The notes under the pieces were generated by a model. It did not search any database and was not told the DNA's origin. It saw only the letters and a list, made by a program, of their open reading frames with translations. Shown here in pieces: positions 1-64,000 of a stretch of DNA of 64,000 bases (the stretch's first letter is position 1; the number at the start of each line of letters is the position of its first letter). Source of the DNA: Actinacidiphila epipremni (GTDB lineage: Bacteria; Actinomycetota; Actinomycetes; Streptomycetales; Streptomycetaceae); the NCBI RefSeq assembly GCF_012034175.1, contig NZ_JAATEJ010000023.1, forward strand, positions 62,001-126,000, in the 5' to 3' direction. The position numbers and the translations under genes were made by a program.

Positions 1-434
1 GGTACGCCGATCGACTGGTGCGCCGACAGCAGCGCGCCGACCGCGGGGCTCGCGGTGCCCGCCATGGCCAGGGCCTTGTTGTAGTACACCTGGGTGAGCC
101 CGAGGCCGCCGTACGCCGGGTCGATCTTCATGCCGAGGGCGCCCAGCTCCTTCAGCCCGCGGATGGTCTCGTCCGGGATCCGCGCCTCGCGGTCGATCCT
201 GGCCCCGTCGATCGAGGTCTCGCAGAACTGCCGGAGCCTGGCCAGGAACTCCTCGCCCCTGGCGGCGGCCTCCGGCGCCGGCTCAGGGTAGGGGTGGATC
301 AGGTCGAGCCGGAAGCGGCCGAGGAAGAGCTCCTTGGCGAAGCTGGGCTTGTGCCAGTCCCGCTCGCGGGCGGCCTCGGCCACCTCACGGGCCTCGCGCT
401 CTGTGACCTTGGGTGCTGTGGCGGGTGCGGACAC
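1..434 (-). CDS. Acyl-CoA dehydrogenase, N-terminal part (cut by window start)
   Basis: The first 144 residues of a flavin-dependent acyl-CoA dehydrogenase, which makes the alpha,beta double bond in acyl-CoA during fatty or branched-chain acid breakdown. The visible part is the all-helical N-terminal domain, including the family-typical stretch GALGMKIDPAYGGLGLTQV near residues 105-125. I chose the GTG start at 434 because GGAGG (445-449, read on the minus strand) lies about 10 nt upstream and no better start follows. The gene is monocistronic at this end: the next gene on the strand ends at 583, beyond a hairpin. An inverted repeat at 451-477 lies just upstream of the ribosome binding site. 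Substrate chain length cannot be judged without the C-terminal domain. Confidence 0.85.
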   Translation of the reverse strand, partial: MSAPATAPKVTEREAREVAEAARERDWHKPSFAKELFLGRFRLDLIHPYPEPAPEAAARGEEFLARLRQFCETSIDGARIDREARIPDETIRGLKELGALGMKIDPAYGGLGLTQVYYNKALAMAGTASPAVGALLSAHQSIGV

Positions 435-450
435 GGTTGCGTCACCTCCG

Positions 451-477
451 GGTAGCCGGTTACCGACCGGTGCTACC
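451..477. promoter_or_regulatory. Inverted repeat, candidate operator of the acyl-CoA dehydrogenase gene
   Basis: GGTAGC (451-456) and GCTACC (472-477) form an inverted repeat around the word TACCGACCGGT (461-471). It sits directly upstream of the ribosome binding site of the acyl-CoA dehydrogenase gene, where a repressor could act. TetR-type operators often have this look; that link is inference. The same 11-bp word is found at 11441-11451. Confidence 0.35.
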
Positions 478-513
478 TGTCCGTACTACCCGATTTCCGG
501 CAACCCCACCAGA

Positions 514-531
514 CGAGCCGTCAGCGGCTCG
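514..531 (-). terminator. Hairpin downstream of aldehyde dehydrogenase
   Basis: CGAGCCG (514-520) and CGGCTCG (525-531) form a perfect 7-bp stem with the loop TCAG. It lies just past the stop codon of the aldehyde dehydrogenase that ends at 583. There is no T-run, as is usual in this group. Confidence 0.45.
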
Positions 532-582
532 CCGTCCGGGCCGTCCGACCCGCCCGAGCAGTCCCCGCCGCGCCCGCCGGTC

Positions 583-2061
583 TCACAGGTCGAGGCCGGT
601 GAGCACCAGGACCCGCTCGTAGGTGTAGTCCTCCATCGCGTACCGGACGCCCTCGCGCCCGCTGCCGGAGTCCTTCACCCCGCCGTACGGCATCTGGTCG
701 GCGCGGTAGGAGGGCGCGTCGCCGATGACGACGCCGCCGACCTGCAGCTCGCGGTGGGCGCGGAAGGCCAGCTGGATGTCGTGGGTGAAGACGCCGGCCT
801 GCAGGCCGAAGCGGGAGTCGTTGACGGCGGCGAAAGCCTCGTCGGCGCCGTTCACCCGGTGCAGTGACAGCACCGGGCCGAACGCCTCCTCGGTGGCCAG
901 CAGCGCGTCGGCCGGCAGGTCGGCGAGCACGGTCGGGGCGTACGTGGCGCCGTCGCGCTCGCCGCCGGCCAGCAGCCGGGCGCCCTTGGCCACGGCGTCG
1001 TCGACCCACTGCCCGACCCGTACGGCGGCGGCCTCGCTCACCAGCGGGCCGACGTCGGTGGCGCCGTTGCCCGGGTCGCCGGTCACCTGCTCGCGGACCT
1101 TGGTGACGACGCGTTCTGCCAAGGCGTCGTAAATGGCCGCGTCGGCGATGACCCGCTGCACGGAGATGCAGGACTGTCCGCCCTGGTAGTTGGCGAACGT
1201 GGCAATACGCGCAGCCGCCCAGTCCAGGTCGGCGTCGGAGGACCAGTCGGCCAGCACCACGGCGGCGGCGTTCCCGCCGAGCTCCAGCGTGACGTGCTTG
1301 CGCGGCACCGAGTCGGCGATGGCGTGGCCCACTGTGTCGGATCCGGTGAAGGAGATGACCGGCAGCCGCGGGTCCTGCACCAGCGCGGGCATCCGGTCGT
1401 TCGGCACCGGCAGGACGCTCCAGGCGCCCGCGGGCAGCCCCTCGGTCTCCGCGAGCAGTTCGCCGAGCAGCAGCGCCGACAGCGGTGTGGCGGGCGCCGG
1501 CTTGAGGATGATCGGCACGCCCACCGCGAGCGCCGGGGCGACCTTGTGCGCCACCAGGTTCAGCGGGAAGTTGAACGGCGCGATGCCCAGGACCGGCCCG
1601 CGCCCGAAGCGCCGGGTCAGCGCGAGCCGCCCCACGCCGCCCGGGTCGGTGTCCAGGCGCTGCGCCTGCCCGGCGTTGAAGCGGCGGGCCTCCTCGGCGG
1701 CCCAGCGGAAGACCGACACCGCGCGGCCGACCTCGCCGCGCGCCCACTTCAGGGGCTTGCCGTTCTCCGCGGTGATGAGCAGCGCCACCTCCTCGGCGCG
1801 CTCGGCCAGCCGCCGGGAGACGTGGTCCAGGGCGGCGGCCCGCACATGCGCGGGCGTCGCCTCGAAGGCGTGGTGGGCCGCTGCCGCCGCCGCGACGGCC
1901 GCCTCCACCTGCACCTGGTCCGGCACGCTCACTCGGGCGACGGTGGAGCCGTCCCAGGGGTTGGTCACATCGAAGGCGTCCGTGCCGGTGGCCCGGCTCC
2001 CGGCCAGCCAGAACGCGTGCGGGGCTGCCGTCTTCGCGGTCGTCGCGGTCGTCACGGTCAA
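583..2061 (-). CDS. NAD(P)-dependent aldehyde dehydrogenase
   Basis: A 492-residue aldehyde dehydrogenase that oxidises an aldehyde to its acid through a thiohemiacetal on cysteine. The catalytic Cys is in GGQSC (about residue 298), the general-base Glu in LELGGN, and the cofactor site in APFNFPLN and FTGSDTVG. Length is normal for the superfamily. The most likely start is TTG at 2061, because GGAAGG lies 7 nt upstream; GTG at 2055 is the alternative. It sits among polyamine and GABA breakdown genes, so an amino- or hydroxy-aldehyde is a fair guess, but the sequence resembles lactaldehyde and sulfolactaldehyde dehydrogenases as much as aminobutyraldehyde ones. Four imperfect copies of a GGGTGTCG word lie directly upstream. 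Confidence 0.85.
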   Translation of the reverse strand: MTVTTATTAKTAAPHAFWLAGSRATGTDAFDVTNPWDGSTVARVSVPDQVQVEAAVAAAAAAHHAFEATPAHVRAAALDHVSRRLAERAEEVALLITAENGKPLKWARGEVGRAVSVFRWAAEEARRFNAGQAQRLDTDPGGVGRLALTRRFGRGPVLGIAPFNFPLNLVAHKVAPALAVGVPIILKPAPATPLSALLLGELLAETEGLPAGAWSVLPVPNDRMPALVQDPRLPVISFTGSDTVGHAIADSVPRKHVTLELGGNAAAVVLADWSSDADLDWAAARIATFANYQGGQSCISVQRVIADAAIYDALAERVVTKVREQVTGDPGNGATDVGPLVSEAAAVRVGQWVDDAVAKGARLLAGGERDGATYAPTVLADLPADALLATEEAFGPVLSLHRVNGADEAFAAVNDSRFGLQAGVFTHDIQLAFRAHRELQVGGVVIGDAPSYRADQMPYGGVKDSGSGREGVRYAMEDYTYERVLVLTGLDL

Positions 2062-2080
2062 GTTCCGCCTTCCTGTTCAC

Positions 2081-2120
2081 GGGGTGTCGGGGGGTGTCGC
2101 AGGGTGTGGGGGTGTCGTCG
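2081..2120. repeat. Four imperfect 10-bp tandem repeats upstream of aldehyde dehydrogenase
   Basis: Reading the plus strand in tens from 2081 gives ggggtgtcgg, ggggtgtcgc, agggtgtggg and ggtgtcgtcg: a GGGTGTCG word repeating at about one helical turn. It begins 20 bp upstream of the aldehyde dehydrogenase start. It could be a multi-site operator or a G-rich structure; I see no other signal in 2062-2336 apart from a TATTCT box at 2301-2306 that may serve the next gene. Confidence 0.5.
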
Positions 2121-2336
2121 GCTGCCACCGTAGGCACGGCCGCGCCGCCTGCATGTTGTCCACGGCGGAGTGGCCGTACGCCGGTACGTGACGCCATGGC
2201 CAGCGCGTCGGGCCCGGCCGCTCCCCCTGCGTCCCCGTGCGCCGCCCCCGGCGCCGCGGGGGAACAGGCAAAGCCGCCCCCTGCGACCCGCCGCTGCGCC
2301 TATTCTGGCGGCCCGGACGGCGGAGGGGGCACGCGA

Positions 2337-2771
2337 ATGGCGGAGACGGTCACGATCGCGGTGGGCGACGGCACCACGGTGCAGGCGGAGGTCGTCGGGC
2401 AGGTGCCCTTCCAGCGCCCCGACGAGTCCGGCGGCGGCTACGGCGACGTCGGCGTCCGCTCGCGCGCGGCGGCGGTGGGCTCGGCCGTGACGCTCACCCT
2501 GGACCAGGTGCGGGACACCGTGCGCAGCGTCGGGCGCTGGGCCGCGCAGACCGTCACCGAGGGCGGCGCGGCCGGCTCCCCGGACTCCTTCGAGGTCGAG
2601 TTCGGCATCAAGCTCGCGGTGAAGTCCGGCCAGCTGCTCGGCGTCATCGCCGAGGCCGGCACGGAGGCGAGCCTGACGGTTCGGCTGTCCTGGGACCTCG
2701 CCTCCCGCCGCTCGGCGTCCGGCGCTGCGGACCCGTCCGCCGGCGCCACGCCCCCGGGGCCGACGCCGTAA
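2337..2771 (+). CDS. Trypsin-co-occurring domain (Trypco1 / CU044_2847-like) protein
   Basis: A 144-residue single-domain protein. After a short beta-rich start (ETVTIAVGDGTTVQAEV) it has the family mark EFGIKLAVKSGQLLGVIAEA followed by TVRLSW at the end of the domain, then a Pro/Ala-rich tail from about residue 118. There is no signal peptide or membrane segment. The family was named for its frequent pairing with trypsin-like proteases in suspected conflict or signalling operons; here no protease gene is adjacent and the neighbours are an aldehyde dehydrogenase and a PucR regulator on the other strand. The ATG at 2337 follows GGAGGGGG by about 8 nt, and TATTCT at 2301 may be its -10 box. The biochemical role is unknown. 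Confidence 0.75.
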   Translation: MAETVTIAVGDGTTVQAEVVGQVPFQRPDESGGGYGDVGVRSRAAAVGSAVTLTLDQVRDTVRSVGRWAAQTVTEGGAAGSPDSFEVEFGIKLAVKSGQLLGVIAEAGTEASLTVRLSWDLASRRSASGAADPSAGATPPGPTP

Positions 2772-2786
2772 GACCGCACAGGGGCC

Positions 2787-4337
2787 TCAGGCGTCGCCCT
2801 CGGCCTCGGTCTTGAGGGCGAGCCACAGCTCCATCCGTACGTCCGGGTCGTCCAGCGAGCGGCCCAGGATCTCCTCCACCCGGCGCATCCGGTAGCGCAG
2901 GGTGTGCCGGTGGACGCCGAGGTCGGCGGCTGCGGCGTCCCACTGCCCGTGGTGCGACAGCCACGCCTGGAGCGAGGCGACCAGGTCGCCGCGCGAGGTC
3001 TGGTCGTGCTCGCGCAGCGGGCGCAGCAGGCCCTCGGCGAAGGCGCGCACCGCGTCGTCGGCCAGCAGCGGCACCACCGAGCCGAGGCCGACCTCGCCGT
3101 GCTCGACGAGGTTGCGCCCGCGGCGTACGGCGACCGCCAGCGCCCGTTCGGCCTGCCGGTGCGCCTCGGGGACGTCCTCGGGGCGTACCGCCGCCGACAG
3201 CCCCGCCGACAGCGCGTCCTCGGCCTCGGCGAGGTCCGCCGCGGCGGCCAGCACGGTGGCGCCCTCGGCGGCGAGCACGACGAACCGGGCGGCGTCCTGG
3301 ACCGACAGCCACGACTCACCGGAGCGCGCCGCGGCGGCCTCCACCCGCTCGGCCAGCCGGGCCAGCGCCTCCGGGCCGAGCCGGTCGTCGCCGGGCTCGG
3401 CGATCAGCACCCGCACCGGGTTGTCCAGCAGCCCCCGGTAGAGGACGCCGGCGACACCGCGGGCGTGCCCGGTCTCGCCGTCCAGCAGCATCCGCAGCAC
3501 CGCGGCGGCGAGCCGGGCGTGCGCCTCCTGAAGGGTGCGGGACTGCTCCAGGGACAGCGTCAGCAGCGCGACGGCGGCGTTGACGACGTAGCGCGCCGGG
3601 GTGTCCAGGCGCTCCTCGGTGCCGACCGCCAGATAGCCGCGCGGGCGGCGCCCGGTGCCGAGGGACTGGATCTCCACCCGGTCCTCGCTGCCCGAGGGAC
3701 CGGTCACGGCGGCGCCCGCCGGGCCCTGAATGTCCCGCAGCCGGTCGATCTCGCCGGTGAGCTTGGCGGCGCGCCGCCCGGCCCACTCCGGCGCCGCGGC
3801 GAGCACCGCGCCGGAGGTGTCGTAGAGGGCGACCCAGCCGTCCAGATGCGCGGCGAGCCGGGCCAGCAGGGCGGCGGTGCCGTCGGGGGCGAGGGCGGCG
3901 CGGGTCAGCTCGCGCTGGGCCTCGAAGCCGGCGGTGACCGCCTTGTAGCGGTCGGCGGCCAGCGCCGCGGAGACGGTCTTGCTGATGGCGATGAAGGGCG
4001 TCTTCCGCGGCACCTCCAGCAGCGGCAGCCCGCAGTGCGCGGCGGCGTCCACCAGCGCGGGCGGCACGCTGTCGTGCCCCACCCCGACGCCGAAGCCGAG
4101 CCCGACCACCCGGGCGGCGGTGAGCCTGCGCACGTACGCGCGCAGCGCCTCTGGGTTGCCGACCTCCAGCGTCAGCCCCGTGGTGAGCAGCAGCTCGCCG
4201 CCCTCCAGATACGGGCCCGGGTCCTCCAGCTCGCTGGTGTGCACCCAGCGCACCTCGGACTCCAGCCGGTCCCTGCCGGCGAGAACGGTGAGTTTCAGCG
4301 CCGAGTGCTGCGCGAGGGACGCGAGGGTGAGCGGCAT
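2787..4337 (-). CDS. PucR-family transcriptional regulator
   Basis: A 516-residue regulator. The N-terminal PucR domain (about residues 8-125, starting LTLASLAQHSALKLTVLAG) senses a metabolite in this family. A GGDEF-like linker domain follows in the middle, and the C-terminal helix-turn-helix lies at about 465-510 (AAADLGVHRHTLRYRMRRVE). Relatives control purine, amino acid or GABA catabolism. Its position between an aldehyde dehydrogenase and a stretch ending in gabT suggests control of amine or GABA use. I chose ATG at 4337 (MPLTLAS) because the domain begins there and the upstream in-frame codons look non-coding. An 88-nt gap separates it from the upstream ATPase gene on the same strand. 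Confidence 0.85.
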   Translation of the reverse strand: MPLTLASLAQHSALKLTVLAGRDRLESEVRWVHTSELEDPGPYLEGGELLLTTGLTLEVGNPEALRAYVRRLTAARVVGLGFGVGVGHDSVPPALVDAAAHCGLPLLEVPRKTPFIAISKTVSAALAADRYKAVTAGFEAQRELTRAALAPDGTAALLARLAAHLDGWVALYDTSGAVLAAAPEWAGRRAAKLTGEIDRLRDIQGPAGAAVTGPSGSEDRVEIQSLGTGRRPRGYLAVGTEERLDTPARYVVNAAVALLTLSLEQSRTLQEAHARLAAAVLRMLLDGETGHARGVAGVLYRGLLDNPVRVLIAEPGDDRLGPEALARLAERVEAAAARSGESWLSVQDAARFVVLAAEGATVLAAAADLAEAEDALSAGLSAAVRPEDVPEAHRQAERALAVAVRRGRNLVEHGEVGLGSVVPLLADDAVRAFAEGLLRPLREHDQTSRGDLVASLQAWLSHHGQWDAAAADLGVHRHTLRYRMRRVEEILGRSLDDPDVRMELWLALKTEAEGDA

Positions 4338-4425
4338 ACGGACCAGATACCGGCAATCGCTGGACTTTTGGCCGACCGGGAGTGGCCGCCTCCCCCAATT
4401 GTGCCGCACCGTCCAGCCCGGTCGA

Positions 4426-6579
4426 TCACCCCCGCAGATCCACCAGCACCGGCGGCGCGCTCTCCCCCGTCGTCGCGGTGAACGACACGACCGCGTGCCC
4501 GGCGGGCACCCCGTGCGCCAGGTCCGACGCCGACCACCGCTCCCGCTCCACCTCCCTGACCGTCACCGACTCCGTGGTGACCGCCTCCCCGGTGAACACC
4601 TTGCGGACACCGCGGCTGAGCCGGCGCGGCAGTCCGCCCGACTGGTCGGGGGTACGGGTGACGTCCCTGGTCTCGACCCAGGTCGTGCCCCATGCCTCGG
4701 CGAAGCGCTTGCCGTCCCAGGTGGTGATGCCGGACATGGCCATCCGGCAGCCCATGGCGCCGACCAGCGCGGTGCGCAGCGCCTCGGGCACGTCGTCGAA
4801 GGTCCGCAGCGCCATGACGGCACCGGCGTTCGCCGACCGCAGCCGGCCCAGGCCGCGGACGGACTCGGCGGTGACGGTGTGGGAGGCGTCGTCCAGGACG
4901 AGGCAGGCGAACAGCGAGCGGTCGCGCCGCGCGACCACCGCCGCGGTGAACTGCGCCAGGATCAGCCGCACCAGGATCCGCGAGGCCTCGGTGTGCCCGC
5001 GCTCGGGCAGGTCGATACGGACCCGGACCGGATGCTCCAGGGCGCGCATGGTGAACGGCCGGGACCGGCCGGTCACGTCGAAGAAGCCGGCGAACGCCCT
5101 GCGGTCCAGCAGCGCGATCCGCTCGGCGAGCAGCGGGCCGATGTCGCCGCGCTGCGCGGTCTGCCGCTCGCGCGCGTCCAGCTCCCTGATCATCGCCGGG
5201 GCCGACGCCGCTTCGAGGGCGTCCCGCAGCACCGCGAAGGCGTGCGGGGTGCCGTCGAGGAGCTCCCGCAGCTCGGCGACGGCCGGGAAACGGCCGCGTG
5301 CGGTGTGGAAGGGGCCGAGGATCTGGCCGAGCGCCGTCGCCGCCCGGCGCACCTCGACGCTGCCGCCGGTGTGCTCGCCGACCAGCGCCTCGGCGAGCAC
5401 GCCGGCCGCCGCGTCCGGGTCGTCGGTCCCGTACAGGTCCAGGTCGTAGCGCGAGGTGGGGTCGGCGAGCGCGATGACGACGTCGTAGGCGTCGGCCGGC
5501 CCGAGGTCGGCGCCGGCGGCGCCCACCGCGACCACGGCGGCCTGCCCGGCGAGCGCCTGCAGGCACAGCGCCTCGGCGGCCGGCCGCACCACCAGGGGGG
5601 TCTTGCCGGAGCCGGCCGGCCCGACCACCAGCAGGCCCGTGCCCAGCAGCGTCGGGTCGAGCGCGATACCGGAGCCGCGGTGCTGGTACGGGTTGCGCGC
5701 GTCATCGGCGCCGCGGCCGATGCGCACCTGCCGGGTCAGCAGGTCGTGCGGGGCGGCGCGGCGCGGCAGGTCGCGCGCGCCCGAGGGGTGGCCGAACGCC
5801 TCGGCGCCCTCGCGCAGCACGCCGTCGGTGAAGGCGGCGATCCGGGCCGGGTCGCCCAGCGAGAGCGTCCAGGCGCGCCGGATGCGGACGAAGTCGACGT
5901 CGTTCATCCGGCCGGTGCGCACCTCGGCGGCGAGCCGGTCGGCGAGCGGGTGGCGGCCGGCGGCCCGCAGGTCGGGCCATTCGGCGAGGTCGGGCATGCC
6001 GGGGTCGGCGGCGGCGGGGGCGTCCTCCGGCTCGGTGACGAGCTTGCGCAGCGCCGGGACGGCGTAGCGCTTCCAGACCTGGCCCCAGTTGCCGATCCTG
6101 GCGCAGATCCACGCGAGCAGCAGTGTGCACAGGAACGCCCAGACGCGGGTGGCGTGGTCGAAGGCGTGGGTGTCGGTGCCGACGCCGCTGCGCCAGTGGT
6201 CGGGGGTGAACCATATGACCGGCCAGATCCAGAAGCCGAAGTAGCCGTCGCGGAACATCGACCACACCAGCAGGCCGACCAGGAAGGTGAGCAGCGCGCC
6301 GCCGAGCAGCCGCCGGGCGGGCAGCTGCTTGGGGTCGGGCTTGGGCCGCGGGGTGTGCCCGAAGCCGTAGATGCCGGGGGCGTCGGCCGCGCGCGGGGTG
6401 CGCAGCCAGCGCTCCAGGGCGGAGGCGGGCGGGGCCTTGGCCGGCATGGGCGGAGGTGCGGTGGGGCGGGGCACCGGGGCGCCCGCGGGGCGCGGCGGGG
6501 TGCCGGGCGGGGGTGGTGCCTGCCCGCCGGGCCCTCCTCGGCCGAAGCGTTGCGTGCCCTCGTAGTCCATGGCTTCCAT
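4426..6579 (-). CDS. Membrane-anchored VirD4/TraG-like P-loop ATPase
   Basis: A 717-residue protein. Residues 15-55 are Pro-rich, followed by two membrane helices (about 91-108 and 146-161), a cytoplasmic linker, then a P-loop ATPase with Walker A GPAGSGKT at 320-327 and a Walker B-like FACLVLDDAS near 560. After Walker B comes RLRSANAGAVMALRTFDDVP, the place where VirD4/TraD-type coupling proteins inspect substrate. This two-helix plus P-loop layout is that of type IV coupling proteins, yet no relaxase, VirB4 or integrase is nearby. The start at ATG 6579 follows GAGGGG; ATG 6570 is possible. The gene diverges from gabT. Substrate and partner are unknown; DNA or protein pumping is inference only. 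Confidence 0.7.
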   Translation of the reverse strand: MEAMDYEGTQRFGRGGPGGQAPPPPGTPPRPAGAPVPRPTAPPPMPAKAPPASALERWLRTPRAADAPGIYGFGHTPRPKPDPKQLPARRLLGGALLTFLVGLLVWSMFRDGYFGFWIWPVIWFTPDHWRSGVGTDTHAFDHATRVWAFLCTLLLAWICARIGNWGQVWKRYAVPALRKLVTEPEDAPAAADPGMPDLAEWPDLRAAGRHPLADRLAAEVRTGRMNDVDFVRIRRAWTLSLGDPARIAAFTDGVLREGAEAFGHPSGARDLPRRAAPHDLLTRQVRIGRGADDARNPYQHRGSGIALDPTLLGTGLLVVGPAGSGKTPLVVRPAAEALCLQALAGQAAVVAVGAAGADLGPADAYDVVIALADPTSRYDLDLYGTDDPDAAAGVLAEALVGEHTGGSVEVRRAATALGQILGPFHTARGRFPAVAELRELLDGTPHAFAVLRDALEAASAPAMIRELDARERQTAQRGDIGPLLAERIALLDRRAFAGFFDVTGRSRPFTMRALEHPVRVRIDLPERGHTEASRILVRLILAQFTAAVVARRDRSLFACLVLDDASHTVTAESVRGLGRLRSANAGAVMALRTFDDVPEALRTALVGAMGCRMAMSGITTWDGKRFAEAWGTTWVETRDVTRTPDQSGGLPRRLSRGVRKVFTGEAVTTESVTVREVERERWSASDLAHGVPAGHAVVSFTATTGESAPPVLVDLRG

Positions 6580-6837
6580 GGCGCGCCTGCCCCTCGTCGC
6601 CGCCGATGCGCACAATGTAGTCGCACCGCTACGCCCGACGAAAGGATCTTGGCCGCGCCTCCGGCTCCGCCCCGCCGGGCCCGGCCCGCCGGGTGCGGGT
6701 GCGGCACTGGCCGTTGCGGCGAAGACTCGCCGGGGAAGGTGACCGTTCGGCGTATGCGGGGGCGGGCGGGGGGAGCCTAGCCTCGCAGGGAGGGTCCGGA
6801 TGGGGCTTGGGTGAGGGAATTGAGGAGAATGGGCGTC

Positions 6838-8169
6838 ATGGGCGAAGTGCCGCAGGAGCGCAGGCTGGTCACGGAGGTGCCGGGGCCGAGGTCGCGGGAG
6901 TTGCTGGAGCGGAAGTCGGCGTCGGTCGCCGACGGCGTGGGGGTGACGCTGCCGGTCTTCGTCGCGCGGGCCGGCGGCGGGGTCGTGGAGGACGTGGACG
7001 GCAACCGGCTGATCGACTTCGGGTCGGGCATCGCGGTGACGTCGGTGGGCAACAGCGCGCCGGCGGTGGTGCGGCGGGCCTCGGAGCAGCTGGCGGACTT
7101 CACGCACACCTGCTTCATGATCACCCCGTACGAGGGCTACGTGGCGGTCGCCGAGCAGCTCAACGCGCTCACCCCGGGCACGCACGCGAAGAAGTCCGCG
7201 CTGTTCAACTCCGGCGCCGAGGCGGTGGAGAACGCGGTGAAGATCGCCCGCGCGTACACCAAGCGCCCGGCGGTGGTGGTCTTCGACCACGGCTACCACG
7301 GCCGCACCAACCTCACGATGGCCCTGACGGCGAAGAACATGCCGTACAAGGAGGGCTTCGGGCCGTTCGCGCCGGAGGTCTACCGGGTGCCGCTGGCGTA
7401 CGGCTACCGGTGGCTGACCGGGCCCGAGCACGCGGCCGAGGAGGCGGCGGCGCAGGCGATCGACATGATCACCAAGCAGATCGGCGCCGAGCACGTCGCC
7501 GCGATCGTGATCGAGCCGATCGCCGGCGAGGGCGGCTTCATCGTGCCGGCCCGCGGCTTCCTGCCCCGTATGGCGCAGTTCGCGAAGGACAACGGCATCG
7601 TCTTCGTGGCGGACGAGATCCAGACCGGCTTCTGCCGTACGGGCCAGTGGTTCGCGTGCGAGGACGAGGGCGTGGTCCCGGACCTGATCACGACCGCGAA
7701 GGGCATCGCCGGCGGGCTGCCGCTCGCGGCGGTGACCGGCCGGGCGGAGATCATGGACGCCGCGCACGCGGGCGGCCTCGGCGGCACCTACGGCGGCAAC
7801 CCGGTGGCGTGCGCGGCGGCGCTGGGCGCGATCGAGACGATGAAGGAGCTGGACCTCGCGGCCCGGGCGCGCCGGATCGGCGAGGTCATGACGCCGCGGC
7901 TGCGGGCGCTGCAGGAGAAGTACCCGGCGATCGGCGAGGTGCGCGGGCGCGGCGCGATGATCGCGGTGGAGCTGGTGCGGCCGGGCACGAAGGAGCCGGA
8001 CGCGGCCCTGACGACGGCGGTGGCCAAGGCCTGCCACGCGCGCGGGCTGATCGTGCTCACCTGCGGGACGTACGGCAATGTGCTGCGTTTCCTGCCGCCG
8101 CTGGTCATCGGGGAGGATCTGCTGGAGGAGGGCCTCGGCATCATCGAGGAGGCCTTCGCCGGGGCGTGA
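6838..8169 (+). CDS. gabT: 4-aminobutyrate aminotransferase
   Basis: A class III PLP aminotransferase of 443 residues that moves the amino group of GABA to 2-oxoglutarate, giving succinate semialdehyde. The Schiff-base lysine is K288 in TTAKGIAGG; other marks are NSGAEAVENAVK, DHGYHGRTN and the Asp of VADEIQTGF. I prefer ATG 6838, since GAGGAG ends 10 nt before it; GTG 6811 and ATG 6829 are in frame but worse placed. It is the last step of the polyamine-to-GABA route encoded in the neighbouring 12 kb. A strong hairpin follows the stop codon, so it is probably transcribed alone. No gabD-type partner directly follows; one of the three local aldehyde dehydrogenases may do that job. Confidence 0.93.
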   Translation: MGEVPQERRLVTEVPGPRSRELLERKSASVADGVGVTLPVFVARAGGGVVEDVDGNRLIDFGSGIAVTSVGNSAPAVVRRASEQLADFTHTCFMITPYEGYVAVAEQLNALTPGTHAKKSALFNSGAEAVENAVKIARAYTKRPAVVVFDHGYHGRTNLTMALTAKNMPYKEGFGPFAPEVYRVPLAYGYRWLTGPEHAAEEAAAQAIDMITKQIGAEHVAAIVIEPIAGEGGFIVPARGFLPRMAQFAKDNGIVFVADEIQTGFCRTGQWFACEDEGVVPDLITTAKGIAGGLPLAAVTGRAEIMDAAHAGGLGGTYGGNPVACAAALGAIETMKELDLAARARRIGEVMTPRLRALQEKYPAIGEVRGRGAMIAVELVRPGTKEPDAALTTAVAKACHARGLIVLTCGTYGNVLRFLPPLVIGEDLLEEGLGIIEEAFAGA

Positions 8170-8182
8170 TCGGCGGGTGATC

Positions 8183-8212
8183 CCGCCGCGCCGTCCCGGG
8201 GCGGCGCGGCGG
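8183..8212 (+). terminator. Terminator hairpin of gabT
   Basis: A perfect 11-bp GC stem (8183-8193 with 8202-8212) and 8-nt loop, 13 nt after the gabT stop. Confidence 0.65.
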
Positions 8213-8567
8213 TGCCCGGTGGCCGGGCGGTGGCGGGAGACAGGTGGTCGTGAAGAACGTGTGCGGGCCTCATGGCGGACGGGTGATCGGCCTCCCGGCG
8301 CCGGTCGCCGTGCCCTACGGTTTCAGACGAACACCCCGCTCGCGGCCGGTTCTGGTGGAGCCGGCGTCGGGCGGCAACGTCCCGGTGATTCCCCGTCACC
8401 GGCACGGCAGTGCCCTCGCGCACGCAACCGCCGGGTCCGAAGGTGGCCCCGGCACACCTCGCCGATCGGTCGGCCGTCCGTCCCACACCCCCCGGGACGG
8501 ACGGTGCGGCGATCGCCCTGGCCGCCCCGGAACTATCCCCCCTGTTCCGGGGCGGCGTTCTGCTGCC
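8213..8567. other. Intergenic stretch between gabT and the PAP2 gene
   Basis: About 355 bp. A plus-strand frame stays open here from GTG 8244 into the PAP2 gene, but its translation is Pro/Arg/Gly-rich with no hydrophobic or domain character, so I treat it as upstream region. I see no RNA gene and no clear promoter. Confidence 0.5.
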
Positions 8568-9281
8568 GTGCGGCTGCGCGCGCTCGCCGCGGTCTTCTCC
8601 TCCGGTGTCGCGCTCTTCGTCTGGCTCACCGTGCAGGTGTCCGGCGGCGGCTGGCCGGTGGCGCGGGACTGGGCGGTGCTGGGCTGGTTCCAGCGCGCCG
8701 CGGTGGCGCATCCGGCGCTGACCGGGCCGGCCCAGGTGCTCTCCGACGTGGGAAATGTGCAGGTGGCGGTGCCGCTGCTGCTGGCGGCCGTGGTGCTGGC
8801 GGGGGTACGCGGCCGGGCGGGCGGGACGCGGCTGTGGTGGCTGCCGCCGCTCGCGGCGGTGCTGGCGATGGCGGCGGTGCCGGTCGTGGTGGGCGCGGTG
8901 AAGTCGGCGGTGGCGCGGCCGGCGCCGGGCAAGAGGCATCTGGCGCCGCACGGCTACGCGGGCTTCTTCCCTTCCGGCCATACGGCGACGTCCTCGGTCG
9001 CGATCGGCGGCGCCGCGCTGCTGGTGCTGCCGCTGGTGGCCCGCCCGGTGCTGCGCCGGTGCCTGGCCGCGGCGGCGCTGCTGCTGGCGGCGGCGGTGGG
9101 CGCGGGCCTGGTGTGGCACGGCTACCACTGGCCGCTGGACGTGCTGGCGAGCTGGTGCCTGGCCGCAGCGCTGCTGTCGGCGGTCGCGGCGGCCCGGGTG
9201 GTCGCCGGGCTCGCGGCGGCGGAGCCGGCCGGGGCCGGCTCAGTCGTGGGTGGGGAACCCGAGGTCGATCCCCCGGCGTGA
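8568..9281 (+). CDS. PAP2-family membrane phosphatase
   Basis: A 237-residue integral membrane protein of the phosphatidic acid phosphatase type 2 family, likely acting on lipid phosphates at the outer face of the membrane. Motif 1 is a reduced KSAVARPAPGKR, motif 2 is PSGH (in GFFPSGHTATS) and motif 3 is the HGYHWPLDVLASW segment with the catalytic His. Five to six hydrophobic helices are visible. The start at GTG 8568 is chosen because hydrophobic sequence begins there; an earlier GTG at 8244 would add 108 disordered residues. Its 3' end overlaps the convergent mmsA-type gene by 42 bp, so the two messages are antisense at their ends. Confidence 0.75.
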   Translation: MRLRALAAVFSSGVALFVWLTVQVSGGGWPVARDWAVLGWFQRAAVAHPALTGPAQVLSDVGNVQVAVPLLLAAVVLAGVRGRAGGTRLWWLPPLAAVLAMAAVPVVVGAVKSAVARPAPGKRHLAPHGYAGFFPSGHTATSSVAIGGAALLVLPLVARPVLRRCLAAAALLLAAAVGAGLVWHGYHWPLDVLASWCLAAALLSAVAAARVVAGLAAAEPAGAGSVVGGEPEVDPPA

Positions 9282-10757
9282 GGTGCCGGAAGGCTCCGGC
9301 CAGCGCTGCGTGACGGCCTTGCCGCGGGTGAAGAAGCGCACTCCGTCCTCGCCGTAGGCGTGCGTGTCGCCGAACAGCGAGGACTTCCAGCCGCCGAAGC
9401 TGTAGTAGGCGACCGGCACCGGGATGGGCACGTTGATGCCGACCATGCCGACCTCGACCTCGTGCTGGAAGCGCCGGGCGGCGCCGCCGTCGTGGGTGAA
9501 CAGCGCGGTGCCGTTGCCGTACGGGTTGGCGTTGATCAGCGCCAGGCCCTCGTCGTAGGACCGCACCCGCACCACGGAGAGGACCGGGCCGAAGATCTCG
9601 TCGTCGTAGACGGACATGCCGGGGCGCACATGGTCGAAGAGGGTGGGGCCGAGCCAGAAGCCGGCGGTGTCGGCGGCGGGCGACAGCGGGTGCTTGCGGC
9701 CGTCCACGGCGAGTTCGGCCCCGGCGGCCACGCCCGCGTCGAGGTAGGACGTGACGCGGTCGCGGTGGGCGCCGGTGACGAGCGGGCCCATCTGCGACTC
9801 GGGCGCGCTGCCGGGGCCGACGGTGAGCCGGGCGATGCGCTCGGCGATCCTGGCGACCAGCTCGTCGCCCACCGGCTCGACGGCGACCAGCACCGACACC
9901 GCCATGCAGCGCTCCCCCGCGGCGCCGTAGCCGGCGTTGACGGCGGCGTCCGCGGCGAGGTCGAGGTCGGCGTCGGGCAGCACCAGCATGTGGTTCTTGG
10001 CGCCGCCGAGCGCCTGGACGCGCTTGCCGTGCCGGGTCGCGGTCTCGTGGACGTGCCGCGCGACGGGCGTGGAGCCGACGAAGGAGACCGCCTTGACGTC
10101 GGGGTGCTCCAGGAGCCGGTCGACGGCGGCGGCGTCGCCGTGCACGACGTTGAAGACGCCGTCCGGCAGGCCCGCCTCGCGCCACAGCGCGGCCAGCGCG
10201 TTCGCCGCGGACGGGTCCTTCTCTGACGGCTTGACGACGACGGTGTTGCCGGCGGCGATCGCGAGCGGGAAGAACCACATCGGGACCATCGCGGGGAAGT
10301 TGAACGGCGAGACGACGGCGACCGGGCCGAGCGGCTGGCGCAGCGAGTACACGTCGACGCCGGTGGACGCCTGCTCGGTGTAGCCGCCGCGCAGCAGGTG
10401 CGGGATGCCGCACGCGAACTCCACGACCTCCAGGCCGCGGGCGATCTCGCCGAGGGCGTCGGAGTGCACCTTGCCGTGCTCGGCGACGATGGTCGCGGCG
10501 AGTTCCTCGCGGCGGGCGTGGACCAGCTCGCGGAAGGCGAAGAGCACCGCGGTGCGGCGGGCGACGGAGGCGTGCCGCCACTGCGCGAAGGCGTCGCGGG
10601 CCGCGGCGACGGCCGCGTCGACGATGTCGGGCCCCGCAAGGTCGACGCGTGCGGTGACGGCGCCGGTCGCGGGATCGTGGACATCGCCGCTGCGTGGCGC
10701 GGTGCCGGTCCAGGGGCGGCCGGCGATCCAGTGGGTGATGCGCTGCTCGGTGGTCAC
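9240..10757 (-). CDS. mmsA: CoA-acylating methylmalonate-semialdehyde dehydrogenase
   Basis: A 505-residue aldehyde dehydrogenase of the MmsA type, converting methylmalonate semialdehyde (valine breakdown) or malonate semialdehyde (beta-alanine breakdown) plus CoA and NAD to propionyl-CoA or acetyl-CoA. The subfamily marks are FNFPAMVPMWFFP, GGAKNHMLVLPDAD, which replaces the usual LELGG glutamate motif, and the nucleophile C284 in GAAGERCMAVS. The start is GTG 10757, preceded by GGAAAGG. Beta-alanine is a product of polyamine breakdown, so the location near the pot genes fits, but valine use is equally possible. The gene stands alone between two minus-strand genes with a short repeat cluster upstream. 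Confidence 0.88.
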   Translation of the reverse strand: MTTEQRITHWIAGRPWTGTAPRSGDVHDPATGAVTARVDLAGPDIVDAAVAAARDAFAQWRHASVARRTAVLFAFRELVHARREELAATIVAEHGKVHSDALGEIARGLEVVEFACGIPHLLRGGYTEQASTGVDVYSLRQPLGPVAVVSPFNFPAMVPMWFFPLAIAAGNTVVVKPSEKDPSAANALAALWREAGLPDGVFNVVHGDAAAVDRLLEHPDVKAVSFVGSTPVARHVHETATRHGKRVQALGGAKNHMLVLPDADLDLAADAAVNAGYGAAGERCMAVSVLVAVEPVGDELVARIAERIARLTVGPGSAPESQMGPLVTGAHRDRVTSYLDAGVAAGAELAVDGRKHPLSPAADTAGFWLGPTLFDHVRPGMSVYDDEIFGPVLSVVRVRSYDEGLALINANPYGNGTALFTHDGGAARRFQHEVEVGMVGINVPIPVPVAYYSFGGWKSSLFGDTHAYGEDGVRFFTRGKAVTQRWPEPSGTSRRGIDLGFPTHD

Positions 10758-10843
10758 GGGCCGGCCTTTCCGTCGTCGTCCGGCCAGTCTCCCCACCCGG
10801 GGCACCGCGGCTCAAGCACCACGCGCGGCCGGAAGGCGGCCGT

Positions 10844-10900
10844 GCGGTCGTACGGTCCGGGCGGCGGCGTACGGTCCAGGCGGCGGTCGTACGGTCCGGG
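10844..10900. repeat. Three imperfect copies of a GCGGYCGTACGGTCCGG-type unit
   Basis: The word GTACGGTCC occurs three times in GC-rich surroundings (gcggtcgtacggtccgg at 10844, gcggcgtacggtccagg at 10864, gcggtcgtacggtccgg at 10883) between the mmsA start and the next gene's stop. The spacing is about 20 bp. It may be an operator array or a decaying minisatellite. Confidence 0.5.
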
Positions 10901-10908
10901 CAGCGGCC

Positions 10909-11358
10909 CTATCCGCCGGCCAGCCGGGCCGCCGCCTCGTGCATCGCGAGCTCCAGCCGGCCGGGGTCGTTGAGGTGGCCGGTGCCGTCGGGCGGGATGA
11001 GCCAGCGCACCCCGCCGGTCGGCCGGCCCGGGTAGGGGACGACGATCCAGGTGCCGCGGCCCACCCCGCGCACCCCGCGGGCCAGCCAGTGCGAGGTGGT
11101 GCCCGGCGGCACGAAGAAGCCGAGCCGGGTGTCGGCGAAGTCGGCGAGCACCGGGCCCGGCCGCTCCGCCAGCAGGGTGAGGACGTCCAGCGTCGGGTAG
11201 CCGAGCTCCCCGCCGAGGATCAGCACGTCCCACAGCCGCCCGGCGGGCAGCAGCGCCACCCCGAGCGGATTGCGCTCCCATTCCCGGCGGACGCCCTCGG
11301 GGTCGCCCGCCGCCGAGACCAGCCACTCGACCGCACTGCTTGCTCCGGCGCTGCCCAT
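10909..11358 (-). CDS. Small prim-pol-like domain protein, catalytic residues missing
   Basis: A 149-residue soluble protein. From residue 27 onward it matches the N-terminal core of bifunctional primase/polymerase-like proteins: WERNPLGVALLPAGRLWDVL, then GPVL, FFVPPG, and GVRWLIPPDG. The same order of motifs is seen in the larger protein at 61623-62348, so the two are paralogues. The first metal-binding acidic pair is reduced to the Asp of WDVL, and the His of the middle motif is absent (TRLGFFVPPG), so polymerase activity is doubtful. The ATG at 11358 follows GGAGGG with good spacing. It lies downstream of potC on the same strand but beyond hairpins. Role unknown. Confidence 0.6.
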   Translation of the reverse strand: MGSAGASSAVEWLVSAAGDPEGVRREWERNPLGVALLPAGRLWDVLILGGELGYPTLDVLTLLAERPGPVLADFADTRLGFFVPPGTTSHWLARGVRGVGRGTWIVVPYPGRPTGGVRWLIPPDGTGHLNDPGRLELAMHEAAARLAGG

Positions 11359-11378
11359 GCCGCGGCCCTCCTTCCACG

Positions 11379-11397
11379 CGTGACGACTGCCGTCACG
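11379..11397 (-). terminator. Hairpin downstream of potC
   Basis: CGTGACG (11379-11385) and CGTCACG (11391-11397) with loop ACTGC form a perfect 7-bp stem, 65 nt past the potC stop and just upstream of the small prim-pol-like gene. Confidence 0.4.
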
Positions 11398-11438
11398 GGA
11401 GGAGAGCGGGCAGGCGGGAGATTCTTACGCGGCTTTTC

Positions 11439-11452
11439 CTACCGGTCGGTAG
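11439..11452. promoter_or_regulatory. Palindrome CTACCGGTCGGTAG, candidate operator
   Basis: CTACCG-GT-CGGTAG is a perfect inverted repeat with a 2-bp centre in the gap between potC and the small prim-pol-like gene. Its minus-strand core TACCGACCGGT is the same 11-bp word found before the acyl-CoA dehydrogenase gene at 461-471. Such symmetric words are typical of TetR-type operators. Confidence 0.4.
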
Positions 11453-11461
11453 TGATGCGGC

Positions 11462-12316
11462 TCACACGGTCCTGCGGGCCGACCTGCGCCGGCCGCCGGC
11501 GAACTGCCCGGCGACCACCAGCAGTACGGCGAGCACGAACATCGCGGTGCCGATCACGTTGACCTGCACCGGGGTGCCGCGCTGCGCCGAGCCCCACACG
11601 AACATCGGAAAGGTCACGGCGCTGCCGGCGTTGAAGCTGGTGATGATGTAGTCGTCGAAGGACAGCGCGAACGACAGCAGCGCGCCGGCCGCGATGCCGG
11701 GCGCGGCCAGCGGCAGCGTGATCCGCCAGAAGGTCTGCAGGGGTGTGGCGTAGAGGTCCTGCGCGGCTTCTTCGAGCCGCGGGTCCATGCTGGCCAGCCG
11801 TGCCTTGACGGCGACCACGACGAAGCTCAGGCAGAACATGACGTGCGCGATGAGGATCGTCCAGAAGCCGAACCGGATGCGCATGTTGAGGAAGAGGGTG
11901 CCGAGCGAGGCGCCCATGACGACCTCGGGCATGGCCATCGGCAGGAAGATCAGCATGTTGGTGGCGCCCCGGCCGCGGAAGCGGTAGCGGGCGAGCGCGA
12001 AGGCGGTGAGGGTGCCCAGCAGCGTGGCGCCGATCGTGGAGTAGACGGCGATCCGCAGGCTCAGGCCCAGCGAGCCGCACATGTCGGCGACCCCGCAGGG
12101 GTGCTGCCAGGCGTCGGTGGAGAAGTGGTTCCAGGTGTAGTTGAAGCGGCCCTTGGGCTGGTTGAAGGAGAAGACCAGCACCACCACGTTGGGCAGCATC
12201 AGGTAGCACAGTGCCAGGGTGCCCGCGACGACCACGGCGTTCCTGCGCAGCCACCGCACCGGGGACGTACGCACCGGGGGCGTACGCGTCGCGGCGGTTC
12301 GCGTCGTGCGCGTCAT
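11462..12316 (-). CDS. potC: Polyamine-type ABC transporter permease (PotC-like)
   Basis: A 284-residue inner-membrane permease with six predicted helices, first helix at about residues 27-47. The EAA loop that docks on the ATPase reads EEAAQDLYATPLQTFWRITL. The family moves spermidine or putrescine together with PotA, B and D. ATG 12316 overlaps the potB stop by 4 bp (ATGA), so translation is coupled. It is the last gene of the potD-A-B-C unit, followed by a hairpin. The specificity is assigned from the family and from the neighbouring aminobutyraldehyde dehydrogenase; another cationic amine is possible. Confidence 0.85.
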   Translation of the reverse strand: MTRTTRTAATRTPPVRTSPVRWLRRNAVVVAGTLALCYLMLPNVVVLVFSFNQPKGRFNYTWNHFSTDAWQHPCGVADMCGSLGLSLRIAVYSTIGATLLGTLTAFALARYRFRGRGATNMLIFLPMAMPEVVMGASLGTLFLNMRIRFGFWTILIAHVMFCLSFVVVAVKARLASMDPRLEEAAQDLYATPLQTFWRITLPLAAPGIAAGALLSFALSFDDYIITSFNAGSAVTFPMFVWGSAQRGTPVQVNVIGTAMFVLAVLLVVAGQFAGGRRRSARRTV

Positions 12317-13185
12317 ACCAGTTCCTCCGTCCCGGACCGGCGGATGTAGACGGTGACGATCGCGAGGATCGCCGCCATGAGGATGAAGGACAGCGCGGCG
12401 GCCGTCGGGTAGTCCAGCACGCGCAGGAACTGCGCCTGGATGACGTTGCCGATCATCTTCTGGTTGGTGGAGCCCAGCAGTTCGGCGTTGATGTAGTCGC
12501 CGGAGGCGGGGATGAACGTCAGCAGCGTGCCGGCGACGACGCCGGGCAGCGACAGCGGGAAGGTCACGGTGCGGAAGGTGGTCAGCGCGGTCGCGTAGAG
12601 GTCGCCGGCGGCCTCGTGCAGCCGGGCGTCGACCCGCTCCAGCGAGGTGTAGAGCGGCAGGATCATGAACGGCAGGAAGTTGTACGTCAGCCCGCACACC
12701 ACCGCCAGCGGCGTCGCCAGGACCCGGTGGCCCTGCGTCACATGCAGCCACGAGGTGACGTCCAGGACGTGCACGGCGTCCAGGAAGCGCACCACGGGGC
12801 CCTGGTCGGCCAGGATCGTCTCCCACGCCAGCGTGCGGATCAGGAAGCTGGTGAAGAAGGGCGCGACGACCAGCACCATCACGACGTTGCGCCAGCGGCC
12901 GGCGCGGAAGGCGATCATGTAGGCCAGCGGGTAGCCGATCGCCAGGCACGCGGCGGTCGCGATGCCGGCGTAGAGCAGCGAGCGCACGAAGTGCGGCCAG
13001 TATTCGCGCAGCGCGTCCCAGTAGGTGGCGAAGTGCCAGGTGACGCGGAAGCCCTTGTCGAGCGAGCCGGTCTGCACCGAGGTGGAGGCCTGGTAGACCA
13101 TCGGCGCGACGAAGAAGACCAGCAGCCAGGCGACGCCGGCGAGCAGCAGCAGATACGGCGTCAGCCGGCGGCGGGCGGGGTTCAC
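12313..13185 (-). CDS. potB: Polyamine-type ABC transporter permease (PotB-like)
   Basis: A 290-residue permease with six membrane helices; the first is YLLLLAGVAWLLVFFVAPMV. Its EAA loop is HEAAGDLYATALTTFRTVTF. It pairs with PotC as the transmembrane heterodimer. The GTG start at 13185 overlaps the potA stop by 4 bp (GTGA), and its own stop overlaps the potC start, showing tight translational coupling in the order A, B, C. Confidence 0.86.
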   Translation of the reverse strand: MNPARRRLTPYLLLLAGVAWLLVFFVAPMVYQASTSVQTGSLDKGFRVTWHFATYWDALREYWPHFVRSLLYAGIATAACLAIGYPLAYMIAFRAGRWRNVVMVLVVAPFFTSFLIRTLAWETILADQGPVVRFLDAVHVLDVTSWLHVTQGHRVLATPLAVVCGLTYNFLPFMILPLYTSLERVDARLHEAAGDLYATALTTFRTVTFPLSLPGVVAGTLLTFIPASGDYINAELLGSTNQKMIGNVIQAQFLRVLDYPTAAALSFILMAAILAIVTVYIRRSGTEELV

Positions 13186-14420
13186 GCGGCGGGCTCCGCT
13201 TCCAGTCCCGCGTCGAGCCCGGCGTCGAGCCCCGCGTCGATGTCCTGGGCGGCGTCGAGGCCGAAGGTGTGGGCGGGGTTCCAGTGCAGCACGACGGGCG
13301 CGCCGGGCACGAGCCGGCTGTCGCGCTCGACGTTGGGCACGACGACCTCCAGCTCGGGGCAGACCGGGCTGTCGACGACGTAGCCGGTGGCGACGCCGGT
13401 GAAGCCGGAGCCGGTGATGCGCCCTGGTACGCGGTTGCGTCCCTCGGGTATCGCGGCGGCGTCGTCGCCGTGCACCAGGGTGATCTTCTCCGGCCGCACC
13501 CCGGCCAGCACCCGGCCGCCGGGTCCGACCGCGGTACGGCACCGGGCGGCCGGCAGCGTGAGGCGCTGCCCCGCCGAGACCAGCGTCAGGTCGGTGCCGG
13601 AGGTGCCGGTGACCTCGGCCTCGATGAGGTTGGAGGTGCCGAGGAAGTTCGCGACGAAGGTGGAGCCGGGGTTCTCGTACAGGTCGGCGGGCGCGCCGAG
13701 TTGCTCGACCCGGCCGGCGTTCATCACCGCGACGGTGTCGGCCATCGTCATGGCCTCCTCCTGGTCGTGGGTGACGTGGATGAAGGTGATGCCGACCTCG
13801 GTCTGGATCCGCTTGAGCTCCAGCTGCATCTGGCGGCGCAGCTTCAGGTCGAGGGCGCCGAGCGGCTCGTCGAGGAGCAGCACCTCGGGCTTGTTGATGA
13901 GCGCCCTGGCGACCGCGACCCGCTGCTGCTGCCCGCCGCTGAGCTGGTGCGGCTTGCGGCGGGCCAGGCCGCCGAGCTGGACCAGCTCCAGCATCTCGGC
14001 GACCTGCTCCTTGACGCCCTTGACGCCGCGTCGGCGCAGTCCGAAGGCGACGTTCTCGTGCACGTCGAGGTGCGGGAAGAGCGCGTAGTGCTGGAAGACG
14101 GTGTTGACGGGGCGCTTGTACGGCGGCAGGGCGGTGACGTCCCGGCCGCCGAGCGCGACGGTCCCGGTGCTGGGCTCCTCCAGGCCGGCGATCATCCGCA
14201 GGGTGGTGGTCTTGCCGCAGCCGGACGCGCCGAGCAGGGCGAAGAAGGAGCCGGCGGGGACGGCGAGGTCGAGCGGGTGGACGGCGGTGAAGGAGCCGTA
14301 GCTCTTGCCGAGCCCGGTCAGCCGGACGGCGTCGGGCGCGGCCCCGGCGGCGTCGGGGCCGGTGCCGGGGGCGGCGTCGTCGGGCGCGGCGGCCGGCGGG
14401 TCGGTGCGGGGTGCGGTCAT
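13182..14420 (-). CDS. potA: Polyamine-type ABC transporter ATP-binding protein (PotA-like)
   Basis: A 412-residue ATPase of the importer. Walker A is GASGCGKTT, the signature LSGGQQQRVAVARAL, Walker B LLLDEPLGALD and the switch His is in VTHDQEEA. A C-terminal TOBE-like regulatory domain follows from about residue 270. The N-terminal 30 residues are a Pro/Ala/Asp-rich extension, and the extreme C-terminus holds a short GLDAG tandem repeat, both unusual decorations. ATG 14420 has GGAGGAG about 11 nt upstream. The gene lies 20 nt after the potD stop and overlaps potB by 4 bp. Confidence 0.88.
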   Translation of the reverse strand: MTAPRTDPPAAAPDDAAPGTGPDAAGAAPDAVRLTGLGKSYGSFTAVHPLDLAVPAGSFFALLGASGCGKTTTLRMIAGLEEPSTGTVALGGRDVTALPPYKRPVNTVFQHYALFPHLDVHENVAFGLRRRGVKGVKEQVAEMLELVQLGGLARRKPHQLSGGQQQRVAVARALINKPEVLLLDEPLGALDLKLRRQMQLELKRIQTEVGITFIHVTHDQEEAMTMADTVAVMNAGRVEQLGAPADLYENPGSTFVANFLGTSNLIEAEVTGTSGTDLTLVSAGQRLTLPAARCRTAVGPGGRVLAGVRPEKITLVHGDDAAAIPEGRNRVPGRITGSGFTGVATGYVVDSPVCPELEVVVPNVERDSRLVPGAPVVLHWNPAHTFGLDAAQDIDAGLDAGLDAGLEAEPAA

Positions 14421-14440
14421 GGCGGGCGCGTCTCCTCCGG

Positions 14441-15682
14441 TCAGGCGCCGATGAGCTTGGAGAACTTCTCCTCGTACGCCGAGTCCTCGGCCTCGGTGAG
14501 CGAGCGGAAGGTGTGCGACTTCGCGTCCATCGCGGCGTCCGGGAGGATCAGCGGGTTGCCGGCCAGCTCGGGGTCGATCTTCGCCAGGTACGGCTTGACG
14601 CCGGCCACCGGGCACACATAGGCGATGTACGCGGACAGTTGCGCGGCGACCTGCGGCTGGTAGTAGTAGTCGATGAGCCGTTCGGCGTTGGTCTTGTGGC
14701 GGGCGCCGGCGGGCACGAGCAGGTTGTCGGTGGAGAACAGGAACCCGGCGTCGGGGAAGGCGTAGCCGATGTCGGGGTCGTCGACCCGCAGTTGCACCAG
14801 GTCGCCGGCCCAGGCCAGGCATGCGGCGATGTCGCCCTTGCTGAGGCCGTCGGTGTAGTCGTTGCCGGTGAATTTGCGGATCTGCTGGCTGTCGACGGCC
14901 TTCTGGACGCGGGCGAGCGCGGCGTCGAACGTGTCGTCGGTGACGGTCTCGGGCGTGTGGCCCATGTCCAGCAGCGTCATGCCGATGGTGTCGCGCATCT
15001 CGGAGAGCATCGCGACCCGGCCCTTGAGCGCGGGGTCGTCGAGCAGCTGGCTGACCGAGGTGACCGCGCGGCCCTTGGTGGCCTTCTTGTTGTAGGCGAT
15101 GCAGGTGGCGATGCCCTGCCACGGGTAGGTGTACGCGCGGCCCGGGTCCCAGTCGGGGCTGCGGAAGCGCTGCTCCAGGTTGGCGAAGGCGTGCGGCAGG
15201 TGGGACGGGTCCAGTTTCTGGACCCAGCCGAGCCGGATCATCCGGGCGCACAGCCAGTCGGTGAGCACCATGAGGTCGCGGCCGGTGTCCTGGCCCGCGG
15301 ACAGCTGCGGCTTGATCTTGCCGAAGAACTCGACGTTGTCGTTGATGTCCTCGGTGTACTTCACGGTGATGCCGGTGGCCTTGGTGAACGCCTCCAGCGT
15401 GGGGCGGTGCTTGCCGTCGTCGGAGACGTCGATGTACTCGGTCCAGTTGGAGAAGTCGACGGTCTTCTCCTCGGCCGAGTGGTCGGTGGAGGAGGTACCG
15501 TCGGCGGTGCGCCCGGCGGCGGGTATGCCGCACGCGGTCAGCCCGGCGGCGCCGGCGAGGCCGAGCCCGGCGGCCCGCAGCAAGGTGCGCCGGCCGAGCG
15601 CGGCACGGCCGTTCGCCGCGCTGCGCCGCAGGGCCGCGGCCTGCGCCGGGGACAGGGGCGGGAACCGCCCGTACTGCTCCAT
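14441..15682 (-). CDS. potD: Polyamine-type substrate-binding lipoprotein (PotD-like)
   Basis: A 413-residue extracellular binding protein. Residues 31-51 carry a twin-arginine signal and lipobox (RRTLLRAAGLGLAGA, then LTAC), preceded by an unusually long, 30-residue n-region. The mature part begins with the family mark VDFSNWTEYID and shows the SPDWDPGRAYTYPWQG segment near the ligand site. It would deliver polyamine to PotBC. ATG 15682 follows GGAGGG. As first gene it sets the operon promoter in the 313-bp gap shared with the divergent deaminase gene. Export by Tat is inferred from the RR motif. Confidence 0.86.
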   Translation of the reverse strand: MEQYGRFPPLSPAQAAALRRSAANGRAALGRRTLLRAAGLGLAGAAGLTACGIPAAGRTADGTSSTDHSAEEKTVDFSNWTEYIDVSDDGKHRPTLEAFTKATGITVKYTEDINDNVEFFGKIKPQLSAGQDTGRDLMVLTDWLCARMIRLGWVQKLDPSHLPHAFANLEQRFRSPDWDPGRAYTYPWQGIATCIAYNKKATKGRAVTSVSQLLDDPALKGRVAMLSEMRDTIGMTLLDMGHTPETVTDDTFDAALARVQKAVDSQQIRKFTGNDYTDGLSKGDIAACLAWAGDLVQLRVDDPDIGYAFPDAGFLFSTDNLLVPAGARHKTNAERLIDYYYQPQVAAQLSAYIAYVCPVAGVKPYLAKIDPELAGNPLILPDAAMDAKSHTFRSLTEAEDSAYEEKFSKLIGA

Positions 15683-15995
15683 GGGTGCCGCCCTCCGGTC
15701 GTGTCGTGCCCGCACTGCCGTGACCGTCCGCCGCGCCGGACACGTTCCGGTCGCCCGACGCGTGGCCCATTGCCCGGATCGGTGGCTGATCCTGGCAGAC
15801 GCCGGTTCCGCCAACAAGTGGACCGCGTGTTGCCTTTTGGTTACGCGGCGAAACCGTCGCAGCCGCCGCGTTCACGCAGGTCACGGGCCGCTTTCCGGGT
15901 GTGCGGCGAGGGGGCCGGGGGCGGGCGTTCTACGATGATGCGGCGCCGCGGGCGTCCGCTGCCGCGCACGAACCTTCCAGGAGGAGGAACCCCGC
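15683..15995. other. Divergent intergenic region, pot operon / deaminase
   Basis: 313 bp without a gene. A TACGAT word at 15931-15936 is a possible -10 box for the plus-strand deaminase, and AGGAGGAGG just before 15996 is its strong ribosome binding site. An imperfect inverted repeat CAACA...TGTTG lies around 15812-15832. I see no clear promoter for potD. Confidence 0.4.
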
Positions 15996-17030
15996 ATGAC
16001 CGACAGTGCCGCCGCGGGCGGGCTCGACGCGTTCATCGCCGGGCTGCCGAAGGCCGAGCTGCACGTCCACCACGTGGGGTCCGCCTCGCCGCGGATCGTC
16101 GCGGAGCTGGCCGCACGGCACCCCGGCTCGGCGGTGCCGGCCGATCCGGCGGCGCTCGCCGACTACTTCACCTTCCGGGACTTCGCGCACTTCATCGACG
16201 TCTACCTGTCGGTGGTGGACCTGATCCGCGACGCCGAGGACGTACGGCTGCTCACCTTCGAGGTGGCCCGCGACATGGCCCGGCAGAACGTGCGGTACGC
16301 CGAACTGACCGTCACCCCGTACAGCTCCACCCGGCGCGGCATCCCGGACCGGGAGTTCATGGCGGCGATCGAGGACGCCCGCAAGGCGGCGGAGTCCGAG
16401 CTGGGCGTGACCTTGCGGTGGTGCTTCGACATACCGGGCGAGGCGGGGCTGGCCTCGGCGGAGGAGACGGCGCGGCTCGCGGTGGACCTGCGGCCCGAGG
16501 GGCTGGTGTCGTTCGGGCTCGGCGGTCCGGAGATCGGGGTGCCCCGGCCGCAGTTCAAGCCGTACTTCGACCGGGCGCGGGCGGCCGGGCTGCACAGTGT
16601 GCCGCACGCCGGCGAGACGACCGGGCCCGAGACGGTGTGGGACGCGATCCGCGAGCTGGGCGCCGAGCGCATCGGGCACGGCACGAGCGCGGCGCGCGAC
16701 CCGCGGCTGCTGGAGCACCTGGCCGAGCACCGCATCCCGCTGGAGGTGTGCCCGACGTCCAACATCGCCACCCGGGCGGTCGCGACGCTGGAGGAGCACC
16801 CGATCCGGCGGATGGTCGAGGCGGGCGTGCTGGTGACCGTCAACACCGACGACCCGCCCATGTTCGGCACCGACCTCAACACCGAGTACGCGGTGGCCGC
16901 GCGGCTGCTGGAGCTGGACCACCTCGGGGTCGCGGCGCTGGCGAAGAACGCCGTGGAGGCGTCCTTCCTCGACGCGCCCGGCAAGGCGCGGCTGGCCGCC
17001 GAGATCGACGCGTACGCCGCCGCATGGTGA
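15996..17030 (+). CDS. Adenosine deaminase-fold enzyme, probably 6-aminodeoxyfutalosine deaminase
   Basis: A 344-residue TIM-barrel hydrolase of the adenosine deaminase family. Metal and substrate residues are visible: H23 and H25 in ELHVHHVGS, the catalytic pair in PHAGETTGPE, HG in RIGHGTSA, and the DD of VNTDDPPMFGT. True adenosine deaminases have HLDG where this protein has HHVG. In Streptomyces and Acidothermus, COG1816 members of this type (Sav2595, Acel0264) deaminate 6-aminodeoxyfutalosine in the futalosine route to menaquinone, and the same neighbourhood holds the S. avermitilis gene as I recall it. I therefore prefer that role; adenosine cannot be excluded. The start ATG follows AGGAGGAGG. 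The stop overlaps the next gene. Confidence 0.75.
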   Translation: MTDSAAAGGLDAFIAGLPKAELHVHHVGSASPRIVAELAARHPGSAVPADPAALADYFTFRDFAHFIDVYLSVVDLIRDAEDVRLLTFEVARDMARQNVRYAELTVTPYSSTRRGIPDREFMAAIEDARKAAESELGVTLRWCFDIPGEAGLASAEETARLAVDLRPEGLVSFGLGGPEIGVPRPQFKPYFDRARAAGLHSVPHAGETTGPETVWDAIRELGAERIGHGTSAARDPRLLEHLAEHRIPLEVCPTSNIATRAVATLEEHPIRRMVEAGVLVTVNTDDPPMFGTDLNTEYAVAARLLELDHLGVAALAKNAVEASFLDAPGKARLAAEIDAYAAAW

Positions 17031-17713
17031 CGCTCGTCGCCCACCGCGGCGACCCGTACGTCCACCGCGAGAACACCCTGCCGTCGGTGCGCTCGGCGCT
17101 GCTGAAGGGCGCGGACGCGGTCGAGGTGGATGTCCGGGTGACCCGCGACGGGGTGCCGGTGCTGCTGCACGACGCGACGCTGGACCGGCTGTGGGGGCAT
17201 GCCCGGGAGGTGCGGGCGATGACCTTCGACGAGGTCTTCGAGCGCACCGGCGGGCAGCTGCCGATGCTCGCCGACGCGCTCGCGGAGCTGGCCCGGCACC
17301 GGCACGGCCGGATGCTGCTGGACCTGACCGAGCCCGGGCAGGCCGCCCCGGCGCTCGCCGCGGTGGAGGCGGCGGGCCTGCGGGAGCGGGTCTACTACTG
17401 CGGCGAGAGCACCGCGATGCGGGCGGTGCGCGCCGCCGACCCGGCCGCGGAGATCGCGCTGACGTGGAAGACGTCGGCGCGGCCGGCGCCGAAGGTGCTC
17501 ACGGCGGTCGGACCGCGCTGGCTGAACCTGCGGTTCGGTCTTGTGGACGCCGCTGTCGTGGGCTTCGCGCGCGAGCAGGGCCTGCTGGTGGCGGCGTGGA
17601 CGGCGGACTGGCCGCCCTCGATGCGGCGGCTGCTGGCGCTCGGGGTGGACTCGATCACCACCAACCGCCTCACCGCGCTGCAGAAGGTCGTCGCCCGCCG
17701 CGGCCCAGGCTGA
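17024..17713 (+). CDS. Glycerophosphodiester phosphodiesterase-like protein
   Basis: A 229-residue TIM-barrel protein that cleaves glycerophosphodiesters to glycerol 3-phosphate and an alcohol. The catalytic marks are present: AHRGD at the start, the ENT of YVHRENTLPS, the metal pair EVDV and HDATLDR. The length is near the family minimum, with no signal peptide, so it is cytoplasmic. The ATG at 17024 lies inside the end of the deaminase gene (7-bp overlap in another frame), so the two are translated together; why a phosphodiesterase accompanies the deaminase is not evident. A bidirectional terminator follows. Confidence 0.85.
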   Translation: MVTLVAHRGDPYVHRENTLPSVRSALLKGADAVEVDVRVTRDGVPVLLHDATLDRLWGHAREVRAMTFDEVFERTGGQLPMLADALAELARHRHGRMLLDLTEPGQAAPALAAVEAAGLRERVYYCGESTAMRAVRAADPAAEIALTWKTSARPAPKVLTAVGPRWLNLRFGLVDAAVVGFAREQGLLVAAWTADWPPSMRRLLALGVDSITTNRLTALQKVVARRGPG

Positions 17714-17719
17714 GGACCC

Positions 17720-17764
17720 GGCGCGCCCGTTCCGCCGCCGTTCTCGTACGGACACGGGCGCGCC
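17720..17764. terminator. Bidirectional terminator
   Basis: A perfect 11-bp stem, GGCGCGCCCGT (17720-17730) with ACGGGCGCGCC (17754-17764), lies between two convergent genes and can serve both. Confidence 0.65.
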
Positions 17765-17776
17765 ACCGCCGGGGGG

Positions 17777-19210
17777 TCAGTCCAGCGACGTCATCACGTG
17801 CTTGATGCGGGTGTAGTCCTCGAAGCCGTAGCCGGACAGGTCCTTGCCGTAGCCGGACTTCTTGAAGCCGCCGTGCGGCATCTCGGCGACCAGCGGGATG
17901 TGGGTGTTGATCCACACGCAGCCGAAGTCCAGCCGCTTGGACATGCGCATGGCGCGGGCGTGGTCCTTGGTCCAGACCGACGACGCCAGGCCGTAGTCGG
18001 TGTCGTTGGCCCAGCCGACGGCCTGGTCCTCGTCGGTGAAGGACTGGACGGTGATGACCGGGCCGAAGACCTCCTGCTGGATGATCTCGTCGTCCTGGCG
18101 CAGGCCGGAGACGACGGTGGGGGCGAAGAAGTAGCCGATCTCGCCGACCCGGAAGCCGCCGGTCTCGACCTTGGCGTGGGCGGGCAGCCGGTCGATGAAG
18201 CCGGCGACGCGCTCCAGCTGGCCGGCGTTGTTGAGGGGGCCGTAGAGCACGTCCTCGTCGGCGGGCAGGCCGGTCTTGGTCTCCGCCGCGGCCTTGGTGA
18301 GGGCGGCGACGAACTCGGTGTGGACCGACTCGTGCACCAGGACGCGGGTGGCGGCCGTGCAGTCCTGGCCGGCGTTGAAGTAGCCGGCGACCGCGATGTC
18401 CTGGACGGCGCGCGGGATGTCGACGTCCTCGAAGACCACGACCGGGGCCTTGCCGCCCAGTTCCAGGTGGACGCGCTTGAGGTCGCGGGCGGCCGATTCC
18501 GCGACCTCCATGCCGGCGCGCACCGAGCCGGTGATGGAGGCCATCGCGGGCACCGGGTGCTCGACCATGAGGCGGCCGGTGTCGCGGTCGCCGCAGATGA
18601 CGTTGAAGACGCCCTTGGGCAGGAACTCGGCCATGATCTCCGCGAGCAGCACGGTGGAGGCCGGGGTGGTGTCCGAGGGCTTGAGCACGACCGTGTTGCC
18701 CGCGGCGATGGCCGGGGCGAACTTCCACACCGCCATCATCATCGGGTAGTTCCACGGCGCGACCTGGGCGCACACCCCGACCGGCTCGCGGCGCACGAAG
18801 GACGTCAGGCCGTCCATGTACTCCCCCGCGGAGCGGCCCTCCAGCATGCGGGCGGCGCCGGCGAAGAAGCGGATCTGGTCGACCATGGGCGGGATCTCCT
18901 CGCTCATGGTCAGGCCGACGGGCTTGCCCGTGTTCCGGCTCTCCGCCGCGACCAGCTCCTCGGCGCGGGCCTCGACCGCGTCGGCGATCTTCAGCAGCGC
19001 CTTCTGCCGGTCGGACGGCGTGGTGTCCCGCCAGCCGGGGAACGCGGCGGCGGCAGCGGCCATCGCCGCGTCGACGTCGGCGGCGCCGGACAGCGGGGCG
19101 GTCGCGTACGCCTCGCCCGTCGTCGGGTCGACCACCTGGGTGGTCCGGCCGTCGGCGGCCGGGCGGAAGTCCCCGTCGATGTGGTTGTGCAGAATTCGCA
19201 GGTCGGTCAC
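17777..19210 (-). CDS. Gamma-aminobutyraldehyde dehydrogenase
   Basis: A 477-residue aldehyde dehydrogenase of the PatD type, oxidising 4-aminobutyraldehyde from putrescine to GABA. Marks: [13 protein letters not shown] at the cofactor site, [16 protein letters not shown]-like segment with the base Glu, and C284 in [11 protein letters not shown], where DCTA is usual for the aminobutyraldehyde group. GTG 19210 is chosen because GGGAG lies 8 nt upstream. The gene faces away from an Lrp regulator and an aminotransferase; together with GabT they give a path from putrescine to succinate semialdehyde. The 204-bp divergent gap holds an inverted repeat that may bind the regulator. Confidence 0.85.
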
Positions 19211-19260
19211 GACGATTGCTCCCTGGTCGTCCGGATCGTGCTGCTGTGTCGGTTGTCCAC

Positions 19261-19272
19261 GTGTCGAGACAC
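19261..19272. promoter_or_regulatory. Inverted repeat GTGTC-GA-GACAC, candidate operator
   Basis: A perfect 5+5 inverted repeat, with a further GTGTC one turn away at 19246, lies in the divergent gap about 50 bp upstream of the aldehyde dehydrogenase start and 143 bp from the Lrp start. Autoregulation and control by the Lrp protein is a reasonable guess. Confidence 0.4.
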
Positions 19273-19414
19273 CACCCAGCCTAACCGGAGCACTGCGGGA
19301 TCCGACATACCCGCCCCCCGATGACAACCGAATCAGTGAACAATGCTCGGCATAGCCACGGATTTCATCGTACGAAGCTTGCGGGACCGACGACCTGTCC
19401 TGCACAGTGGTCGG

Positions 19415-19891
19415 GTGGCCACACGTGACACGACCGGCGGGCACCCGGCGATAGACGCGGTGTCGAAGGCGATCATCGAGCAGCTGATGGAGGACGGGCG
19501 GCGCCCGTACGCGGCCATAGGCAAGGCCGTGGGCCTGTCCGAGGCGGCGGTGCGGCAGCGTGTGCAGAAGCTGCTCGACCAGGGCGTCATGCAGATCGTC
19601 GCGGTGACCGACCCGCTCACCATCGGCTTCTGCCGGCAGGCCATGGTCGGCATCAAGGTCGAGGGCGACATCGACCCGGTCGCCGACGCCCTGGCGGAGT
19701 TCGACGAGGTCGAGTACGTGGTCGTCACCGCGGGCTCCTTCGACCTGCTCGCGGAGATCCTCTGCGAGGACGACGACCACCTGCTGGAGCTGATCAACAA
19801 GCGGATCCGCGCGCTGCCGGGCGTGCGGTCCACCGAGAGCTTCGTCTACCTCAAGCTTCGCAAGCAGACCTACACCTGGGGAACCAGATAG
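19415..19891 (+). CDS. Lrp/AsnC-family transcriptional regulator
   Basis: A 158-residue regulator with an N-terminal helix-turn-helix (about residues 14-60: [20 protein letters not shown], then [20 protein letters not shown]) and a C-terminal RAM/AsnC ligand domain that makes oligomers ([10 protein letters not shown] to the C-terminus). It probably senses an amino acid or amine and controls the flanking dehydrogenase and aminotransferase genes. GTG 19415 gives the usual family length; ATG 19343 would add 24 residues with no homology look. The stop is 2 nt before the aminotransferase start, so the two form an operon. Confidence 0.85.
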
Positions 19892-19893
19892 CC

Positions 19894-21255
19894 ATGAGCG
19901 CAGATCTGTCGAAGACGGCGTACGACCACCTGTGGATGCACTTCTCCCGGATGGCGGACTGGGCGGACACCCCCGTGCCGACCATCGTGCGCGGCGAGGG
20001 CGCGTACATTTACGACGACCGCGGGCGGCGCTGCATCGACGGGCTGTCCGGGCTGTTCGTGGTCAACGCCGGGCACGGGCGGCGCGAGCTCGCCGAGACC
20101 GCGGCGCGGCAGGCCGCGGAGCTGGCGTACTTCCCCGTGTGGGGGTACGCGCACCCGCGGGCCGTGGAACTGGCCGAGCGGCTGGCGCACCTGGCGCCGG
20201 GCGACCTGGACAAGGTCTTCTTCACCACCGGTGGCGGCGAGGCCGTCGAGACGGCGTGGAAACTGGCCAAGCAGTATCACAAGCTCACCGGCAACCCGGG
20301 AAAGTACAAGGTCATCTCCCGGGCCGTCGCCTACCACGGCACCCCGCACGGGGCGCTGTCCATCACCGGGCTGCCCGCGCTCAAGGCGCCGTTCGAGCCG
20401 CTGGTGCCCGGCGCGTTCAAGGTGCCCAACACCAACATCTACCGGGCGCCGGTGCACGGCGACGACCCGGAGGCGTTCGGCCGCTGGGCCGCCGACCAGA
20501 TCGAGCAGCAGATCCTCTTCGAGGGCCCCGACACCGTCGCCGCGGTCTTCCTGGAGCCGGTGCAGAACGCCGGCGGCTGCTTCCCGCCGCCGCCCGGCTA
20601 TTTCCCGCGGGTGCGGGAGATCTGCGACCGGTACGGCGTGCTGCTCGTCTCCGACGAGGTGATCTGCGCCTTCGGCCGGCTCGGCACGACCTTCGGCTGC
20701 CAGAAGTTCGGCTATGTGCCGGACATGATCACCTGTGCCAAGGGCATGACGTCCGGCTACTCCCCGATCGGCGCGTGCATCGTCTCCGACCGGGTGGCCG
20801 AGCCCTTCTACCGCGCCGGCACCAGTTTCCTGCACGGCTACACCTTCGGCGGCCACCCGGTCTCCGCGGCGGTCGCACTGGCCAACCTCGACCTCTTCGA
20901 CCGCGAGGAGCTCAACCAGGGGGTGCTCGACCGCGAGGCGGACTTCCTCGCGACGCTGAGCCGGCTGCGCGACCTGCCGATCGTCGGCGATGTGCGCGGC
21001 AACGGCTTCTTCTACGGCATCGAGCTGGTCAAGGACAAGGCGACCAAGGAGACCTTCACCGAGGAGGAGACCGAGCGGGTCCTGTACGGCTTCCTGTCCC
21101 GCGCGCTGTTCGAGAACGGGCTCTACTGCCGCGCCGACGACCGCGGCGACCCAGTGGTGCAGCTGGCGCCGCCGCTGATCGCCGAACAGGGGCTCTTCGA
21201 CGAGATCGAGGCGATCCTGCGGGAGGTGCTGACGCAGGCGTGGGCGAAGCTGTGA
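19894..21255 (+). CDS. Class III aminotransferase, likely polyamine or omega-amino acid:pyruvate type
   Basis: A 453-residue PLP enzyme. The Schiff-base lysine is K283 in [23 protein letters not shown] holds the pyridine-binding Asp, and [11 protein letters not shown] near the start plus [11 protein letters not shown] are typical of the omega-aminotransferase/pyruvate group rather than of GabT. With the aminobutyraldehyde dehydrogenase across the gap it likely deaminates putrescine or another diamine to an aminoaldehyde. The ATG is 2 nt after the Lrp gene. Beta-alanine or taurine as donor is an alternative, and mmsA nearby could take the semialdehyde formed from beta-alanine. Confidence 0.85.
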
Positions 21256-21493
21256 GAGCCGGGCGCCGGTAGGGCGCAGGTCGCGGGCTCCCGCGCCGCT
21301 CACCCGGACGGCCTGCGACCGGGCGCCGGGCGCCGCTCACCCGAACGGACGGATCGGCGGCTCCGGCCGCCGCGCCTGCGGGCCTGACCGGCCGCGGCGT
21401 GCCTACCGTGCCGGGGAGTGACCGCCCACCCCGGCGCCCGCGGCGCACCGCCGCCGCCCGCCCGCCGGGGACGACCCGCGGAGGAACGACGGC

Positions 21494-22222
21494 ATGGTGG
21501 CCCCGCCCGACAACGACGTGCTCTTCGCCCGCTCCCTGCGCCACTCGTACCGGGGCTCACCGGCCCTGCTCGGCGTCACCGTCGGCGTGCGCCGGGGAGA
21601 GATCCTCGGCGTGGTCGGCCCCCGCGGATCGGGCAAGACGACGCTGCTGCGCTGCCTGTCCGGGCAGATCACGCCCGACGAGGGCGAGGTGTGGTTCGAC
21701 GCCGCGCCCGTGCACACGATGCCCGAGGCCGCCCGCGACCAGCTGCGGCGCGAGCGCTTCGGCTGGGTCGGCAGCGAGCCGCAGCTGCTGCCGGAGTTGA
21801 CGGCGTGGGAGAACGCCGCCCTGCCGCTGCTGATGCGCGGGGTACGGTCGCGGGCGGCGCGCGGCCAGGCCCAGGAGTGGCTGGAGCGCCTCGACATCGG
21901 CGCCGCCGCCCGCAAGCACCCCGGGGCGCTGCTCCAGGCGGAACGGCAGCGCGTGGCGGTGGCGCGCGCGCTGGTCGGCGTGCCCGCGGTGGTCTTCGCC
22001 GACGACCCGGCCGCGCCGCTGCACCACGCCGACCGGGCGCAGGTGCTGCGGACCCTCGCCAGCGCGGCCCGCTCCCACGGCATGACGGTGGTCCTGACCG
22101 GTACCGACCCGGACACCGCCCGCTTCACCGACCGCGCCCTGACCCTCCGCGACGGCCACGCCGGCACCCCCGCGCCCCTGCGCGACCCCGAGCCCACCGA
22201 CCCGACGCCGGCCAACGCATGA
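21494..22222 (+). CDS. ABC transporter-like ATPase with degenerate motifs
   Basis: A 242-residue LolD/MacB-sized ABC ATPase. Walker A is intact (GPRGSGKTT) but the signature LSGGQ is replaced by LLQAERQRVAVARAL, and Walker B ends VVFADDPAAP, so the catalytic Glu is missing (DDP in place of DEP); the switch His is also not evident (VVLTGTDPD). ATP binding is likely but hydrolysis should be weak. The most likely partner is the membrane protein starting at 22539, although 316 bp separate them. The ATG at 21494 follows GGAGGAACGACGGC. Substrate unknown; relatives of this type export lipoproteins, peptides or control cell-wall enzymes. Confidence 0.7.
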   Translation: MVAPPDNDVLFARSLRHSYRGSPALLGVTVGVRRGEILGVVGPRGSGKTTLLRCLSGQITPDEGEVWFDAAPVHTMPEAARDQLRRERFGWVGSEPQLLPELTAWENAALPLLMRGVRSRAARGQAQEWLERLDIGAAARKHPGALLQAERQRVAVARALVGVPAVVFADDPAAPLHHADRAQVLRTLASAARSHGMTVVLTGTDPDTARFTDRALTLRDGHAGTPAPLRDPEPTDPTPANA

Positions 22223-22538
22223 CCGCCCGCCGCGCCCCCGGCCGCCCCCTGACACCGACGGGCCACCCCCGCACGGCCCGGCCCCGCGCAGCCGCCCCCG
22301 GGGCCGTGCGCGCCGCCCGTACAACCGCCGCACCATGCCGCCCCGGCCGCCGGACGGCTCCGCCCGGCGCACACGGCGCCCGACCCGTGCCGCCCCGCAC
22401 CGGCGCACCTGCGGCCGGGCGCCACGCCCGTACGCCCGCCGCCGCATGCCGTGCCGCCAGGCGCTCCCGCCGGGACGGCGGCGCAATGTGCCGCGTGGCC
22501 CGGGCTTCGATCCTGCGTACCCGACCGGAGGTCGTGTC
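22223..22538. other. C-rich gap inside the ABC-like pair
   Basis: 316 bp with very strong cytosine bias on the plus strand and no codon pattern in any frame. It contains a GGAGG ribosome binding site at 22527-22531 for the next gene and little else that I can identify. Confidence 0.5.
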
Positions 22539-23660
22539 GTGCTGAGCTGGCGGATGGTGCGCGGGGCGCGGATCGGGGCCATGGGGCGGTGGCTCCTGGT
22601 GGTGGCCGCCGCGGGCGGCACGGGGATGCTGCTGCTCTCGGCGCTCGGGTGGGCGCTGGGGCACGCGCAGCCCGGGGCGAGCGCCGAGGTGCGGCTGGTG
22701 TGGTGCGCGGTGCCGGTCGCGATGACGGTGCAGGTGGCCGCCATGGTGGGGCTCGCGCAGCCGCTGGGCTGGCCGGGCTCCGGGCTCGCCGGGGTCGGGC
22801 TCGGCCGCAAGGCGACGCTGCTGATCGGCGCGGCGGGCACCGCCCTGGCGTGCGCGCTCGGGTCCGCGCTGGCCCTGCTGCTCTTCCTGTACCTGCGCGG
22901 CGACCTCGGCGGTGTGCCGTACACCGGCTCCGCCGCCGGTGTGCTGGGCGCCGGGCACCGGCTGCCGGCCGCGGGCGCCGGGACGCTGCTCGCCGTCGTG
23001 CCGCTGGGCGCCGCCGCGGCCGTGGCGGCGCGGGTGTGGCAGCCGCCGGCGCCGGCGCCGGGCGCGGGACCCGCGGGGCTGCCGTGGGGTGTCGCGCTGA
23101 CCGCCGTGGGGCTCGCGGTGCAGGTGGCCGCGCCGCACGGCGACGCGCTGCCGCTGCCGAGCGGCCTGGGCTCGGTGTCCGCGGCGACAGTCGCCGGCTG
23201 GGTCGTCGCCTCCGCGGGGATGGTGGTCGCGGGGCCGGGGCTGGTGTTCCTGTGCGGCCGGCTGCTGGCCCTGCACCGGCCGGGCGCACTGCGGCTGCTG
23301 TCCGGGCGGGCGCTCCAGCAGGAGGCCCGCAGGATCGGCCGCCCGCTGGGCCTGCTGTGCGCGACGGCGACCGCGACGCTCGCGGCGTACGACCTCCAGC
23401 ACGGCTCTGGCCACCGGCTCGGGCCGCTCACGACGTTCGCCGCGGCGCTGGTCGGGGTGTGCGTGCTGGCCGTCGCCGGCACGGCCCTGGTGGAGGTCGC
23501 GAGCGCCCGCGGCAGGTCCGTCGCGGCGCTGCGCGACATCGGTGCCTCCCCGGCGCTGCTGCGGGGCGCGCTGGCCCTGCGTACGGGCGTGGTGCTGGCG
23601 GTCGCGGTGCCGCTGACGGCGGTGGTCGCGGCGTTCGCGACCGTACCGGCGACACGGTGA
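22539..23660 (+). CDS. Multi-pass membrane protein, FtsX-like permease half
   Basis: A 373-residue membrane protein with about nine hydrophobic segments (for example WLLVVAAAGGTGMLLLSALG near residue 15 and GVALTAVGLAVQVAA near 190). Near the C-terminus the segment SVAALRDIGASPALLRGALALRTGVV resembles the end of FtsX-like permeases (R-x-IGAS). GTG 22539 is preceded by GGAGG at 7 nt. I infer that it works with the degenerate ATPase gene upstream. No large extracellular MacB-type domain is present. The product class is clear, the transported molecule is not. Confidence 0.6.
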   Translation: MLSWRMVRGARIGAMGRWLLVVAAAGGTGMLLLSALGWALGHAQPGASAEVRLVWCAVPVAMTVQVAAMVGLAQPLGWPGSGLAGVGLGRKATLLIGAAGTALACALGSALALLLFLYLRGDLGGVPYTGSAAGVLGAGHRLPAAGAGTLLAVVPLGAAAAVAARVWQPPAPAPGAGPAGLPWGVALTAVGLAVQVAAPHGDALPLPSGLGSVSAATVAGWVVASAGMVVAGPGLVFLCGRLLALHRPGALRLLSGRALQQEARRIGRPLGLLCATATATLAAYDLQHGSGHRLGPLTTFAAALVGVCVLAVAGTALVEVASARGRSVAALRDIGASPALLRGALALRTGVVLAVAVPLTAVVAAFATVPATR

Positions 23661-23694
23661 CCGGGTGAGGGGCCCGGCGGGCTATGGTGCCGCC

Positions 23695-24810
23695 ATGCCC
23701 GCCGACAGCACTCCCCCGCCCGCACGCGAGATCGAGACCCTTGAGGAGTTCGACCGGATCGCGCTGACCGGCTCCTTCGCCGGATACCGCGTCCAGGCCG
23801 TGGACCTGACGGACCGTACGTTCGCGCTGCTGGTCGCCGACACCACGCAGGCGGTCTTCCTCGGCTGCCCGATGGAGCCGCAGGCGCTCGCGCACGTACG
23901 GGCCGGCGGCGCGCTGGTCTTCCCGCCGGTGCCGCACCTGCCCTTCGACCCCTACCGGGCCACGCTCTACAGCCCCGCCGAGCTGTACGCGGACCTCGCC
24001 GTCGCCGGCTACGAGCACACCCCGGACGCCCGCTCGTACGACTGGTTCACGCAGACCGCCGCGGGCGGCGACATACTCGCCTCGATGCTGCGCTCCATCC
24101 ACGACGACGCGGTGACCGACGCCCTGGACGAGCACCTGGCCGGGGCGCGGGTGGTCGGCGTGATGGGCGGCCACGCCATGAAGCGCGGCACCGACGCCTA
24201 CGCGGGCGCCGCCCGGCTCGGCCGGGACCTGGCCCGCGCGGGCATGACGGTGGCGACCGGCGGCGGGCCCGGCGCGATGGAGGCGGCGAACTTCGGCGCC
24301 TACGCCGCGCCGCACGAGGACGTGATGCTCGGCAAGGCGCTGTCGGTGCTCGCCGGGGTGCCGTCCTTCCGGCCCTCGGTCGGGGCGTGGGCGGCGGCGG
24401 CCTTCGAGGTGCGCGAGCGCTGGCCGGAGGGCGGCTCGTCGCTGGGCGTGCCGACGTGGTTCTACGGGCACGAGCCGCCGAACGCCTTCGCTTCGCATAT
24501 TGCGAAGTTCTTCGCCAATTCCGTCCGCGAGGACACCTTGCTGGCGCGCTGCAACTCCGGCGTGGTCTTCCTGCCGGGCGCGGCGGGCACGGTGCAGGAG
24601 ATCTTCGAGGCGGCGACACCGAACTACTACGCCTCGCGGGGCGAGCCGACGCCCATGGTGCTGGTGGACCGGCACCACTGGACCGAGGAGCTGCCGGCCT
24701 GGCCGCTGCTGAGCGCGCTGGCCCGCGACCACGCGATGGCCTGGCGCATCACGCTGGTGGAGTCGGTGACCGAGGTGCCGGGCGCGCTGGCGCGGCTGGA
24801 GGAGAAGTGA
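23695..24810 (+). CDS. LOG-family (Rossmann-fold nucleotide-binding) protein
   Basis: A 371-residue protein whose second half holds the lysine decarboxylase-like/LOG fold: VVGVMGGHAMKRG, GGGPGAMEAANFGA and PGAAGTVQEIFEA, a variant of the PGGxGTxxE site. LOG enzymes hydrolyse nucleoside 5'-monophosphates such as cytokinin ribotides; the long N-terminal domain (about 150 residues) marks a different subgroup whose substrate is unknown. TATGGT at 23683 lies 7-12 nt before the ATG, so the message may be leaderless. A hairpin shared with the convergent VOC gene follows. Confidence 0.75.
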   Translation: MPADSTPPPAREIETLEEFDRIALTGSFAGYRVQAVDLTDRTFALLVADTTQAVFLGCPMEPQALAHVRAGGALVFPPVPHLPFDPYRATLYSPAELYADLAVAGYEHTPDARSYDWFTQTAAGGDILASMLRSIHDDAVTDALDEHLAGARVVGVMGGHAMKRGTDAYAGAARLGRDLARAGMTVATGGGPGAMEAANFGAYAAPHEDVMLGKALSVLAGVPSFRPSVGAWAAAAFEVRERWPEGGSSLGVPTWFYGHEPPNAFASHIAKFFANSVREDTLLARCNSGVVFLPGAAGTVQEIFEAATPNYYASRGEPTPMVLVDRHHWTEELPAWPLLSALARDHAMAWRITLVESVTEVPGALARLEEK

Positions 24811-24825
24811 CCCCGGGCGGCCCGG

Positions 24826-24850
24826 GGGCGGCAGCCGGGCGTTGCCGCCC
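24826..24850. terminator. Bidirectional hairpin between convergent genes
   Basis: GGGCGGCA (24826-24833) pairs with TGCCGCCC (24843-24850) across a 9-nt loop, between the LOG and VOC genes, which end toward each other. Confidence 0.55.
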
Positions 24851-24860
24851 GGGCCGCTGA

Positions 24861-25337
24861 TCAGGCGGCGTCGGCGGCGGCCTCCAGCTCCGCGATCACC
24901 AGCTTCTTCATGCCCAGCATGGCCTTGACGGCGGCCTGGGACCGGTTCTGGTCCGGGTCGGCGATCAGCTGGTTGAGCCGGTCCGGGACGATCTGCCAGG
25001 ACAGGCCGTAGGGGTCCTTCAGCCAGCCGCAGGGGCCCTCCTCGCCGCCGTTGGCGGTGAGCGCCGTCCACAGCCGGTCGACCTCCTCCTGGGAGTCGCA
25101 GTCGACGCTCAGCGAGACGGCCTCGTTGAAGGTGAACTCCGGGCCGCCGTTGAGCGCGAGGAAGCGCTGCCCGCCGAGCTCGAACTCCACGATCATCACG
25201 CTGCCGGGCGTGCCGGGGCCGGCCTCGCCGTAGTGCTGGACGTTGATGACGCGGGAGTCCTGGAACAGCGAGGTGTACAGGGCCACCGCCTCCTCGGCCT
25301 GGTCGTCGTACCAGAGGAATGTGGTGATCTTCTGCAT
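24861..25337 (-). CDS. VOC-superfamily (PhnB/3-dmu-9_3-mt-like) protein
   Basis: A 158-residue protein of the glyoxalase/bleomycin-resistance fold in the PhnB-like subgroup. It begins MQKITTFLWYDDQAEEAV and shows the second motif ALNGGPEFTFNEAVSL and the metal-edge segment GWLKDPYGLSWQIVP. The C-terminal tail KAMLGMKKLVIAELEAA is family-typical. Enzymatic roles differ widely in this group, and none can be chosen here. The start ATG 25337 has GGAG 8 nt upstream. It is a single gene between convergent terminators and the thi operon. Confidence 0.8.
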   Translation of the reverse strand: MQKITTFLWYDDQAEEAVALYTSLFQDSRVINVQHYGEAGPGTPGSVMIVEFELGGQRFLALNGGPEFTFNEAVSLSVDCDSQEEVDRLWTALTANGGEEGPCGWLKDPYGLSWQIVPDRLNQLIADPDQNRSQAAVKAMLGMKKLVIAELEAAADAA

Positions 25338-25467
25338 GGCGGGCTCCGATCTCGTCGGCCGGTGGCGCGTCCTTCGCGCCTCCAGCAGATAGGACGGACC
25401 GGGTCCGCGAAACTCATCGGTGCCCATCCGTGTGGCCCGCGGGCCCGGGACGGGGCCCGGCCGGCCG

Positions 25468-26624
<1,157 letters not shown>

Positions 26625-26628
<4 letters not shown>

Positions 26629-28349
26629 AGCTCTCCGGCGCTGGGCGTGCGCAGGTTTTCCAGCACCAGCAGGGACGCGGCGCACACCGCCATCAGCACG
26701 GTGCTCAGGGCCATCGCCTGCCCGTAGTTCATGGGCCCGGCGCGGCCCAGCAGGCGGGCCACGGCGACCGGCAGGGTGGGGTCGTCGGGGCGGGCGATGA
26801 AGACGGTGGCGCCGAACTCGCCGAGGGAGACGGCGAAGGCGAATCCGGCGGCGATGGCCGCGGCCCGCGAGACCATGGGCAGGTCGACCTCCCGCCACAC
26901 CCGCCAGGGCGACGCCCCGAGCACCGCCGCGGCCTCCCGCAGCCGGTCGTCGACCGCCCGCAGCACCGGCAGCATCACCCGTACGACGAAGGGCGCCCCG
27001 ACCAGTGCCTGGGCGAGCGGCACCAGCAGCCAGGAGTCGCGCAGGTCCAGCGGCGGCTTGTCCAGCGCGATGAGGAATCCGAAGCCTATGGTGACGGCGG
27101 AGGTGCCCAGCGGCAGCATCAGCAGCGCGTCGAAGCCGCGGAGCAGCCGCCCCGACCTGCGTACCAGCGCCGCCGCGGCCAGTCCCCCGACGACCAGGGC
27201 GATGACGGTGGCGACGGCGGCGAACCGCAGCGAATTGCCCACGGTCTGCCAGGGCGCGACGCTGAACGTCCCGCCGTCGGTCGAGCCCAGGGCGCGGTAG
27301 AAGGCGAGGCCGTAGCCGTTCGGGGTGTCGAAGGAGCGGGCGACCAGCACGCCGAGCGGCAGCAGGACGACCAGGGCGACGACGGCGAGGACCGCGCCGA
27401 GCAGGGCGCGCTCGCCCGGGCCGCCCGGCCGGTGCGCGGTGCGGGCCGGGTCCACCAGCCGCAGCGCGGACTCGCGCCGCCGTACCGTCCAGCCGTGCAG
27501 GGCCAGGATCGCCAGCACGGCGGCGAACTGCACGAGCGTCAGCACCGCGGCGGTCGGCAGGTCGAAGACCTCGGCGGTCTGCCGGTAGATCTCCACCTCC
27601 AGGGTCGAGTACGTGGGCCCGCCGAGGATCTGGATCACGCCGAAGGAGGTGAAGGTGAACAGGAACACCATCAGCGCCGCCGCGGCCACCGAGGGCAGCA
27701 GCGCCGGCAGCGTGACCCGGCGCCAGGCGGCCAGCCGGCCCGCCCCCAGCATCCGCGCGGCCTCTTCCTGCGCCGGGTCCAGCTGCGCCCACAGCCCTCC
27801 GACGGTGCGGACGACGACGGCGTAGTTGAAGAAGACGTGCGCGATGAGGATCGCCCACACGCTGGTGTCCAGCCGCACCCCGAGCAGCGAGTCGGTGAAG
27901 CCGTCGCGGCCGAGCAGCGCGAGGAAGGCCGAGCCGGCGACGACGGTCGGCAGCACGAACGGCACCGTCACCACCGCGCGCAGCAGCCGCCGCCCGGGGA
28001 AGTCCAGCCGGGCCAGGACGTACGCGCCGGGCAGCGCCAGCAGCAGCGTCAGGGCGGTGGAGGCGGCGGCCTGCCAGCAGGTGAACCACAGCACGTGCCG
28101 GACGGCGGGGTCGCCGAGGACGTCGCCGACCCGGCCGAACTGCCACCGGCCTCCCTGGTGCAGCCCGCGGCCCACGATGGCCGCCACCGGGTAGCCGAAG
28201 AAGGCGGCGAAGAAGAGCAGCGGCAGCGCCATCAGCGCACCGCGGACCAGGGCCGCGCGGGTCCGGGCGGCCCTGGCCGCGCCGTCCTGGACGCCGCGGC
28301 GGTCACCGGTGCCGGCGCCGCGGCCGTGTCCGGTCCGCAGCACGCTCAC
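26625..28349 (-). CDS. thiP: Thiamine-type ABC transporter permease, fused double domain
   Basis: A 574-residue membrane protein with about twelve helices and two EAA docking loops: EEAARMLGAGRLAAWRRVTL in the first half and REAAAVLGASPWRVWREVDL in the second. This fused form is typical of ThiP and FbpB. The start is GTG 28349, 7 nt after the thiB stop; the N-terminus up to residue 36 is cytoplasmic and Arg-rich. Expression should follow the upstream riboswitch through coupling to thiB. Confidence 0.88.
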
Positions 28350-28356
28350 GACGGGC

Positions 28357-29469
28357 TCACTTGAGGACGATGCCGTTCCACGCGCCGACCCAGTCGTCGC
28401 GCTTGGCGGCGATCGTGTCGGGCGACAGCGTGGCCGGGTGGTCGACCTTCGCGCCGTACTTGACGAAGACCGGCGGCTCCACGGCGTCGTCGCGCACCGG
28501 GTCGACGTACATCTGCAGCGGCATGTCCTGCTGGAAGGTCCTGCTCAGCATGAAGTCGATGAGGGCCTTGCCGCCCGCGGTGTTCTTCGCGCCGTGCAGC
28601 AGGCCGGCGAACTCGATCTGCCGGAAGCAGGTGCCGGTGGCCACCCCGACGGGCGACTGCGCGGGCTCCGGGGTGACGCCGACGACCTCGGCGGGCGGGC
28701 TGGAGGCGTAGGAGACGACGAGCGGCCGGTCGCCCTTGGCCTGCTTGCCCGCCGACGAGCCGGAGAAGCGGTCGTTGTAGGCCTGCTCCCAGCTGTCGAC
28801 GACCTCGACGCCGTTGGACTTCAGCTGCTTCCAGTAGTCCTGCCAGCCCCCGTCGCCGTAGGTGGCGGCGCTGCCCAGCAGGAAGGCCAGGCCCGGCGAG
28901 GACGTCGAGACGTTCTCGGTGACCAGCAGGTTCTTGTAGGCGGGCTTGACCAGGTCGGCGAAGGTCTGCGGCGGGGCCAGGTGGTGCGCGGTGAAGTAGC
29001 CGCGGTCGTAGTTGACGCAGACGTCCCCGGAGTCGATCGGGGTCACCCGGTGCTTGCCCGCGTCGAGTTGGACGTCCTGGGGGACGTGCGCGAGGTCCTT
29101 GGCGGTGTAGGGCTCGAACAGGCCGTTGTCGAGGGCGCGGGAGAGCAGCGTGTTGTCGACGCCGAAGAACACGTCGCCGCGCGGGTGGTCCTTGGTGAGG
29201 ATCGCCTGGTTGACGGCGGCGCCGGCGTCACCGCCGCGCAGCACCTTGACCGTGTAGCCGGTCTCCTTGGTGAACTGCGCGAGCACGGACTTGGAGGCGG
29301 CGAACGAGTCGTGGCTGACCAGGGTCACGGTCTTCGAACCGCCCCCGGAGCCGGTGGCCTTGCCGTCGTCCGTACCGCTGCTGCCGCTGCTGCCGCAGGC
29401 GGCCAGGACGGCCGTCGCGGCCGTGGCGAGGGCGAGCGCGCTCACAGCACGCCGAGCGGTGGTTCTCAT
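28357..29469 (-). CDS. thiB: Thiamine-type substrate-binding lipoprotein
   Basis: A 370-residue periplasmic-binding-type protein anchored as a lipoprotein: signal peptide to the lipobox LAACGSSG at about residues 22-29, then a Ser/Gly linker. The mature part starts VTLVSHDSFAASKSVL and has the ThiB-like segments GDVFFGVDNTLLSRAL and SPGLAFLL. It binds thiamine, TMP or TPP and passes it to ThiP. The ribosome binding site GGGAG is part of the 3' end of the TPP riboswitch, so ligand binding would block its own translation. First gene of thiB-thiP-thiQ. Confidence 0.9.
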   Translation of the reverse strand: MRTTARRAVSALALATAATAVLAACGSSGSSGTDDGKATGSGGGSKTVTLVSHDSFAASKSVLAQFTKETGYTVKVLRGGDAGAAVNQAILTKDHPRGDVFFGVDNTLLSRALDNGLFEPYTAKDLAHVPQDVQLDAGKHRVTPIDSGDVCVNYDRGYFTAHHLAPPQTFADLVKPAYKNLLVTENVSTSSPGLAFLLGSAATYGDGGWQDYWKQLKSNGVEVVDSWEQAYNDRFSGSSAGKQAKGDRPLVVSYASSPPAEVVGVTPEPAQSPVGVATGTCFRQIEFAGLLHGAKNTAGGKALIDFMLSRTFQQDMPLQMYVDPVRDDAVEPPVFVKYGAKVDHPATLSPDTIAAKRDDWVGAWNGIVLK

Positions 29470-29475
29470 CGTGTG

Positions 29476-29580
29476 ACTCCCTACGCCGGTATGACCCGGA
29501 TCAGGTGGGAGGGTCTGCGGCCTGAGACCCCCTACCGGGTCACTCGCCGCACTCTCAGCGCCGTCGCAGGCGCTCCCCTG
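29476..29580 (-). ncRNA. TPP riboswitch (THI element)
   Basis: On the minus strand the conserved parts appear in order: AGGGGAGCGCC for the 5' side of P1/P2, CTGAGAGT (29551-29558) for the pyrimidine-sensing J3/2 region, then ACCTGATCCGGGTCATACC and GGCGTAGGGA for the pyrophosphate-sensing arm and 3' side. The element ends 6-9 nt before the thiB ATG and its last bases GGGAG are the ribosome binding site. That geometry points to translational control: TPP binding closes P1 and hides the site. This is the direct evidence that the following ABC genes carry thiamine. Confidence 0.95.
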
Positions 29581-29667
29581 TCGGAATGTTCTGTTGTACG
29601 ACCGTAGGCCCGGCGTTTGTCGTCCCGTCGGCCCGGTGGTCGCCGACCGTACGATAGCAGCAGGTCA

Positions 29668-29685
29668 GCGCCGGGCCTGCGGCGC
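29668..29685 (-). terminator. Hairpin at the end of rlmN
   Basis: GCGCCG (29668-29673) pairs with CGGCGC (29680-29685) just past the rlmN stop. It is flanked by two direct copies of CAGGTCAGCGC. Confidence 0.4.
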
Positions 29686-29688
29686 AGG

Positions 29689-30795
29689 TCAGCGCTCGGA
29701 CGCGGCGAGCTGGCCGCAGGCGCCGTCGATCTCCTGGCCACGGGTGTCGCGTACGGTCACGGGCACGCCGTGGGCCTCCAGCGCGGCCACGAAGGCGCGC
29801 TCGTCCTCGGGCCGGGAGGCCGTCCACTTCGAGCCGGGCGTCGGGTTGAGCGGGATCAGGTTGACGTGCACCCGGTGGTTCTTCAGCAGCCGGCCCAGCC
29901 GGTCGGCCCGCCACGCCTGGTCGTTGACGTCCCGGATGAGCGCGTACTCGATCGAGACCCGGCGCCCGGAGACGTCGGCGTAGTGCCAGGCGGCGTCCAG
30001 GACCTCGCGGACCTTCCAGCGGGTGTTGACCGGTACGAGGGTGTCGCGCAGCTCGTCGTCCGGGGCGTGCAGCGAGACCGCGAGGCGGCACTTGAAGCCC
30101 TCGTCGGCAAAGCGGTAAATGGCCGGGACCAGGCCGACCGTGGAGACGGTGATACCGCGCTGCGACAGGCCCAGGCCGTCCGGCTCGGGGTCGGTGAGGC
30201 GGCGGATGGCGCCGATGACCCGGTTGTAGTTGGCCAGCGGCTCGCCCATGCCCATGAAGACGATGTTCGACAGCCGCGCCGGGCCGCCGGGGACCTCGCC
30301 GTCCCGCAGCGCCCGCATGCCGGCGACGATCTGGTGCACGATCTCGGCGGTCGACAGGTTCCGGTCGAGGCCCGCCTGGCCGGTCGCGCAGAAGGGGCAG
30401 TTCATGCCGCAGCCGGCCTGTGACGAGATGCACATCGTGACCCGGTCGGGATAGCGCATCAGCACCGACTCGACGAGGGTGCCGTCGAACAGCCGCCACA
30501 GCGTCTTGCGGGTGTCCCCGTCGTCGCACGAGGCGTGCCGCACCACGGTCATCAGCTGCGGCAGCAGGTCCCCGGCGAGCCTCTCCCGGGCCGCGGCCGG
30601 GATGTCCGTCCAGGCGCCGGGGTCGTCGGCGTACCGCGCGAAGTAGTGCTGCGACAGCTGCTTGGCCCGGAACGGCTTCTCCCCGAGCGCGGCCACCGCC
30701 TCCCGTCGCTCCGCGGGCGAGAGGTCGGCAAGATGCCGCGGGGGCTTCTTGGCCCCGCGCGGCACGGCGAAAGTGAGTTCTCCGGGTGCAGGCAT
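29689..30795 (-). CDS. rlmN: Dual-specificity RNA methyltransferase RlmN
   Basis: A 368-residue radical SAM enzyme that methylates C2 of A2503 in 23S rRNA and A37 in some tRNAs. The [4Fe-4S] cysteines are in CGMNCPFC; other marks are [26 protein letters not shown] and the C-terminal methyl-carrier Cys in [10 protein letters not shown] 30795 is preceded by a weak GGTAGG. The gene is on the same strand as cdsA (116-nt gap). Length and motif spacing are normal. Confidence 0.95.
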
Positions 30796-30911
30796 GATGC
30801 CTACCAGTGTCGCATCCCCGCGCAGGTCCTTCGGCCGGGCGGCCGGTCCGGCCACGGCAGCGGCGCAGCCGGGTAGCCGGCGAGCCGAAGGGCGAGCCGG
30901 CGGCAAAAAAA

Positions 30912-31904
30912 TCAGCCCTGGCCGACGAAGGCGACCAGGAGGAGCCAGACGACCGGGGCGGTGGGCAGGAGGCTGTCGAGGCGGTCCATGATGCCGCCGT
31001 GGCCCGGGAGCAGGGTGCCCATGTCCTTGATGTCGAGGTCGCGTTTGATCATCGACTCGCCGAGGTCGCCGAGGGTCGCGCTGACGGCGGCGGCCAGGCC
31101 CAGGAGCAGGCCCTGCCACCAGTGGCCGCCGTCGATGAAGAACTCCATCAGCAGGGCGCCGGCGACCATGGCGAAGGTGATCGCGCCGAGCAGGCCCTCA
31201 CGGGTCTTGCCGGGGCTGATGCGCGGGGCGAGCTTGGTGCGGCCGAAACGCCAGCCGACGGCGTACGCGCCGGTGTCGCTGATCACGGTCAGCAGCAGGA
31301 AGACCAGCACCCGGCGCGGGCCGTCGTCGGCGGCGAGCATCATCACCACGAAGGTGGCGAGGAAGGGCACGTAGAAGGCCGCGAAGACACCGGCGGTGAC
31401 GTCCTTGAGGTAGTCGTGCGGGGGCTGCGCCATCCGCCAGACCAGGACCGCGAGCGCGGTCAGCGCCATCGCGATCCACGCCCCGTCCGCGCCCGCGGTG
31501 TAGCCGGAGACCACCATGGCGGTGCCGCCCGCCACGAGCGGGATCAGCGGCGCGTGGACGGCCTTGCGCTCGGCCAGGCGGGAGGTCAGCTCCCACAGGC
31601 CCACCGCCACGGCGACCACGACGACGCCGACGAAGACCGCCTTGACCAGGAACAGCGCCGCGAGCACGATCACGCCGAGCCCGAGGCCGACGCCTATCGC
31701 CGCCCGCAGGTTACGCCCGGCGGACTTCTTCGCGGGGGCGGGCTGCGGCGGCGTCGGCTGGGACGCCGGTGGCGAGGGCGGCATAGGACGAGTCTTCCCT
31801 CTGCTCCGGCTTTCCGTGGCGGAACCCGCCGTTGCGGTGACCGTGTCCTCGGCCGCTCCCCAGTGTCCGGCGCGTGGCGAAGCGCCCCAGGAAGAGTCGT
31901 TCAC
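30912..31904 (-). CDS. cdsA: Phosphatidate cytidylyltransferase
   Basis: A 330-residue membrane enzyme making CDP-diacylglycerol from phosphatidate and CTP, the branch point of phospholipid synthesis. The family signature lies at the C-terminus: [20 protein letters not shown] followed by GIMDRLDSL. Eight or so helices begin at about residue 70; the first 65 residues are a Pro/Ser-rich cytoplasmic extension. The start at GTG 31904 is the earliest in frame with a plausible GAGGCG. It follows frr by 108 nt, the usual frr-cdsA order. Confidence 0.93.
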
Positions 31905-32012
31905 TGAGCTTCGCCTCGCGTCGTCGTCGGGGGTTGCGGAGGGACGGTGGTGGTGGCCCGGGTCGGGCGGTCGCGGCCGGGCCCGGGGAGGTGCGGCACT
32001 GAGCGGGGCCCG

Positions 32013-32570
32013 TCAGACCTCGAGCAGCTCCGCCTCCTTGTGCTTGAGCAGCTCGTCGACCTGCGCGACGTACTTCGCAGTGGTGTCGTCCAGCTCCTTC
32101 TCGGCGCGGCGCACCTCGTCCTCGCCGGTGTCGCCGTCCTTGACGAACTTGTCCAGGGTCTCCTTCGCCTTGCGGCGGATGCTGCGGATGGAGATCTTGG
32201 CGTCCTCGCCCTTGGACTTGGCGACCTTGATGTACTCGCGCCGCCGCTCCTCGGTGAGCTGCGGGAAGACCACCCGGATGATACGGCCGTCGTTGCTGGG
32301 GTTGACACCGAGGTCGGAGTTGCGGATCGCCTCCTCGATGTTGCGCAGGCTGCTGCTGTCGAAGGGGGTGATCACCGCCATCCGCGGCTCGGGCACCGAG
32401 AAGGACGCGAGCTGGTTGATCGGGGTCACGGTGCCGTAGTACTCGGCCACGATCTTGTTGAACATCGCCGGGTGCGCGCGGCCGGTGCGGATCGCCGCGA
32501 AGTCGTCCTTGGCGACCACGACGGCCTTCTCCATCTTCTCCTCGGCTTCGAGGAGGGTTTCTTCAATCAC
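32013..32570 (-). CDS. frr: Ribosome recycling factor
   Basis: A protein of 185 residues, the family's standard length, that splits post-termination ribosomes together with EF-G. It begins [17 protein letters not shown] and has the conserved R-T-G-R-A motif ([11 protein letters not shown]) and [12 protein letters not shown] start at GTG 32570 since GGAG lies 6 nt upstream; ATG 32573, one codon earlier, is too close to it. It sits between pyrH and cdsA in the usual bacterial order. Confidence 0.96.
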
Positions 32571-32625
32571 CATGTGCTCCTGGTATTCAGAAGGCGGGGC
32601 CTTGCGGGCGCGGGCGGCTGCACGG

Positions 32626-33408
32626 CTACTGCCTCGTGCCGTGGGTGTTGACCAGTGTGCCGATCTTCTCACCCTTGACCGCGCGGGCGATGTTGCCCTC
32701 GGCCAGCAGCTCGAAGACCAGGATCGGCAGCTTGTTGTCCTGGCACAAAGTGATCGCCGTGAGGTCGGCGACCCGCAGGTCGCGGGCGATGACCTCGCCG
32801 TAGTCCAGTGCGTCGAACATGACCGCTGCCGGGTTGTGCTTGGGGTCGGAGTCGTAGACGCCGTCCACCCCGTTCTTGCCCATGAGCAGCGCCGAGGCGT
32901 CGATCTCCAGCGCGCGCTGGGCGGCGGTGGTGTCGGTGGAGAAGTACGGCATGCCCATACCGGCGCCGAAGATCACCACCCGGCCCTTCTCCAGGTGCCG
33001 TACCGCGCGCAGCGGGATGTACGGCTCGGCGACCTGGCCCATGGTGATGGCGGTCTGCACCCGGGTCTCGACGCCCTCCTTCTCCAGGAAGTCCTGGAGC
33101 GCCAGGCAGTTCATGACCGTGCCGAGCATGCCCATGTAGTCCGAGCGGGCCCGGTCCATGCCGCGCTGCTGCAGTTCGGCGCCGCGGAAGAAGTTGCCGC
33201 CGCCGACGACGAGGGCGATCTCGTAGCCGTCGGCGACGACCGCGGCGACCTCGCGGGCGATGGCGTGCACGACATCGGGATCGACGCCGAGTCCGCCGCC
33301 ACCGGCGAACGCCTCGCCGGACAGCTTGAGCAGGAAGCGGCGGCCGGCGCTCGCCGGGCCTGCGGCGCCGGGCGTGCCGGTCGTGGCGGGTGCGGCGGCT
33401 TCGTTCAT
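32626..33408 (-). CDS. pyrH: UMP kinase
   Basis: A 260-residue amino acid kinase-fold enzyme phosphorylating UMP to UDP. Motifs: [11 protein letters not shown] at the phosphate loop, [10 protein letters not shown], the [18 protein letters not shown] allosteric/UMP segment, and [13 protein letters not shown]. About 28 extra residues (Ala/Gly/Pro-rich) precede the core, as in other Streptomyces. ATG 33408 follows GAGGAG. A strong hairpin separates it from tsf, so it needs read-through or its own promoter. Confidence 0.96.
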
Positions 33409-33431
33409 GGGGATCTCCTCGTGCACGTACA

Positions 33432-33486
33432 AAGGAGGCCACTGCCGTGGGTCCTTGTGGGTTCCCGTGACGGCAATGGCCTCCTT
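33432..33486 (-). terminator. Terminator or attenuator between tsf and pyrH
   Basis: A 17-bp stem with one mismatch: AAGGAGGCCACTGCCGT (33432-33448) against ACGGCAATGGCCTCCTT (33470-33486), with a 21-nt loop. It lies 118 nt after the tsf stop and 24 nt before the pyrH start. Its strength suggests that most rpsB-tsf transcripts stop here. Confidence 0.75.
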
Positions 33487-33603
33487 GTCACATCTGCGGC
33501 CGGCCGGCGGCCGGCGGCCTGCGTACGACCCTATGGGCCGACCCTAGCGGGGCCGCCGGACAATTACTCCCCCGGCGGCACCCGGACACGGCGCAGGCCG
33601 CGG

Positions 33604-34440
33604 TCAGACGCCGACGCGGAAGCGGGCGAAGGACTTCAGCGTCACGCCGGCCTCGTCCAGCACCTTCTGCACGGTCTTCTTGGCGTCCTTGGCGAAGGAC
33701 TGCTCGAGAACGACGTTCTCCTTGAAGAAGCCGTTGACGCGGCCCTCGACGATACGCGGCAGGGCGGCCTCGGGCTTGCCCTCCTCGCGCGCGGTGGCCT
33801 CGGCGACCCGGCGCTCGTTCTCGACGGTCTCGGCGTCGATCTCGTCGCGCGTGAGGTACTTCGGCGCGAACGCGGCGATGTGCTGGGCGACGTCCTTGGC
33901 GGTCTGCGGGTCGGCCTTGTCCAGCTCGACCAGCACGCCGACCTGCGGGGGCAGGTCCGGGCTGGTGCGGTGCAGGTAGGAGGTGACGTAGGCGCCCGAG
34001 AACTGCGCGAAGCGGTCCAGGACGATCTTCTCGCCGAGGGTGGCGTTCGCCTCGTCGACGAAGGCCTGCACGGTCTGGCCGGGCTTGATCTCGGAGCCGA
34101 GCAGGGTCTGGATGTCGGCCGGCTTGGTGCTCGCCACGTGGGCGGCGATCGCGTCGGCGACGGCGACGAACTTGTCGCCCTTGGCGACGAAGTCGGTCTC
34201 GCACTTGAGCTCGACGAGGACGCCCTCGGAGTTGTCGGCGGCGATGAGGGACACCACGGCGCCGTTGGAGGCCGAGCGGCCCTCGCGCTTGGTGACGCCC
34301 TTCTGGCCCTTGACCCGCAGGATCTCTACGGCCTTGTCCAGGTCGCCCTCGGCTTCGGTGAGGGCGTTCTTGCAGTCCATCATGCCCGCGGCGGTCAGCT
34401 CGCGGAGCTTCTTGACGTCAGCGGCGGTGAAGTTCGCCAT
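33604..34440 (-). CDS. tsf: Elongation factor Ts
   Basis: A 278-residue guanine nucleotide exchange factor for EF-Tu. The N-terminal UBA-like domain reads MANFTAADVKKLRELTAAGM, followed by MDCKNALTEAEGDLDKA and the exchange motif ELKCETDFVAK. It is the second gene of the rpsB-tsf pair, 111 nt after rpsB. Nothing unusual is seen. Confidence 0.97.
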   Translation of the reverse strand: MANFTAADVKKLRELTAAGMMDCKNALTEAEGDLDKAVEILRVKGQKGVTKREGRSASNGAVVSLIAADNSEGVLVELKCETDFVAKGDKFVAVADAIAAHVASTKPADIQTLLGSEIKPGQTVQAFVDEANATLGEKIVLDRFAQFSGAYVTSYLHRTSPDLPPQVGVLVELDKADPQTAKDVAQHIAAFAPKYLTRDEIDAETVENERRVAEATAREEGKPEAALPRIVEGRVNGFFKENVVLEQSFAKDAKKTVQKVLDEAGVTLKSFARFRVGV

Positions 34441-34551
34441 GGGTGTGAGTCTCTTCCCGAATGGTCGGTGGATCGACGGGTGGACGGCGGGGGCTCGCGC
34501 CCCCGCCGTCGTCACGCGTGGGGCCGGCGGCCGTGGGCGGCCGGCCTCGGG

Positions 34552-35478
34552 TCAGGCCTGCGGGGCGTCGCCCTCGGCGGCCGGCGCGTCCGCGGCGGCG
34601 TCCGCAGCGTCCGCGGCCGGAGCCTCGGCGGGCGTCTCGGCCGGGGCGGCGGGCGCCTCGGTCGCGGCGGCCTCGGCGGGTGCCTCGGTCGCGTCGTCGG
34701 CCTTCTTCTCGCCTTCCAGCAGGTCACGCTCCCACTCGGCCAGCGGCTCCGAGGCGCCTTCGGCCTTCTTGTCGCCCAGCGCGGCGCCGGAGCGGGCGAT
34801 CAGGCCCTCGGCGACGGCGTCGGCGATCACGCGGGTGAGCAGCGTGACGGAACGAATCGCGTCGTCGTTGCCCGGGATCTTGTAGTCGACCTCGTCGGGG
34901 TCGCAGTTGGTGTCCAGGATCGCGACGACCGGGATGCGGAGCTTGCGCGCCTCACCGACGGCGATGTGCTCCTTCTTGGTGTCGACGATCCAGACCGCGC
35001 TGGGCACCTTCTGCATCTCGCGGATGCCGCCGAGGGTCTTCTCCAGCTTGTCCTTCTCGCGGGAGAGGACCAGGAGCTCCTTCTTGGTCAGGCCGGAGGC
35101 GGCCACGTCCTCGAAGTCGATCTCCTCGAGCTCCTTGAGGCGCTGCAGGCGCTTGTAGACGGTCGAGAAGTTGGTGAGCATGCCGCCCAGCCAGCGCTGG
35201 TTGACGTAGGGCATGCCGACGCGCGAGGCCTGCTCGGCGATGGCCTCCTGCGCCTGCTTCTTCGTACCGACGAACATGATGGAACCGCCGTGGGCGACGG
35301 TCTCCTTGACGAACTCGTAGGCGCGGTCGATGTACGACAGCGACTGGAGCAGGTCGATGATGTAGATGCCGTTGCGCTCGGTGAAGATGAAGCGCTTCAT
35401 CTTCGGGTTCCAGCGGCGGGTCTGGTGCCCGAAGTGGACGCCGCTCTCCAGCAGCTCCCGCATCGTGACGACGGCCAT
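34552..35478 (-). CDS. rpsB: 30S ribosomal protein S2
   Basis: A protein of 308 residues. The S2 core covers residues 1 to about 230 ([32 protein letters not shown]). The remaining 75 residues are a Glu/Ala/Pro-rich acidic tail, longer than in E. coli but common in Streptomyces. The ATG at 35478 follows AAGGAG. A TACAAT-like -10 box may be read on the minus strand at 35646-35651, leaving a leader of about 160 nt in which S2 autoregulation could act (inference). Confidence 0.97.
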
Positions 35479-35681
35479 GGCCGTACTCCTTGAAGTGCTC
35501 GGTTACCGCGACGGCCGGACGGCCGTCGCGCCTGACGCCCCGGCGCGCCGTGCCACGAGGGACCGAGGGGCGCGGCCACCGCCCCGGAGAGGGGGTCGGT
35601 GGCGGGGCGTGCGAAGTCGACCCGGTGACCCGGATCGCCAGAGAAATTGTACGGGACCCGCGGAGCGGCGGGCGACACCCG

Positions 35682-35711
35682 AGTTATCCACAGGCCGGGA
35701 CCATGATCATC
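35682..35711 (-). repeat. Repeated intergenic element, copy A (TTATCCACA box)
   Basis: Read on the minus strand, this element starts GATGATC-A-TGG-TC and ends CCGGCCTGTGGATAACT. The same element, with two substitutions and one inserted base, is at 41747-41777. The 17-base right part is identical in both. The centre TTATCCACA is a perfect E. coli-type DnaA box. It lies between rpsB and the M23 peptidase gene. Confidence 0.7.
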
Positions 35712-35724
35712 TCTTGCCGGCGGA

Positions 35725-36348
35725 ATGCGGGATCGTCGTGTCATGGCGTTCACGGCGATGTGGTTCACGGTGGTGGTGGCGGCGCTGCTGACGGTTGCGG
35801 GCGGCGGCGCGGTGCAGGGTACGGGCGGTGCGCCGGCCGGCGGTTCGGGTGCGGCGCCGGGCGGGCCGGGCGTGCCGGGCGGCGGGCGGAGCTGGCCGGT
35901 GGCGGGGCAGGGGGCGCGGGGGCGGCCGGTGGTGCTGCGTGCGTTCGAGCCGCCGGCGACGGGGTGGGGCGCCGGCCATCGCGGGGTGGACCTGCGGGCG
36001 GGCCCGGCCGCGGCGGTACGGGCGGCGGCGCCGGGCGAGGTGGTCTTCGCCGGGCGGGTGGGAGGCGCGGGCGTGGTGGTGCTGCGGATCGCGCCGGCCC
36101 TGCGGATCAGCTACGAGCCGGTGCGGGCGACGGTGGCCGTGGGCGCCCGAGTGGCGGCGGGCGGGCAGGTCGGGGTGCTGGAGGGCGGGCTCGCGCACTG
36201 CCCCGGCTGGTGCCTGCACTGGGGGCTGCTGCGCAGCACGCCGGGCGGTGACGTCTATCTAAACCCGCTGTCACTGCTGCCGCGCCGGATACTGCGCTCG
36301 GGGCCGTCCCGGCTGCTGCCGGTCGCCGGGGTCCCGGCGCCGGGGTGA
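35725..36348 (+). CDS. Secreted M23-family metallopeptidase (LytM-like)
   Basis: A 207-residue exported protein. An N-terminal signal or anchor helix (residues 8-28, FTAMWFTVVVAALLTVAGG) is followed by a Gly/Pro-rich linker, then a compact M23 domain: zinc ligands H in GHRGVDL and in CLHWGLL, with the Asp of GVDL. Such enzymes cut peptidoglycan cross-links or activate others. Starts at 35725 and 35743 (ATG, six codons later) are both possible; I keep the first for its positively charged n-region. It is divergent from rpsB and placed 14 bp beyond the repeated TTATCCACA element. Confidence 0.85.
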   Translation: MRDRRVMAFTAMWFTVVVAALLTVAGGGAVQGTGGAPAGGSGAAPGGPGVPGGGRSWPVAGQGARGRPVVLRAFEPPATGWGAGHRGVDLRAGPAAAVRAAAPGEVVFAGRVGGAGVVVLRIAPALRISYEPVRATVAVGARVAAGGQVGVLEGGLAHCPGWCLHWGLLRSTPGGDVYLNPLSLLPRRILRSGPSRLLPVAGVPAPG

Positions 36349-36386
36349 GGGGCGCGGGGCACGATCGGACGGGCGGGGCGCGCGGG

Positions 36387-36968
36387 TCAGCCGGTGACGC
36401 CGTGCAGGGCCATCGTGACGGCGGCGCGGGTGATGGCCCCGGGGTCTTCCGCGGCGCCGAGCTCGATACGGCGGACGGCGGCGTCGACGACGCCCTGGAG
36501 CATCATCGCGCTGAGCCGCGGCTGGTCGTGGCCGAGCTCGGACAGCGCGGCGACCACCAGGGTGACCAGGCCGCCGTGCGCGGCGCGGATCCGCTCACGG
36601 GCGCCGGCGTCCAGCTCGCCGGCCGAGATGGCGACGACGGCCCGGTGCCTGCGGTCGCCGACCAGGGCGAGCTGGCTGCGGACGTATGCCTCGATGCGCC
36701 CCTCGGGGGTGTCGGCGGCCCGCATCGCGGCCTCGACCTCGGCGGCCCACACGGGGAAGTCGACGGCGCACAGCTCCTCGACGACCGCGGCGCGCGAGCG
36801 GAAATATTCGTAGACCGACGAGCGGGCCAGCCCGGTGCGCTCGGCGAGCGCGGGGAAGGTCAGTGCGTCGGTGCCGCCCTCGGACAGCAGCGAGCGGGCG
36901 GCGTCCAGCAGGGCCCGGCGCTGCATCGTGCGGTGTTCGGCCACCGAGGCCGCTCGAATCCTGGGCAT
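36387..36968 (-). CDS. TetR-family transcriptional regulator
   Basis: A repressor-type protein of 193 residues. The helix-turn-helix is FPALAERTGLARSSVYEYFR (about residues 38-57), and the C-terminal ligand domain is helical. It starts 30 nt after the whiG stop on the same strand, so it may ride on the whiG message. The near-palindrome CACTGTAGACACTG just upstream (36974-36987) may be its own operator. ATG 36968 and the GTG one codon earlier lack a clear ribosome binding site. Target genes are not evident. Confidence 0.85.
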   Translation of the reverse strand: MPRIRAASVAEHRTMQRRALLDAARSLLSEGGTDALTFPALAERTGLARSSVYEYFRSRAAVVEELCAVDFPVWAAEVEAAMRAADTPEGRIEAYVRSQLALVGDRRHRAVVAISAGELDAGARERIRAAHGGLVTLVVAALSELGHDQPRLSAMMLQGVVDAAVRRIELGAAEDPGAITRAAVTMALHGVTG

Positions 36969-36998
36969 CACACCACTGTAGACACTGCCGGACCGCCG

Positions 36999-37832
36999 TC
37001 AGCGGCCGACGTCGGCGAGCTTTGCCCGCAGTTGAAGCACCGACTTGGTGTGGATCTGGCTGACCCGGCTCTCGGTGACGCCGAGTACCTGGCCGATCTC
37101 GGCGAGCGTCAGGCCCTCGTAGTAGTAGAGGGTGACGACGGTCTTCTCGCGCTCGGGGAGGGTGTTGATGGCGCGGGCGAGCAGCCGGCGCAGCTCGCGG
37201 TCCTCGGCGACCTCGACCGGGTCGTCGGCGCCGGTGTCCTCCAGGGTGTCGACCAGGCTGAGCCGGTCGCCGCTGTCGGTACCGGGGTGCAGCAGCTCCT
37301 CCAGGGCGACGACGTTGGCGAGCGACAGCGCGCTGAAGACGCCGTGCAGCTCCTCCAGGCCGACGCCCATCTCGGCGGCCACCTCCGGCTCGGTGGGGGT
37401 GCGGCGCAGCCGGGCCTCCAAGGTGGCGTAGGCGCGCTCGACCGCCCGGGCCTTCTGCCGGACCGAGCGCGGGATCCAGTCCAGGGCGCGCAGTTCGTCG
37501 ATCATGGCGCCGCGGATCCGGGTGATCGCGTAGGTCTCGAACTTGATCGCGCGGTCCGGGTCGAACTTCTCGATCGCGTCGATCAGCCCGAAGACCCCGG
37601 AGGACACGAAGTCGGCCTGCTCGACGTTGGGCGGCAGCCCTACGCTGACCCGGCCCGCCACGTATTTGACCAGCGGCGAGTAGTGCAGGATCAGCTGTTC
37701 GCGCAACCGGGCGTCCCCCGTGGACTTGTAGGTCCGCCACAGCTCGTCGAGCGACGTGGGAGCGGCGGGCCGGGCGGTGGCGGGGGCGGTGGTCGCCGTC
37801 GCCCGTTCGGACCCGGGGGTGTACTGGGGCAT
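36999..37832 (-). CDS. whiG: RNA polymerase sigma factor WhiG
   Basis: A sigma factor of 277 residues, of the FliA/WhiG class, that starts sporulation of aerial hyphae in Streptomyces. Region 2 is visible as [20 protein letters not shown] and [20 protein letters not shown]; region 3 as [14 protein letters not shown]; region 4 as [20 protein letters not shown]. The C-terminus AKLADVGR is as I recall it in S. coelicolor WhiG. I use the start MPQYTPG at 37832, which gives the known length, although no good ribosome binding site is seen. Upstream in-frame codons are Ser/Pro-rich and look non-coding. Confidence 0.95.
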
Positions 37833-38173
37833 GCGTCGTGGTGCGCCGTTCTGCCGTGACGTGGATGGGAGCGGTGGGGAGGGGGACGGAGGCTGCGGGG
37901 AGGTGGGCGGCGAAGGAGCCATGGCTGAAAAGGAGGCCCCCTGAAAGCGTAGCGTGACCATGCTGTCGCTTATTGCTACATCGTCGTGATCGGGCATACG
38001 CAGATACGTTCCTCTGCGAGTACGTGGACGCCGGGCCGGTCGCGGCGTCCGGCACAGGCGCCGCCTCGCGCCCGCACCGGCCATGATGGGCCGCCGCCGC
38101 GCCCCGCTCGGCCCACCCCGCAATCGCCCCAGGTCATGGGCCCGCGCTGTCACCTGATGGTGTGCCGCCGGCG
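37833..38173. other. Intergenic region upstream of whiG
   Basis: 341 bp. The part next to whiG (37855-37920) is purine-rich on the plus strand, and the part around 37960-38000 is relatively AT-rich, where the whiG promoter probably lies. I cannot place -10 and -35 boxes with confidence. No gene is evident. Confidence 0.4.
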
Positions 38174-39589
38174 TCAACCGGCGCGCTGTGCCGGGCCGTC
38201 GCCCGCGGTACGGACCAACTGCCACCTCTCGTCCAGCCGTTCGACGAAGCCGAGGGCCTGCAATTCGTAGAGCCTGCTCAGCGTGTCGTCGCGGCCGGTC
38301 CCGGCGGCGTCGGCGATCTCCCGCTCGCCGGCCGCGCCTCGCCCGGGCAGCGCCTCCAGCACCCGGGCCGCGGCGGGAGCCAGCAGGTCACGCGGCAGCA
38401 CCGGGCCGCGGCGCGGCGGCGCGAGGTCGGCGCCGATCTCGCCGACCAGCTCGACCACCTCCGCCGCGTCGGTCACCACGGCGGCCCCGCCGCGCAGCAG
38501 TTCGTGCACCCCCTCGGACAGCCCGCTGGTGCACGGGCCCGGCACCCCCATCGTGATCCGGCCCAGCGCCGCCGCCCGGCGGGCGGTGATGAGCGAACCG
38601 CTGCGGTAACGGGCCTCGACCACCACCGTGCCGCGGGTCAGGGCGGCGATGACCCGGTTGCGCAGCACGAAGCGGCTGCGCGTCGGATGGTCGCCCGGCG
38701 GGAGCTCGCCGACCAGCAGCCCGCACGCGGCGATCTGCCCGATCAGCTCGGCGTTGCCCGGCGGATACGGCACGTCCACCCCGCAGGCCACCACCCCGAT
38801 CGTCGCGCCGCCCGCGCCGAGCGCGCCGCGGTGCGCCATCCGGTCCACCCCGTAGGCGGCGCCGGAGACCACCACCCAGCCGGCCTCCGCGAGCCCCGCG
38901 CCCAGCAGCGCCGCCATATGGGAGCCGTAGTCGGTGCAGGCCCTGGCCCCGACCACCGCGACCGAGCGCAGCGCCCACAGCCGCAGCGACGGCCGCCCGC
39001 GCACCCACAGCCCGAGCGGGCGCTGCAGGCCGAGGTCGTCGAGCTGGCCGGGCCAGTCGCCGTCCCCCGGGCAGACGAAGCGGGCCCCCGCCCGGTAAGC
39101 GGCGCCGAGATCGGCCACCGGGTCCGCGCGGGCCGACCGCCGGGCGTACCGCGCCGTCCGGTCCGCGCTCGCCCCCGGCAGCACCTGCCCGGCGCGTACG
39201 GCCCGCAGCGCCGCCTGCGCACCCCGCTCCCGCAGCGCCCGGCCCATCACCTCGTCCCCCGGGTCCGCCACCCTCGTCAGCGCGGCCCGCGCCAGCCGCT
39301 CGCCCCACCCGGCGCACTCCCCGAGCCCCGCCGTGACATCCCCCGCCCCGCCGGGTTCGTACGCCCACCTCAGCGCCTCCTCATCGACCCCCGGCGTCGC
39401 CCCGGGCAGCGGTCCCGGCGGCGGCCCGGGCGGCGGTCCCGGCAGCCGTCCCGGCGGCGCCCCACCACCCGGCCCCGGCGGCAAGCCCGGCGGCGGCTGG
39501 CACCGCTCCCCCGCGCCCGGCGGCTGCTGCGGCTCCCACGCCCCCAGCCACGGCGGCCCGGGCTGCAGCTCACCCTCACCGGCGGCCAT
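38174..39589 (-). CDS. dprA: DNA-processing protein DprA
   Basis: A 471-residue protein. The Rossmann-like core that binds single-stranded DNA and loads RecA runs from about residue 205: [51 protein letters not shown] and [11 protein letters not shown] winged-helix-like end ([20 protein letters not shown]) follows. The first 75 residues are an unusual Gly/Pro-rich low-complexity lead. It follows comM by 93 nt in the usual yraN-comM-dprA order. Natural transformation is not known for most streptomycetes, so a recombination role is more likely. Confidence 0.92.
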
Positions 39590-39682
39590 CAGCGCGCTCC
39601 CCCGTGCCCGGCGGACGCGCCGCCCCCACCTCCGCCTCCGGCCGCGGCAGCGCAGGCCGCGGCTCCCGCTCGCCGGTGGCCA

Positions 39683-41338
39683 TCAGCCCCTCCCCACCGA
39701 GGTGAGGCCATGGGCGACGCCCGTGCGCAGCTGGAGGGCGGTGCGCACGTCGTCCGCGTCCGGGCGGGGGTGGCCGGCGAGGTCGGCGAGGGTCCAGGCG
39801 ACGCGCAGGACGCGGTCCAGGCCCCGGGCGGTGAGCAGGCCGCGCTCCATGTCGCGCTCGGCGGCGTGCATGGCGCCGGGGGCGACCGGCCAGCGGGTGC
39901 GCAGCTCATGGCCCGGCACATCGCCGTTGGCCCGCCAGGGCGTACCGGCGTAGCGCGCGGCGGCGCGTTCCCTGGCCTCCCGGACCCGGGCGGCGACCAC
40001 GGCGGTGCACTCCCCGCGCTCGCGCCCGACCAGCTCGGCCCGGCCGACCGCCTCGACGTCCACCCGCAGGTCCACCCGGTCCAGCAGCGGACCCGACAGC
40101 CGGCCCTGGTAGCGCCGCACCGCCGACGGCGAGCACTCGCACCCCGCGCCCAGCATCGAATACCGCCCGCAGGGGCAGGGGTTGGCGGCCAGCACCAGGG
40201 TGAAGCGGGCCGGCAGCCGCACCACGCCCGCCGCCCGGGCCACCACCACATGGCCGGACTCCAGCGGCTGCCGCAGCGCCTCCAGCGCCTGCACGGAGAA
40301 CTCCGGCGCCTCGTCGAGAAAGAGCACGCCCCGGTGCGCCAGCGAGACCGCGCCCGGCCGGGGAAGCCCGCTGCCCCCGCCGACCAGCGCCGGCATCGTC
40401 GCCGAGTGGTGGGGCGCGCAGAAGGGCGGGGCGTCCACCAACGGGCGGCCGGCCGGGAGGATGCCGGCCACCGAGTGGACCGCGGTGACCTCCAGCGACT
40501 CCTGCCGGCTCAGCGGCGGCAGGATGCCCGGCAGCCGCTCGGCCAGCATCGTCTTGCCCGCGCCCGGCGGACCCTTCAGGTAGAGGTGGTGGGCGCCCGC
40601 CGCCGCCACCTCCAGGGCCAGCCGGGCGGCGCGCTGCCCGGCCACGTCCGCCATGTCCGGCGCGAGCGGCGGGTGCGCCTCGCCGCCCTCCCCGGACGCG
40701 GCGCCGCCCAGGCCCGCGGCGAAGCCGGTGCCCACCGCCCCGCCGCCCGGCAGCGTCAGCCCGGCCAGCATCGGGTCGGGCCGGCCGCGGGCCGCCGCCG
40801 AGTCGTCCTCCTCCTCGGGGACCGGCTCGTCGTTGAGCACCGCCACCAGCTGGCGCAGGCTGCGCACCCCCAGGACCGCGACACCCGGCACGAGCGACGC
40901 CTCGGCCATCGTGCGCTCGGGCACCACCACATGCCGGTACCCGGCGTCGGCGGCGGCCAGGACCGCGGGCAGCACGCCCCGCACCGGACGCACCCGGCCG
41001 TCCAGGCCCAGCTCGCCGATCATCATCAGGTCGGCGATGGAGGACGGGGCGATCCGTTCGTTCGCCGCGAGCAGCGCGCAGGCCACCGCCAGGTCAAAAC
41101 CGGAGCCGCCCTTGGGCACCGACGCCGGGCTCAGCCCCACGGTGAGCTTCTTCTGCGGCCACACCTCGCCGCTGTTGACGATCGCGGCCCGCACCCGGTC
41201 CCGGCTCTCGACCAGGCTCTTGTCGGGCAGCCCCACCAGCGTGAAGGCGGCCAGGCCCGGCTCCAGGTCGGCCTGGACCTCGACCACCACGCCCTCGACG
41301 CCGACCAGCGCGACCGAGCACGTACGGGCGAAGCCCAT
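39683..41338 (-). CDS. comM: YifB/ComM-family Mg-chelatase-like AAA+ ATPase
   Basis: A 551-residue protein. The N-terminal ChlI-like domain (SPASVPKGGSGFDLAVACAL) is followed by an AAA+ core with Walker A GPPGAGKT, Walker B GVLFLDEAPEF and a C-terminal chelatase-like domain (NPCPCGRYS). In gamma-proteobacteria ComM is a hexameric helicase promoting branch migration. The ATG at 41338 shares one base with the yraN stop (TGATG), so the two are coupled. The insert of about 60 residues between the two domains is acidic and Gly-rich. Confidence 0.92.
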   Translation of the reverse strand: MGFARTCSVALVGVEGVVVEVQADLEPGLAAFTLVGLPDKSLVESRDRVRAAIVNSGEVWPQKKLTVGLSPASVPKGGSGFDLAVACALLAANERIAPSSIADLMMIGELGLDGRVRPVRGVLPAVLAAADAGYRHVVVPERTMAEASLVPGVAVLGVRSLRQLVAVLNDEPVPEEEDDSAAARGRPDPMLAGLTLPGGGAVGTGFAAGLGGAASGEGGEAHPPLAPDMADVAGQRAARLALEVAAAGAHHLYLKGPPGAGKTMLAERLPGILPPLSRQESLEVTAVHSVAGILPAGRPLVDAPPFCAPHHSATMPALVGGGSGLPRPGAVSLAHRGVLFLDEAPEFSVQALEALRQPLESGHVVVARAAGVVRLPARFTLVLAANPCPCGRYSMLGAGCECSPSAVRRYQGRLSGPLLDRVDLRVDVEAVGRAELVGRERGECTAVVAARVREARERAAARYAGTPWRANGDVPGHELRTRWPVAPGAMHAAERDMERGLLTARGLDRVLRVAWTLADLAGHPRPDADDVRTALQLRTGVAHGLTSVGRG

Positions 41339-41700
41339 CACGCCACCCCCCGCACATGGTCGACCTCGGGGGCCCCGCGGTCGGGCAGGATGACGCCCAC
41401 CAGATCGATCCGCACCCCGCCCGGCGGGGCGCCGCCGTGCTCGGCGGTCCATCGCTCGGCCAGCGAGCGCAGCCGGGCCAGCTTGGCCTCCGGCAGCGCC
41501 TCCCGCGGGTGCTGGAAGGGCCCGGCCCGCCGGGTCTTGACCTCGCACACCACCAGAGCGTCGCCCTCGGACGCGAGGATGTCGATCTCACCGCGGCGGC
41601 CGGACCGCCAGTTGCGCCCCAGTACCTTCAGGCCCGCGGCTTGCAGCGCCCGGACCGCGACGTCCTCGCCGTACCGCCCCAGCGCACTTCGCTCGTTCAT
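41338..41700 (-). CDS. yraN: YraN/UPF0102-family protein (endonuclease-like fold)
   Basis: A 120-residue protein with the restriction-endonuclease-like core GEIDILA...VVCEVKTR, where E, D and E-x-K are the metal site. ATG 41700 follows GGAGGT with ideal spacing. The role of this widely conserved family is unclear; it is often paired with comM and dprA, as here. Confidence 0.9.
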
Positions 41701-41746
41701 GCGTACCACCTCCGTCACTCACTGTGACAGAGCGCGGCCCACCGCC

Positions 41747-41777
41747 GATGATCTTGCTCGCCGGCCTGTGGATAACT
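41747..41777 (+). repeat. Repeated intergenic element, copy B (TTATCCACA box)
   Basis: Starts GATGATC-T-TGCTCG and ends CCGGCCTGTGGATAACT, matching the element at 35682-35711 over 30 bp with two substitutions and one extra base. It lies 47 bp upstream of yraN and points away from it. Confidence 0.7.
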
Positions 41778-41790
41778 TTCTCGACCGACC

Positions 41791-41870
41791 CACCCGAGCC
41801 CCACCCGAGCCCCGACCCCCGAGCCCGGCACCCGAGCCCCGACCCCCCGAGCCCCGACCCCCCGAGCCCC
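41791..41870. repeat. CCCGAGCCCCGACC short tandem repeats
   Basis: Six to seven imperfect copies of CCCGAGCC(CCGACCC) in about 80 bp, between copy B of the intergenic element and the DUF2469 stop. The minus strand is a run of GGGG and GGG tracts, so G-quadruplex formation is possible. No coding frame is convincing here. Confidence 0.65.
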
Positions 41871-41929
41871 GGCCCAGCCGCAGGCCATCCGCAGCCACCC
41901 TCAGGCCAAGCCCCAGCCCAAGCCTCAGC

Positions 41930-42256
41930 TCAGCCGTTGAAGCCCGAGTCGTCCGAGGGCAGATCCAGATCCGCCTTGTTCAGCTCCTCGATATTCACGT
42001 CCTTGAACGTGAGCACCCGCACCTGCTTGACGAAGCGCGCCGGCCGGTACATGTCCCAGACCCATGCGTCGGCCATCGAGACCTCGAAGAACACCTCGCC
42101 CTGGACCGAGTGCACCTGCATCTCGTAGTCGTTGGTGAGGTAGAAACGCCGCTCGGTCTCGATCACGTACTTGAACAGCCCGACGACGTCGCGGTACTCC
42201 CTGTAGAGCTTCAGCTCCATCTCGGTCTCGTACTTCTCGAGGTCCTCGGCGCTCAT
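41930..42256 (-). CDS. DUF2469 family protein
   Basis: A 108-residue, strongly acidic, soluble protein found across Actinobacteria (MSAEDLEKYETEMELKLYRE; FEVSMADAWVWDMYRPARFV). It has no known function. The gene is always small and well conserved, which suggests a core role. It lies 88 nt downstream of sipZ and may be in the same transcription unit. Confidence 0.9.
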   Translation of the reverse strand: MSAEDLEKYETEMELKLYREYRDVVGLFKYVIETERRFYLTNDYEMQVHSVQGEVFFEVSMADAWVWDMYRPARFVKQVRVLTFKDVNIEELNKADLDLPSDDSGFNG

Positions 42257-42344
42257 CGTGTGTTCCCCTTCAGCCGTACGTGACCCCCATTGTGCGTCAC
42301 GCGGTCCGCCCGCACTGCGGAACCGCCCCGCACGCCCACCGTGA

Positions 42345-43142
42345 TCACCGGCGCCGCAGCAGCTTGGCCAGCGGGTCCCAGGCCGCCCCGCCCAGGATCA
42401 GCACCACGCCGGCCAGCGCCGCGACCACCAGCAGGCCCAGCGGCCCCCGTCCGGGGGAACCGCCGCCCGGGATCGCGGCGAAGGCCGAGGTGCGGTGCAG
42501 CAGCCCGATACGGGACGACGGCCAGGCGATACCGTCCACCCGGGCCTTGACGTCGCTCGCCGGGACCGCGCCGCCCTCGGCGTCGGCGAGGTGGACCCGG
42601 GAGTCCTCGGAGATCGCGCGGTTGTCGCCCAGCAGGAAGAGCTTGCCCGCCGGCACCTTCGTGCTGAACCGCTCCGCCGACGCCTGGTCCCCGCCCTGCG
42701 CGGAGGGCGCGCCGCCGTTCAGGTACGTCTCGTCGACCGGGGTGCCGTTCACGGTCAGCCGGCCCTGCGCGTCGCAGCAGGCCACCGTGTCCCCGCCGAC
42801 CCCGACGACCCGCTTGACCAGCGGCGCGTCGCCCCACAGCGGGTCCTTGAAGACCACCACGTCACCGCGGTGCACCTGCGACCCGGACACCTTCTGCGCG
42901 AGCAGCCGGTCGCCCGACTGCACGGTCGGCACCATGGACGTGGTCGGCACGCTGTAGGGGCGGTAGACCAGCGCGCCCCACACGCAGGAGCCGAGGAAGA
43001 GCACGCAGCCGAGAGCGACGGCTATGCCGGACAGCCGGTGCCCGAGCCCGCCGCCACCGGCTCCCGCACCGCGCCGCCCGGCTCCGGCGCCGCTTCCGCT
43101 TCCCGTGGTGCCGGTGGTCGTCGCACCGCTGCTGCTGCTCAT
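42345..43142 (-). CDS. sipZ: Signal peptidase I, fourth of the cluster (SipZ-like)
   Basis: A 265-residue membrane protease removing signal peptides. An N-terminal Gly/Ser-rich part is followed by the membrane helix (about residues 35-60), the catalytic Ser in PTTSMVPT, the Lys in LVKRVVGVGGD and box E in GDNRAISEDSR. A second helix near the C-terminus (GLLVVAALAGVVLILGG) ends in LLRRR. It is the last of four paralogues in tandem; it is the most divergent. Confidence 0.88.
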   Translation of the reverse strand: MSSSSGATTTGTTGSGSGAGAGRRGAGAGGGGLGHRLSGIAVALGCVLFLGSCVWGALVYRPYSVPTTSMVPTVQSGDRLLAQKVSGSQVHRGDVVVFKDPLWGDAPLVKRVVGVGGDTVACCDAQGRLTVNGTPVDETYLNGGAPSAQGGDQASAERFSTKVPAGKLFLLGDNRAISEDSRVHLADAEGGAVPASDVKARVDGIAWPSSRIGLLHRTSAFAAIPGGGSPGRGPLGLLVVAALAGVVLILGGAAWDPLAKLLRRR

Positions 43143-43176
43143 GGACCGGAACCCTACCGGGCGGTACGCGCGCCGG

Positions 43177-44415
43177 TCAGCCCTGCTCCGCGCTCTCCCG
43201 GCCGGGCCCGCCCCGCACCGGCGGCTCGGTGGGCACGGCGGAGGCCGCCCGCTCCACCGCGGCCGTCAGCAGCCTGCGCCGGCGCCACATCACCAGGGGC
43301 AGCGCGCCCGCGAACCCGGCCGCGACCGGCGCCGCCGCACCGGCGGCGTTGATGCCGGGCTGCGAGAACGTTCCCGGGATGGACAGCACGTCCCAGCGGT
43401 TCACCGGCCAGGCCACCACGATGGCGCGCCCCACCACGTCACCGTCGGACACGGTGCCGCCGCCGGGCAGCGTCATGTGGAAGCGCGAGTCCAGCGAGTC
43501 CTGCCGGTGGTCGCCCATGACCCAGATGCGGCCCTTGGGCACATGCACGGTGAACGGCACCTCGGGGGTGCAGGGCGTATTGCCGGGATAGACGTACGGC
43601 TCGTCGAGCGGCTTGCCGTTGACCATCACCGGGCCGGTGCCCTTGCACGACACCGTGTCGCCGCCCACCCCGATGACCCGCTTGATCAGGTCCTTCTCAT
43701 CGGCCGAGGGCATCAGGCCGATAAAGCTCAGGCCCTTCTGCAGCCCCTTGACCAGCACATTGTTGCTCGCCGGCGGGTTCTCGGGCAGCCAGCCGCCCGG
43801 GTCGTGGAAGACCACCACCTCGCCGCGGGACGGCTCGGAGCCGAACCAGGGCGTGAGCTTGTCGACCAGCACCCGGTCGCCCTTGAGCAGGGTGTTGTTC
43901 ATCGAGTCCGAGGGGATGGAGAACGCCTGGACCAGGAAGGTCTTGATCAGCAGCGCCAGCACCAGCGCGATGCCGACCAGCAGCGGCAGCTCCTTCCAGA
44001 ACGACCGCGGCTTGCCCCGGCCGCCGTGGCCGGGCCGCTCGTCGGCGTCCTCCTCGTCGTCGGCCGGGTCAGGACCGGCGGGGCCCACCGGGCCCACCGG
44101 GTCGCCGGGGGCGCCACCGGCCATCGCCGGGATGCCGCCCGCCACGGGCACCGTGCCGGGCGCGACGCCCGGGTGCCCCGGTGCCGTGCCCTGCTCGCCC
44201 GCCGCCGGCCCGCCATGACCGTCTGCGTACGGCGGCAGCCCGGGCCCGTCCGCGTAGGGCTGCGTCACGCCGGGGCCCTCCGCGTACGGCGGCGGCGCCG
44301 GGCTCCGTCCGGGGACCGCGGCATCTGCCGCCGAGGCATCGGTCTGGGGCACCTCGGCATTCCGCTTCTCGGGCTCGCCGGGTCCAGATCGTGCGCCGAC
44401 CACCAGGTCCCCCAC
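43177..44415 (-). CDS. sipY: Signal peptidase I, third of the cluster (SipY-like)
   Basis: A 412-residue protease with a long disordered cytoplasmic start (about 135 residues with YADGPG-type repeats), a membrane helix (LPLLVGIALVLALLIKTFLV), Ser in PSDSMNNT, Lys in LIKRVIGVGGD and box E GDHRQDSLDSRFH. A C-terminal hydrophobic helix precedes RRRRLL. GTG 44415 has GAGGAG 5 nt upstream and fits better than GTG 44421. The first 347 nt overlap the open sipX frame. Confidence 0.88.
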   Translation of the reverse strand: MGDLVVGARSGPGEPEKRNAEVPQTDASAADAAVPGRSPAPPPYAEGPGVTQPYADGPGLPPYADGHGGPAAGEQGTAPGHPGVAPGTVPVAGGIPAMAGGAPGDPVGPVGPAGPDPADDEEDADERPGHGGRGKPRSFWKELPLLVGIALVLALLIKTFLVQAFSIPSDSMNNTLLKGDRVLVDKLTPWFGSEPSRGEVVVFHDPGGWLPENPPASNNVLVKGLQKGLSFIGLMPSADEKDLIKRVIGVGGDTVSCKGTGPVMVNGKPLDEPYVYPGNTPCTPEVPFTVHVPKGRIWVMGDHRQDSLDSRFHMTLPGGGTVSDGDVVGRAIVVAWPVNRWDVLSIPGTFSQPGINAAGAAAPVAAGFAGALPLVMWRRRRLLTAAVERAASAVPTEPPVRGGPGRESAEQG

Positions 44416-45406
44416 ATCCACTCCTCACTTCGGACCGCCGTCTGCCACGCCATCGGCGCAGGCCTGCCACACCCATAACGAGCGAGAGTTCCGCGGGGGT
44501 CGTGGGCCGGTCCGTCCTTTGACCGTTCTTGGCCGAGCCCACACTAGTCGGCGTCGCTGTGTCCGCCGCTGCGGCGGACCGCGGATCCGCCACGCCGGCG
44601 AAGGTCGCCGGTTCCTTGAGCCGCTGCCAGTGACCGAGCGGCCAGCCGATGACGAAAGCCCGTCCGACCACCAGGCTTTCCGGGATGGTGCCGCCGCCCG
44701 GCTTGTCGGTGTGGTACCGCGAGTCCGCGGAATCCGAGCGGTGGTCGCCCATCACCCACAGCCGGCCGGGCGGCACGTGCTCGGTGAATTTCATCATTGA
44801 GGGTGGATTCCCGGGGTACAGATAGGGCTCGTCCAGCGGCGTGCCGTTGACGAGGATCCGCCCCTGGGCGTCGCAGCACTGCACCGTGTCGCCGCCGACC
44901 GCGATCACCCGCTTGATCAGGTCCTGCTCGCTGCTGGCCGGCAGCAGCCCGATGAAGGTGAAGAACTGCTTGACCTGCTTGACGACGACCGGGTCCTTCT
45001 TGGGCGGCGGCTCGCCCTGCAGCCAGCCACCGGGGTCCTTGAAGACGACGACGTCGCCGCGGTGCGGTTCGGCGCCGAACCACGGGGTGAGCTTGTCCAC
45101 CAGCACCCGGTCGCCGATCTTGATGGTCTGCTCCATCGATCCGGACGGGATCACGAACGCCTGCACCAGGAACGTCTTGAGCACCAGGGCGATCAGCAGC
45201 GCCACCATGACCAGCAGCGGCACCTCCCTGGCCAGCGAGCGCCGCCGTCTGCGGCGGACCTTGCGGGCGAGCCGGCGCCGCTCCACCCGGGTGTTGCCGG
45301 TCAGCCGCGGGGTCTCGCCGAGATCGGCGCCGCCCTGCTCGCCGGCCGGCTCGACGCCGACGACACCGCCGAACAGCGTCCTGCGGGCCCTGCCGCGGTT
45401 ACCCAT
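44069..45406 (-). CDS. sipX: Signal peptidase I, second of the cluster (SipX-like), long 3' overlap with sipY
   Basis: The protease core covers residues 1 to about 300: membrane helix VPLLVMVALLIALVLKTFLV, Ser in PSGSMEQT, Lys in LIKRVIAVGGD, box E GDHRSDSADSRYH. Type I enzymes normally end soon after this. Here the frame continues without stop to 44069, giving 445 residues; the last 115 are Arg/Gly-rich and overlap sipY in a different frame. A frameshift or an earlier true stop lost to sequencing is possible. The ATG at 45406 overlaps the sipW stop by 8 bp. Confidence 0.82.
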   Translation of the reverse strand: MGNRGRARRTLFGGVVGVEPAGEQGGADLGETPRLTGNTRVERRRLARKVRRRRRRSLAREVPLLVMVALLIALVLKTFLVQAFVIPSGSMEQTIKIGDRVLVDKLTPWFGAEPHRGDVVVFKDPGGWLQGEPPPKKDPVVVKQVKQFFTFIGLLPASSEQDLIKRVIAVGGDTVQCCDAQGRILVNGTPLDEPYLYPGNPPSMMKFTEHVPPGRLWVMGDHRSDSADSRYHTDKPGGGTIPESLVVGRAFVIGWPLGHWQRLKEPATFAGVADPRSAAAADTATPTSVGSAKNGQRTDRPTTPAELSLVMGVAGLRRWRGRRRSEVRSGCGGPGGRRTIWTRRAREAECRGAPDRCLGGRCRGPRTEPGAAAVRGGPRRDAALRGRARAAAVRRRSWRAGGGRAGHGTGAPGRRARHGARGGRHPGDGRWRPRRPGGPGGPRRS

Positions 45407-46145
45407 GCGCGCCGGCCGGGGCGGGCACGTCGGCGAAGGCGGCCGGGCGGCGCAGCCGGGTCCAGCGGCCGACCGGCCAGGCGACCGCGTCGGCACGGCC
45501 GATCACCCGGTCGACGGGCACGTTGCCGCCGCCGGGGTCGCCGAGGTGGTCGCGTGAGTCACGCGAGTCGGCACGGTGATCGCCCATCACCCACAGCTTT
45601 CCGTCCGGCACCACGATGTCGAACCGTACCTGGGACGGTGTGTCCCCGGGATAAAGGTAGGTCTCGTCCAGCGGGTGGCCGTTGACCATCAGCCGCCCGC
45701 GGGCGTCGCAACAGGTGACGCGGTCGCCGCCGACGCCGATGACGCGCTTGACGAAGTCGGTGCCGCTCTGCTGCGTGAAGGAGCCCTCGCCGTCGAAGAC
45801 GATCACGTCCCCGCGCCGCGGTGTGCCGCCGAAGCGGTAGGCGAGCTTGTCGACCAGGACCCGGTCGCCGACCCGCAGCGTGCCCTCCATCGACCGGCTC
45901 GGCACCTGGTAGGGCCGCGCCACGAAGGTACTGACCAGCAGCAGCGCGGCCACCGCGGCGGCCACCAGCAGGATCGTGCGCCGCCACTCGGCCCACACGA
46001 CGGCCGCGGTGTCCGCGACCCGCCCGCGCAGCACGGCCGACCGCGACCGCACAGCGGAACGCGACCGCTCCTCCGGCCGCGCCTGCTCGGCTGCGGTGTC
46101 GGGGGAACGGTCGCGTTCCGGTACGGCTGCTGCTTCGGTGTCCAT
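45399..46145 (-). CDS. sipW: Signal peptidase I, first of the cluster (SipW-like)
   Basis: A 248-residue protease with one N-terminal membrane helix (TILLVAAAVAALLLVSTFVA), Ser in PSRSMEGT, Lys in FVKRVIGVGGD and box E GDHRADSRDSRDH. It lacks the C-terminal helix of its paralogues. It follows rplS by about 100 nt beyond a hairpin, so the cluster may have its own promoter. The stop overlaps the sipX start. Confidence 0.9.
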   Translation of the reverse strand: MDTEAAAVPERDRSPDTAAEQARPEERSRSAVRSRSAVLRGRVADTAAVVWAEWRRTILLVAAAVAALLLVSTFVARPYQVPSRSMEGTLRVGDRVLVDKLAYRFGGTPRRGDVIVFDGEGSFTQQSGTDFVKRVIGVGGDRVTCCDARGRLMVNGHPLDETYLYPGDTPSQVRFDIVVPDGKLWVMGDHRADSRDSRDHLGDPGGGNVPVDRVIGRADAVAWPVGRWTRLRRPAAFADVPAPAGAHG

Positions 46146-46185
46146 CGGGGCCAGAGCTTATCCGGCCGCTGCGGACCGCCCGCGA

Positions 46186-46209
46186 CGAGCGCCCCGCGAG
46201 AGGCGCTCG
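46186..46209 (-). terminator. Hairpin between rplS and sipW
   Basis: CGAGCGCC (46186-46193) pairs perfectly with GGCGCTCG (46202-46209) across an 8-nt loop, 38 nt past the rplS stop. Confidence 0.5.
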
Positions 46210-46246
46210 CCACGGGCCCGGCGCCGGGAGTCCTCGCGGGAAGCGC

Positions 46247-46597
46247 TCAGTTGTCGCGCTTCTCCTTGATCTTCGCGGCCTTGCCGCGCAGCTCGCGCAG
46301 GTAGTAGAGCTTGGCGCGGCGCACGTCGCCGCGGGTGACGACCTCGATCTTCTCCACGATCGGGGTGTGCACCGGGAAGGTCCGCTCGACACCGACGGAG
46401 AAGCTCACCTTGCGGACCGTGAAGGTCTCGCTGATGCCCGCGCCCTGGCGGCGGATGACGACGCCCTTGAACTGCTGCACACGGGAGCGGTTGCCCTCGA
46501 TGACGCGCACGTGGACGTTGACGGTGTCGCCGGGGCGGAAGGCCGGGACGTCGGTGCGCAGCGACGCGCTGTTGACGCTCTCGATGAGGTTGGTCAT
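46247..46597 (-). CDS. rplS: 50S ribosomal protein L19
   Basis: The usual 116 residues ([56 protein letters not shown]). It sits 133 nt after trmD, as in the classic rpsP-rimM-trmD-rplS operon. Confidence 0.97.
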
Positions 46598-46730
46598 ATC
46601 GGTGTCTGCTTCCTCGCCGATGCCACAGGTCATCGACGGAACATGAGGTCGGGTGTCAGGGTGCGCGGCCGGGGGCGGCGGGCGTCGTTCCCCCTGTGGC
46701 AGGGGCGCGGGCCGGACCGGCAGCAGCCGC

Positions 46731-47552
46731 TCATTCTTCCATGACGTGGGGGCTCGGCCCAAATCGCCCGTCCGGGCCCGGCATCCAGCCCAGGATGCTG
46801 AGCATCTCCCGGTCGCGCTTGTCGAAGGCGGCGGGGTCGCAGCGCCGGATCAGGTCGGGGCGGTGGGCGACGGTACGGCGCAGGGCCTCGTCGCGGCGCC
46901 AGCGGGCGATCTTCCCGTGGTGGCCGCTGAGCAGCACCTCGGGGATGCCACGGCCGCGCCAGGTGGGCGGCTTGGTGTAGACCGGGCCTTCCAGCAGGTC
47001 GGCCATCGCGCCGGGTGCGAAGGAGTCGTCGCGGTAGGAGGCGGCGTTGCCGAGGACGCCGGGCAGCAGCCGGGCGACGGCCTCGGTGACGACCAGGACC
47101 GCGGCCTCGCCGCCGGCCAGCACGTAGTCGCCGATGGAGACCTCGTAGACCGGCAGCCGGGTGCGGTACTCGTCGGTGACGCGGGTGTCGATGCCCTCGT
47201 AGCGGGCGGGCGCGAAGACCAGCCAGGGCCGCTCGGCGAGTTCACCGGCGAGCTGCTGGGTGAAGGGCCGCCCGCTGGGGGTGGGGACGACGAGCGCGGG
47301 CCGGCCGGCGCCGGCCTCGTAGCCGTCGGCGAGGGTGTCGTCGAGGGCCTCGCCCCAGGGCCCGGTCATCATGACCATGCCGGGGCCGCCGCCGTACGGG
47401 GTGTCGTCGACGGTGTTGTGCCGGTCGTGGGCCCAGTCGCGCAGGTCGTGGACGCGCACGTCGAGCCGGCCGGCCGCGCGGGCCTTGCCGACCAGCGAGA
47501 CGTTCAGCGGCTCCAGGTACTCGGGGAAGATCGTGACGACGTCGATCCGCAT
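46731..47552 (-). CDS. trmD: tRNA (guanine-N1)-methyltransferase
   Basis: A 273-residue SPOUT enzyme that methylates G37 of tRNAs, preventing frameshifts. The knot motifs are visible: [24 protein letters not shown] and [15 protein letters not shown]. The ATG at 47552 comes one base after the rimM stop. The C-terminal extension to HVMEE is normal for Streptomyces. Confidence 0.96.
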
Positions 47553-47553
47553 C

Positions 47554-48141
47554 TCAGCCGCCGTCCGCCGCACCGCCGGAAGCCGCACCCGGGCCCCCGC
47601 TCTCGCCATCGCCAAGCCCCTCGCCGGACTCCGGCTCGCCCAGCAGCCCCGGCGGCGGGTCGATGACCGCGCGCTGCTCCTCCAGGTCGATCTCCGGCAC
47701 GATCTCGGCGACGAACGGCACAAGCACCTCGCTGCCGTCGGGCCGGACCACCACCAGCAGGTCCTGGTACGGCAGATGGCTGATCTCGCCGATCCGCCCG
47801 ACCTCCTCGCCGTCGACGGTGACGACGTCCAGGTCGATGAGCTGGTGGTCGTAGAACTCCTCGGGGTCCTCCGGCGTCTCGTCCGGGTCCACCTCGGCGA
47901 TCAGCAGCGTATTGCGCAGCGCCTCGGCGGCGCTGCGGTCGGCGACGCCCTCGAAGCGCAGCATCAGCCGTCCGCTGTGCACCCGCCCGGTGGCGATGGT
48001 CAGCGGCCCTGCGGAGGCCGGGTCGGTGGCGAGCACCGCGCCCGGCGCGAGCCGCAGTTCCGGCTCGTCGGTGCGCACCTCGACGCTCACCTCGCCCTTG
48101 ATGCCGTGGGCGCGGCCGATCCTGCCGACTACCAGCTGCAT
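47554..48141 (-). CDS. rimM: 16S rRNA processing protein RimM
   Basis: A 195-residue 30S maturation factor that binds S19. The N-terminal domain begins [20 protein letters not shown]; a PRC-barrel domain follows ([19 protein letters not shown]). The last 30 residues are a Gly/Ser-rich acidic tail. It lies between khpA and trmD. Confidence 0.95.
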
Positions 48142-48248
48142 GGAGCCCTTTCACCTCTTGTACGTCTCTTGTACGTCAGACGGCTCGGGCCGGGAGCGGC
48201 AGCGCCACCCCCGGCCCGAGCCGGTGTTCCGTGCGGTTTGGCCGGCGG

Positions 48249-48488
48249 TCAGCGCACCTGGTCGACGTCGACCAGGTCGACGCGGATGCCGCGCCCGCCG
48301 AGCGCGCCCACGACCGTACGCAACGCACGGGCGGTACGGCCGTTGCGGCCGATCACCTTGCCGAGGTCGTCGGGGTGGACCCGGACCTCCAGCACGTTGC
48401 CGCGGCGCAGGGTGCGCATGTCCACCTGCACATCGTCGGGGTTGTCGACGATGCCCTTCACGAGGTGCTCAAGAGCCTCCTCAAGCAC
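48249..48488 (-). CDS. khpA: KH-domain RNA-binding protein KhpA
   Basis: A 79-residue protein with a single KH domain and the GxxG loop in VIGRNGRTARAL. It binds RNA, usually together with KhpB, and affects cell size and ribosome-linked regulation in Gram-positive bacteria. The GTG start at 48488 is 2 nt from the rpsP stop, so it is coupled to rpsP. Confidence 0.92.
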   Translation of the reverse strand: MLEEALEHLVKGIVDNPDDVQVDMRTLRRGNVLEVRVHPDDLGKVIGRNGRTARALRTVVGALGGRGIRVDLVDVDQVR

Positions 48489-48490
48489 GC

Positions 48491-48943
48491 TCAGGCCTCG
48501 GTGGACTCAGCCGCGGCCGGGGCCTCGGCGGTGTCGTCGGCCTTCTTCTCCGCCTTGTCGGCCTTCTTCGCCCTGGGGGTGATCGCCTCACCCTTCGGCT
48601 CGTCGGCGGTGTCCTTGGCCGCGGCCTCGAAGAGGGCGCGCTTGTCGGCCTTGGGCTCGGCGACCAGCAGCGGCGCGGGGGCCTCAAGGCCCTTGTACTT
48701 CTGCCAGTCGCCGGTGAGCTTGAGGATGGCGAGCACCGGCTCGGTCGGCTGCGCGCCGACGGAGAGCCAGTACTGGGCGCGGTCCGAGTCGACCTCGATA
48801 CGCGACGGGTTCTGCACCGGGTGGTACAGGCCGATCTCCTCGATCGCCCGGCCGTCACGGCGGGTGCGGGAGTCGGCGACGACGATGCGGTAGTGAGGCG
48901 AACGGATCTTGCCCAGACGCTTCAGCTTGATCTTGACTGCCAC
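48491..48943 (-). CDS. rpsP: 30S ribosomal protein S16
   Basis: A protein of 150 residues; the S16 core covers the first 80 ([33 protein letters not shown]). The rest is a Lys/Ala/Glu-rich tail ([12 protein letters not shown]). It is first of the operon; its GTG start has AGGAGA about 10 nt upstream. The 148-bp gap beyond it should hold the promoter; I cannot pick boxes. Confidence 0.96.
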
Positions 48944-49091
48944 GGGAGTGGGTTCTCCTGGTGTTGACGTGTTTGGGCACGGCAGGCTTCCACGTGGGGT
49001 TGTGGGAGTCGCGCGCCCGGTGGACGCGTCAGCCGAAGGAGAGAGGGTTCCTGCACGGCTGTCGAGTTCTCAGCTGGCCATTCTGCCACAC

Positions 49092-49682
49092 TCAGGCGGC
49101 GCCCACGACCTCGGGAATGCGGAACGGCTGCCCGCACGCGCCGCACATGATCGGCGCCTGGGCCAGCACGGACGGCACCACGCGTACATTGCGCCCGCAG
49201 TCGCAGACCGCCTTGACGCGCACCCCGCCGCCGGACGAGCCGTGCCGCGCGGCAGGGCCCCGGAAGGAGCGCGCGGTGTCCGCCGTGGTCGCCACCGTGT
49301 GCGCCTTGAGGGCGCGCTGCAGCCGGTCGATGGTCGCCCGGTAGCGCTTACGGGTGTCGGGGCGCATCACGACCAGCGAGAAGCCGCTGCTGGGATGGGG
49401 CTCGTCGGCGTGGTCGAGCCCCATTTCGTCGGCGATGGCCAGGAATCGGCGGTTGTGGTAGCGGCCCGCGCGGGAGGTGTCACGGATGCCGCGCGCGGCG
49501 GCCACGCCGTGCACCGCCTCGTGCAGCAGCCGTTCGAACGAGAGCTCGTTGCCGCAGGCGGACGACGACTCTCCGATGAGGGACTCGGGGGCGGCCAGAT
49601 CGGGCAGCTCGGGGTGGTGCCGTTGAATATCGGCCCATGCGACTGCCAGCTCGGCGGCGAGAACAGGTGGTGTCGTGCTCAC
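49092..49682 (-). CDS. SprT-like zinc metallopeptidase-domain protein
   Basis: A 196-residue protein. The zinc site is in LLHEAVHGVAAARG (HExxH), with H of YHNRRFLAIADE further on. The C-terminal end carries a zinc ribbon (CDCG...MCGACG), as in SprT/Spartan-like proteins. GTG 49682 starts VSTTPPVLA. No adjacent gene hints at the target; Spartan relatives act on DNA-protein crosslinks, but that is not established for bacterial forms. Confidence 0.75.
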   Translation of the reverse strand: MSTTPPVLAAELAVAWADIQRHHPELPDLAAPESLIGESSSACGNELSFERLLHEAVHGVAAARGIRDTSRAGRYHNRRFLAIADEMGLDHADEPHPSSGFSLVVMRPDTRKRYRATIDRLQRALKAHTVATTADTARSFRGPAARHGSSGGGVRVKAVCDCGRNVRVVPSVLAQAPIMCGACGQPFRIPEVVGAA

Positions 49683-49811
49683 GCCGTGACAACGAGCCGG
49701 GCGCTCCCGGTGTTCCGATTCCGGGCCAGCCCAATTAATTTGCACTGATCGGTCAGTTCCGGTTGATGTGCGGATGATGACGGATGATGCGCATGGGATG
49801 GGCATGACGCA

Positions 49812-49862
49812 GGGCGGGTGCGGAGGACACCGGTGAACTCCGGAGAACCTCCGCACCCGCCC
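49812..49862 (-). terminator. Long hairpin downstream of proS
   Basis: A perfect 15-bp stem GGGCGGGTGCGGAGG (49812-49826) against CCTCCGCACCCGCCC (49848-49862). The 21-nt loop itself holds two palindromes, CACCGGTG and CTCCGGAG. It starts 85 nt past the proS stop. Confidence 0.7.
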
Positions 49863-49947
49863 CACGGACGGACGAACCTCGTATAACGAACGTGCGTTTT
49901 CGGTCAGCGGACGCCCGATGGACGCCGGGCGAACACCGGGGGCCGGG

Positions 49948-51360
49948 TCAGTAGGCCCGCGCCACGATCGCCAGCGCGCCCGGGGCGTCGTCCGCGTCCG
50001 GCACTCCGCCGTCCTCACCGACCAGGCAGCGCACGGTGACGCCCTGCTCGGCGAGCTTGGCCTCGCCCGCCACGCCGAGGTCGGCCCACGGGATGCGCGC
50101 CCAGCCGGTGGCCGCGGCCTCGGCCGCCTCGCCCACGGTGGCGACGTCCACAGTGCGGGACACCCGGCGCTCGTGGGACTCGCGCAGCAGCTGCGCCTGG
50201 TCCTCCTCCAGCAGCTTCGGCAGCAGCTCGGCGAGCGCGTCCAGCGCCACCGGCTCCTTGCCGCCGGGGATGCGCCGGGCGAGCATCGCGGTGCCCGCCT
50301 CCAGGTCGCGCGGGCCGATCTCGACCCGCGCCGGCACGCCCTTGAGCTCCCAGTCGATCGCCCGCCGCCCGAACGGGGTGTCGGTGCGGTCGTCGACCAC
50401 GACCCGCAGCCCGACCGCCTTGAGCCGCTCGCCGACCTCGCGCACCTTGGCCACGACCTCGTCGTCGCCCTTGATCGCGAGCACCACGACCTGCACATGG
50501 GCCAGCCGCGGCGGCACCCGCAGCCCGTTGTCGTCGCCGTGCATCATCACCAGCGCGCCGATCATGCGGGTGGTGCTGCCCCACGACGTCTGCCAGACGT
50601 ACTCCTGCTCGCCGTCCGCCGACAGGTACTGCGTGTGGAAGGCCTTCGCGAAGTTCTGGCCCAGCTCATGGCTGGTGCCCAGCTGGAGGGCCTTGCCGTC
50701 GCCCATCATGCCTTCGAGCGTGAGGGTGTTGATGGCGCCCGCGAAGCGCTCCTTGGCGGTCTTGCGGCCCGGCACCACGTCCATGGCCAGGACGTCGGTC
50801 ATGAAGCCCTCGTAGACCTCGCGGTGGATCCTGGCCGCGTAGTCCCGCGCGTCCTCCTGCGTGGCGTGCGCGGTGTGGCCCTCCTGCCACAGGAACTCGC
50901 TGGTGCGCAGGAACAGCCGGGGCCGCATCTCCCACCGCACCACGTTCGCCCACTGGTTGATCAGCAGCGGCAGGTCCCGGTAGCTCTGCACCCACTTGGA
51001 GAAATACTCGTTGATGATCGTCTCGGAGGTCGGCCGCACCACGACCGGCTCCTCCAGCTCCTTGCCGCCCGCGTGCGTGACGACCGCCAGCTCCGGCGCG
51101 AAGCCCTCGACGTGCTCGGCCTCCCGCGTCAGGTAGGACTGCGGGATGAACAGCGGGAAGTACGCGTTCTGCGCCCCGGCCTGCTTGATCCGCGCGTCCA
51201 TGCCCTGCTGCATCCGCTCCCACAGGCCGTAGCCGTACGGCCGGATGACCATGGTGCCGCGGACCGGGCCGTTGTCGGCCAGCTCTGCCTTGTTGATCAG
51301 GTCCTGGTACCAGCGCGGGAAGTCGTCCGCCTGGGGGGTGAGAACGGGAGCCTTTGCCAT
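49948..51360 (-). CDS. proS: Prolyl-tRNA synthetase, archaeal/eukaryal type
   Basis: A 470-residue class II synthetase. The motifs show the short, non-editing (eukaryote-like) form: motif 1 RGTMVIRPYGYGLWERMQ, motif 2 RPRLFLRTSEFLWQEGHTAH, then TSWGSTTRMIGALVMMHGDD as motif 3. There is no bacterial INS editing domain. It charges tRNA-Pro. Whether it is the only ProRS of the cell cannot be seen here; some Streptomyces keep extra synthetases as antibiotic-resistant copies. The gene stands alone. Confidence 0.93.
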   Translation of the reverse strand: MAKAPVLTPQADDFPRWYQDLINKAELADNGPVRGTMVIRPYGYGLWERMQQGMDARIKQAGAQNAYFPLFIPQSYLTREAEHVEGFAPELAVVTHAGGKELEEPVVVRPTSETIINEYFSKWVQSYRDLPLLINQWANVVRWEMRPRLFLRTSEFLWQEGHTAHATQEDARDYAARIHREVYEGFMTDVLAMDVVPGRKTAKERFAGAINTLTLEGMMGDGKALQLGTSHELGQNFAKAFHTQYLSADGEQEYVWQTSWGSTTRMIGALVMMHGDDNGLRVPPRLAHVQVVVLAIKGDDEVVAKVREVGERLKAVGLRVVVDDRTDTPFGRRAIDWELKGVPARVEIGPRDLEAGTAMLARRIPGGKEPVALDALAELLPKLLEEDQAQLLRESHERRVSRTVDVATVGEAAEAAATGWARIPWADLGVAGEAKLAEQGVTVRCLVGEDGGVPDADDAPGALAIVARAY

Positions 51361-51561
51361 GAAGGCGATGGTACGTGGCGAGGCCCCCGCAGCGTGAATC
51401 GGTTACCTGCGCCCGACGGGCCGCCGAACAAGCCGAAAACGGCCTCCCCGGCCCCTGGACGCGGCCCGCGAACCGCAGTTGTCTGGCTGTCGGGGACGAA
51501 AGCGGCACACCCGTCCTCCCCACGGGGGGCACACGGCGAAGCGTGGCTGATTGGGGCTTCG

Positions 51562-52398
51562 ATGGCACCTACCCTCTACCGCGGGACCAGGCCCGACCGT
51601 ACCCGTACCGACGACCGGGCGCGCGACTGGGCGGAGATCCAGGAGCGCATGCTCGTCCCGCTCTACGCAAGCGTCCTCGACCGGCTCGGCGTCGGCGCCG
51701 GCACCCGCCTGCTGGCCCTGAACTGCGGCACAGGGCTGGCGCTGCTGCTCGCCTCGGCAAGAGGCGCAGCCGTCACCGGGTACGACACCGACCGCGACCG
51801 GCTGCGGCTGGCCGAGGCGCGGCTCGGCACATTGCCGAGCACGTCGTACATGGCCACGCCGATGCCCCAGGCCCCGCCGGTACGGCTGCGGCTCGGCATC
51901 CCGGCGGCGGCGGAACTGCGCGGCTACGACCTGGTCACCGCCTTGGACCCGGCGGCGCCCGCCGACGCGCTGCGGCCGGCTCTTGCCGCCGTCGCCGAGG
52001 CCGCCCGCCCCGGCAGCGCGGTCGTCCTGGCCGGCTGGGGCCCGCCCGAGCGCTGCGCCACCGCGAGCGTGCTGCGGGTCGCCGCCCGGCTCGCCGAACC
52101 GCGCGGCGCCACGGGCCCGCTGCCGCGGCTCAGCGGCCGTGACGACCTGGAGGAGCTGGCCGCCGGCGCGGGGCTGCGGCCCGACGGCTCGGGTCGCGTG
52201 TCCTGCCCGTTCGGCTACCCGGACCAGGCCGCCGCGGTGCGCGGCCTGGTCGCGACCGGGCTGTTCGACGCCGCGGTCGCGGCGACCGACCGGCAGCAGG
52301 TGGACAAGGAGATCGCCGAGGCCCTGCACCCCTACCGGCGCCTTGACGGCACCATCCGCATGGACAACGTCTTCCGCTACCTCATCGCCCGCGTCTGA
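51562..52398 (+). CDS. SAM-dependent methyltransferase-fold protein
   Basis: A 278-residue protein. The SAM-binding loop is LLALNCGTGLALLLA (about residues 50-64), then VTGYDTDRDRL for the second strand. The rest follows class I methyltransferases, with a helical end containing HPYRRLDGTIRMDNVFRYLI. The ATG at 51562 has no clear ribosome binding site. It is divergent from proS. Substrate unknown. Confidence 0.7.
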   Translation: MAPTLYRGTRPDRTRTDDRARDWAEIQERMLVPLYASVLDRLGVGAGTRLLALNCGTGLALLLASARGAAVTGYDTDRDRLRLAEARLGTLPSTSYMATPMPQAPPVRLRLGIPAAAELRGYDLVTALDPAAPADALRPALAAVAEAARPGSAVVLAGWGPPERCATASVLRVAARLAEPRGATGPLPRLSGRDDLEELAAGAGLRPDGSGRVSCPFGYPDQAAAVRGLVATGLFDAAVAATDRQQVDKEIAEALHPYRRLDGTIRMDNVFRYLIARV

Positions 52399-52483
52399 CC
52401 GGCGGCGCGCACGGCCGGGGAAGCCGGGCGGCACGCCGGTAATGGGGTGGCCGCGGGCGCGCGGCATCGGCCAGGGTGGGGCC

Positions 52484-53005
52484 ATGCCCACCACCTCAGC
52501 CGCCTCCGCCACCCCGCTGCCGCCCGGCACCCCGGCGTCCGTCCGCCTGGTCAAGGCCGGCCGGGAGAAGGTCCGCTACCCCGCCACCGTGACCGCCGAC
52601 GACGGCGTGCGCGTCACCGTCACCGCGCCCTGGTCGCTGCCGCACACCCGGGACTTCGGCTTTGTGCGCTTCGAGCCCGGCGACGTCTTCACCGAGCACT
52701 ACTGGCGCGACCGCTGGTACGCGGTCAAGGAGGTGCGCGATCCGCACGGCGCCCTCAAGGGCTGGTACTGCGACATCACCCGCCCGGTGGCCGTCGCCGG
52801 CGCCGAGCTGACCTCGGAGGACCTCGACCTCGACCTGTGGGTGTCGGGCGACGGCGGCACCGTACTGCGGCTGGACGAGGACGAGTTCGCCGACAGCGGC
52901 CTGGCCGGGCGGGACCCGGGCGCCGCCGCGCGGGCGGTGGCCGCGCTGGACGAGCTGGAGGCGCGGGCCGGCCGCGAGGGCGGGCTGGCGGCGCTCACCG
53001 GCTGA
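52484..53005 (+). CDS. DUF402 domain protein
   Basis: A 173-residue protein. The central part (YWRDRWYAVKEVRDPHGALKG, then YCDITRPV) is the DUF402/FomD-like fold; relatives are nucleotide phosphatases (Ntdp) or FomD hydrolase. The Asp ligands are plausible in LTSEDLDLDLWV. It begins 85 nt after the methyltransferase gene on the same strand. A nucleotide-linked hydrolase is the best guess. Confidence 0.75.
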   Translation: MPTTSAASATPLPPGTPASVRLVKAGREKVRYPATVTADDGVRVTVTAPWSLPHTRDFGFVRFEPGDVFTEHYWRDRWYAVKEVRDPHGALKGWYCDITRPVAVAGAELTSEDLDLDLWVSGDGGTVLRLDEDEFADSGLAGRDPGAAARAVAALDELEARAGREGGLAALTG

Positions 53006-53045
53006 CGGCGGGCCGGCTCGAAGGACGTACCGGGCGACGTACCCG

Positions 53046-53564
53046 CTACAGGCCCGGCCACTCCTCGGCGGTGAGGGCGAAGCGCTCGTGGTCGCGCCAG
53101 GCGTCGTTGATGAACAGCATCCGCGGCGAGAAGCCCTCGTGCCGGAAGCCCAGCCGCTTGGCCATCGCGATGGAGCGCTCGTTGTCGGGCTGCGCGCTGA
53201 TCTCCAGCCGGTGCAGCCCGAGGCCGCCGTCGGCCTCGGGGATGAAGCAGCGGTCCACGACCTGGAGCAGGCCCTCGGTCATCCGGCCGGTGCCGTTGTA
53301 GGGCACGTAGCTGTCGTAGCCGAGGGCCCCGTTGCGGAAGCGGGCCATCACGATGTTGGCGACGTTGCACTTGCCGACGATGCCGCCGTCCTCGTCGTCG
53401 ATGACCAGGAACGTCCGCAGCCCGGCGCCCTGCCGGCGCAGCAGGTCCGGCAGGACGTCCGGCTCCACCGGATTCCACGGGCTGAGGTGCTCCACCGACC
53501 GCAGCACCGCGCTGCGGTGCGCCTCGACGTCACTGGGCCTGGGTTCTCTGATCGATACACGCAT
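53046..53564 (-). CDS. GNAT acetyltransferase, RimJ/RimL-like
   Basis: A 172-residue acetyltransferase. The acetyl-CoA loop is not the standard RxxGxG but the order of strands and LEISAQPDNERSIAMAKRLG fit the RimJ/RimL group that acetylates N-termini of ribosomal or other proteins. It is convergent with the DUF402 gene and lies 36 nt before ffh in map order, the usual order being ffh then this gene. Confidence 0.82.
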   Translation of the reverse strand: MRVSIREPRPSDVEAHRSAVLRSVEHLSPWNPVEPDVLPDLLRRQGAGLRTFLVIDDEDGGIVGKCNVANIVMARFRNGALGYDSYVPYNGTGRMTEGLLQVVDRCFIPEADGGLGLHRLEISAQPDNERSIAMAKRLGFRHEGFSPRMLFINDAWRDHERFALTAEEWPGL

Positions 53565-53600
53565 GCGTCCATCATCCCCGGGCCCCCGCGGGCGCCGCGG

Positions 53601-55166
53601 TCAGCCCATGAACTTCTTGAACTCGTCGGGCAGTTCGAAGTCCTTGCCGCCGCCCGGCAGGCCGAACGGGCTGCCGCCCTGGCCCGGCAGCTCGCCGCCC
53701 TGCTGCTGCTCCTCGCGGCGGGCAGCCGCCGCAGCCTCCTCGGCCCTGCGCTTCATCGGGTTGCCGGACTGGCGCTTGCCCTTGGCCTGCTTCTGCTGCT
53801 TCTTCTGCCGCGCGCCACCGCCGCCGCTGCCCGGCATCCCGGGCATCCCCGGCATGCCGCCGCCCTGCGCCATCCGCGACATCATCTTGCGGGCCTCGAA
53901 GAACCGCTCCACCAGGCCCTTGACCGCGCTGACCTCGACGCCCGAGCCCTTGGCGATACGGGCCCGGCGCGAGCCGTTGATGATGTGCGGGTCGGCGCGC
54001 TCGCCCGGCGTCATCGACTTGATGATCGCGGCGGTGCGGTCCACGTCCCGCTCGTCGAGGTTGTTGATCTGCTCGCGGATCTGGCCCATGCCCGGCAGCA
54101 TGCCGAGCAGCTTGGAGATGGAGCCCATCTTGCGGACCTGCTCCATCTGCGCCAGGAAGTCGTCGAGCGTGAACTCCTTGGGGCCCTTGGCCAGCTTGGC
54201 GGCCATCTTCTCGGCCTCGGCCTGGCTGAAGGTCTGCTCGGCCTTCTCGATCAGCGACAGCATGTCGCCCATGCCCAGGATCCGGGAGGCCATCCGGTCC
54301 GGGTGGAACGCGTCGAAGTCGTCCAGCTTCTCGCCGTTGGACGCGAACATGATCTGCTTGCCGGTGACGTGCACGATCGACAGCGCGGCACCGCCGCGGG
54401 CGTCGCCGTCGAGCTTGGAGAGCACCACGCCGTCGAAGCCGACGCCGTCGCGGAACGCCTCGGCGGTGTTGACCGCGTCCTGGCCGATCATCGCGTCGAC
54501 GACGAAGAGGATCTCGTCCGGGCGGACCGCGTCGCGGATGTCGGCGGCCTGCTGCATCAGCTCCTGGTCGACACCGAGGCGGCCGGCGGTGTCGACGATC
54601 ACGATGTCGTACTGCCGGGACCGGGCGAAGTCGATCGAGTCCTGGGCGACCTTCACCGGGTCGCCCACGCCGTTGCCGGGCTCGGGGGCGAAGACCGCGA
54701 CACCGGCCCGCTCGGCGACGACGCTGAGCTGGTTGACCGCGTTGGGGCGCTGGAGGTCGCAGGCGACCAGCAGCGGGGTGTGGCCCTGGCCCTTGAGCCA
54801 GCGGCCGAGCTTGCCCGCCAGCGTGGTCTTGCCGGCGCCCTGGAGGCCGGCGAGCATGATCACGGTGGGCGGCTGCTTGGCGAAGCGCAGCCGGCGGGTC
54901 TCGCCGCCGAGGATGCCGACGAGCTCCTCGTTGACGATCTTGATGACCGTCTGCGCGGGGTTGAGCGCCTGCGAGACCTCGGCGCCAAGCGCGCGCTGCT
55001 TGACGCTGGCGACGAACGCCCGCACGACGGGCAGCGCGACGTCGGCTTCGAGCAGGGCGATCCGGATCTCGCGCATCGTGGCGTCGATGTCCGCCTCGGA
55101 CAGCCGGCCCTTGCCCCGGAGGTTCTTGAAGGTCGCTGCGAGGCGGTCGGAGAGCGTATCGAACAC
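53601..55166 (-). CDS. ffh: Signal recognition particle GTPase Ffh
   Basis: A 521-residue SRP54. The N domain starts FDTLSDRLAATFKNLRGKG; G domain motifs are GLQGAGKTT, DTAGRLGVD and SKLDGDARGG; the M domain is Met-rich (MMSRMAQ, GMPGMPGMPG) and ends with a Gln/Gly-rich tail. It binds signal peptides and the 4.5S RNA, and works with FtsY encoded at 62504. GTG 55166 is the usual start. No ffs gene is in this window. Confidence 0.96.
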   Translation of the reverse strand: MFDTLSDRLAATFKNLRGKGRLSEADIDATMREIRIALLEADVALPVVRAFVASVKQRALGAEVSQALNPAQTVIKIVNEELVGILGGETRRLRFAKQPPTVIMLAGLQGAGKTTLAGKLGRWLKGQGHTPLLVACDLQRPNAVNQLSVVAERAGVAVFAPEPGNGVGDPVKVAQDSIDFARSRQYDIVIVDTAGRLGVDQELMQQAADIRDAVRPDEILFVVDAMIGQDAVNTAEAFRDGVGFDGVVLSKLDGDARGGAALSIVHVTGKQIMFASNGEKLDDFDAFHPDRMASRILGMGDMLSLIEKAEQTFSQAEAEKMAAKLAKGPKEFTLDDFLAQMEQVRKMGSISKLLGMLPGMGQIREQINNLDERDVDRTAAIIKSMTPGERADPHIINGSRRARIAKGSGVEVSAVKGLVERFFEARKMMSRMAQGGGMPGMPGMPGSGGGGARQKKQQKQAKGKRQSGNPMKRRAEEAAAAARREEQQQGGELPGQGGSPFGLPGGGKDFELPDEFKKFMG

Positions 55167-55311
55167 GGTGGCTGCAGATCCTCGGGTCGGGGGCGGAGAC
55201 GGTCGCCGTCCGGCGATCGCCTTCCAGGGTATCCGGCCCGCACGTGGTGCAGCCCGCGCCTGCCGGATTCCGGGAGGCGCGGACCGCCGCCGGGCCCGGC
55301 GAAGGGCGCCC

Positions 55312-55415
55312 GCGGACGGTACGGCACAGGACCCGCGGACGGTACGGCGCCGGGTCGGCGGACGGCACAGGACCCCGCGGACGTCACGGCGCCCGGTCGG
55401 CGGACGGTACGGCAC
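55312..55415. repeat. Five copies of a GCGGACGGTACGGC-type repeat
   Basis: Copies begin at 55312, 55335, 55358, 55377 and 55400, that is at 23, 23, 19 and 23 bp steps. The array ends 5 bp before the glnD stop codon and fills half the gap between glnD and ffh. A minisatellite or multi-site element; no family known to me. Confidence 0.75.
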
Positions 55416-55419
55416 GGGC

Positions 55420-57849
55420 TCAGCGCAGGGCGGCCTCCAGTTGCCGGGCGACCTCGGTCGCGCGGTGCGGCGGCAGCGCCTTGCCGTCCTTGCCGACGAC
55501 GTAGAAGGCGTCCACGGCGTTCGCCCCCAGCGTCGAGATACGAGCGGAGCGCACGGTGACGCCCGTCGCGGTCAGGGCCAGCCCGATGCGGTGCAGCAGG
55601 CCCGGGGCGTCATGGGCGCGGACCTCCAGGACCGTCGCGGTCTGCGAGGTGTGGCCCGGCGCGACCGTGACCCGGGGCGGCGGCGGGGTGATCCCGCGGC
55701 GCCGCGGGTAGGACGCCTCCCGCTCGGCGAGCCTGGCCTCGATGTCCAGGGTGCCCTCGAAGGCCCGGGCGAGGTCCGCGCGCAGCCGGGCGGCCTCCGG
55801 GAGGGCGCCGTACTCGGCCGAGACGCGCCAGCTCAGCAGCGCCACCGGCCCCTCCCCGATCGGGTCGACGGCCCGCAGGTCGGCGGCCCGGACGCCGAGC
55901 CGGTGCAGGGCCAGAACGCCGGCGGCCTGGGCGAGCAGCCCGGGCCGGTCGGGCACCGCCAGCAGCAGTTCCACGCCCAGCGCCTCGTCGAGCGCGTCGC
56001 CCTCGCCGTCGGGCTCGGCGTGGGCGTGCAGCGCGAGGACCGGCCCCCCGGTGCGGGCGGCCTCGACGGCCAGCCGCTCCTCCTCGGCGCTGGACTCCCG
56101 CTCGGCGGCCTCCGGCAGCGCCCCGGTGTCCAGGGCGCCGGCGACCCGCTCGACGAGGTCGGCCAGCAGCGAGGCCCGCCAGGTGCTCCATGCGGCGGGC
56201 CCGGTGGCGAGCGCGTCGGCCTCGGTGAGCGCGGCCAGCAGCTCCAGGGTGGAGGTGTCGCGTACGGTGCCGGCGACCGCCCGGACGGTCTCCGGGTCGT
56301 CCAGGTCGCGCCGGGTCGCGGTGTCGATGAGCAGCAGGTGGTGGCGCACCAGCAGGGCCAGGGTGTCGGCGTCGGCGGCCGGGAAGCCGATCCGCAGGGC
56401 GACGTCGCGGGCGATGACCTCGCCGGCCTCGCTGTGGTCGCCGGGCCAGCCCTTGCCGATGTCGTGCAGCAGCGCGGCGGTCAGCAGTAGGTCGGGGCGG
56501 CCGACCCGGCGGGTGAGCCGGGCGGCCTGCACGGCGGTCTCGACCAGGTGCCGGTCGACGGTGAAGCGGTGCACGGCGTTGCGCTGCGGGCGGCAGCGCA
56601 CCCGCTCCCAGTCCGGCAGCAGCCGGGTGACCAGCCCCTCGGCCTCCAGCGCCTCCCACACCTGCACGGTGGGCTCCCCGGCGCCGAGCAGCGTGAGCAG
56701 CTGCTCACGGGCCTCCGCGGGCCACGGTACGGGCAGCGGGCGGGCAGCGGCGGCCAGCCGGCGTACGGCGTGCGGGGACAGCGGCAGACCGGCCTGTGCC
56801 GCCGCGGCGGCGGCCCGCAGCGGCAGGACGGGGTCGCGGTCGGGTTTCGCGGCGAGCGCGAGCACCGCCTCGCCCTCCTGCTCGACCACGCCCTCGGCGA
56901 GCGGTACGCGTTCGGGTACGCCCGCGGCGGGGGTGCCGCGCCCGCGGCCGAGGAGCCGGCGGCGGGGCCGGGTCTCGCGGGCGCGCAGCACCCGGCCGAC
57001 CTCGCGCCAGGTGACGTCGGCGGCGTAGGAGATGCGCCGGGCGGCCTCGTAGACCCGGCGCAGCAGTGCGTCGGCGTCGAGCAGGCCGAGGGCGGCGGCG
57101 ACCTGGTCCTGCTCCTGGAGGGCGAGCCGGTCGGTGGCCCGGCCGGTGACCAGGTGGAGGGCGTCGCGGGTGTCCAGCAGCCCGGTGCGGGCCTCCTCCA
57201 GTCCCTCGCGGGGGGCGTCGGCGAGCCAGGAGGCGGCGACGGCGCGCAGCGCGGTGGCGTCGCGCAGGCCGCCGCGGGCCTCCTTCAGGTCCGGTTCCAG
57301 CAGGTAGGACAGCTCGCCCTGGCGCTCGGCGCGCTCCTGGCACATTTCGCGCAGCTCCGGCAGCCGCCGGGTGGCCTGGTTGCGCCAGTCGGCGAGCGCG
57401 GAGGTGCGCAGGGCGGAGCTGAGGGCGGTGTCGCCGGCCAGGTGGCGGGCGTCGAGCAGGCCGAGCTGGACCTTGAGGTCGTCGGTGGCGGCCTTGCGGG
57501 CCTCCTCGGGGGTGCGCACGGAGTGGTCGAGGGCCAGGCCCAGGTCCCACACCGGGTACCAGAGCCGGTCGGCGAAGGCGGCGACGGGCTGGTGGCCGTC
57601 GTGCAGCAGGACCAGGTCCAGGTCGCTGCGCGGGGACAGCTCGCCGCGGCCGTAGCCGCCGACGGCCAGCAGGGCCCAGCCGGTGGCGCCGGTGGCCTGC
57701 GCGGCGGCGCCGGCCAGGTCGGCGAGCCAGCGGTCGGTGAGGGCGGCCAGCTCCGCGCGGCGCGGCGGCCCGGACCGCGCCTCCTGGGTGAGAAGGCGCA
57801 GCCGGGCCGCCGCGTAACTGTCGTCCTGCGCTTCGACGCTGTCGGTCAC
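55420..57849 (-). CDS. glnD: PII nucleotidyltransferase GlnD
   Basis: An 809-residue nitrogen sensor. The nucleotidyltransferase site is GGYGRGELSPRSDLDLVLLH (near residue 65), the HD domain has LLHDIGKG, and two ACT domains at the C-terminus (VPDRPGLLAQAAGVL, HDAPGLLHRIGLAL) bind glutamine. In Streptomyces it adenylylates GlnK at Tyr51 rather than uridylylating it. GTG 57849 has GGAG 6 nt upstream; the gap to glnK is 26 nt, so amtB-glnK-glnD are one unit. Confidence 0.95.
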   Translation of the reverse strand: MTDSVEAQDDSYAAARLRLLTQEARSGPPRRAELAALTDRWLADLAGAAAQATGATGWALLAVGGYGRGELSPRSDLDLVLLHDGHQPVAAFADRLWYPVWDLGLALDHSVRTPEEARKAATDDLKVQLGLLDARHLAGDTALSSALRTSALADWRNQATRRLPELREMCQERAERQGELSYLLEPDLKEARGGLRDATALRAVAASWLADAPREGLEEARTGLLDTRDALHLVTGRATDRLALQEQDQVAAALGLLDADALLRRVYEAARRISYAADVTWREVGRVLRARETRPRRRLLGRGRGTPAAGVPERVPLAEGVVEQEGEAVLALAAKPDRDPVLPLRAAAAAAQAGLPLSPHAVRRLAAAARPLPVPWPAEAREQLLTLLGAGEPTVQVWEALEAEGLVTRLLPDWERVRCRPQRNAVHRFTVDRHLVETAVQAARLTRRVGRPDLLLTAALLHDIGKGWPGDHSEAGEVIARDVALRIGFPAADADTLALLVRHHLLLIDTATRRDLDDPETVRAVAGTVRDTSTLELLAALTEADALATGPAAWSTWRASLLADLVERVAGALDTGALPEAAERESSAEEERLAVEAARTGGPVLALHAHAEPDGEGDALDEALGVELLLAVPDRPGLLAQAAGVLALHRLGVRAADLRAVDPIGEGPVALLSWRVSAEYGALPEAARLRADLARAFEGTLDIEARLAEREASYPRRRGITPPPPRVTVAPGHTSQTATVLEVRAHDAPGLLHRIGLALTATGVTVRSARISTLGANAVDAFYVVGKDGKALPPHRATEVARQLEAALR

Positions 57850-57875
57850 TCGTTCTCCAGCGCTGGGTTCGGGGG

Positions 57876-59539
<1,664 letters not shown>

Positions 59540-59641
59540 CGGCGTCTCCTCGTCGTCCGAACGGCCCGAGCGGGTGGAGCGAAGTGGGCCGGTTTTCGCC
59601 ATGAGAGTGGCTGAGCCGGGTTTCCGCCGATGCCGCACGGT

Positions 59642-59677
59642 GTTTCACCGCGGTGACGAAGAAGTCGGATGTGTTAC
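59642..59677 (-). promoter_or_regulatory. GlnR-type box upstream of amtB
   Basis: On the minus strand GTCAC-CGCGGT-GAAAC fits the GlnR consensus gTnAc-n6-GaAAc exactly (59657-59642). A second a-site GTAAC (59677-59673) lies upstream with a weaker b-site GACTT. In S. coelicolor amtB is a known GlnR target. The distance to the start codon is about 100-140 nt, as expected. Confidence 0.8.
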
Positions 59678-59795
59678 GTGACGATGAACCGTCCCCCGGT
59701 TCGGTGAAAGCCGTATACGGGTGGGATCAGAGATCGCAACCGGGGGAACGGGGATCTCCGGGGAGCCGCGCCCGGCGGGCGCGGCCGGCCCTGTG

Positions 59796-61268
59796 TCAGG
59801 CGGTTTCGGCGACCTCGGGCAGTTCCCGGGAGATCAGTTCGCCGAGTTCGACGACGGCGGGCAGATCGCCGAAGTCGCGCACCGCGGTGCGGGTGGTTTT
59901 ACGGATCCGGGTGTTGACCCTTTCCGAGCGGATCCTGGTGGCGACGGCCATCGCCTGCCGGGTGCATTCGGCCGCGGCCTCGGGTTCGCGTTCGAGCAGG
60001 TGCACGCTGGCCAGGCCCACCAGGTTGAGGGCGAAGGCCCGCTGGTGGACGGTGTCGCCGCGGAAGCCCTCGACGGCCTTCTCCATCACCGGGTGGGCGA
60101 GGGAGGCGTAGGCGGGGCTGCGGCCGGCGACATAGGCCAGGTCGCGGTAGGAGTGGGCGTTCTCGGCGTGCAGCTCGGCCTCGTTGAAGAAGCTGATCCA
60201 GCTGGGGTCCTCGCCGGGGCGGGTGTCGGTGAAGGTGTCCTCGGCGGCGCGTACGGCCCGGTGGCACTTGTTGACCTGGCCCATGTTGGCGTAGGCGCGG
60301 GCCTCCAGGGCGTAGAGCATGGCCTGGGTGGTGGCGGTCGCGGTGTCGCGGCTGCCGTACTGGGCGAGGTGGATCAGCTCCAGGGCGTCCTCGGGGCGGT
60401 CCAGGTGGATCATCTGGCGGCTCATCGAGGAGAGGATGAACGCGCCGAGCGGCCGGTCTCCGGCCTCCTTGGCGGCGTGCAGCGCCAGCACCATGTACTT
60501 CTGCGCGGTGGGTTGCAGCCCCACGTCGTAGCTCATCCAGCCGGCGAGCGCGGCGAGGTCGGCGGTGACCCGGTAGAGCCGGCGGCCGACGGCTTCGGGG
60601 TGGGACTCCTGGAGCAGGTCGGTGACCTCGTGCAGCTGTCCGACGACCGCCTTGCGGCGCAGGCCGCCGCCGCACTGGTTGTCCCACTGGCGGAACATCA
60701 CCGTGGTGGACTCCAGCAGCTCCAGCTCCTGCTCCGACAGCCGGGACGGCCGGGTGCCGGGGTGGCCGGGGCCCGGGCCGGCGGCGGACCCGCCGGCGCC
60801 GCCGGCGCCGGACGGCGAGGTCGGGACGAGCCAGCGCTGCATCGGCTCGATCAGGGCGGGGCCGGCCGACAGCGCGAGCGAGGCGCCGAGGAAGCCGCGG
60901 CGGCCCAGCATCAGGTCGCTGCGGGAGAACTCGCTGATCATCTCCACGGTCTGCGGACCGGCCCAGGGCAGGTCCACGTCGCCGCCGGCGGGCGGCTGGT
61001 GCGCCGGGCGCAGGCCCAGGTCCTCGACGGGGACGACGCACCCGAAGCGCTCCGAGAACAGCTCGGACAGGATGCGCGGTATCGGCTCGCGCGGCTGCTC
61101 GCCGTCGAGCCAGCGGCGCACCCGGGAGGTGTCGGTGCTGACGTGGTGCGCGCCCAGCTGGCGCGCTCTGCGGTTGACCTGGCGGGCGAGTTCGCCCTTG
61201 GACCAGCCGCTGCGCACGAACCACGAATTCAACTGCGCATTGGGCTGCTTGTCTGCTGCGCCGCCCAC
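59796..61268 (-). CDS. nsdA: NsdA-like developmental and antibiotic regulator (TPR protein)
   Basis: A 490-residue protein. The N-terminus has a DNA-binding-like domain (LNSWFVRSGWSKGELARQVN; STDTSRVRRWLDGEQPREPI), then an Ala/Pro/Gly linker near 150-170, then tetratricopeptide-type helices to the end (AQKYMVLALHAAKEAGDRPL; YALEARAYANMGQVNKCHRA). In S. coelicolor nsdA lies next to amtB and its loss raises sporulation and antibiotic output. GTG 61268 is the best start by comparison with the known protein. Confidence 0.9.
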   Translation of the reverse strand: MGGAADKQPNAQLNSWFVRSGWSKGELARQVNRRARQLGAHHVSTDTSRVRRWLDGEQPREPIPRILSELFSERFGCVVPVEDLGLRPAHQPPAGGDVDLPWAGPQTVEMISEFSRSDLMLGRRGFLGASLALSAGPALIEPMQRWLVPTSPSGAGGAGGSAAGPGPGHPGTRPSRLSEQELELLESTTVMFRQWDNQCGGGLRRKAVVGQLHEVTDLLQESHPEAVGRRLYRVTADLAALAGWMSYDVGLQPTAQKYMVLALHAAKEAGDRPLGAFILSSMSRQMIHLDRPEDALELIHLAQYGSRDTATATTQAMLYALEARAYANMGQVNKCHRAVRAAEDTFTDTRPGEDPSWISFFNEAELHAENAHSYRDLAYVAGRSPAYASLAHPVMEKAVEGFRGDTVHQRAFALNLVGLASVHLLEREPEAAAECTRQAMAVATRIRSERVNTRIRKTTRTAVRDFGDLPAVVELGELISRELPEVAETA

Positions 61269-61622
61269 GGTCAAGCCCCCATCCTGGTCTTGCCCGACCC
61301 CATCCACCCAGTGATTACCAGGGTCGGCCGAGTCCTGTCCGCCGGTTGCGGAAAGTGCCGGGTGGTCCGGCGCTGCGGTGCGGCGCCGCCCGGAACTGCC
61401 TGCGGCATAGGCGCCGGGGCACGAGCGGTCCACACCGGGGACCCACCAACCGAAAGTAGCCCTACGATCACGCACCGGGCGAGGGCGCATGGCGAAACGC
61501 CACCATTCGCCACCCCTTCGAATGAACTCCTGGGCGGCAACAGGCGATTCACTTGACACATGCCGGTCGCACGAGGCCGGGCGGGCCCGTAACCATCGGC
61601 GGCGGCATCCGTTGGAGGTGTC
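61269..61622. other. Divergent intergenic region of nsdA with inverted repeats
   Basis: 354 bp. TGGCGAA (61490-61496) and TTCGCCA (61507-61513) form a perfect inverted repeat, and GGCG-AAA-CGCC (61491-61501) is nested within it; ATTCG...CGAAT follows at 61506-61524. TTGACA at 61554 lacks a matching -10. GGAGGT (61614-61619) serves the gene at 61623. No RNA gene is evident. Confidence 0.5.
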
Positions 61623-62348
61623 ATGGTGTTCACGATCAGCGGATTGCGGGACATGCGGGACTCGCGGCAGCAGCAGGAGGGCGTCCGGGAAATCCCCCGG
61701 ACGCGCCCTCATGCGCGCCCCGGCGTACGCCGTCGGTCGCACGCGGGAATGTGCACCACAGTTGGTGACTACACGGGTCGCTGCGGCTGGGCCGTGGTGC
61801 CCGGCGCGCGGGTCGCCCGCGGCGGCGGGCCGTGCTCGTGCGGGGACGCTGCGTGTACGGCGCCGGGCGCGCATCCGCTGCCCTTCGCCGACGAGATCCC
61901 GGCGGGCGCGCCGGCGGCACTGGCCGCGCAGGCGTGGGCGAGGGTGCCGGGCGCCGCGGTGCTGCTGCCGACCGGGCGGGCCTTCGACGTGATCGAGGTG
62001 GCCGAGGCGCCGGGCCGGCGGGCGCTGGTGCGGCTGGAGCGGATGGGGCTGCGGCTGGGCCCGGTGCTGGTGACGCCGGCCGGGCGGGCGCAGTTCTTCG
62101 TCGCGCCGGGCGCGGCGGCCGAGCTGCCGCATCTGCTGTACCGGATGGGCTGGGACGACGCGGAGCTGGACCTGCGCTGCCTGGGCCCGGGCGAGCACGT
62201 CACCGCTCCCCCGTCGGACCACGGCGGCCTGGGCCCGGTGCGGTGGCTGCGCGAGCCGCTGACCGAGGGCGTACGCCAGCCGCCGGAGGCGCGGCTGCTG
62301 CTGGGCACCCTGGCGTACGTCTGCCACCGCGACAAGGCGCCGGCGTAG
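61623..62348 (+). CDS. Prim-pol-like domain protein (bifunctional primase/polymerase N-terminal type)
   Basis: A 241-residue protein. After a basic start (about 45 residues) the prim-pol-like core begins GRCGWAVVPGARV, with a Cys pair in CSCGDAAC, then AVLLPTGRAFDVIEVAEA, GPVL, AQFFVAPGAAAELPHLL, GEHVTAPPSDHGGLGPVRWL. The metal site is reduced (DVIEV; Gln where His is expected in AQFF), so catalysis is doubtful. It is conserved next to nsdA in Streptomyces as I recall. ATG 61623 follows GGAGGT by 3 nt. Shares motif order with the protein at 10909-11358. Confidence 0.7.
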   Translation: MVFTISGLRDMRDSRQQQEGVREIPRTRPHARPGVRRRSHAGMCTTVGDYTGRCGWAVVPGARVARGGGPCSCGDAACTAPGAHPLPFADEIPAGAPAALAAQAWARVPGAAVLLPTGRAFDVIEVAEAPGRRALVRLERMGLRLGPVLVTPAGRAQFFVAPGAAAELPHLLYRMGWDDAELDLRCLGPGEHVTAPPSDHGGLGPVRWLREPLTEGVRQPPEARLLLGTLAYVCHRDKAPA

Positions 62349-62420
62349 CACCACGCACCAGGAACCACGGCCCCGGGGCCGGACGCGGGACCCGGCGCGG
62401 GACCGGCGACGTACGCATGC

Positions 62421-62497
62421 GTAAGGGGCACCCACCATGGGCGGGCGCCCCTTACACGTGGCCCATGGCGCAGCCGTACGGGACGGCTGCGCCATGG
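62421..62497. terminator. Tandem hairpins between convergent genes
   Basis: Hairpin 1: GTAAGGGGC (62421-62429) with GCCCCTTAC (62447-62455). Hairpin 2: a perfect 15-bp stem CCATGGCGCAGCCGT (62463-62477) with ACGGCTGCGCCATGG (62483-62497) and a 5-nt loop. They lie between the 61623 gene and ftsY and can end both transcripts. Confidence 0.75.
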
Positions 62498-62503
62498 CAG
62501 GGC

Positions 62504-63715
62504 CTACTCGCCGATGAGGGCGTCCACGAAGGCCTCGGGCTCGAACGGGGCGAGGTCGTCCGCGCCCTCGCCGAGGCCGATGAGCTTGACCGGCACGCCG
62601 AGTTCGCGCTGCACGGCGATGACGATGCCGCCCTTGGCGGTGCCGTCCAGCTTGGTCAGCACGATGCCGGTGATGTCCACGACCTCGGCGAAGACCCGGG
62701 CCTGGACCAGGCCGTTCTGGCCGGTGGTGGCGTCCAGCACGAGCAGCACCTCGTCGACCGGGCCGTGCTTCTCCACGACCCGCTTGACCTTGCCGAGCTC
62801 GTCCATCAGGCCGGTCTTGGTGTGCAGCCGGCCCGCGGTGTCGATCAGGACGGTGTCGGCGCCCTCGGCGATGCCCTCCTTGACCGCGTCGAAGGCGATC
62901 GAGGCCGGGTCGCCGCCCTCGGGGCCGCGGACGGTACGGGCGCCGACCCGCTCGCCCCAGGTCTGGAGCTGGTCGGCCGCGGCGGCGCGGAAGGTGTCGG
63001 CGGCGCCGAGCACGACGCTGCGGCCGTCGGCGACCAGCACCCGGGCGAGCTTGCCGGTGGTGGTGGTCTTGCCGGTGCCGTTGACGCCGACGACCATGAC
63101 GACCGCCGGGGACTCCTCGTGGCTCTCGGTGCGCAGCACCCGGTCCAGCGACGGGTCGACGAGGGTGAGCAGCTCGGCGCGCAGCAGGCCGCGCAGCTCG
63201 GCGGGCGTCCTGGTGCCGAGCACCCGCACCCGGGTGCGCAGCCGCTCGACGAGTTCCTGGGTGGGGGCGACACCGACGTCGGCGGTGATGAGGGTGTCCT
63301 CGATCTCCTCCCACGTGTCGTCGTCCAGGTGCTCCCTGGACAGCAGCGTCAGCAGGCCCTTGCCGAGGGTGTTCTGCGAGCGCGACAGCCGCGAGCGCAG
63401 CCGGACCAGCCGGCCGGCGGTGGGCTCGGGCTGCTCGATGACGGGCGCCGGCGGGAGCTCGATCTCCTCGACGGTCTCGGGCACGGACGTCGGTCCCGGC
63501 AGCGGGACCTCTTCGATGGTCCGGCGGGTTTCCTCCCGCGGGGCCTCCGCCTCGTCCCCGACGTGCGGTTCCGCGGGCGGGGCGGTGATCGTCGGCGCGC
63601 TCGGCGGCTTGGTGGGCGGCAGCTGCTTCTTCTTGCGGCGGCTGCCGATCACCAGCCCGCCGGCGCCGAGGATCACGACCAGGGCGATGACTACGACAAG
63701 GATGACGATTTCCAT
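62504..63715 (-). CDS. ftsY: SRP receptor GTPase FtsY
   Basis: A 403-residue receptor. An N-terminal membrane helix (residues 2-24) is followed by KKK and a Pro/Glu-rich acidic A region to about 105, then the N domain and G domain with GVNGTGKTTT, DTAGRLHTK and TKLDGTAKGG. It recruits Ffh-bound ribosomes to the membrane. ATG 63715 (MEIVILVVV) sets the anchor as in other actinobacteria. It is on the same strand as, and downstream of, the sugar permease seen at the window end? No: the permease ends at 63782, 66 nt upstream of ftsY. Confidence 0.95.
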   Translation of the reverse strand: MEIVILVVVIALVVILGAGGLVIGSRRKKKQLPPTKPPSAPTITAPPAEPHVGDEAEAPREETRRTIEEVPLPGPTSVPETVEEIELPPAPVIEQPEPTAGRLVRLRSRLSRSQNTLGKGLLTLLSREHLDDDTWEEIEDTLITADVGVAPTQELVERLRTRVRVLGTRTPAELRGLLRAELLTLVDPSLDRVLRTESHEESPAVVMVVGVNGTGKTTTTGKLARVLVADGRSVVLGAADTFRAAAADQLQTWGERVGARTVRGPEGGDPASIAFDAVKEGIAEGADTVLIDTAGRLHTKTGLMDELGKVKRVVEKHGPVDEVLLVLDATTGQNGLVQARVFAEVVDITGIVLTKLDGTAKGGIVIAVQRELGVPVKLIGLGEGADDLAPFEPEAFVDALIGE

Positions 63716-63781
63716 AACCCGACCAGTATCCACGGCCCCTTGCCGCGGCGTCGGACGGTGCGGGCGGCGGCGCCGCGCCCC

Positions 63782-64000
63782 TCAGCCCATTTCTTCGAGG
63801 GACTTCCCCTTCGTCTCCTTCACGAAGAAGACCACGAACGGGATCGAGAGCACCGCGAAGCATGTGTAGATCACATAGGTGCCCGACAGGTTCCAGTCCG
63901 CCAGGGTCGGGAAGCTCGCGGTGATCGCCCAGTTGGCGATCCACTGGGCGGAGGCGGCGACGCCCAGGGCCGCGGCGCGGATCTTGTTGGGGAACATCTC
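63782..64000 (-). CDS. glcP: MFS sugar permease, C-terminal end (cut by window end), GlcP-like
   Basis: The last 72 residues of a sugar-porter family permease: the segment EMFPNKIRAAALGVAAS-like helix start (MFPNKIRAAALGVAASAQW), a last helix and the family end-mark FFVKETKGKSLEEMG. The rest lies outside. In S. coelicolor the glucose permease GlcP is encoded close to ftsY, so this is probably its counterpart; another sugar is possible. Confidence 0.72.
   Translation of the reverse strand, partial: EMFPNKIRAAALGVAASAQWIANWAITASFPTLADWNLSGTYVIYTCFAVLSIPFVVFFVKETKGKSLEEMG

Follow-up and report, generated by a model that had tools for sequence, protein, structure and literature searches.

The window analyzed here, a 64,000-nucleotide stretch of Actinacidiphila epipremni DNA, carries the genes rplS, sipW, sipX, sipY, and sipZ in that order. 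SipW, SipX, SipY, and SipZ all matched PF10502 in a profile search, at 125–141 bits against a cut-off of 22.9. Parro and co-workers reportedly described, in 1999, a four-gene sip cluster, sipW-X-Y-Z, in Streptomyces lividans, and the sip genes of the window stand in the same order. The two genes that concern us and the stretch that they share are as follows.

44069–45406, minus strand: sipX, type I signal peptidase (from the list of open reading frames; PF10502, E value 2.1e-40, residues 92–285 of the longest frame)
43177–44415, minus strand: sipY, type I signal peptidase (from the same list; PF10502, E value 2.8e-39; relatives keep the N-terminal VGDLxVGARSG)
44069–44415, minus strand: overlap of the sipX frame with sipY, an unselected read-through as judged from the spread of stops, four-fold divergence, and codon redraws

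The longest sipX frame extends from 45496 to 44069 on the minus strand with GTG 45496 as its listed start, and ATG 45406 is the likelier one. The stop of sipW overlaps this ATG in ATGGGTAA (45399–45406, minus strand), a junction of the typical coupled type that the sipX–sipY junction does not resemble. For sipY, the listed start is GTG 44421; GTG 44415 is likely the better choice by its placement behind the Shine-Dalgarno sequence GAGGAG. In S. lividans, a secretion host, SipY is the major signal peptidase according to one article (PMC6022935), and another (PMC6344877) lists SCO5596–SCO5599 as signal peptidases of the HrdB regulon.

The overlap of sipX and sipY

The sipX frame remains open for 347 nt from the sipY start at GTG 44415 to 44069. 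A preliminary description of this DNA had put the overlap at about 350 nt without a stop and the end of the SipX protease core near residue 300, and both statements agree with our measurements, the S26 domain ending at residue 285 of a 475-residue frame. Also as described there, the tail that follows the domain is rich in Arg and Gly, and 115 codons are open past the sipY start. An extended tail, a lost stop, and a frameshift near the end of sipX had been offered as explanations. A drifting stop fits best among them, and nothing points to a sequencing frameshift. The extended tail, read as a functional extension of SipX, could appeal to the open frame of the window and to a 113-nt overlap that recurs in one large Streptomyces group, but the results below make it highly improbable.

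Each sipX codon of the overlap takes its first base from the third position of one sipY codon and its other two from the beginning of the next. A stop in the sipX frame requires a sipY codon ending in T, which is rare in such DNA, and an open frame is therefore expected. Codons were redrawn 20,000 times for an unchanged SipY protein at the frequencies with which sip genes of the genus use them, and 61% of the draws yielded an overlap of at least 347 nt, in line with the earlier remark that open frames arise easily.

Junctions were collected from named contigs, 35 genomes of the window's genus, 394 of its family, 150 Streptomyces genomes, and extra regions. Loci L002–L007, which are slices of or matches around the window's own locus, and L044 were dropped, and 171 distinct junctions were counted without three odd loci (L043, L148, and L162). 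In the preliminary description, stops at varied places before sipY in relatives, with no selection on the tail frame, were to count against its reading. Stops do occur at many places, yet 154 of the 171 junctions have the sipX stop after the sipY start and 17 before it, the latter including deliberately gathered clades that enrich the sample, so that 17/171 is not a frequency. The median positive overlap was 113 nt, and five of the 171 junctions reached at least 347 nt.

Stops in the sipX frame were then counted along the sipY linker, leaving aside five loci whose linker end was not located (L039, L042, L114, L182, and L209). They made up 151 of 4755 codons up to the first stop (0.032) and 71 of 6527 codons past it (0.011); although shared ancestry of stops inflates the former rate, a higher rate before than after the first stop is the reverse of what selection for openness would give and argues against it. 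Over 3271 pairs, the four-fold divergence of sipY was 0.194 in the first 14 codons and 0.413 in the overlap beyond codon 14, compared with 0.339 in the protease core and 0.485 in the linker past the sipX stop. The purifying selection that had been suggested as a check on the tail was therefore not clearly present at the sipY four-fold sites of the overlap beyond codon 14. The AlphaFold2 model of SipX, based on 12 sequences, was poor (mean pLDDT 43.7, with residues 253–445 all below 50) and says nothing firm on the tail. A functional sipX tail was ruled out by the chance expectation and the synonymous rates; the tail is drift, and the long overlap is ordinary. Conservation, which the preliminary description had named as the arbiter, is not evident in the tail; it is present, at the nucleotide level, just ahead of the overlap and where sipY begins.

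A constrained element at the 3' end of sipX

The conserved stretch upstream of the overlap has the following core.

44459–44506, minus strand: near-invariant element core, recognized by four-fold divergence and near-fixed codons; in frame it reads as SipX ...TPAELSLVMGVAGL

The core measures about 48 nt, at offsets −15 to +32 from a GAA codon at 44491. Across 924 pairs from 142 sequences, four-fold divergence dropped from 0.339 in the sipX core and 0.325 in the spacer to 0.024 in the element, and between the element and the sipY start it was 0.209. The encoded peptide, LPTPAELPLVMGVVGL, is almost constant across relatives, and its codons are nearly fixed: GTT and GAA occurred in all 111 distinct copies, CCT in 105, and GGA in 104, these copies having been chosen by the peptide pattern so that copies without the peptide are uncounted. 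The same codons account in sipX cores for 1.7% of Val (GTT), 14% of Glu (GAA), 2.4% of Pro (CCT), and 6.8% of Gly (GGA). The element pattern is single-copy with up to two mismatches across the genome and up to three within the window; variant cores at L010, L045, L055, L063, L149, and L183 were missed by it. These results demonstrate constraint on the element at the nucleotide level.

The in-frame occurrence of the peptide in nearly all sipX genes examined, other genera included, would also be expected if PTPAELPLVMGVVGL were a functional C-terminal peptide of SipX, acting either as a membrane anchor or by arresting the ribosome ahead of sipY. We consider this improbable. The synonymous sites are frozen as much as the others, whereas a leader or arrest peptide is recognized by conservation of the encoded peptide. 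We also observed INDEPENDENCE from the peptide, in that the element DNA persists where the peptide is not encoded. In 11 Streptomyces loci (L135–L145), sipX ends at a TAG upstream of the element, and the element retains 97.3% mean pairwise identity. The corresponding values are 84.3% for the coding part of sipX, 74.1% immediately ahead of the TAG, 64.5% for the sipY linker, and 44.4% from hairpin 2 (described below) to the Shine-Dalgarno sequence. L134 is a further and different case of an element kept without the peptide, and 12 rows of the Streptomyces junction listing (150 genomes) have a TAG before the element. A conserved SipX C-terminal peptide was dropped as an explanation on the grounds of the frozen synonymous sites and the DNA kept in this early-stop clade. 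The sipX TAG of the clade L134–L145 is located about 100 nt upstream of sipY and is immediately preceded by an Arg-rich tail.

The element is associated with SipY-type genes and stands at a fixed distance from the sipY start. The GAA codon and the sipY GTG are 76 nt apart in 173 of 200 loci (duplicates included). Diverged copies precede extra SipY-like genes away from sipX in three genomes, namely G076 (L243 and L275), G116 (L244), and G833 (L276); at L243 the element DNA is kept in another reading frame, a second point against the peptide. At L257 and L272 the element is coding in both. A copy between two sipY-like genes in G451 (L279) has 21 mismatches in 48 positions with GGAACTCCCGCTCGTT intact, and in G435 (L278) the element is reduced to the CTCCCGCTCG part and the Shine-Dalgarno region. 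The genes behind the diverged copies are each closer to the SipY than to the SipX of the window. In one case, G439 (L280), which has two copies as the result of a partial duplication, the copy before sipY differs from the consensus at 1 of 48 positions and the copy inside sipX at 8 of 48; the decay of the latter beside an intact copy ahead of sipY likewise speaks against a SipX peptide.

Two of these loci had further features. L279 represents a tandem duplication of sipY in which each copy has its own element, the first copy being partly masked as N. L280 carries a partial duplication between sipX and sipY, with a short frame that is possibly a small secreted protein.

Complementarity of the element to the sipY Shine-Dalgarno sequence

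An alignment of 68 diverse rows (A3, for which L146 was omitted from 69 selected loci) was folded with RNAalifold, and a covariance model (R1) was used for searches. The resulting features are listed below.

44380–44509, minus strand: whole modeled RNA region; sole match of R1 in the genome at E ≤ 10 (E value 1.1e-22)
44485–44489, minus strand: anti-Shine-Dalgarno stretch, ACUCU in the window and ACUCC in the consensus, paired with 44420–44424 as chosen by RNAalifold
44420–44424, minus strand: sipY Shine-Dalgarno sequence GGAGU (A3 columns 154–158; GGAG invariant in 68 rows)
44440–44463, minus strand: hairpin 2, with A3 pairs 53–88, 55–86, and 57–84 changed on both sides and with tree-aware counts
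44386–44410, minus strand: hairpin 3 in the first sipY codons, with weaker support (A3 columns 168–171 with 189–192)

In the consensus fold, the element is joined through its CTCC to the GGAG of the sipY Shine-Dalgarno sequence, and CCC is matched to the GGG at the start codon; hairpin 2 lies between the two arms, and hairpin 3 forms in the first sipY codons. Pairing was possible in 96.2% of 1428 A3 cells, against 40–50% with the partners slid by one to three columns, a control that is biased toward structures derived from that same alignment. Cells changed on both sides numbered 38, compared with 15.7 in shuffles.

The plain mutual-information ranking of columns was dominated by clade signal, and a tree-aware count over 138 sequences was used instead. 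In hairpin 2, three compensatory changes fell on shared branches at pair 29–50 (p < 0.0005) and three at pair 33–46 (p = 0.009), and pair 31–48 stayed paired in 25 of 31 changes. Nearly every row has A or G at position 48, and the codon there is AGG or GGG rather than CGG; among Arg codons in sipX cores, CGG accounts for 44% and AGG for 8%. Pair 34–45 of the same hairpin was paired in only 64 of 142 sequences. For hairpin 3, pair 84–102 had two compensatory changes (p = 0.07), and A3 columns 171–189 comprised 25 C-G, 19 U-G, 13 U-A, 1 A-U, and 10 unpaired rows. These columns hold the third bases of sipY Asp (GAY) and Arg (CGR) codons, which tend to pair across species. This tendency suggests that structure in the RNA extends into the beginning of the sipY coding region.

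The complementarity of the element to the sipY Shine-Dalgarno sequence was almost complete: ACUCC and GGAGU form five of five standard pairs in 133 of 142 distinct sequences and four of five in the other nine, counts to be read knowing that any CUCC pairs with a GGAG. Past a bulged A, the helix is extended by CGCUC and GAGUG, with 75–98% paired per position. This masking helix has no covariation because its near-invariant sequence hardly changes. A competing hairpin, ACUCCC/GGGAGU, which would leave the Shine-Dalgarno sequence free, pairs in 95.3% of cells. The energy ranking of the two forced folds was not uniform over ten sequences. When the window copy is folded without constraints, the structure of lowest energy pairs the element with the Shine-Dalgarno region, masking helix included. 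The window copy breaks pairs 4–20, 29–50, and 84–102; in its hairpin 2, 44462/44441 is a C.A mismatch and the upper stem is weak, and the last pair of its hairpin 3 is C.A.

The main rival to an RNA element is a site acting at the DNA level, that is, an internal promoter or operator for sipY (and sipZ) in the 3' end of sipX. This is conceivable but unlikely in our judgment. The primary sequence of the core (GGAAC...CGCTCGTTATGGG) is more strictly kept than the stems are, its distance from sipY is not constant in genera g3 and g14, and diverged copies precede other SipY-like genes, all of which would suit such a site. However, a scan of 44300–44800 for sigma-70-like matches, which covered that promoter type alone, found no such promoter and no terminator, and GGAAC and CGTTA stand closer together than the two boxes of an ECF-type promoter. 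Substitutions in the 5' arm replace C by T and so retain G.U pairs, and these, the covariation of hairpin 2, and the fixed 76-nt spacing to the start codon point instead to RNA.

The range of the element was narrow. R1 matched 28 of 296 genomes of the class, all 28 within the window's family, and no match was listed outside that family. Of 150 Streptomyces genomes it matched 147, and the other three are assemblies in at least 640 contigs. At E ≤ 1, it matched 28 of 34 hand-picked genomes, with 10 strong and three intermediate matches; eight weak matches also fell at sipX–sipY junctions, and several of the weakest were not close to any sip gene. The core of genera g3 and g14 lies at the end of sipX, the sipY start is approximately 145–365 nt downstream, the anti-Shine-Dalgarno letters vary, and the competing hairpin is imperfect. 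With the sipY start so far downstream in these genera, the fold described here is best for Streptomyces and its nearest relatives. In genera that have a long sipX–sipY intergenic region (L258, L260, L263, L265, and L270–L272), another conserved stretch around GTGATAGAGA was seen between the genes.

A search of Rfam 15 with window positions 42000–47000 and six relatives returned no match at gathering score; a known Rfam family was ruled out, sub-threshold matches alone having been obtained. A literature search found no regulatory element at the sipX–sipY junction, which does not establish its absence from print, and the accessible part of PMC6022935 does not mention a junction element in the sip cluster of S. 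lividans. We consider the junction to hold a new candidate cis-regulatory element that is absent from Rfam and apparently undescribed.

Proposed control of sipY and its likeness to known systems

On balance, we think it probable that a cis-acting RNA element in the 3' end of sipX masks the ribosome-binding site of sipY. The constraint on the nucleotides, its independence of the encoded peptide, the association with SipY-type genes, the fixed spacing, and the complementarity are direct observations; RNA as the acting form, masked initiation, melting by sipX ribosomes, and a trans-acting factor are inferred. In the mRNA, the consensus ACUCC, extended by CGCUC, would pair with the sipY Shine-Dalgarno sequence GAGUGAGGAGU, and this pairing, together with CCC/GGG at the start codon, would mask sipY initiation, with hairpin 2 bridging both masking arms. 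Ribosomes translating sipX would traverse the structure, in most species past the sipY start, and open it, and the output of SipY would thereby be tied to how sipX is translated. A trans-acting factor may instead read the invariant loop GCUCGUUAU and shift pairing to the ACUCCC/GGGAGU hairpin. Translation of sipX in the early-stop clade ends before the element; coupling therefore cannot be its sole use, and a second use is needed.

The element, the Shine-Dalgarno sequence, and the first sipY codons have no stop in the sipX frame, and for this reason the sipX stop would be displaced into the variable N-terminal linker of sipY. It would drift there, the 347-nt overlap being one outcome.

More speculatively, and with considerable doubt on our part, the element may be a Streptomycetaceae-wide RNA switch that sets the SipY level. 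A factor reporting secretion load would read the GCUCGUUAU loop and flip the RNA between its masking and open forms, and SipY-type paralogues would have taken the switch along when copied.

A built-in control element at the junction, if true, would explain how the SipY level is set. In engineering of the sip genes, recoding or trimming of sipX would destroy the element unnoticed. The junction would also be a case in which an apparent conserved protein tail is a nucleic-acid signal.

Masking of a downstream ribosome-binding site with translational coupling is known from E. coli rplJ-rplL and from the lysis gene of phage MS2. As in those systems, an upstream coding region would pair with the Shine-Dalgarno sequence of the next gene, and ribosomes on the upstream gene are proposed here to traverse the pairing. 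Unlike them, the sip element is near-invariant, accompanies SipY-type genes that lack a sipX beside them, and is retained where sipX terminates ahead of it. In its two predicted, mutually exclusive pairings around the Shine-Dalgarno sequence, an invariant loop predicted to be readable by a factor, and its narrow range, it resembles translational riboswitches and ribosomal protein leaders, from which it differs in having no Rfam match or known ligand and in lying mostly inside coding sequence.
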